Shown piece by piece: positions 1-33,944 of a DNA stretch of 33,944 nt. The position numbers and the translations under genes are program-made. The stretch's first letter is position 1. Every line of letters starts with the position of its first letter. Below the pieces are notes generated by a model. That model was not told the DNA's origin. It saw only the letters and a list, made by a program, of their open reading frames with translations, and searched no databases. Origin of the DNA: Spirochaetia bacterium (GTDB lineage: Bacteria > Spirochaetota > Spirochaetia > DAHUYW01); contig JASHNV010000060.1 of NCBI GenBank assembly GCA_030041455.1, forward strand, positions 1 to 33,944, given 5' to 3'.

Positions 1-440
1 GTGATTCCCGGCCGAGGACGATCGCGAGCCCGCTCATGATGATACGGGAGCGGGCCACCGGCAGACCGTGGTCGAGATGGACGCGACGATCGCGAACCTG
101 CCGTCGCTCGACGCGGCTTCGATCTCACGGTGAATCGACGTAAGCCCTTGATAAACCTGCTGCATCGCACTCCATCCAATTTCGGTGCTGGAGTCACGGC
201 GAAACAAAAAAACACGGGGCGGCATGAGAGGATATGTACCATAGCAGCGAGGCGGCGGCGGGGATTCGCTCCGCTTGTGTACGAGCTCGGTGTCCGCCTG
301 CGTGTGATTCCCGGCCGAGGACGATCGCGAGCCCGCTCATGATGATACGGGAGCGGGCCACCGGCAGACCGTGGTCGAGATGGACGCGACGATCGCGAAC
401 CTGCCGTCGCTCGACGCGGCTTCGATCTCACGGTGAATCG
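1..440. repeat. Exact direct repeat: 137 bp copies at 1-137 and 304-440 (period 303 bp), left copy truncated by or coincident with the window edge
   Basis: GTGATTCCCGGCCGAGGACGATCGCGAGCCCGCTCATGATG...GATCTCACGGTGAATCG occurs at 1-137 and again at 304-440; sequence diverges right after (ACGTAAG vs CTCTCGA). Confidence 0.9.
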
Positions 441-627
441 CTCTCGACAGGCCGCGAGAATCCGATCGGAAGCACAACGTTGACACTCCGTTCGGGAGAA
501 CGCGGGCATACCGCCTTCCGTCGCGTCAGAGGGCGGCCGTGGGCGCCTTTCCGAGGAAGCACGCGCCTCCCTCGATCCCGCGCTCTTCCGATCCCGGGCC
601 TCGCCTCGGACACGCCAGCCCGCGGGC

Positions 628-2697
<2,070 letters not shown>

Positions 2698-2742
2698 CGG
2701 AAAAGGCTATCGACGGTCCCCCCTGCTGTCAAGCGCGAGGGG

Positions 2743-2772
2743 TTGACAGGTTCGCGGCGTTCCGGCCATAAT
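2743..2772 (+). promoter_or_regulatory. Putative sigma70-type promoter for the Rrf2-cysK unit
   Basis: TTGACA (2743-2748), 18-nt spacer, CATAAT (2767-2772), upstream of the Rrf2 ORF. Confidence 0.6.
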
Positions 2773-2873
2773 CCCTATCAAAGTACTGGTATGAGTAGTG
2801 AATGGCAGCGAGCGGCCGCGCGAAAAGAGACAACCTTCGCCGCCGCGCCTCCCGCCGGGCGCGGAGATCCGAC

Positions 2874-3314
2874 GTGAGACTCTCGACGCGCAGCACCTAC
2901 GGAGTCCGCATGATGGCCTTTCTCGCGAAGGTATACGGAAACGGGCCGGCGCTCCTCCGAGAGGTGGCGGAAGGCGAGGAGATCTCGGAGAAATACCTCA
3001 GCCAGATCGTCATCCCGCTCCGAGGCGCGGGGCTCCTGAAGTCGGCGCGCGGCGCCCATGGCGGCTACCTTCTCGGCCGAGCGCCGGAGGCGATCACGGT
3101 CCGGGAGATCGTGGAAGTCTTGGAGGGGGGATTCGATCTCATCGATCCCGACGAGGCACGCGGCCCGACGGCGCAGACTACCCACCGCGTCGTCGTGTCG
3201 ATCTGGAAGGCATTGAGCGACGAGATCGCGAGGACGCTCGAGTCGGTGACGCTCGCCGACATCGTGAAGAGGGCGCGCGAGCGCGGCGAGCTGCCCACCA
3301 TGTATAATATTTAG
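2874..3314 (+). CDS. Rrf2 family transcriptional regulator (no cysteines)
   Basis: [18 protein letters not shown]...[29 protein letters not shown] is the Rrf2 wHTH signature; start chosen at GTG 2874 rather than the upstream ATG at 2802. Confidence 0.85.
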
Positions 3315-3357
3315 GCGGGAAGGCTCCCGACCCGCGGCGCCCGACCGGAGGACCATT

Positions 3358-4269
3358 ATGAAGATTGCCGAGAATATCACCGAGCTCGTGGGAAACACGC
3401 CGCTCGTTCTCATCACGAAGCTCCCGGGCGCGGAGAAGGCGCGCATCGCGGCGAAGCTCGAGTTCTTCAATCCCTGCTCGAGCGTCAAGGACCGCATCGC
3501 CGTCGCGATGATCGTCGACGCGGAGCGCCGCAAGCTCCTCGACAAGAACACGGTCATCGTCGAGCCGACGAGCGGCAACACCGGAATCGGGCTCGCCTTC
3601 GTCGCGGCGCAGCGCGGCTACAAGCTCATCCTCACGATGCCCGACAGCATGTCGCTCGAGCGCCAGAAGCTCCTCACGCGCCTCGGCGCGGAGATCGAGC
3701 TCACCCCGGCGGAAAAGGGGATGACCGGCGCGATCGCGCGGGCCGAGGAGCTCCTCAAGGCCTACCCCAAGAGCTTCATGCCCTCGCAGTTCGACAATCC
3801 GGCGAACCCCGAGATCCACCGCAAGACCACCGCCGAGGAGATCTGGCGTGACACCGACGGCGCGGTGGACATCTTCGTCGCGGGAGTGGGGACCGGCGGC
3901 ACCCTCACCGGGGTCGGGGAGATCTTGAAGAAGCGGAAGCCCTCGGTCAAGATCGTCGCGATCGAGCCGGCGACCTCTCCCGTGCTCTCGGGAGAGAAGC
4001 CCGGGCCTCACAAGATTCAGGGCATCGGTCCGAATTTCATTCCGGCCGTGCTCAACCTCTCCGTCGTCGACGAGATCCTCCGCGTGTCGAACGACGCCGC
4101 CTACGAGCTCAGCCTCAAGCTCGCGCGCTCCGAGGGCATCCTCGCGGGGATCTCAAGCGGCGCGGCGGTCGCCGGAGCGCTCGAGCTCGCAGGGAGGCCC
4201 GAGAACGCGGGCAAGCTCATCGTGACGGTGCTGCCCGACACCGGCGAGCGCTACCTGTCGCTGTACTGA
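3358..4269 (+). CDS. cysK: Cysteine synthase A (O-acetylserine sulfhydrylase)
   Basis: [19 protein letters not shown] (PLP lysine), [28 protein letters not shown] motifs. Confidence 0.95.
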
Positions 4270-4342
4270 CACGCTAATTACCTGAAAAGAACGCGCGAAC
4301 CGAGGTTCCGCGAAAAAACGACTCGAAGAAGGAAGGACGCGT

Positions 4343-5629
4343 ATGGCTACTGGACAATCGTATCGATTCGAGACTCTCGCGCTTCACGCGGGCCATGAGC
4401 CCGACCCGGCGACCACGGCTCTCGCCACCCCGGTCTACCGGACGACCGCCTACCAATTTCACGACACCGCGCACGCCGCCAATCTGTTCGCGCTCAAGGA
4501 GCTCGGCAATATCTACACGCGGATCATGAATCCGACCCAGGATACCCTTGAGAAGAGGATCGCGGCGCTCGAAGGGGGAGCGGCGGCGCTCGCCGTCGCT
4601 TCGGGGACCTCCGCGGTCTTCTATAGTATCGTCAACATTCTCCGGCAAGGCGACGAGTTCGTCTCGGCGAACAACCTCTACGGCGGCACCTACACGATGT
4701 TTCACGACATCCTGCCGCAATTCGGCATCACCGCGAAGTTCGTCGACGCCGTAAACCTCGACGCCTACCGCAAGGCTATCACCGACAAGACGAAGGCGAT
4801 CTTCATCGAGACGATCGGCAACCCCCTCCTCGAGGTCGTCGATTTCGACGGCATCGCCGAGATCGCGAACGGCGCGGGCATTCCCGTCATCGTCGACTCG
4901 ACGTTCACCCCGCCGTACCTCTTCCGCCCGATCGAGCATGGCGCCACGGTGGTCGTTCACTCGCTCACGAAGTGGATCGGCGGCCACGGCACGGGCATCG
5001 GCGGAATCATCGTCGACTCCGGGAAGTTCGACTGGAACCGCAAGAAGTTCCCGCTCTATTCGGAGCCCGACCAGAGCTACCACGGCCTGACCTGGGGGAA
5101 GGACCTCGGCGGCCTACAGCCGCTCGCCTTCATTCTCCGCGCCCGCACGGTGCCGCTGCGGAACCTCGGCGCCGCGATATCGCCCGACAACGCGTGGATT
5201 TTCCTCCAGGGGATCGAGACGCTCGCGCTTCGTATCGAGCGCCACTCCCAGAACGCCGTCGCCGTCGCGAGATACCTCGAGAAGCACCGGAAGGTCGAGT
5301 GGGTCCGCTACCCCGGCCTCGAGAGCGATCCCACGCACAAGAATGCGGTCAAATACCTGAGGAACGGCTTCGGCGGCATGGTCGTGTTCGGAATCAAGGG
5401 CGGAAAGGAGGCCGGCCAGAAGTTCATCGAATCCTTGAAGCTCTTCTCGCACGTGGCGAACGTCGGGGACGCGAAGAGCCTCGCCATCCACTCGGCGACG
5501 ACGACCCACTCGCAGCTCTCCGAGGAGCAGCAGCGATCGGTCGGAATCGGCCCCGAGCTCGTCCGCCTGTCGATCGGCATCGAGCACGTCGACGACATCA
5601 TCGCCGACCTCGACCAGGCGTTCGGCTGA
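4343..5629 (+). CDS. metY: O-acetylhomoserine aminocarboxypropyltransferase/sulfhydrylase (Cys/Met metabolism PLP enzyme)
   Basis: ETLALHAGHEPDPATTALATPVYRTTAYQFHDT..., YTRIMNPTQDTLEKRIAALEGG, VVHSLTKWIGGHGTGIGGIIVD; characteristic of the MetY branch. Confidence 0.93.
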   Translation: MATGQSYRFETLALHAGHEPDPATTALATPVYRTTAYQFHDTAHAANLFALKELGNIYTRIMNPTQDTLEKRIAALEGGAAALAVASGTSAVFYSIVNILRQGDEFVSANNLYGGTYTMFHDILPQFGITAKFVDAVNLDAYRKAITDKTKAIFIETIGNPLLEVVDFDGIAEIANGAGIPVIVDSTFTPPYLFRPIEHGATVVVHSLTKWIGGHGTGIGGIIVDSGKFDWNRKKFPLYSEPDQSYHGLTWGKDLGGLQPLAFILRARTVPLRNLGAAISPDNAWIFLQGIETLALRIERHSQNAVAVARYLEKHRKVEWVRYPGLESDPTHKNAVKYLRNGFGGMVVFGIKGGKEAGQKFIESLKLFSHVANVGDAKSLAIHSATTTHSQLSEEQQRSVGIGPELVRLSIGIEHVDDIIADLDQAFG

Positions 5630-5961
5630 GGCGGACGCCCGAGCCTGCGGGCGGCCCTCCACGCCGGAGCGCGCCGTCCGCGAAAGAGTCGTGCCGCGCG
5701 CTTCCTCCCGGAACGAGGGAGTTCGGGCTTTCGCCGCGGGGGTGGAAGCAGGTCCGGGCAGGAGGCTGCGGCATCCGCGGGCCCATGCGCCCACGATCTC
5801 GCGACGCCTCGCGCGCGCGAAGGCGACTCGTTCGCCTCCCTTTTCGGGTGTATCATGGGTTCCATGGCGATCAGGCGCCCTTCGCGCCCCCCTCGAGGGG
5901 GCGCCCCGAATCTCGTCTCGCCGCGACCGGGCTCGCCTGAGGCCCCGAGAGCCCGCTCGGC

Positions 5962-6696
5962 ATGAGCGCGCCGGACCGGCGCTTCGACGTCCTTCTTTTC
6001 GACGCCGACGGCACGCTCTTCGACTTTGAGCGCGCCGAGGAGCACTCCCTGTCGGCGACCTTCGCGGGTATCGGTATCCCGTTCCGCGCCGAGTACCTCG
6101 GCGAGTACCGAACGGTCAACGCCGAGCTCTGGAGAGCGTACGAGCAGGGACGGATCGGCGCGGATTTCCTCCGCACGGAGCGTTTCAGGCGCTTTTGCGA
6201 ACGGATCGGCGCGGACGCGGACCCCCGAGACTTCGCCGAGGGCTTCCTCCGGCACCTCGGCGGGAGCGGGTTTCTCATCGATCACGCCTTCGAGGTCGTG
6301 AAGGCGCTCGCCCGGGACCACGCGATGGCGATCGTCACGAACGGCTTGAAGGAGGTCCAGCGCTCGCGCTTCGAGCGCTCCGGCCTGAAGCCGTTCTTCG
6401 AGGCGATCGTCGTCTCCGAGGAGGTCGGGAGCCAGAAGCCCCTTCCCGCGATGTTCGAGGCCGCGCTCGCGCGCCTCGGGCATCGCGAGCGCGAACGGGC
6501 GCTCATGATCGGCGACAGCCTTTCCTCGGACATCCGCGGCGGCGCCGACTTCGGGATTCGCACCTGCTGGTTCAATCCGTCCGGCCGGTCCGCCGGAGCG
6601 GAGACGGTTCCGACCTACGTGATCGCCGATCTCCGCGAGCTCCTCGCGATCTGCTCGGCCGAGGCCCCGGAGCGGGCCGATGCCCCGGACGCCTGA
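5962..6696 (+). CDS. HAD superfamily hydrolase, YjjG-type noncanonical pyrimidine nucleotidase
   Basis: FDVLLFDADGTLFDFERAEEHSL motif I; TNGLKEVQRSRFERSGL motif II; SQKPLPAMFEAAL and MIGDSLSSDIRGG. Confidence 0.85.
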   Translation: MSAPDRRFDVLLFDADGTLFDFERAEEHSLSATFAGIGIPFRAEYLGEYRTVNAELWRAYEQGRIGADFLRTERFRRFCERIGADADPRDFAEGFLRHLGGSGFLIDHAFEVVKALARDHAMAIVTNGLKEVQRSRFERSGLKPFFEAIVVSEEVGSQKPLPAMFEAALARLGHRERERALMIGDSLSSDIRGGADFGIRTCWFNPSGRSAGAETVPTYVIADLRELLAICSAEAPERADAPDA

Positions 6697-6783
6697 GGGC
6701 TTGATATCGAGGGGGACACGAGATCAAATTCCGGCTACGTTACGTGGAGAAGAGCACGGCTCGATCGCTTTGGGAGGGGAGAG

Positions 6784-7152
6784 GTGCTGTACGAGATCCT
6801 CAAGGTCCGACAGATTCCCGGCGAGCCCTATCGACGCTGGTTCACGGACACCCTCTACGACCTCTACGTGTGGTATGCCGACGAGGCGCGCCGCGAGATC
6901 GTCGGATTCCAGTTCTGCTATGACAAGAACCGGCTCGAGCACGCGGTGACCTGGCACAAGGGAAGAGGTTTTCGCTTCAACAAGGTCGACCAAGGCCTCG
7001 ACGACCCTCTGGGCAACCAAAGCCAGATCCTCAGGGCCGACGGTCGCGTCCGGCGGGAAGCGCTCGTCATGACGTTCCATAGCGCCGCGAAGGAGCTCGA
7101 TCAGACGATGGTCAAGGCGATTCTCGACGTTCTCAAGACCTTCCCCGAGTGA
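6784..7152 (+). CDS. Conserved-looking hypothetical protein, 122 aa
   Basis: GTG start with GGGAGAGG upstream; codon bias fits genome; no family recognised. Confidence 0.65.
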   Translation: MLYEILKVRQIPGEPYRRWFTDTLYDLYVWYADEARREIVGFQFCYDKNRLEHAVTWHKGRGFRFNKVDQGLDDPLGNQSQILRADGRVRREALVMTFHSAAKELDQTMVKAILDVLKTFPE

Positions 7153-7178
7153 TCCGCCCGCGAGCGCGCACTCCGGAG

Positions 7179-7208
7179 TTGCGCCCCGCGCAGACCGAGT
7201 GATATAGT
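7179..7208 (+). promoter_or_regulatory. Putative sigma70-type promoter
   Basis: TTGCGC (7179-7184), 18-nt spacer, TATAGT (7203-7208), 23 nt upstream of the ATG at 7232. Confidence 0.4.
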
Positions 7209-7231
7209 GGATACGTGCGCGGGAGCGTGGC

Positions 7232-8110
7232 ATGCAAATCACCAACGAGACGAGGATCGGGTTCATCGGCACGGGGGTAATGGGTCTGAGCATGGCCGGA
7301 CACCTTCTCAAAGCCGGCTTTCCGCTCGCGATCCACAATCGAACCCGTTCCCGCGGCGAGCCGCTCCTTCGCGCGGGGGCAAGCTGGGCCGAGAGCCCCG
7401 CGCGCGTCGCCGCGCAGAGCTCGGTCGTCTTGACCATGGTGGGGTTTCCCTCCGACGTCGAGCAGGTCTACCTCGGGAAGGACGGTCTTCTCGCGGCGAG
7501 CGGCCGCGGCTCCATGACGATCGACCTGACCACATCGAGTCCCCGGCTCGCGAAGCGTATTCACGAGGAGGCCTCCCGAGCGGGGGTTCAGGCGCTCGAC
7601 GCGCCGGTCTCCGGAGGAGATATCGGCGCGCGGGAGGCGCGGCTCGCGATCATGGTGGGCGGGGACCGAGACGTTTTCGAGAGCGCTCGCTCCCTCCTCG
7701 GCCTCATGGGGAGCCCGTCCTACATGGGCCCTGCCGGAAGCGGGCAGCACGCGAAGATGGTCAATCAGATCGCGATCGCATCCAACATGGTCGGGATCGG
7801 CGAAGCGATGGCTTACGCGGTGAGATCGGGGCTCGACCCCCGGGCCGTCCTTGCCTGCATTGAGCACGGCGCCGCGGGGAGCTGGGCGCTCTCCCATCTC
7901 GCCCCGAAGATGCTCGCTGGAGACTACGCGCCCGGCTTCTACGTCAAGCACTTCGTGAAGGACATGAAGATCGCGATCGAATCCGCCGAAGAGCTCGGAC
8001 TCGACCTGCCCGGTCTCCGCCTCGCGCGAGCGCTCTACGGGCGCTTGGCGGACTCGGGCGGCGCCGAGCTCGGCACGCAGGGACTGTTCAGGCTGTTCTC
8101 GCAGGGATAG
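7232..8110 (+). CDS. NAD(P)-dependent oxidoreductase, 3-hydroxyisobutyrate dehydrogenase/tartronate semialdehyde reductase family
   Basis: IGFIGTGVMGLSMAGHLLKAGF, DAPVSGGDIGAREARLAIMVGG, GPAGSGQHAKMVNQI (catalytic Lys), HFVKDMKIAIESA. Confidence 0.9.
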   Translation: MQITNETRIGFIGTGVMGLSMAGHLLKAGFPLAIHNRTRSRGEPLLRAGASWAESPARVAAQSSVVLTMVGFPSDVEQVYLGKDGLLAASGRGSMTIDLTTSSPRLAKRIHEEASRAGVQALDAPVSGGDIGAREARLAIMVGGDRDVFESARSLLGLMGSPSYMGPAGSGQHAKMVNQIAIASNMVGIGEAMAYAVRSGLDPRAVLACIEHGAAGSWALSHLAPKMLAGDYAPGFYVKHFVKDMKIAIESAEELGLDLPGLRLARALYGRLADSGGAELGTQGLFRLFSQG

Positions 8111-8127
8111 GAGCACTCGAACCAACT

Positions 8128-10245
8128 ATGGCGTCTTCAGACCTTGTCATGGCGATTCTCAGAGGCTACGCGTCGAAGACGAAGCAGATAACGTTCAAGT
8201 TTCCTCAGTTCGCCCAATTCGTGCGCCATTACGCCGAGGGCCATCAAGCGCAGCACGCCGCTCTCAGGGCCTTTCTCGAGGATACCGAGGCGAAGCTCTC
8301 CCCCGTGCTCGAAGAGCTCGCCGAGGCGGACAAATGCACGCTCGAGTTCGACGGCCTCGAGATCAAGTCCATCACCATCTCGGGGTTTCTCGTCGAAAAG
8401 ATACGGGCCGTCTACAAGCTGATCGAGGAAAACCCCGACGTTCCGTTTCCGACCGAGGAAAGCCTCGGGCTCGCCCTTCCGGCCAACGTCACGACGGTCA
8501 ACATCAAGACCGAGTTCGTCAAGTGGCTCCAGGCGCAGCCCCAGGAACCCGAGATCCTCCGCTTGAGCTTTCCGGAGGACATCATGAGCATCGTGGTGAC
8601 CACCGACCTGCTCGATCGCAAGCTCCTCGAGTACTCGGTGCTGAAGATCCGCGCCTACCTCTCGACCGGGCACAACGTCGGCTACGCCCAGCAGAAGCTG
8701 CGCGAGGCGTTCACGGCGCTCAAGGATCAGGTCGTTCAGTCGATGCTGCGCGAGATCGTTTCGCGGCCCGGGCAGGTCGTCGAGAACCTCCTTCGGCCGA
8801 CCGAGTTCGGATTCTCCTTCTGGGCGCACCTCGCGAGCCTCATTCTGAAGGAATTCAAGGTAAAGACCGACAAGCTGCCCCAGGAGTTCGGGTATTGCCA
8901 CGCCTGTTACCTGATCGGGCTCTACAACGTCTACTTCAAGGGCCTCGTCCAGCGCGAGCAAGAGGTCGAGTCGACACTGAAAGAGGTGGAGGCGAAGATA
9001 GCGGGCGAGCCGTTCTATTTCACCGCTTCCGACATCTACAGCTTCGCCGACGACAAGGGGGTCCCGGTCTCGAAACGGTGTCCCCCCGACAAGCTTCAGG
9101 AGTTCATCGGAAAGCTCACGACGGCCGGGAAGGACGAGCTGCTTCCGGAGGTCGTCAAAGTCCGCACCTCGAACAAGAAGGAGTTCTACATCCACCGCTC
9201 GGTCATCCTGCGCCTGACGCTGAGCAAGGCATTCGCGGCGGCGCGCGAGTACAAAAAGCAGTACTCGGCCGAGTGGTTCGAGGAGCTCGGCAACTTTCGC
9301 CGGCTTCCGATCATGGTGAAGGACGATATCTTCATCGCGGATCTGAAGAAACGCATGGCTCGGGAAGATCCGCTCCTCGACGCGCTCCTCAATTTCGAGC
9401 TCCTCTACCTCGCGCGCAAGGGGCTCGTGATCGAAGACGAGGTCACGAGGCGGATCGACGCCATCCTCGACCTCAAGAAACAGGCACTCATTCCCCTCGA
9501 TCAGCTTCTCGGGCTTGACCGGAAGGAGCTCTTCGCGGAGGCGAGGCTGAAGCTTCCGGTCTGGAAGACGATACCGCTCCTGAAATTCCTCGTCAACTTT
9601 CTCGACCGCATTCTCGGCGGACCGTCCGCGGGGGTTCGAGAGCGACCCGCGCGAAAGCGGCGCCGCGCGGGCAGCTCGGAAAGCGCGGTCGAGGAAATCG
9701 ACGGCGAGGAGGGAAGCTCCGCCAAAGTGCTCGTCGACATGCAGGAGCTCGCCTCGTTCAATCCGGAAGGCGAGGGAGGCGGAGTCGCGGAGCTCTCGCG
9801 CGGCGAGGACGCCCGGGCGGAGGCCCGCGCGGAGCGGGGCTCCCGTCCCGTCGCCGCCGAGGAGCGCGGCGACCCTGCCGCGTCATCCGGCGCCACGAGC
9901 AAGGAGCGGGTCGCCGCCTACCGGAGCGCGATCGTCGGTCTCAAGGAGGCGCTGATCGGCAAAGATGTTCCGATCGACGTCAAGCTGAAGGAGCTCGCCG
10001 AGAAGTGGAATCCTCTCGTCGCCGTCAAGGCGAAGCAGGACCTCATCGAGGACGTCAACTCGTTCGTCAGGGACGCGGTGCGGCGGATCCGGCGCTCGCT
10101 TCTCATCAAGCCGCCCGATCTCGCGCGCGTAAAAAATCTTTCCGCTCAGGTGGCTTCGAACGAGGCGTTCGCGCAGATCAAGCGAAAGGAAGAGTTCAGC
10201 CTCTATATCGAGCTCTACATGATCAAGGTCCTTGGAAAAGTCTAG
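8128..10245 (+). CDS. Large protein of unknown function, 705 aa, with a charged low-complexity linker separating an N-terminal alpha-rich body from a C-terminal ~120-aa domain
   Basis: Long ORF overlapping lspA by 14 bp; low-complexity region near RERPARKRRRAGSSESAVEEIDGEEG...ERGSRPVAAEERGD. Confidence 0.8.
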   Translation: MASSDLVMAILRGYASKTKQITFKFPQFAQFVRHYAEGHQAQHAALRAFLEDTEAKLSPVLEELAEADKCTLEFDGLEIKSITISGFLVEKIRAVYKLIEENPDVPFPTEESLGLALPANVTTVNIKTEFVKWLQAQPQEPEILRLSFPEDIMSIVVTTDLLDRKLLEYSVLKIRAYLSTGHNVGYAQQKLREAFTALKDQVVQSMLREIVSRPGQVVENLLRPTEFGFSFWAHLASLILKEFKVKTDKLPQEFGYCHACYLIGLYNVYFKGLVQREQEVESTLKEVEAKIAGEPFYFTASDIYSFADDKGVPVSKRCPPDKLQEFIGKLTTAGKDELLPEVVKVRTSNKKEFYIHRSVILRLTLSKAFAAAREYKKQYSAEWFEELGNFRRLPIMVKDDIFIADLKKRMAREDPLLDALLNFELLYLARKGLVIEDEVTRRIDAILDLKKQALIPLDQLLGLDRKELFAEARLKLPVWKTIPLLKFLVNFLDRILGGPSAGVRERPARKRRRAGSSESAVEEIDGEEGSSAKVLVDMQELASFNPEGEGGGVAELSRGEDARAEARAERGSRPVAAEERGDPAASSGATSKERVAAYRSAIVGLKEALIGKDVPIDVKLKELAEKWNPLVAVKAKQDLIEDVNSFVRDAVRRIRRSLLIKPPDLARVKNLSAQVASNEAFAQIKRKEEFSLYIELYMIKVLGKV

Positions 10246-10783
10246 CGGCCCGCAGTCGGGCGATCGCGACACCCGGGCAGGCGCGGGCAAGACGGGAAAG
10301 CTTCCGAGGATCCTGACGGTCGCATCGGTCCTCGCCGCGACGATTGGCTGCGACCAGGTCACCAAAACGCTCGCCCGCCAGTTCCTCGCGCATTCGCCGC
10401 CTCATCGCTTCTTGGAAGGCGCCCTGGTGCTTGTCTACGCCGAGAATCCGGGGGCCTTTCTCGGCCTCGGCGCCGGGTGGCCGCCGGAGGCGCGCTTGGT
10501 GATCTTCACGTTCCTCTGCCTCTCGCTTGTCTGCCTCCTCCTTTTCTATACGCTCCGCGACAGCGCGCTCGGCCTTCGAGCGACCGTGGCGCTCTCGCTC
10601 TTCGCGGGAGGCGGCGTCGGGAATCTGCTCGATCGCATTCTTCGCGACGGGCGGGTCACCGACTTCCTCAACGTCGGGCTCGGCCAGCTTCGCACCGGTA
10701 TCTTCAACCTCGCGGATTTTTTCACGCTGTCAGGCTGCGCGCTCCTCCTCCTCGCCCGGCTCGCGGGCCGCGGGAGATCGTAG
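10232..10783 (+). CDS. lspA: Lipoprotein signal peptidase (signal peptidase II)
   Basis: DQVTK, YAENPGAFLGLG, GGGVGNLLDRILRDGRVTDFLNV, IFNLADFF motifs; 4 hydrophobic segments; exact start uncertain (TTG 10232 as given). Confidence 0.88.
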   Translation: MEKSSGPQSGDRDTRAGAGKTGKLPRILTVASVLAATIGCDQVTKTLARQFLAHSPPHRFLEGALVLVYAENPGAFLGLGAGWPPEARLVIFTFLCLSLVCLLLFYTLRDSALGLRATVALSLFAGGGVGNLLDRILRDGRVTDFLNVGLGQLRTGIFNLADFFTLSGCALLLLARLAGRGRS

Positions 10784-10818
10784 CATCGAAGAGCCGCCTG
10801 GACCGGGCGGATGAGTCG

Positions 10819-11289
10819 CTAGCCGATCCACGCGAGCAGGTTCTTGGGAAGCGGCTTTCGCATCGCCCTGAGGAAAATCGTGGCCTTGCCGAGAAAGATC
10901 AGGAGCGCCTGCAGGTAAACCTGGAGCTGGAGCTCAACGCCGATCTGAAATCCGCGGTCGACCTTCTTCTCGAGGTCCTCCTCGGATAGCGCGGAGACGG
11001 CCGCTTTGAAGCCGGCGTCAAGCTCGGAAAGCCATTCGCGCAGGCGTTTCAAGTCGGCCTGGATCCCCGCCTCGGTGTTCCGGTAGGTCCAGTCCTGCTT
11101 GAAGGTCTTCAGCGATTCGATGTACGAGTGCTCCACCTCGCCAAGCTCGCGGATGAGCCCGCCGAACGTCAAGTTCAGTCCGCCGGGACTGAACGCGAGC
11201 TCCCCGTCGCTCAGGAGATCGAGAACCTCCGTCCGTAAGCCGTGCGTTCCGTCGATCATCGACCAGTGCTCCTGCAGTTTCGGTATCAT
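10819..11289 (-). CDS. DinB superfamily protein
   Basis: GGLIRELGEVEHSYIESLKTF and C-terminal QLQVYLQALLIFLGKATIFLRAM resemble DinB/DUF664-type helices. Confidence 0.6.
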   Translation of the reverse strand: MIPKLQEHWSMIDGTHGLRTEVLDLLSDGELAFSPGGLNLTFGGLIRELGEVEHSYIESLKTFKQDWTYRNTEAGIQADLKRLREWLSELDAGFKAAVSALSEEDLEKKVDRGFQIGVELQLQVYLQALLIFLGKATIFLRAMRKPLPKNLLAWIG

Positions 11290-11768
11290 CCTGTCCTCCG
11301 ATCGAGGAGTATATCATCGATCGGAAAGGCTTGCTCCCTCGAAGGCCCTTCCCCAGGCCGGTCTCGCGGGGCGAACCCGGAAACATCACGTACCTCGCAA
11401 CACGGTCAAGGGCGGAAGCCGAGCTCGACCCGCAACCCGAGGATTGCGCTCACGAACCGTCCCCGATCTTCGAAGGGCGCGGAGGCGTGCTCACGAGAAG
11501 CGCCCGCTCGCGGTTCTTTCGAGATCCGATCCGACCGCCTTCCGGGCATGACGGACAACCGGGGCACGTCTGCCCACACCATCTTGGCATACGTGCCTCC
11601 CTCGCGGTGAAAAATCGGCGAGCGATCGTGCGGCCGCGACGCGCGGCCCATCTCTTCATGCTCGGCGCATCGTGTTCGCATTTTACAAAAAATCGCTTGA
11701 CGCCAACTCTCGGCGAGCGCCATGCTCGTGCTCGTCAGCACAAATCTTTTCCATACGGAGGTGTTCCC

Positions 11769-12353
11769 ATGACGAACACAAAAGTCTCGACGACTCTTTC
11801 TCGGACCCGGCTCTTTCCCGCGACGAAGTGGAGCGAGATCTCCGCTCTTGTCGCCGACGCGTTTCGGATGACGCAGGAGGAAAGGGAGCGGTTTCACGGC
11901 AGCAGGATCGCGAAGCTCATCGGCGCCATACCCTTCCTTGCCCAGTGCGAGGACGCCGAGCGCACCGCCGTGGCGCATCTCGGGACGTACCTGCTCTCCA
12001 TCCGCGAGACGAAGCGCTATTTCAACGCGAACCGCGAGGACCGCGTGTCGGTGCTCGCGCGGCTCCGGCTGGGGTCCAATTTTGAAGGCGGGGAAAAGGC
12101 TATCATCGACCGAGGTCTCAGCCTGCTCGCGCTCAATATGGTGTATGATTATCGGAGGGACGCGGAGGAGGACGTCTTCCTCGGCAAGTACAATCCGGTG
12201 TCGGAAGGCGACATCGACTTCGCGCTCGCGATCGAAAATCTCACCCGCACGATCGAAGCAATTCCGTGCGGGGAAATGGAGGAAATTCTTCCTGTTCAAG
12301 CGGCGGCTGAGGATTTTTGGAACGGGGAGCCGACAAGTATTGAGTGCGACTAA
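11769..12353 (+). CDS. Small alpha-helical protein of unknown function, overlapping the first histidine kinase
   Basis: ATG at 11769 preceded by CGGAGGTGTTCCC; stop at 12351-12353 overlaps kinase start GTG at 12344. Confidence 0.7.
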   Translation: MTNTKVSTTLSRTRLFPATKWSEISALVADAFRMTQEERERFHGSRIAKLIGAIPFLAQCEDAERTAVAHLGTYLLSIRETKRYFNANREDRVSVLARLRLGSNFEGGEKAIIDRGLSLLALNMVYDYRRDAEEDVFLGKYNPVSEGDIDFALAIENLTRTIEAIPCGEMEEILPVQAAAEDFWNGEPTSIECD

Positions 12354-13567
12354 ATCGACTTCTCTCTGACTACGCCCATGATCCGCAGGGACTCCAGAAG
12401 TTTGTCGGCCTGATTGCCGGCGGCGGCGCCATCGTCATAGCGCTGTTCAATATTGATACCGAGATGGTGGCGTTCCGGCACAACGTGAGCAGAGCGCTCC
12501 TTCACCCGGCTGTAGCCGCGCTGTTTCTGTTCGGGGTGATCGGCATTGCGACGGGCTTCTGGAAGTCCCGTATCGCCCAGTTGGCGCATGTCGTCAGTTT
12601 CCTGGCCACGGCGTTTCTCGCCCAGAGCGAGGCGCATCCCGGCGATCTCACGAGCGCCCTCTTCCTCATTTTTGCCCTGGTTTTGATCGTCGAATACGGC
12701 CTCGGACCAGTCGGCGTTATCGTCTGGTGTGCCGTGGCCGTCATCGGATATCCCTACGTCATGGTGCTGGGGTATGAGCAGCAATCGAAGTCCATCTTCG
12801 TTCAAACCGTCGTCGAGCTCCTCGGGGTCGCGGTGTTCGTCGCGCTGTACGGATCGATTTTCCTGAAGCACTGGCTGCGATACCGAGAGGACGCAGATCT
12901 CCTCGAATCCCGCGTTCGCGAACGAACGGCCGAGCTCGAGAAATCGCTTGCCGAGCGCGCGGTGATGCTTCAGGAGATCCATCACAGAGTGAAGAACAAC
13001 CTCCAGATCGTCGCAAGTCTCCTTCAGCTTGAGGCGAACAAATTGACCGACGAACGCTCCCGGCAGCCGATGGAGGCGAGCATTCAGCGCATTCACGCGA
13101 TGGCGCTCGTCCATCAGACGTTGTACGGCACCACCCCGCTCGAGAGCATCGAGCTCGGCCAGTACATCGAGAGACTCGTCGACGCGATCCAGGGCGTATC
13201 GCGGGCCGCGGTTCACTTCACGTTCGAGATTAGCGGCCCAATCGTTGTCGGCTTGGACTCGGCGATATCCCTCGGTCTGCTCTTGAACGAGCTGCTAACG
13301 AACTCAATCAAACACGCCTTCCCGACCGGAGGCCCCGGAAACGTCAGCGTTCAGGTCAATTCCAAGGATCATTTGCAGATCGTCGTCGCGGACGACGGGA
13401 TCGGAATAGGAGAAGGCCTTCGTCTTGACCAGACGTCGAGCCTTGGCTTGACCATCGTTACGGCCCTGACGCAGCAGCTGAGAGGGAAAATCTCGCTCGA
13501 GCGCCTTGCCGGGACGCGATGGACCATTACGCTCCCCCTCGAGCACGTTCTGAAGGTCGATTATTGA
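12344..13567 (+). CDS. Sensor histidine kinase, HisKA_2 type, multi-TM N-terminal region
   Basis: Several TM segments, ERTAELEKSLAERAVMLQEIHHRVKNNLQIVASLLQLEANK (H-box), NELLTNSIKHAF (N-box), ADDGIGIG and SLGLTIV (G-boxes). Confidence 0.9.
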   Translation: MRLNRLLSDYAHDPQGLQKFVGLIAGGGAIVIALFNIDTEMVAFRHNVSRALLHPAVAALFLFGVIGIATGFWKSRIAQLAHVVSFLATAFLAQSEAHPGDLTSALFLIFALVLIVEYGLGPVGVIVWCAVAVIGYPYVMVLGYEQQSKSIFVQTVVELLGVAVFVALYGSIFLKHWLRYREDADLLESRVRERTAELEKSLAERAVMLQEIHHRVKNNLQIVASLLQLEANKLTDERSRQPMEASIQRIHAMALVHQTLYGTTPLESIELGQYIERLVDAIQGVSRAAVHFTFEISGPIVVGLDSAISLGLLLNELLTNSIKHAFPTGGPGNVSVQVNSKDHLQIVVADDGIGIGEGLRLDQTSSLGLTIVTALTQQLRGKISLERLAGTRWTITLPLEHVLKVDY

Positions 13568-13619
13568 AGGCCTTGTACGTTGACGCGTGCCGCGATGTAG
13601 GATCCGTCGAGGCGCTCCG

Positions 13620-14969
13620 ATGAGACTCTTGACGCGAGCGAGCGGTATTTTCGACGACCGGAAAGCGATGCTCAACCTCTTCCGAGACCTCGCGGACCGC
13701 TTCTCGCGGACCCCGGGAAATCTCCAGAGACTGGTCGGTCTCGTGTGCGGTTTGACCTCCTTCGTCGTCATAATCTTGAACGTCCTCGTCGAAGCGAAGA
13801 AAACCACACCCCATTTGCGTCCGATCGATCTCCTCTCCAACATTTCGATCTCCCTGGTTCTTCTCACGGGAATCGTGGGCCTCGTAAGTGCATACTGGAA
13901 GAGCCGAGCGGCGTTATGGTTCCAAATCGCGATTCTCTTTCTCATCGCGGCGCTTTCGTCCCTGACCGCGTATTCGGGCAATCTCACCGGAGCTATCTTC
14001 CTCATCTTCGGACTCCTGCTCGTGGCGGAGTACGAGCTCCGCGGAGTGGGGGTCTATCTCTCGGGCGCGTTTGCCGTCGTGGCCTATCCGTTCATGCTCG
14101 CGATTGGATACTCCCGGCATACCCGCGGCTACCTGTACGCGACGGGGGCGTCGCTGCTTGTCGTTATCGTCCTCGTCATCTTGTACGGCGGGGTGCTCTA
14201 CCGGCACTTCTGGCGCCACCGGCAGGAGGCGCTTCTTCTCGAGAAGCGGGTTCTCGAGCGCACCGGCGAGCTCAGCCGTGCCCTCGACGATCGGGAGCTT
14301 GCGGTCTCTGACCTGAAGCGCGCCTCCGCGGAGCGCGAAAAGACCGTGGAGGAGCTGAGGCGGGCGCTCGCCGAGCGGGACGTCGCGATGAAGGAGCTCA
14401 ACCATCGCGTCAAGAACAACCTGAACCTCGTGCTCAGCCTCATCCATCTCGAGGTGAACAAGGTCGAGGAGGACGGCGTCCGGCAGATCCTCGAGGCGAG
14501 CACGCGGCGAATCCGAGCGCTCTACCTCGTCCACGAGATTCTCTTTCAAACCGGGCAGCTCGGGCAGATCGAGATCAAGAGCTACGTCGAGAGACTCCTC
14601 GCGGAGCTCGCGAGGACGACCGGATCGTCGGTCGTCCTCGATGTCAGCGTATCGAGCGAGACCGTCGTCGACCTCGACTTCGCGGTCCCGTTCGGTCTGC
14701 TTCTCAACGAGCTCGTAGTGAACGCGGTGCTGCACGCCTTTCCGAACGGTCGGGGCGGGACGGTCACGGTGCGCCTCGACGCGGAGGCCTCGGTTCGGCT
14801 CGTCATCGCCGACGACGGCGTCGGCTTGCCAGAGGATTTCCAGCTCGAAAGCGCGCGGAGCCTCGGTCTTCCCATGGTCGCGGCCCTCGTCGATCAGCTC
14901 GACGGCCGCCTCGAGCTCGACCGGTCGAGCGGAACGACCTGGCGGGTCTTTTTGCCTCAAGGGCGGTAG
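13620..14969 (+). CDS. Sensor histidine kinase, HisKA_2 type, paralogue of the preceding kinase
   Basis: Same TM layout; KELNHRVKNNLNLVLSLIHLEVNK, NELVVNAVLHAF, ADDGVGLP; start ATG at 13620 preferred over 13587. Confidence 0.9.
   Translation: MRLLTRASGIFDDRKAMLNLFRDLADRFSRTPGNLQRLVGLVCGLTSFVVIILNVLVEAKKTTPHLRPIDLLSNISISLVLLTGIVGLVSAYWKSRAALWFQIAILFLIAALSSLTAYSGNLTGAIFLIFGLLLVAEYELRGVGVYLSGAFAVVAYPFMLAIGYSRHTRGYLYATGASLLVVIVLVILYGGVLYRHFWRHRQEALLLEKRVLERTGELSRALDDRELAVSDLKRASAEREKTVEELRRALAERDVAMKELNHRVKNNLNLVLSLIHLEVNKVEEDGVRQILEASTRRIRALYLVHEILFQTGQLGQIEIKSYVERLLAELARTTGSSVVLDVSVSSETVVDLDFAVPFGLLLNELVVNAVLHAFPNGRGGTVTVRLDAEASVRLVIADDGVGLPEDFQLESARSLGLPMVAALVDQLDGRLELDRSSGTTWRVFLPQGR
14277..14402 (+). 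repeat. Three tandem 42-nt (14-residue) coiled-coil units in the kinase linker
   Basis: RALDDRELAVSDLK / RASAEREKTVEELR / RALAERDVAMKELN directly before the phospho-acceptor His codon at 14403. Confidence 0.8.
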
Positions 14970-14991
14970 ATCGAGCCCTCTCCGAACGGCG

Positions 14992-16032
14992 TCAGTAGTC
15001 CGCCTGCGGCCGCGAGGTGAGCGCCTTGGTCGAGAGCAGGCCGCAGGCCGCCATGATGTCTTGACCGCGGGATTTGCGAATCGTCGTGATGATGCCGCTC
15101 TCTTTGAGCCGGCGCTCGAAGCCGAGCATCGTCTCGTCGCTCGAGCCGTGAAGGGGCGTCCCCGGTATCGGGTGAAAGTGAATCAGGTTGACCCGGCACC
15201 GGATGCCGTCGAGCACGCGCACGAGCTCCTTCGCATGGCGGGGGGTGTCGTTCAGCCCGCCGAACATGATGTACTCGAAAGACACCCTCCGCCTGCGCGC
15301 GATCGCGCTTTCCCGCAGCACGCCGAGCACCTCGGCGAGCGGATAGAGGTTCTCGACCGGCATCAGCGTCCGGCGTTCGTCCTCGAACGGCGAATGAAGG
15401 CTCACGGCGAGGTGGCAGTCGGTGCGCTCGAGAAAGACCTTCATCGCGGGAATGATCCCGATCGTGGAGACGGTGATTCGTCGAGGGCTCAGCGCGAACC
15501 CCCAGTCGGCGGTGAGAACCTCGATGCTCGACAGGACGTTCGCGAGATTGTCCAGCGGCTCCCCCATGCCCATGTAGACGATGTTCGTGATCCGGTCCGA
15601 CTCCGGGAGACTTCGAAGCTGGTTGAGAATCTCCCCGGCCGATAGCTGCCCCTGAAAGCCCTGCTTTCCCGTCATGCAGAACAGACACCCCATTTTGCAG
15701 CCGACCTGGGTCGAGAGGCACAGGGTAGCCCGCCGTTCCTCCGGGATGAAGGCCGCCTCGACGAACCGGCCGGGGCCCGCGGCGAAGAGATATTTCTTCG
15801 TCCCGTCGCTTGAGATCGTCGTCCGTTCCGGCGGCGCAAGGCCTACGACGTGCTCCTCGGCAAGCGAGGCGCGAAAGGTCTTGGAGAGGTTCGCCATCCG
15901 CTCGAAGCTGTCGACCCGCTTGCGGTACAGCCACTCGGCGAGCTGCCGCGCGACAAAGGGAGCCTGGCCGAAGCGCCTCGCCGTCTCGCCGAGCTCCTCG
16001 ATCGTTCGTCCGAAAAGGGGTTCTTTCGCCAT
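14992..16032 (-). CDS. rlmN: 23S rRNA/tRNA adenine-C2 methyltransferase (radical SAM)
   Basis: CKMGCLFCMTGKQGF radical SAM CxxxCxxC; NIVYMGMGEPLDNL; SPRRITVSTIGI; IMAACGLL conserved C-terminal Cys. Confidence 0.94.
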   Translation of the reverse strand: MAKEPLFGRTIEELGETARRFGQAPFVARQLAEWLYRKRVDSFERMANLSKTFRASLAEEHVVGLAPPERTTISSDGTKKYLFAAGPGRFVEAAFIPEERRATLCLSTQVGCKMGCLFCMTGKQGFQGQLSAGEILNQLRSLPESDRITNIVYMGMGEPLDNLANVLSSIEVLTADWGFALSPRRITVSTIGIIPAMKVFLERTDCHLAVSLHSPFEDERRTLMPVENLYPLAEVLGVLRESAIARRRRVSFEYIMFGGLNDTPRHAKELVRVLDGIRCRVNLIHFHPIPGTPLHGSSDETMLGFERRLKESGIITTIRKSRGQDIMAACGLLSTKALTSRPQADY

Positions 16033-16048
16033 CGAAGCTCCGCGCGTC

Positions 16049-16747
16049 CTAAAAGTATATCTCGCTCGAAATGTTCCCGAACGGAACTCCCCGCGCGATG
16101 AGCAGGTCGCGAACGTCGACCACCATCTCGGCGCTTCCGCAGAGGAGAAAGCGCCCGCTCGTCGGCAGGTCCTCCTGTTGGCCGAGCCAGGCCGTCAGCC
16201 TTCCGGAGAAAATGCCGTCGCCGGCCTCCTTCGTGCAGCAGCTCACGTAGCGCTCCTTCAGGACAGCGGCGAAGTACTTCCGGTAATACAGACCGCTTGC
16301 GAGGCGGCTTCCGTGGACGAGATGCTTGCGGCCTCCGAGTCCGGATTTGGCCATCGAGACGAACGGGGCGATTCCGGTGCCGGTCGCGATCCACCAGCCT
16401 TCCTCGTCGCCGTCGAGAAAAGCGCCGGATGGAGGGGAGACGAAGAGGAGGTCTCCACCGCGAAGGGCCGCGAGGAGCGGAGTGAGCTCGCCTCCGGGAA
16501 CGACGTCGTAGAGCAGATCGACGAACTCCTCGTCCTTTCCGCTCGAGATACTGTAGTAGCGCGGGGCGATCCTCCGGTCGACCGTAATGCCGACGACCTG
16601 CCCGGGGAGGAAGTCCCGTTCCCGGGGATACTTCAAGAGAAAGACCCCCGCCGCTATCTCGATGTTCTCGGTGACTCGAGTCTCCCGCAGACCGGTCTCG
16701 TCCGACGAGCCGAGGAGAGCTCCCGAGGTCGCGCGACGCTTTGCCAT
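16049..16747 (-). CDS. FAD/NAD(P)-binding oxidoreductase (ferredoxin-NADP reductase-like)
   Basis: RYYSISSG flavin motif, GTGIAPFVSMA, C-terminal FLLCGSAEMVVDVRDLL ...EIYF. Confidence 0.85.
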   Translation of the reverse strand: MAKRRATSGALLGSSDETGLRETRVTENIEIAAGVFLLKYPRERDFLPGQVVGITVDRRIAPRYYSISSGKDEEFVDLLYDVVPGGELTPLLAALRGGDLLFVSPPSGAFLDGDEEGWWIATGTGIAPFVSMAKSGLGGRKHLVHGSRLASGLYYRKYFAAVLKERYVSCCTKEAGDGIFSGRLTAWLGQQEDLPTSGRFLLCGSAEMVVDVRDLLIARGVPFGNISSEIYF

Positions 16748-16829
16748 GGTCGGATAGAATCTACCGTATTTTTACCGCGACGCAAAGGCGGGGCGTTCGG
16801 CTCGATCGGGCGCTCCCGAGGCCTTCCGG

Positions 16830-17753
16830 TCAGCGAGGCCGTTTGATCTCTTCGAGCTCCTGGAGGGTTCTCGGCCAGTCGCCTTTGAGCAGGCGGGAGA
16901 GGCTGCGATCCGCGAGAAGCCTTCCCTGGGTCTGGCAGGTCGGGCAGTAGTCGCACTCGTTCTCGGCGTACACGATTCGCTGGACGGGGGTGGCGCATAC
17001 GGGGCACGGCTGGTTGTACTTGCCGTGCACCGCCATCTCGCTCCTGAAGGCGGTAACGTTCCGCGGAAAACTCTCGCCCGCCTCGCGGCGCAGCCGCTCG
17101 GCCCACTCGGCGAGGACCTCCCGGGAGGCGGCGTGCAAGCGAGCGGTCTCGTCGCGATCGAGCTTCGAGGTCATCTGCAGCGGCGACAGCCGGGAACGGT
17201 GGAGAATCTCGTCCGAATAGGCATTCCCGATCCCCGAGAAGAGGCGGGGATCGGTGAGGGCCCGCTTGAGCGTGTGGTTCTCCGCGAGGAGCCTCGCGCG
17301 GAACTCCTCCGCCGTCGCCTCCGTCACCTCGACGCCTCCGCGGTCGAAGGCGGCAAGCGCCTCCTCCCCCCTCACGAGGTGGAGCGACGCTCGCTTTTTC
17401 GTGCCGGCCTCGGTGAGGATGAGCGTTCCGGTGGCGAAGCTGAACGCCGCGAGACCGATTTTCTTCGGGGGAGCGGCCGCGCCCTCCGCGCGCCCCTCGG
17501 GCGCGTCCTCCCACTTCAGTCGGCCCGCGATCATGAGGTGTATCACGATGAAGAGCTCGCCTGTGAGCTCGATCGCGATCTGCTTGCCGATCCGACGGAC
17601 GCCGAGGACGGTCCTCCGCTCGAGCTCGGACGCCTGAGGTTGGACCGATCGGAGCAAGAACGGATGGACGATGCGGAGGCCGCGATACTCCGCGCCGAGG
17701 ATCCTTCGGGCGAGCGCCTCGACATAGACGGTCACGTCCGGGTACTCGGGCAT
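16830..17753 (-). CDS. Fpg/Nei family DNA glycosylase (formamidopyrimidine-DNA glycosylase-like)
   Basis: Begins MPEYPDVTVYVEAL; HLMIAGRLKW; IGNAYSDEILHRSRLSP; zinc finger CPVC...CDYCPTC. Start at 17753 gives the catalytic Pro at position 2. Confidence 0.9.
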   Translation of the reverse strand: MPEYPDVTVYVEALARRILGAEYRGLRIVHPFLLRSVQPQASELERRTVLGVRRIGKQIAIELTGELFIVIHLMIAGRLKWEDAPEGRAEGAAAPPKKIGLAAFSFATGTLILTEAGTKKRASLHLVRGEEALAAFDRGGVEVTEATAEEFRARLLAENHTLKRALTDPRLFSGIGNAYSDEILHRSRLSPLQMTSKLDRDETARLHAASREVLAEWAERLRREAGESFPRNVTAFRSEMAVHGKYNQPCPVCATPVQRIVYAENECDYCPTCQTQGRLLADRSLSRLLKGDWPRTLQELEEIKRPR

Positions 17754-17843
17754 GCCGCGATTGTACGCCGCGGCGTTCGGCGGGGCAAGAACCAACGCCA
17801 GGCGATGGCAGCCTCCTCGACGACGGACTGGTGAAGTCTGTCC

Positions 17844-18665
17844 TCAGAGGAGCTCCTCGCTCTTCGCCACCCATTCCTTCCACACAAGTTCGTATTCCGG
17901 CGCTGCGCGGACGACCGGTAGGAGCTGGCTCGTCCAGGCTTCCCGGTTCCATGCGTAGAGTCGCTGGGAGCGAACGCCGTTTGGATCGGGAGCGAGGCCG
18001 CGAATCTCGCATTTGCGTTGAAAGAGTTTCAGTAGCTCTTCCCGGCTGAAGCGCTCCTGCTTGTGGCAGGTGATGTACCAGAGGTCATAGAGGTCGCGTG
18101 GTCGAGGCCACCTGGCCTGCTGCTGGAGGAGCGCCCGCGCCTTCTCGGCCACGATTTCGATCTTGGCGTACGCGGGGAGCGAAAACGGATCGAAGCCTGC
18201 GTAGGCAGGTTCAACTCGCCGGTCTACCGGCAAGGCGAGAAGCGGCTCGTCAAATGCCAGATGGACCTTGACCGTGGGGAGCGCTTGCCTGCGGGATCCG
18301 CCGCGTGAATATTCGATTGGTATCTCGACTTGGACGGCACCCTTATCTGAGCGTGGCTCCTTACACTTCAGCACGATCCCGGTTTCCTCACCGAGGAATA
18401 CAGCAACCCGCTTCAAGAGGGCGAGAGAAGAGCCGACGTTATCACCTGTGTCGGCACACGTGAAGTCGATGTCCTCTGAGAAGCGGTATCTCGGATAGTA
18501 GCAGTGGCGCAGACAGGTTCCGCCTTTGAAAATCCATTTTGTTTTGACTCGCGGAGCTCGCGAGAGTCCCGACAGGATCAAAAGGATGACATAGTCCTTT
18601 TCAGCCTGATCAAATCGCAGGCCCTCAATTGCCGCAGCACGGTGAAGCTCCGCGCTCGTAATCAT
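17844..18665 (-). CDS. AbiEii/AbiGii-family nucleotidyltransferase toxin
   Basis: WIFKGGTCLRHCYYPRYRFSEDIDFTC (GGTxL...SxDxDF nucleotidyltransferase motif), KIEIVAEKARALLQQQARWPRPRDLYDLW; ATG at 18665 overlaps the antitoxin stop (ATGA). Confidence 0.9.
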   Translation of the reverse strand: MITSAELHRAAAIEGLRFDQAEKDYVILLILSGLSRAPRVKTKWIFKGGTCLRHCYYPRYRFSEDIDFTCADTGDNVGSSLALLKRVAVFLGEETGIVLKCKEPRSDKGAVQVEIPIEYSRGGSRRQALPTVKVHLAFDEPLLALPVDRRVEPAYAGFDPFSLPAYAKIEIVAEKARALLQQQARWPRPRDLYDLWYITCHKQERFSREELLKLFQRKCEIRGLAPDPNGVRSQRLYAWNREAWTSQLLPVVRAAPEYELVWKEWVAKSEELL

Positions 18666-19471
18666 GGAGCGACCGTTGCGTTGACCAGGAGCCCCCAACG
18701 CCGATTATGAGTTCCCTGGGCCGGAAGGGTCGGATCGAGGCGGGGGTAGCCAGTCGAAGGTCCTGCCGAGTTCCTAAGCGCTTCCGGATTTCCGAGGGCA
18801 AGCCTCTCCTGGAGAAAACCGAGCCGCTTTGCCACGGCAGAGGTCCCCATCCTGAGGACATAGTCGTGCAGCCGCTTCTCGTCGATGGCAGACCACGACT
18901 GTAAGAGGGCGTGTGCGATCATCCCTACCCCACCCACGTATTCGGGCAGGGCTAACCCGTCGACTAGGGTCTTCTCGGGATCGGTAATTTGGAAAGGGCT
19001 CTCGTTGATCCACTCGGTGCGAAGCCCGAAGAAACGCTGCGGCCGCTGAGAGACGATTCGATAGGAAACACCAAGCGACTCTTTTGACGGTCTGCTTACC
19101 TTGTGGTCGGTGGTTATGAAGACTTGCCGGGGGATTTGCTCGGTAAAGCCGTGATAGTTCATCGCCGAGAAGTAGGCAATGGCGGCGGGCTGAACGAGCG
19201 TCATGGCGACCAGGAACTCGTGGAGCTGCGGGGTTCCGGTCGTGCCCGAGGAAAGGGGGATCGGCACGTAGAGGCCCGGCTTGATCCGCGCGATCCAGCC
19301 CTTCTTTTCAAGGCGCGCGAGGAATTGCCGAACGTACCTTCCCGTGGTCGGTCCGAGAATTCGCTCAGCCCCCTTGACGGTAAAGGGCCCCTGGGGCCCC
19401 ACCTGGGCAAGGAAATCGGCCTCAAGGCGCCCGAGAGAGTCTCTTGTTCTATGCAGACCCCGACCTGTCAC
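18662..19471 (-). CDS. AbiEi-type antitoxin (type IV TA, wHTH N-terminus)
   Basis: ARLEKKGWIARIKPGLYVPIPL; AYFSAMNYHGFTEQIPRQVFITT; ITDPEKTLVDGLALPEYVGG, typical AbiEi_4-like features. Confidence 0.87.
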   Translation of the reverse strand: MTGRGLHRTRDSLGRLEADFLAQVGPQGPFTVKGAERILGPTTGRYVRQFLARLEKKGWIARIKPGLYVPIPLSSGTTGTPQLHEFLVAMTLVQPAAIAYFSAMNYHGFTEQIPRQVFITTDHKVSRPSKESLGVSYRIVSQRPQRFFGLRTEWINESPFQITDPEKTLVDGLALPEYVGGVGMIAHALLQSWSAIDEKRLHDYVLRMGTSAVAKRLGFLQERLALGNPEALRNSAGPSTGYPRLDPTLPAQGTHNRRWGLLVNATVAP

Positions 19472-20189
19472 CCCTGGAACCTACACTTGATAGATAGAAT
19501 ATAACACTTCACGGGCAGCGTCAATCAGCATACATCCCAACCGGTGCCGGCCATACTCCAGCCACTCGATAGCGCTTTCAGGTGCAAGTTTCCAACCAGC
19601 CATCTCGGAGTTCGCCGCACCGCGCTCCGCCAGCGGGGCAGGGGAGGGGGGCGGACTTCCACCATTCACCTCTTCTGTCCACTACGCCGAAGTTTGTCCT
19701 ATCCCTCAGAATAAGGCTGTCGAAACACCAAGTTCCCCTAACCAGGAGCGACGAAGCGGCGTAATGGTCGTGGAGCGAAGGGGCACTCCTTGTAGGAACG
19801 TTTTCGAAGGGGGGAGCACGACTCGAATGGCGCAACGCCTCCATGAGGAACCTCGGACACCCATGTCGGATGAGGAACGGGTGCGAAATTTCCCGAGAAA
19901 GCTCTCTCGCAAGGCCAAGGCCATGGGCGCGTGGATTGACGCGCCTATATGGAGCCGGGGCGCCCTGATTCAGAACATGTCGCGCTCGCTGCGGACCGGC
20001 ATTCGTGACGACACCGTGCCGTTTGCCAATGGCTTGCAACTCAAGGTGACCTACGCTACACTCTGTCTTCATACGACGGCCGTTCCTTCTGCACGTATTT
20101 TGTTTCCCACAAACACGTTACCAGAAGAGCGGCCCTTTTTTCGACCCCGCCCACGGGAAACTCGGGCTCGGGAGCACAAGGAGACCATC

Positions 20190-21221
20190 GTGGCGTATAA
20201 TCCGTCGGACGCACGTTACCAAACCATGAGATACAATCGGAGCGGACGGAGCGGGTTGAAGCTTCCGGCCATCTCCCTCGGACTCTGGCACAACTTCGGA
20301 GGCGCGAGCTCGCTCGAGTCCGGGCGAAAGATGATCCGCGCGGCGTTCGACCTCGGGATCACGCACTTCGACCTCGCGAACAACTACGGACCTCCCCCCG
20401 GGTCGGCGGAGGAGAGCTTCGGGAGGATCCTCGCGACCGACCTCGCGGGTCACCGCGACGAGCTCGTCGTTTCCACGAAGGCCGGCTACCTCATGTGGCC
20501 GGGGCCCTACGGCGAATGGGGGTCGCGAAAGTACGTCCTTGCGAGCCTCGATCAGAGCCTGCGGCGCATGGGGATCGATTACGTCGACATTTTCTATTCC
20601 CACCGCTTCGATCCGGAGACGCCGCTTGAGGAGACGATGTCGGCGCTCGACCGGGCGGTGCGCTCGGGGAAAGCGCTCTACGTCGGCATCTCCTCCTACT
20701 CGGCCGCGAAAACCCGCGAGGCCACCCGGATCCTCGCGTCGCTCGGAACGCCGTGCGTCATTCACCAGCCGAGCTATTCCATGCTCAACCGCTGGATCGA
20801 AAGCGAGCTGCTCGACGTCCTCGGGAAGGAGGGGATCGGCTGCATCGTGTTCTCTCCCCTCGCCCAGGGGATGCTCTCCGACAAATACCTGAACGGGGTG
20901 CCGCCGGGCTCGAGGGCCGGGACCCCCGGCACGGCGCTCAGCGCGTCGCTCCTTACGAAGGAGAATCTCGACCGCGTCCGCGCGCTGAACGAGCTCGCGC
21001 GGGCAAGGGGTCAGAGCCTCGCCCAGATGGCGCTTGCGTGGTGTTTGCGGGACGGGCGGGTCACTTCGGCGCTGATCGGCGCGAGCAGCCCGGCTCAGAT
21101 CGCGGAGAACGTCGCCGCTCTCGGAGGTCCCAGCTTCACCGCCGAGGAGCTGTCCCGAATCGACACGCTCGCCGTGGAGAGCGGCATCAACCTGTGGGCC
21201 CGGTCGAGCGGCGCGGGCTGA
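20190..21221 (+). CDS. Aldo/keto reductase, L-glyceraldehyde 3-phosphate reductase (YghZ) type
   Basis: LKLPAISLGLWHNFGGASSLESGRKMIRAAFDLGITHFDLANNYGPPPGSAEESFGRIL; GSRKYVLASLDQSLRRMGIDYVDIFYSHR. GTG at 20190 with AAGGAG upstream fits the family N-terminus. Confidence 0.93.
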   Translation: MAYNPSDARYQTMRYNRSGRSGLKLPAISLGLWHNFGGASSLESGRKMIRAAFDLGITHFDLANNYGPPPGSAEESFGRILATDLAGHRDELVVSTKAGYLMWPGPYGEWGSRKYVLASLDQSLRRMGIDYVDIFYSHRFDPETPLEETMSALDRAVRSGKALYVGISSYSAAKTREATRILASLGTPCVIHQPSYSMLNRWIESELLDVLGKEGIGCIVFSPLAQGMLSDKYLNGVPPGSRAGTPGTALSASLLTKENLDRVRALNELARARGQSLAQMALAWCLRDGRVTSALIGASSPAQIAENVAALGGPSFTAEELSRIDTLAVESGINLWARSSGAG

Positions 21222-21258
21222 AGGCGGCCGCTTGACGAAGAGTCTGCGCCTCGCGAAG

Positions 21259-21930
21259 TCAGCTTGAGGCGGGCTTCCGCTCGGCGGTTGCCGTGGGGTG
21301 CTCCGCCCAGACCTTCTCGAGGACTTCGAGAAACAGCTCGGCGGGCTGAGCCCCGGAGACCGCGTATGTTCGGTCGATGACGAAGAAGGGGACGCCTTCG
21401 ATTCCGAGCGCTTCCGCCTCGCGGATGTCGCTTCGGACCTCCTCGGAGAACGAGTCGCCCGCAAGCGTGCGCCTCACCTCCTCCGGGTCGAGACCGATGG
21501 CCGACCCGAGCTCGACGAGGGTCTCCCGATCGGCGAGATTTCGACCTTCCGTGAAGTAGGCGCGAAAAAGCCTCTCCTCGGCCGCATCCTGCAGGCCGCG
21601 AGCGGAGGCGAGATGGACGAGCCGATGCGCGTCGAAGGAGTTCGCGACCCGGACCCTATCGAAATTGTAGGCGAGGCCGAGCTCCTTCGCCTCCTCCGTC
21701 AGACGGTCGTGCAGGTGAGCCGTGCGCTCGACGCTGATTCCCTTGCGCTCGGCAAGGTACTCGTTCAGGGTCCTTCCGGGAACGTTCTCGATCGACGGAT
21801 CGAGCTGAAAGCTGCGCCACAGCACGTCCACTTCCCCCCGGTGCTCGAAGCGACCGAGGGCCCGCTCGAATCTTCGCTTTCCCATGTAGCAGAACGGACA
21901 CATCGTGTCCGACCAGATTTCTACGCGCAT
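21259..21930 (-). CDS. DsbA family oxidoreductase, FrnE-like
   Basis: VEIWSDTMCPFCYMGKRRFERAL (CPFC), GIEGVPFFVIDRTYAVSGAQPAELF (cis-Pro). Confidence 0.92.
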   Translation of the reverse strand: MRVEIWSDTMCPFCYMGKRRFERALGRFEHRGEVDVLWRSFQLDPSIENVPGRTLNEYLAERKGISVERTAHLHDRLTEEAKELGLAYNFDRVRVANSFDAHRLVHLASARGLQDAAEERLFRAYFTEGRNLADRETLVELGSAIGLDPEEVRRTLAGDSFSEEVRSDIREAEALGIEGVPFFVIDRTYAVSGAQPAELFLEVLEKVWAEHPTATAERKPASS

Positions 21931-22022
21931 GTTTTCGTTCCTTACCGCCGCGGGCTTCGCGGCGAGACTCCAAGATACTCATCCGCGCCGGTTTTGGCCA
22001 CCGGAGCCGTCTCAGGCGGGTT

Positions 22023-23108
22023 TCAGGGGCCGACGAGAGGCACCCCGCCGTACGTGATGCTCCGGAGGATGGCGTCGACGTTCGCGACGGCGGCGGGTGG
22101 GAGCCGGGCGTACTGGAGGCCCGCGGCGTAGCGCTGCCCCTCGTGGGTGACCCAGGCGAGGAGCTTCACGAGCGCCCTCGCCTGATCGAGGCTCCTGCCC
22201 CCGTACTTTTGCTCCCGGTAGACAATGATCCAGGTGAGGTTGGCGATCGGGTAGCCGTCGGACGCCGAGGTGTCGCCGAGATCGATCCGCATGTCGGCCG
22301 GGAGCCGCCCTCCCGCGGCGGCGGCGGTGCTCTCAAGCGACGGGGAGGTCCAGGCGCCGGCCCGATTGCGCAGCGTCGCGCACGGGAGGCCGTTCTCGAG
22401 GGCGTAGGAGAGCTCGACGTAGCCGATCGAGCCTGAGGTTTCCTCGACGATCCCCGCGACGCCGGCGTTCTGAGCCGCGCCGAGGCCGACCGGCCAATCG
22501 ACGGCCGTCGCGTTTCCAACCTCCCGTCGCCACGCCTCGCTCACCTTGGAGAGGTAGTAGGTGAAATTGAAGGTGGTGCCGCTCCCGTCCGAGCGGTGCA
22601 CCACGATGATCGCCTCGGCCGGAAGGGCCGCCTCCGGGTTCAGCGCCTCGATCGCGGGATCGTTCCACCGCGTAATCGCGCCGAGGAAGATCCCGGCCAC
22701 GACGGCGCCGGTCAGCCTCAGAGCGGGATTGCCCGGCAGGTTGTAGGTGACGACGACCGCTCCGAGAACCGTCGGGATGTGCACGACCGGCGCGTCGAAG
22801 GCCGCGAGCTGTTTGTCCGTCAGGTAGGCGTCGGAAGCGCCGAAGTCGACCACCTGGTTCTCGAGGGTCTTGATGCCGCCTGAAGAGCCGATCGATTGAT
22901 AGTTCACCCGCACGCCGGTGAGCTTGTCGTACTCGTCGAACATCTTCGAGTAGATGGGGAAGGGGAAGGACGCTCCGGCGCCGACGAGCTCGATTCCGGA
23001 GAGGGACGAGCCGGCGGAATCGGCCTCCTCTCCGTTGCCCTCCGCGAACAGAGCGGCCGCCGCAAGGAGCATCCCCGCCGCCAGTGAGACCGTTCCTGCT
23101 GAGCTCAC
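22023..23108 (-). CDS. pstS: Phosphate ABC transporter substrate-binding protein
   Basis: GAGASFPFPIYSKMFDEY, NYQSIGSSGGIKTL, DFGASDAYLTDKQL, HRSDGSGTTFNFTYYLSKVS, GSIGYVELSYA. GTG at 23108 with AAGGAG upstream preferred. Confidence 0.92.
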   Translation of the reverse strand: MSSAGTVSLAAGMLLAAAALFAEGNGEEADSAGSSLSGIELVGAGASFPFPIYSKMFDEYDKLTGVRVNYQSIGSSGGIKTLENQVVDFGASDAYLTDKQLAAFDAPVVHIPTVLGAVVVTYNLPGNPALRLTGAVVAGIFLGAITRWNDPAIEALNPEAALPAEAIIVVHRSDGSGTTFNFTYYLSKVSEAWRREVGNATAVDWPVGLGAAQNAGVAGIVEETSGSIGYVELSYALENGLPCATLRNRAGAWTSPSLESTAAAAGGRLPADMRIDLGDTSASDGYPIANLTWIIVYREQKYGGRSLDQARALVKLLAWVTHEGQRYAAGLQYARLPPAAVANVDAILRSITYGGVPLVGP

Positions 23109-23190
23109 GATCGTTTTCTCCTTGAACCTATCTCGCCGTCGGATTGGCGTCATCGCGCTACGATCCCATGGGCGTTATGGCCCGGCGCGT

Positions 23191-24363
23191 CTAGAACTTA
23201 GCCGGCCGCTCCGTGAGGAGCACCCTGATGTCCATTTTCTTGTCGCCGCGATAGAGCGTCACCGTTACCGGTTGGCCTACCTCCGTCGAGCCGTCGAGGT
23301 AGACCGTGAGATCGCGGAAACTGTCCACGGAGGTTCCATTGATGGCGGTTATGATGTCTCCGCCGACGGGAACCTCGTAGTTGCCGATCTCCACCGCTCG
23401 ATTCCCGCCCCTGATGCCGGCTCTGGCGGCCGGGCTGCCCGGGACGACCTGCACGACGAGCATGCCGGCGCTCACGGGCAGATCCAACCCGGCGGCGTCT
23501 TTGAGCGTCTGCGCGGTCTGCGCGTCCACGTCCACCCCCTCGACGCCGAGCCAGGTGTGGGCATACTTGCCCTTTGCGATCAGCTGGGAAGCGACCCTCT
23601 GGACGGTGATCCCGGGAACCGCGAAGCCGATTCCCGCGCTCGTGCCGCTCGGGCTCAGGATCTGGGAATTGATCCCGATGACGCGCGACTGGAGGTCGAG
23701 GAGGGGACCGCCTGAGTTTCCCGGGTTGATCGGCGCGTCGGTCTGGATCGCCTCCCCGATGAAGCGCCCGTCGGGGCTTTGGATCACCCTCCCGAGCGCG
23801 CTGATGACGCCGAAGGTCATGGTCCGGTCGAGGCCGAACGGATTCCCGACCGCGACGACGAACTGGCCTACCTGGAGCCGCGAGGAGTCGTCGAAGCCCA
23901 GGGGCGGCGGCAGGCTGTCGGTCGGGATTTTGACCACGGCAATATCGGTGGTGGGGTCCGTGCCGACCACCTTTGCCTTGTAGGCCTTGTGGTTCGGCAG
24001 GGTGACCGTGATGGAGTCCGCGTTCTCCACCACGTGGTAGTTGGTGACGACGTCTCCGAGGTTGTCGTAGACGAATCCGGAGCCGGTTCCCTGCTGAGGC
24101 ACGGGCTGGCTGAAGAAGTCGTAGCTCATCACCTGCGTGGTGATATTGACGACCGAAGGGGAGGCGCTGCGGTACACCGCCTCGACCTGCGCCTCAAGCT
24201 CGTTCGCGGGCGCGGCCGGCGCCTGCGGGACGCTGGCCGCGGCGGGCTCGGGAGCGGCTTGCGCGACCGCCACGGTCCCAGCCGGCTTCGGCGCGCAGGA
24301 GCCGAGCGACAGAACCACGAGTCCCGAGGATAGGAGGGCGGCGAGCAGCTCTCGAGTCTTCAT
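23191..24363 (-). CDS. HtrA/DegP-type trypsin-like serine protease with one PDZ domain, predicted lipoprotein
   Basis: Lipobox-like LSLGSC; TNYHVVENAD (His), TDIAVVKI (Asp), INPGNSGGPL (Ser); C-terminal PDZ. Confidence 0.93.
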   Translation of the reverse strand: MKTRELLAALLSSGLVVLSLGSCAPKPAGTVAVAQAAPEPAAASVPQAPAAPANELEAQVEAVYRSASPSVVNITTQVMSYDFFSQPVPQQGTGSGFVYDNLGDVVTNYHVVENADSITVTLPNHKAYKAKVVGTDPTTDIAVVKIPTDSLPPPLGFDDSSRLQVGQFVVAVGNPFGLDRTMTFGVISALGRVIQSPDGRFIGEAIQTDAPINPGNSGGPLLDLQSRVIGINSQILSPSGTSAGIGFAVPGITVQRVASQLIAKGKYAHTWLGVEGVDVDAQTAQTLKDAAGLDLPVSAGMLVVQVVPGSPAARAGIRGGNRAVEIGNYEVPVGGDIITAINGTSVDSFRDLTVYLDGSTEVGQPVTVTLYRGDKKMDIRVLLTERPAKF

Positions 24364-24540
24364 GGCTGTAATGTACTTCCGGACGGCCAAAAGGGCACCA
24401 AAATTGCCAGGGACGCGACGCTTTCGGAGGGAAACGTCAGCTCGCGACGCCCGAGGTGCTCGCGCGGCCGGGGAGCCCGGCGCCTTCCGGTCCGATCGTT
24501 CTCGCCCGCGAATCCGAACCGCCGGGCCTGATTCCGAGCG

Positions 24541-24569
24541 GTGACAATTCGCCCGTCGGGCGGTAGACT
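24541..24569 (+). promoter_or_regulatory. Putative promoter with an inverted repeat in the spacer
   Basis: GTGACA (24541-24546), 17-nt spacer containing CGCCCG-T-CGGGCG (24550-24562), TAGACT (24564-24569). Confidence 0.45.
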
Positions 24570-24589
24570 AGAGTGGAAAGGAAGGCACC

Positions 24590-25072
24590 ATGAACGAAAA
24601 AGCGCTCCGCGAGCATCTCGTTTCCTCGCTCTCGGGCAAGGGCGCCCATATCAGCTTCGACCGGGCGGTCGAGGGATTCCCGGTCAAGCTTCTCGGCGCC
24701 CGGGTGCCGAGCCTCGCGCATACCGCGTGGCAGCTCGGCTACCACGTGTGGCTCTGCCAGTGGGACATTCTCGAGTTCATCAGAGATCCGGGCTATCGCT
24801 CGCCCTCGTATCCGAGCGGCTACTGGCCGAAGGAGGACGGGCCGTCCGGGGAGCGGGAGTGGACCGAGATCGTCGGGAAGTTCCGGGCGGATCTCAAGAC
24901 GTTGATCGCCATGGTGCGCGACGCCAAAAGCGACCTTTTCGAGCCGTTCCCCCACGGCGAAGGTCAAAACCTCCTGCGCGAGGCGCTCACCGTCATCGAT
25001 CACAATTCCTACCATATCGGACAGTTCGTCGACATCCGGATGCTGCTCGGCGTTCCGGTCAAGGACTGGTGA
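24590..25072 (+). CDS. DinB superfamily protein (YfiT/DfsB-like)
   Basis: HTAWQLGYHVWLCQWDILEFIRDPGY, YWPKEDGP, IDHNSYHIGQFVDIR. Confidence 0.8.
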   Translation: MNEKALREHLVSSLSGKGAHISFDRAVEGFPVKLLGARVPSLAHTAWQLGYHVWLCQWDILEFIRDPGYRSPSYPSGYWPKEDGPSGEREWTEIVGKFRADLKTLIAMVRDAKSDLFEPFPHGEGQNLLREALTVIDHNSYHIGQFVDIRMLLGVPVKDW

Positions 25073-25075
25073 GGC

Positions 25076-26416
25076 TTGGAGCACGGCGGCGCCTCCGGGC
25101 TCGGGCGCGATCGAGAGCTCCGGGCGACCGAGACCGTTCTCGTCCACTCGCCCGGTCTCAAGCGCTACGCCCACTACCTCTTTGCGCTGCTGTTCCTGCT
25201 CTACATGTTCGATTACATCGACCGATTGGTCGTGACCTCCCTCTTTCCGTTCCTCAAGGCGGACCTCGGGCTTTCCGACGCGCAGTGCGGGGCGCTCGTC
25301 TCCGGCGTCTACTGGTCCATCGTGGTGTTCACCTTTCCGGTCTCGATTCTCGTCGACCGATGGAGCCGCAGGCGGAGCGTGGGGCTCATGGTGCTGCTCT
25401 GGAGCCTGGCCGCCGCGGTGTCCGCCCTCACGCGGACGTTCGGTCAGCTCTTCGTCGCGCGCGCGACGGTCGGGCTCGGCGAGGCGGGATACGCGCCGGG
25501 CGGCAACGCCCTCATCTCCGGAATGTATCCGCCCGAGAAGCGCTCCCTCATGCTCGGCATTTGGAACGCCTCCATCCCGCTCGGTTCGGCGCTCGGCACC
25601 GTGCTCGGCGGCCTCATCGCGACGCGCTACGGGTGGCACAGCGCCTTGGGGCTCGTCGCGCTGCCGGGGCTCCTCCTCGGGCTCCTCTTCCTCTTGACCG
25701 CCCGGGATTACCGGACCGTCGAGCTCACGCGGAGCCTGGCGACCACCGGGACGGTCGACCGCGGGATGCGGCCCGGAGAGATCGCGAGGCGCTTTCTCGG
25801 GACTCCGTCGCTCCTGTTCACCTACGTCGCGTTCGCCTGCAACACGTTCGTGAGCACCGCGCTCCTCACGTGGCTCCCGACCTATTTCCACCGCTACGAC
25901 GGACTCGGCATGAGCATGGCCTCGATCAAAGGAGCGACGGTCCTGCTCCTCGCGGTGGTCGGCGCTCCGTTGGGCGGCATCGTCGCCGACGCGTGGATGA
26001 AGCGTCGGTTGAACGCCCGCCTGCTCCTCGCCTCGATCACGTGCGTCGCGTCGTCCGGGGTCCTGTTCGTCGCGTTCGCCTTCCTCGACGGAAGCGCGCA
26101 GTACCTCGCGCTCCTCGCGGGCGGGCTTCTCGCGGTCGCCTACGTTCCCGCCGCCGCGGCGGTCGTCCAGGACGTCGTGCATCCAGGCCTTTGGGCGATT
26201 TCCTACGGCGTCGCGGTCGTCGTCCAGAACCTGCTCGGAAGCTCCGTGAGCCCGGTGGTGGTGGGCGCGCTCTCCGACTCGCTCGGCCTGAAGGCCGCTA
26301 TTCTCCTCGTTCCGCTCTCGTCCCTTCTCGGCGGGGCGCTTTTCTTCGCGGGATCGTTCTTCTACGCAGGCGACATCCGCCGCGTCGAGAAGGTGCGTAT
26401 CGAGATGGAGAGGTGA
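25076..26416 (+). CDS. MFS transporter
   Basis: About 12 hydrophobic segments; DYIDRLVVTSLFPFLKADLGLSDAQCGAL, DRWSRRRSVGLMVLLWS, LGEAGYAPGGNALISGMYPPEKRSLMLGIWN. Start (TTG at 25076, 3 bp after the previous stop) uncertain. Confidence 0.9.
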   Translation: MEHGGASGLGRDRELRATETVLVHSPGLKRYAHYLFALLFLLYMFDYIDRLVVTSLFPFLKADLGLSDAQCGALVSGVYWSIVVFTFPVSILVDRWSRRRSVGLMVLLWSLAAAVSALTRTFGQLFVARATVGLGEAGYAPGGNALISGMYPPEKRSLMLGIWNASIPLGSALGTVLGGLIATRYGWHSALGLVALPGLLLGLLFLLTARDYRTVELTRSLATTGTVDRGMRPGEIARRFLGTPSLLFTYVAFACNTFVSTALLTWLPTYFHRYDGLGMSMASIKGATVLLLAVVGAPLGGIVADAWMKRRLNARLLLASITCVASSGVLFVAFAFLDGSAQYLALLAGGLLAVAYVPAAAAVVQDVVHPGLWAISYGVAVVVQNLLGSSVSPVVVGALSDSLGLKAAILLVPLSSLLGGALFFAGSFFYAGDIRRVEKVRIEMER

Positions 26417-26429
26417 ATCGTCGTCGCGA

Positions 26430-26470
26430 CTTCCCCTCGCGGCGCGCTCTTCCCGCGCCGCGAGGGGAAG
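26430..26470. terminator. Long perfect hairpin (17-bp stem, 7-nt loop) after the MFS gene
   Basis: CTTCCCCTCGCGGCGCG-CTCTTCC-CGCGCCGCGAGGGGAAG; no T-tract follows. Confidence 0.55.
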
Positions 26471-26580
26471 GCACGGGCTCCCGGAGGTCGGCTCGCGGGA
26501 GGCTGTGCTCGGAAGCGCCCTTTACGAAGCGGAGGTCGCGGCGCCATACTGTCATCATGACTTGAGCAGGGGGCACGACC

Positions 26581-26787
26581 ATGGCCGAGAAGAAGCCGGA
26601 AGGGAAGCCGAGGACGCCGCGCGCGAAGAAGCCGGCGCTAACCCTCGACCAGCTGCGGCGCGAGATCGCGGAGCGCGCGCATGAAATCTTTCAGGAGCGG
26701 ATCTCGGGCCGCCGCCGCGGAGGCGACGAGCTTTCCGACTGGCTTTCCGCGGAGGCCGAGGTGAAAAAGCGCCACGGCGTCACGTAG
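26581..26787 (+). CDS. DUF2934-like small protein
   Basis: LRREIAERAHEIFQERISGRRRGGDELSDWLSAEAEVKKRHG resembles the short DUF2934 motif. Confidence 0.7.
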   Translation: MAEKKPEGKPRTPRAKKPALTLDQLRREIAERAHEIFQERISGRRRGGDELSDWLSAEAEVKKRHGVT

Positions 26788-28663
26788 GGGAAGGCGGCAG
26801 GCGGCTCTCGGCAGGTCTCGATCCCCGGAGGTTCCACCCGGCCGGTCCGGGGGAAAGGCGCACGAGCGGTTCCGGTCCCTCGATACCCTTCAGGACGGCC
26901 TCGAACGTCTCGATCCGCGCGTCGAGGTTCGCGAGCATGCCGGGGATCTCGTCTCCGGCGCCCATCCTCGCGCTCAGCACAATGTCTCCGCCGTCGCTCA
27001 GCGCTTGGATGCGCGCGGCGATGTTCACCGTTCGGCCGAAATAGTCGAGACGATCGTTCGAGTTGACCGCGATCGCCGGACCGTGATGGAGGCCGATCTT
27101 GATCACGATGCCGTCGGCCAGGCCCGCGTTGAACTCGTCGACGTGCGATTGAATCGCGAGCGCGGCCGCAAGGCCGTCGGTCGGCGTCGGGAAGACCGCC
27201 ATGACCGCGTCGCCGATCGTTTTGACCACCGACCCATGGTTCCGCGCGATCCATTCCGTGAGGAAGCCGAAGTGCCTGCGGACCTCTCCGTAGGCCCTGG
27301 CGTCGCCCGCGGTCTCGTAGAAGGAGGTGGAGCCGAGGAGGTCGGTGAACATGAGCGTGACGCTCTCGACGCCGATCTGCTGGCCGGGTGAGAGCACCTC
27401 CGAGGAGAACATCCGGCGGAACTCTTCCATGGTGGTCACCATCGCGGCGGTCACCGCGTCCCTTCCCCAGTCCGATCGCTCGCAGGCGATGACGATGTCG
27501 CGTGAGCTCTCGTTGCGCACGAGGATCTCGGAGGCGCTCGCGTCGAGCTCGACGGCCGGACGGCCCCAACCGTCCTCGCCGTAGACGATCTCCGCGGCCG
27601 GACGCCGGCCGTCCTTTCGGACCTCGACGATCCGGTTGGCCTGGAGAGCCCTCATGCGATAGGCCGAGACCTCGGAAGGCACCTCCACCACCGTCGCGCG
27701 TCCGCGCTCGGCGATCGCCTGAACGTAGATATGGGGCGTGATCTGCGGTCCCCCCACGCAGTAGACCTGCTTGACCGCCTTGCGGATGTCGGGATGAACC
27801 GAGAACGTGAGCTCCACGGAGCGGTCGAAGCTCGCGGTGTAGTCGATCGCGCAGAAATCGCAGTGGAACCGCTCCGGGGTCTTTCCGAGCGTCGGAGCGT
27901 CGACCTTCGCCACCCGGCAGTTGGGACAGATGAGGTGCCAGCTCAGGTTCGTGACGCCGGCCTTCGTCGCGTAGAGGAACCACCGAAGGACCTCCTCGCG
28001 ATCGAGTCCCCAGCGGTCGGCGAGGACGAACGGTTTCATGTCGATGACTTCGTCGTCTCCGGACCTCGCGATGTGGTCGCGGAAGCGCTCCGTCGCCTCG
28101 ATCGCGACCGGACTGGCGGCAAGCTCGCCGAGGAGTCGGTCGGCGACTCCGTCGTTCACGCGGTAACTCGCTTTCGGGGACGGCAGAAGGCGCTCGGCGA
28201 AGCCGCGGTTCAGCTTGAGGTAGTCGCTCACGTACTTCATCGTCTTCACCATCGAGCCTCGACCCACGAGCGGAATGGCGAGGAGGCCGACGAGGTTGCG
28301 CGGCGTGAACTCCGCGAAGAGCTCGATGAGCGTCGAGCGGCCCGCTTCGGCGCCGTCGCGCAGCCGAACGCCGCCGTAAAATCGCTCCATCGGACCCCCG
28401 AGGTACTTTCGCACGACCGAGTAGTATCTCCCCCGGGACCACTGAAAGGGGAACTCGCTCCAGCGCAGGCTCACCGGCCCCGCGACGCGGGCGACGAGCG
28501 TCCTGCAGTAGCCCCCGTCCGACCGGACGGCGCCGCCCGCCTTCACGGCAAACAAGCCGATGACCCGGTTCATGTGGTCGGTGTTGGCGACAAGCTGCCA
28601 GACTCTGTCGCGGCTCAGCGGCACCTCTCGCTCGAGCTGGTAGGTTCGCGGTTTGAACGCCAT
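26780..28663 (-). CDS. Class III adenylate/guanylate cyclase with N-terminal SRPBCC-like and central zinc-ribbon regions
   Basis: TLMFTDLLGSTSFYETAG, GSVVKTIGDAVMAVFP, RLDYFGRTVNIAARIQ cyclase motifs; N-terminal YQLEREVPLSRDRVWQLVANTDHMNR (SRPBCC-like); CPNC...CDFC. Confidence 0.88.
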   Translation of the reverse strand: MAFKPRTYQLEREVPLSRDRVWQLVANTDHMNRVIGLFAVKAGGAVRSDGGYCRTLVARVAGPVSLRWSEFPFQWSRGRYYSVVRKYLGGPMERFYGGVRLRDGAEAGRSTLIELFAEFTPRNLVGLLAIPLVGRGSMVKTMKYVSDYLKLNRGFAERLLPSPKASYRVNDGVADRLLGELAASPVAIEATERFRDHIARSGDDEVIDMKPFVLADRWGLDREEVLRWFLYATKAGVTNLSWHLICPNCRVAKVDAPTLGKTPERFHCDFCAIDYTASFDRSVELTFSVHPDIRKAVKQVYCVGGPQITPHIYVQAIAERGRATVVEVPSEVSAYRMRALQANRIVEVRKDGRRPAAEIVYGEDGWGRPAVELDASASEILVRNESSRDIVIACERSDWGRDAVTAAMVTTMEEFRRMFSSEVLSPGQQIGVESVTLMFTDLLGSTSFYETAGDARAYGEVRRHFGFLTEWIARNHGSVVKTIGDAVMAVFPTPTDGLAAALAIQSHVDEFNAGLADGIVIKIGLHHGPAIAVNSNDRLDYFGRTVNIAARIQALSDGGDIVLSARMGAGDEIPGMLANLDARIETFEAVLKGIEGPEPLVRLSPGPAGWNLRGSRPAESRLPPSPT

Positions 28664-28961
28664 CTGCGCCTTCCTCTCTCGATGGTACCATGCCGTGCGC
28701 GGCGTGTTAACCGCGCGCTTCCCCGGCGCCAGAGGCTTTCGCCTGGGCCTCGGACGCGGAACCTCGCGCGCCGGAGTCGCGCCGTTCGACCGCTTTCCGA
28801 TGTCCAATGTCTCGATTTTGTCAGGTGACCGGTTGCGTGCGAAGGGCACGCGTGGGAGACGGCGCCGCGCCGAGCGACGCCGTCGCGGGAGAAAAATAAT
28901 TTGCGTTCCCTTCGAATAGGGTACACAATGAACGTACACCCCACTTCGAAAGGAGATGAGA

Positions 28962-29639
28962 ATGAGACGGACTCTTGCTATGACATTCGTGCTTGCCTGC
29001 ACGCTTGTGGTCGGTGTCTCCGCGCAGACGTTGGTCCTCAGCAGAGACTTTACTCAGAGCGGGCCGGCGACCCCCTCGTACGGCGACTGGGCGGTGAACA
29101 ATGGGAGGCTGTACCAGAATAACGTCTATTCGCCGCTCGCCAAGATCAACCTTGCCGCCTCGCAGTCGGGCATCATGCAGTACGCGTTCAACGTTCGGTA
29201 CGAAGGCGGCGGCGAGGATCGCAAAGGAGGCTTCGGCATCGAGGTCTATATCGACAACGCGTTCGACGGGCGTTCCTGGGGAGACGGCCACTCGTATCTC
29301 CTGTGGCTCAACTACGACGAGCACCCCACCTATGGGGGGGCCGGCTTTCGCGCCCAGGTCTATCGCAGCACGTCGCCGACCGATATGACCCTCATGCCGG
29401 GCTACGACATCGCGCTCGATCCCTCCTACCTGACTCAGGATAACCTGTCGATGGTCGTTCCCGTGACAATCACCATCAACAGCGACACGGGCGACGTCAC
29501 GGTCAAGGATCCGACGCGGGACAATTGGGAGTACGCGTTCAACCTCGGCGCTGCGCCGGGATCCGGAAGCTATATCGCGCTCAGGACCAACAGTCTCGCG
29601 GTGAGCTTCGGCAATCTCACGGTGACGCAGCTGCAGTAG
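28962..29639 (+). CDS. Secreted protein of unknown function, beta-rich
   Basis: Signal peptide MRRTLAMTFVLACTLVVGVSAQ; AAAGGAG ribosome-binding site; GGFGIEVYIDNAFDGRSWGDGHSYLLWLNYDEHP. Confidence 0.75.
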   Translation: MRRTLAMTFVLACTLVVGVSAQTLVLSRDFTQSGPATPSYGDWAVNNGRLYQNNVYSPLAKINLAASQSGIMQYAFNVRYEGGGEDRKGGFGIEVYIDNAFDGRSWGDGHSYLLWLNYDEHPTYGGAGFRAQVYRSTSPTDMTLMPGYDIALDPSYLTQDNLSMVVPVTITINSDTGDVTVKDPTRDNWEYAFNLGAAPGSGSYIALRTNSLAVSFGNLTVTQLQ

Positions 29640-29943
29640 CCGGGGTCCCGGCGTCACGGGAGATCTCGAGAGACCGGAGCCGAGCCGAACGGGTCGAGGC
29701 GCGCTCGTTCGGCGAGCAGGCATGATCGCAGCCTTCTCATGCGCCCGCGGGTTTTTAAGGAGGCTCATCGTTCGGCGCCGTTCCGCGACCCCCGCGCGAT
29801 CGCGGTCTCTCGGGCTATCTCTTCGACGGAGGGGGCTCGGCGGAACGACACGGGAACTTTTCTCCTCGACGTTCGTCAAACCGAGTCGCGGGCCGGCGGA
29901 GAGACGCCCCGGGTCGCCACCCGACACTTCGGAGGAGACAACG

Positions 29944-30381
29944 ATGAGAAGACGATTCCGCCGGCTGCTCGGCCTTTCAGCTTTGATCCTGCTTGCCTTC
30001 GGGGGGGCTGCCGCGGCGTGGTCCGGTCCGACTCTCCAAGTTTCCACGAGCGCCGCGCCGGTCAGCTCGGGCGATACGGTTTCGTTGCCGGACACCGCTC
30101 CCGGAAGCTTGAGCGCTCCGCTCACCATCACGATTCTCAACGTCGGCGATCAGGACCTGAGGTTTCTCGGCGCTCGACCCGTAGCGGTCTCCGGACTCGG
30201 CGCCAAGATGTTCGAGATCGTGCCCCAGCCGCGAGGGCCGATAGCGCCCGGCAGCTTCGCGAGCTTCGGCATCGTCTTCGCGCCGACCGCCGCCGGAACC
30301 CACGACGCCACCGTGACGATTCTCTCCAACGATCCGAACGCGCCGGGCTTCACCTTCTACGTCTCAGGCGACGGAATGTGA
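29944..30381 (+). CDS. Exported choice-of-anchor-D/ASPM-SPD2-Hydin-like single-domain protein
   Basis: Signal peptide MRRRFRRLLGLSALILLAFGGAAAAW; PLTITILNVGDQDLRF...FGIVFAPTAAGTHDATVTILSNDPNAPGFTFYVSGDG. Confidence 0.8.
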   Translation: MRRRFRRLLGLSALILLAFGGAAAAWSGPTLQVSTSAAPVSSGDTVSLPDTAPGSLSAPLTITILNVGDQDLRFLGARPVAVSGLGAKMFEIVPQPRGPIAPGSFASFGIVFAPTAAGTHDATVTILSNDPNAPGFTFYVSGDGM

Positions 30382-30479
30382 GCCGGGGGCGCGCGCGGTG
30401 TCCCGCGTACTTTCCGCCGCGGACATCGAACCGATGCGCTCGGCTGTCCGCGCGGCTCCAGGTATGATATAGTTCGCGA

Positions 30480-31187
30480 GTGGACATTGATCTCGCGCAC
30501 GCCCACCGACAGTTTCCCGCGGTCGCCGAGTATCTGAGCAGCATCTACATACTCCTACGCGACTACGGCTACGTGAGCAACACGCGGCTCGCGGAATGGA
30601 CCGGCGTGAGCGGCTCGGCCGTCACGCAGGCGCTATCGCGGCTGAAGCGTCTCGGCCTCGTCCGGCAAAAGCGCTACGAGAACGTCCTTCTCACGGAGGA
30701 CGGACGAACGCTCGCGGTCAAAGTCCTCCGCCGCCACTACTTGATCGAGCATCTCCTCGTCGCGGTTCTCGGCTATCCGTGGGACAAGGCCGACGAGGAG
30801 GCGAAGCTCCTCCAAAGCCAGATTTCCGACGATCTCACCGAGCATCTCTATCAGAGGCTCGGCTCGCCCCAGACCTGTCCCCACGGCAATCCCATGCCCG
30901 GCGCGGCGATCGAGGCGAAGCTCCTCGCAGCCGCGAAGCTGAGCGAGGCTCCCGAAGGCCACGTGGCGCTCATTCTGCGGATCACTGAGGAGGGAGAGCA
31001 GATCCCCGAGATGCTCTCGTTCTGTTACAGCAACGGGATCCAGCCAGGCAGGCGTTTCACGGTACGGCGCGCCGACGATGAGCACCTCGGCCTCAGCGCC
31101 GCTGCCCGAAGCGACGACGTCGAGAAGCGGGGAGAGATTCTTCTCGCGACGGCTCTTGCCGAGCACATCCGTTACGAGAACGGCTGA
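30480..31187 (+). CDS. DtxR/MntR-family transcriptional regulator
   Basis: AEYLSSIYILLRDYGYVSNTRLAEWTGVSGSAVTQALSRLKRLGLV; RRHYLIEHLLVAVLGYPWDKADEEAKLLQSQISDDLTEHL; CPHGNPMPG. Confidence 0.88.
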   Translation: MDIDLAHAHRQFPAVAEYLSSIYILLRDYGYVSNTRLAEWTGVSGSAVTQALSRLKRLGLVRQKRYENVLLTEDGRTLAVKVLRRHYLIEHLLVAVLGYPWDKADEEAKLLQSQISDDLTEHLYQRLGSPQTCPHGNPMPGAAIEAKLLAAAKLSEAPEGHVALILRITEEGEQIPEMLSFCYSNGIQPGRRFTVRRADDEHLGLSAAARSDDVEKRGEILLATALAEHIRYENG

Positions 31188-31413
31188 CGTCGACGGCGAA
31201 AGCCCGGGATGCCGCCGGTTTCGGGCATGATCGCGCTCGACGGTTCCGGCCGGCGACCTTCTTCGCGGAGGATGGACGCGGTCGGGTTTGCAAGGCGCCG
31301 GTGCGCTCCGCTCGGTCGCGAGCCCGGCAAGCGCGGGGCTCCCGGCGAGGAGCGGCCGTCGGCCCGCCTGGGTCGATTCGCGGGCATCCGCTCGCGGTCC
31401 GAGTCGACGCGTT

Positions 31414-31442
31414 TTGACAGGCGGCCTCCGTCGGGATAGACT
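31414..31442 (+). promoter_or_regulatory. Putative sigma70-type promoter for the small lipoprotein
   Basis: TTGACA (31414-31419), 17-nt spacer, TAGACT (31437-31442). Confidence 0.6.
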
Positions 31443-31457
31443 ATCGTGAGAAGGATC

Positions 31458-31853
31458 ATGAGGCGCGGTTGGCGGTTTTTCGTCTTCTTTCCGGTTGCCC
31501 TAGCGTCCGCGTCGTGCTCGAGCTCTACCGAGGCGACGACGGCCACCGGCGTGGAGCCGCAGCCCGACACCATCGGCGAGCTCGTTGGGACCTGGACAAA
31601 CGGGCCCGATTCCATCGTGTTCACGTGGGGCACGGTCACCCAAACCGGGATGCCGGGTATCGGATCCTTTACCGTGACGACGAACCAAACCGACGGCGAC
31701 ACCTTCCTGTCGATTGAGTTCTCGTCGGGAACCTCCAATGTGCTCGAGGAGGGGCAGTTTACGGTGACGGGGAGCACCCTTTCCATCACGGGAGTCACCG
31801 TCGACGCGGAAGGCGACTCGACCCCTCTGTCCGCGACCTTTACCCGATCGTAG
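31458..31853 (+). CDS. Small putative lipoprotein
   Basis: MRRGWRFFVFFPVALASASCSSSTE with relaxed lipobox; GAGAAGGA upstream of ATG 31458. Confidence 0.7.
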   Translation: MRRGWRFFVFFPVALASASCSSSTEATTATGVEPQPDTIGELVGTWTNGPDSIVFTWGTVTQTGMPGIGSFTVTTNQTDGDTFLSIEFSSGTSNVLEEGQFTVTGSTLSITGVTVDAEGDSTPLSATFTRS

Positions 31854-32167
31854 CCGCGGCAGGAGCCGCGAGACCGGATTGAAGGCGGTCGGCCGAGGCG
31901 CCTGAGTCCCTCCGCGCGGCCGACAGGTCCCGCTTCGCGGGATTGAGCCTGATCTTCTCACACCCTGGCAATAATCGGGGAAGCGGCGGTTGGTCTTCGA
32001 CGAATAGCGGCTTGTTTGAAGCACTTCGTGTCTGGTCCGAGGCCCTGGGGCTGCGTGAACGTCTCGTTGTGCGGCCAAATGAGGCGGTGGTCATGGGAAT
32101 GTCGGTGTTCTCCTCGCCGGAGCAGACCTTTCCCTCCGTTGACGGCTTCGGGGAGTCCTATGCTTGC

Positions 32168-32398
32168 CTACGCGAGGCAGAGGTTCTTTCCGGCGAGGCT
32201 CCATATATCCCAAATACGGGAAGGCCACGGGAGTCGTATCCAGATTCTGCGATCCGTCATCTTGACCAGGGCTGACACCTTCAGCAGCTTGAATCGGATG
32301 GTGTTTGTCTGCCACGTGTGGGCGTCGGTCTTTCCGAGCGCCTCTTCGCGTAACACGACGAAGAACAAATTTGCAATCGAAGAACAAATGGAGTCCAA
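32168..32398 (-). pseudogene. C-terminal remnant of an IS1380-family-like transposase
   Basis: ANLFFVVLREEALGKTDAHTWQTNTIRFKLLKVSALVKMTDRRIWIRLPWPSRIWD resembles the conserved C-terminal helix/strand region of DDE group-1 (IS1380) transposases; upstream frame is closed by a stop and no catalytic domain is present. Confidence 0.65.
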
Positions 32399-32497
32399 GC
32401 CCGACCGTCGATTACCTCATGATCGCGCATGGACCGGCCGGGAATCGACAGAATCCCCTGCGCGGAAGTCGTGGTTTCGCAATCGCCTATACCCTGC

Positions 32498-32836
32498 TTA
32501 CAAGCCAATAATCTCGTTCAACCCCTCGAGGGCTTGCGTGATTTCGCGCAACGAAGCCTTGCCGAGACGTTTCCCGACTCGTTCCGCCGCGAGGGTGCGG
32601 ATCTGACTCATCTTCGCCCACGACCGTTTCGGCAGCGTGCCTTCAGCGAGCTCCAAGGTCAGAGGGAAGCCGGCACGTTGCTCTTGGCTCGTGATCGCCA
32701 TCGCAATAACGGTCCCCGATCTTTCATTGAACACGTCCTGACTGAGAATGAGCACCGGGCGCTTCCCCGCCTGCTCGCTTCCTCGAACCGGGTTCAGGTC
32801 AGCCCATCGAATCTCGCCTCTCAATATTCCGGCCAT
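32498..32836 (-). CDS. mazF: MazF/PemK-family toxin (endoribonuclease)
   Basis: RGEIRWADLNPVRGSEQAGKRPVLILSQDVFN...; typical MazF N-terminal motif and length. Confidence 0.93.
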   Translation of the reverse strand: MAGILRGEIRWADLNPVRGSEQAGKRPVLILSQDVFNERSGTVIAMAITSQEQRAGFPLTLELAEGTLPKRSWAKMSQIRTLAAERVGKRLGKASLREITQALEGLNEIIGL

Positions 32837-33063
32837 TGTGTGTGGTCGACCCCGAGCCCTTCTTCCGCAAGCGATCGCTCAAACGCAGGATCGAGTTTGG
32901 CAAGCTCATCGACAAGCCGCGTCCGGCCTATGCGAGCGAGCTTCTCGAGAAGAGCTTCTTCCACGACGCGACTACGGTTCACGTAGCTGCGATCCCTAAC
33001 AAGACGATCAACCTGGGCAACCAGTTGGGCGTCAATCGTAACGGCAATCTTCGATTTTGGCAT
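32821..33063 (-). CDS. mazE: Ribbon-helix-helix antitoxin of the MazEF-type pair
   Basis: MPKSKIAVTIDAQLVAQVDRLVRDRSYVNRSRVVEEALLEKL; 16-bp overlap with mazF; acidic/aromatic C-terminus. Confidence 0.88.
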   Translation of the reverse strand: MPKSKIAVTIDAQLVAQVDRLVRDRSYVNRSRVVEEALLEKLARIGRTRLVDELAKLDPAFERSLAEEGLGVDHTQWPEY

Positions 33064-33072
33064 TTTTTCTCC

Positions 33073-33099
33073 CTGAGTATGACGATACATCATACTCAG
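33073..33099. promoter_or_regulatory. Perfect 10-bp inverted repeat upstream of mazE: candidate autoregulatory operator
   Basis: CTGAGTATGA-CGATACA-TCATACTCAG, 9 nt upstream of the antitoxin start codon; minus strand contains TATGAT. Confidence 0.75.
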
Positions 33100-33106
33100 C
33101 CGGTCG

Positions 33107-33577
33107 TCAATGCTGTCTTCTGCTCGACCGCTCCCATTGCTGTTGCATCTCGCGAAAGACCTCTTCATTCTCTGGAGAGAAAATCACTGCTCTGGCTAGG
33201 TGCCAGAACCAACCATCGGAGACCTTAAGGATATACTCTGGGGCCCCGCCCGCCCGAACCGATAGAATACCAGCCTGCTCGGGCATGAACTCGATATCTA
33301 CAGGCAACCCTCCTTCATGGACGAGCTCGCAACGAAACCACGTATAGAAAATCTTCTCTACCGGCCAAAGCACACTTCGATACTCGACCGCGATGCGAAC
33401 TGAACGTGATGCCTCTAAGAACAGACGAAACGCATCGCCGTCGTTGACAGCCGATCGATTGGGGTAGCGTTTTCGCGCGCTCGCGGCAACGGCTATCAAG
33501 ATTGATAGGAAGGCCCCCTCTCGTCGGTTTTGCTCCCAAAGGAGTATTGCGTCATCCACTCGATCTTTTATGCTCAC
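33107..33577 (-). CDS. Hypothetical protein with possible HEPN-like R-x4-H motif
   Basis: 156-aa alpha-rich ORF; EKIFYTWFRCELVHEGGLP contains R-C-E-L-V-H. Confidence 0.6.
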   Translation of the reverse strand: MSIKDRVDDAILLWEQNRREGAFLSILIAVAASARKRYPNRSAVNDGDAFRLFLEASRSVRIAVEYRSVLWPVEKIFYTWFRCELVHEGGLPVDIEFMPEQAGILSVRAGGAPEYILKVSDGWFWHLARAVIFSPENEEVFREMQQQWERSSRRQH

Positions 33578-33944
33578 GTCAGTAATATTCGCCCCTACCC
33601 TAGGCCAATCCCCTTAGAGCTCGATGCCACCATCGCTTCGTCCGCCGCGGCCTCGCTCTCGGTTTCGCCGTTCGCGTTGCCGACCAAGCTCAATCTATCG
33701 CTGTCGTTCTTGCTCTTGTGCCGTAAGCCGGTCTGCTCCTTCCATTCCTTCCCGGTCGCCTCGACCGCAAGCCATTGCTTCACGAGCCCTGGATCCTTCT
33801 CACTCGCGTCCCCGGCCGGCCTCCCGGGCACTATGGTCCCGAGAGAGCTCCTTCCTGAGCCGAGCAGCGGCTCTCGGAATGCGGAGGCGCGTTGATCCTG
33901 GTCGGCCCGGGTTCGCTCAAGTCCTCCCGGATTCCCTTCCGTTG

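Follow-up and report, generated by a model that had tools for sequence, protein, structure and literature searches.

Can a DtxR-family regulator that no longer carries its primary metal site still answer to metal? The textbook mechanism of this family is a two-site, ordered activation, as in IdeR and DtxR, and the question is raised by a gene on a contig of a Spirochaetia bacterium (JASHNV010000060.1; the window, i.e., the whole stretch of 33,944 nucleotides that was analysed). A previous examination of the letters of this stretch (the sequence-only reading) had described the gene product as a DtxR/MntR-family protein with a degenerate metal-binding site, and had predicted a metal-independent or otherwise-sensing regulator.

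Domain layout and the lost primary site

The regulator gene occupies positions 30480–31187 of the forward strand and encodes 235 amino acids from a GTG start. Its coordinates, strand, and start were all checked and found correct, and the frame is open. Scores exceed the Pfam cut-offs for PF01325 (Fe_dep_repress) and PF02742 (Fe_dep_repr_C). The winged helix-turn-helix DNA-binding domain (residues 17–67, positions 30528–30680) is placed by the PF01325 match and by alignment to IdeR, and retains Q50, aligned with IdeR Gln43. The dimerisation/metal-binding domain (residues 72–140, positions 30693–30899) is placed by PF02742 (1.1e-24), and the FeoA/SH3-like domain (about residues 148–232, positions 30921–31175) by a weak FeoA match (PF04023, residues 153–198, slightly under the Pfam cut-off) and a fold match to full-length IdeR, MntR (5zr6), ScaR, and SloR. 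AlphaFold, supplied with 81 sequences, gives a confident model (pLDDT 95.1, pTM 0.90), and the solved structures of IdeR, MntR, SloR, ScaR, and MtsR are matched by both sequence and fold. The NCBIfam equivalog cut-offs are missed by far (107 vs 290 bits for DtxR, 106 vs 350 bits for MntR). By descent and fold, the protein is classed as a full-length DtxR-family member, and predicted not to be a two-site DtxR/MntR-type sensor. Its nearest named relatives come from Spirochaetales metagenome assemblies; family relatives, most of them likewise from metagenome assemblies, occur in Spirochaetota and Chloroflexota.

In HMMER alignments to IdeR, residue i of IdeR corresponds to residue i+7 of the regulator up to the CPHG loop, which pairs M10 with E17, H79 with H86, E83 with E90, H98 with D105, C102 with K109, E105 with Q112, and H106 with S113. 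Where a primary site has Met/Asp10, Cys/Glu102, Glu105, and His106, the regulator has E17, which lies within the winged-helix domain at the position of the ligand Met10, and K109, Q112, and S113 (positions 30804–30818, forward strand). D105 (positions 30792–30794), in place of IdeR His98, is an invariant change within the clade to another potential ligand. These alignments bear out what the sequence-only reading had reported, namely the substitutions of His98, Cys102, Glu105, and His106, a Glu at the N-terminal ligand position, a retained His/Glu pair (IdeR His79/Glu83, here H86/E90), and intact wHTH and CPHG motifs (the PF01325 match; C133 and H135 of the CPHG loop). As regards the primary site, its term degenerate is correct.

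It had also been asked whether orthologues share the substitutions, and those at 40–65% identity do so for D105 and Q112. Since the frame is open and these orthologues have both residues, the loss of the primary site is due neither to chance nor to decay. Acidic residues (E17, E109, D113) are kept in some relatives, where they might still bind a second metal.

The second metal site and the order of changes

IdeR Glu83 and His98 are ancillary ligands, and the ancillary ligands contributed by the SH3-like domain of IdeR are Glu172 and Gln175. The latter two align with E170 and E173 of the regulator, which lie in a RITEEGE motif (positions 30978–30998, forward strand); ScaR Asp160 aligns with E170. 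H86 and E90 (positions 30735–30749, forward strand) align with IdeR His79/Glu83 and with ScaR His76/Glu80. C133 and H135 of the CPHG loop (positions 30876–30884, forward strand) correspond to ScaR Cys123/His125 in the HMM alignment (PMC4805248, PMC9253540). It was reported that the second site of ScaR has Glu80, Cys123, His125, and Asp160 as ligands (PMC4805248), and that site 1 of MtsR and SloR has His76, Glu80, Cys123, and His125 (PMC9253540). In the HMM alignment, the counterparts of the ScaR/SloR/MtsR-type site 1 are all present (H86, E90, C133, H135, and E170, with Glu for Asp). As judged by alignment, the second site is complete, Asp taking the place of His98 and Glu that of Gln175; the convergence of its ligands would follow from homology to solved relatives. 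The ligand survey of the sequence-only reading, accurate for the primary site, had overlooked the CPHG-loop (C133, H135) and FeoA/SH3-like (E170, E173) ligands. At the level of sequence, alternative ligands that could restore a site are present.

In streptococcal MtsR, sensing is dominated by the corresponding site: repression is abolished when that site is disrupted, and only weakened when site 2 is (PMC9253540). The ancillary site of IdeR takes two ligands from the SH3-like domain; it binds metal with the higher affinity and is the first to fill, and metal bound there fixes the SH3-like domain (PMC10317159).

Conservation was assessed in 46 distinct relatives picked for D105 and Q112, so that the invariance of those two residues among them is circular; both are also invariant in 30 orthologues chosen by similarity alone. 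The loci from two genome searches overlap, and identical proteins were collapsed wherever rows were counted. H86, E90, C133, H135, E170, and E173 never vary in the 46 rows. Twenty-nine columns are invariant, and of the 43 H/E/C/D residues in the protein, eight are invariant, six of which form the site 1 set. Positions 109 and 113 are highly variable (entropy ranks 180 and 170 of 235). Residues 17 and 109 are acid/base in 12 rows, base/acid in three, and Glu at both in four; their covariation reaches the 95th percentile only and is suggestive at most.

These data bear on the proposal of metal independence, according to which the regulator would always bind DNA or respond to a non-metal switch, the site 1 residues being structural only. 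The primary-site ligands are gone, the acid-base pairs at 17/109, seen in 15 of 46 rows, could stabilise the active form in the absence of metal, and PgMntR, from another DtxR branch, binds DNA in its apo form (PMC4805248). However, none of the six potential site 1 ligands, which come from three distinct segments of the chain, varies in the 46 rows, and the linkage to iron transport described below persists in the clade. We consider metal independence improbable: the degenerate primary site of the sequence-only reading stands, and its metal independence is opposed by a site 1 that is complete and invariant in the 46 relatives.

The order of changes was read from a maximum-likelihood tree of 90 rows from which columns 17, 105, 109, 112, and 113 were left out (a quick search with SH-aLRT support only, rooted on a paralogue). 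A single change between H105 and D105 suffices (branch support 100), and all D105/Q112 rows lie on one side of one branch (support 98) nested in the D105 clade. Each of the 51 D105 rows in the tree has the second-site letters HECHEE. Only N34, Q112, and C182 distinguish the D105/Q112 rows from the other relatives. C182 (positions 31023–31025, forward strand), a clade-specific cysteine in the FeoA/SH3-like domain, replaces a hydrophobic residue (Leu, Ala, Val); 45 of the 46 D105/Q112 rows have it, and the 45 other relatives (12 D105/E112 and 33 H105 rows) all lack it. The tree and alignments read as an ordered loss, in which His98 changed to Asp once, Glu105 changed to Gln once together with the new C182, and positions 109 and 113 then drifted.

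The gain of C182 on the branch of the Glu105-to-Gln change, together with the invariance of C133, could be taken to indicate a sensor of metal and redox state, in which the two cysteines pair (dithiol/thiolate) and oxidation, a thiol-bound metal, or a cluster controls DNA binding. On the other hand, C182 stands where others have a hydrophobic residue and might be no more than a buried side chain, and one D105/Q112 row has Ile there; such a sensor appears unlikely. Similarly doubtful is a subfamily in which the primary site gave way, on one branch, to a contact of residue 17 with residue 109 that needs no metal and to a C182 acting with C133, which would yield a one-site sensor of metal and redox state.

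Gene neighbourhoods and the upstream region

Of 33 close relatives, 17 have FeoB encoded in the retrieved locus stretch, as do nine of 33 full-site relatives, the latter nearly all from Chloroflexota; Nramp was found in none of the retrieved stretches of either group. In eight loci, feoB lies directly upstream of the regulator gene on the same strand, at 55–128 bp, and FeoA-type genes precede in several. Among the closest clade (L033–L038), the gene neighbours have no metal gene in common, and FeoB lies about 3 kb from the regulator in two of these loci. A search for FeoB in the regulator's own genome (95% complete) gave weak GTPase-domain matches only, none with the FeoB C-terminal domain. 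The same genome encodes an intact DtxR/MntR paralogue (G000:C35:2255-2782), flanked by two Nramp-family genes on opposite strands. Locus linkage favours iron for the subfamily, because FeoB occurs in the loci of relatives and Nramp beside the intact paralogue, and in many relatives the regulator is probably linked to ferrous-iron uptake.

Within the window, no recognised metal gene lies near the regulator. Immediately upstream on the same strand (positions 29722–30381) is a gene for a protein with a HYDIN/CFA65-like Ig domain, and the reverse strand carries a protein with a DUF5939 stretch followed by an adenylate/guanylate cyclase catalytic domain (positions 26780–29002), as well as an apparent toxin-antitoxin pair comprising a MazF/PemK-like toxin gene (positions 32498–32836) and, just upstream, a ribbon-helix-helix gene (positions 32821–33168). 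That the genome encodes another, intact family member next to Nramp genes, and that the window copy is not adjacent to a metal-transport gene, would be expected if the regulator were a decaying duplicate of the intact paralogue and regulated nothing. However, the frame is undisturbed, intact orthologues occur in many genera at 40–65% identity, and the 29 invariant columns are maintained, which makes decay highly improbable; as a candidate, it was rejected on the intact orthologues.

Some additional family members were observed. In four loci (L008, L009, L035, and L036), the regulator is closely preceded on its own strand by a short second DtxR-family member of 164–169 amino acids (ligand letters H/E/C/E/H). 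Two proteins from other genomes of the class (L143 and L144) have CPHG, a DtxR-like Cys at 109, and His at 105, i.e., an iron-type full site close to the regulator's subfamily.

Upstream of the start codon, the window reads TATAGT (positions 30468–30473, forward strand), TCGCGA, and GTG, which places a -10-like box exactly 6 nt before the start, a spacing shared by most orthologues. In the upstream regions of L033–L064, 18 of 32 orthologues have TANNNT at exactly this 6-nt distance, 28 of 32 have it 4–10 nt ahead of the start, and three of 32 have an SD-like core; control genes from the same loci gave 20 of 106 against about 16 expected, a comparison weakened by starts taken from the longest frame. 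The regulator mRNA is probably leaderless, and conserved as such, because most orthologues have the -10-like box at the 6-nt spacing and Shine-Dalgarno-like sequences are rare. Scans for DtxR/IdeR boxes gave no match above shuffled expectation upstream of the window gene and nothing consistent upstream of the regulator and three feo operons, and a palindrome scan upstream of the regulator found nothing shared.

Proposed mechanism and comparison with known systems

We favour, as the fairly probable reading of these alignments, a DNA-binding regulator that acts as a dimer, is activated by metal, and has a single metal site in each subunit rather than two; it would most likely be a repressor. The metal would most likely be Fe(II), or failing that Mn(II). 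We infer that it binds at site 1, between H86, E90, C133, H135, and perhaps D105 of the dimerisation domain on one side and E170 and E173 of the FeoA/SH3-like domain on the other, and that binding drives repression: occupancy of site 1 would fix the FeoA/SH3-like domain and thereby set the DNA-binding domains for the operator. In IdeR, the primary site links the DNA-binding and dimerisation domains via Met10; here this link may be replaced by side-chain contacts, presumably between E17 and K109. IdeR Glu105 is close enough to His79 for a hydrogen bond (PMC10317159), and Q112 could retain this bond to H86. A one-site switch is not the default of the family, because in IdeR losing the primary site does the greater damage, mutations there being more harmful than ancillary-site mutations (PMC10317159). 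The switch must, on this comparison, have been rebuilt and not merely trimmed.

With a clade in nature that gave up the primary site in steps and retained the other, the role of each site could be tested directly, as could the ability of a single site to drive the switch. The clade further suggests that Spirochaetota have a ferrous-iron regulator, and it warns that the primary site alone is insufficient for calling such proteins metal-independent. The open-access literature, covered in part and at the level of titles and abstracts, held no evident precedent for metal-independent DtxR regulators or for Feo-linked DtxR regulators of spirochaetes.

Among known systems, the best fold matches are IdeR and DtxR, the iron-dependent repressors of Actinobacteria, with which the SH3-like domain is common. 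The ancillary positions His79, Glu83, and Glu172 of IdeR are kept in the regulator, while His98 is replaced by Asp and Gln175 by Glu; the IdeR primary site (Met10, Cys102, Glu105, His106) is absent, and CPHG stands where IdeR has SPFG. The best PDB sequence match is MntR (5zr4/5zr6), which has the full three-domain architecture. In both this protein and the own-genome paralogue, the primary site is retained, with H, E, E, and H at 105, 109, 112, and 113, and Asp occupies the position of the regulator's C133.

The streptococcal manganese regulators MtsR, ScaR, and SloR have the three domains in common with the regulator, and their site 1 (His76, Glu80, Cys123, His125, and ScaR Asp160) corresponds to H86, E90, C133, H135, and E170. 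ScaR and SloR retain a second site (SloR Asp7, Glu99, Glu102, His103), where the regulator has E17, K109, Q112, and S113, and MtsR has a site 2 of its own (His32, His95, His161, Asp163). Unlike these three, the regulator's relatives are linked to FeoB and not to ABC manganese importers. PgMntR of Porphyromonas gingivalis, a DtxR-family protein with a FeoA domain, is predicted to have additional ligands in that domain and in the corresponding loop (PMC4805248); it differs in having two FeoA domains and in keeping the primary-site residues D19, C108, E111, and H112 (PMC4805248).
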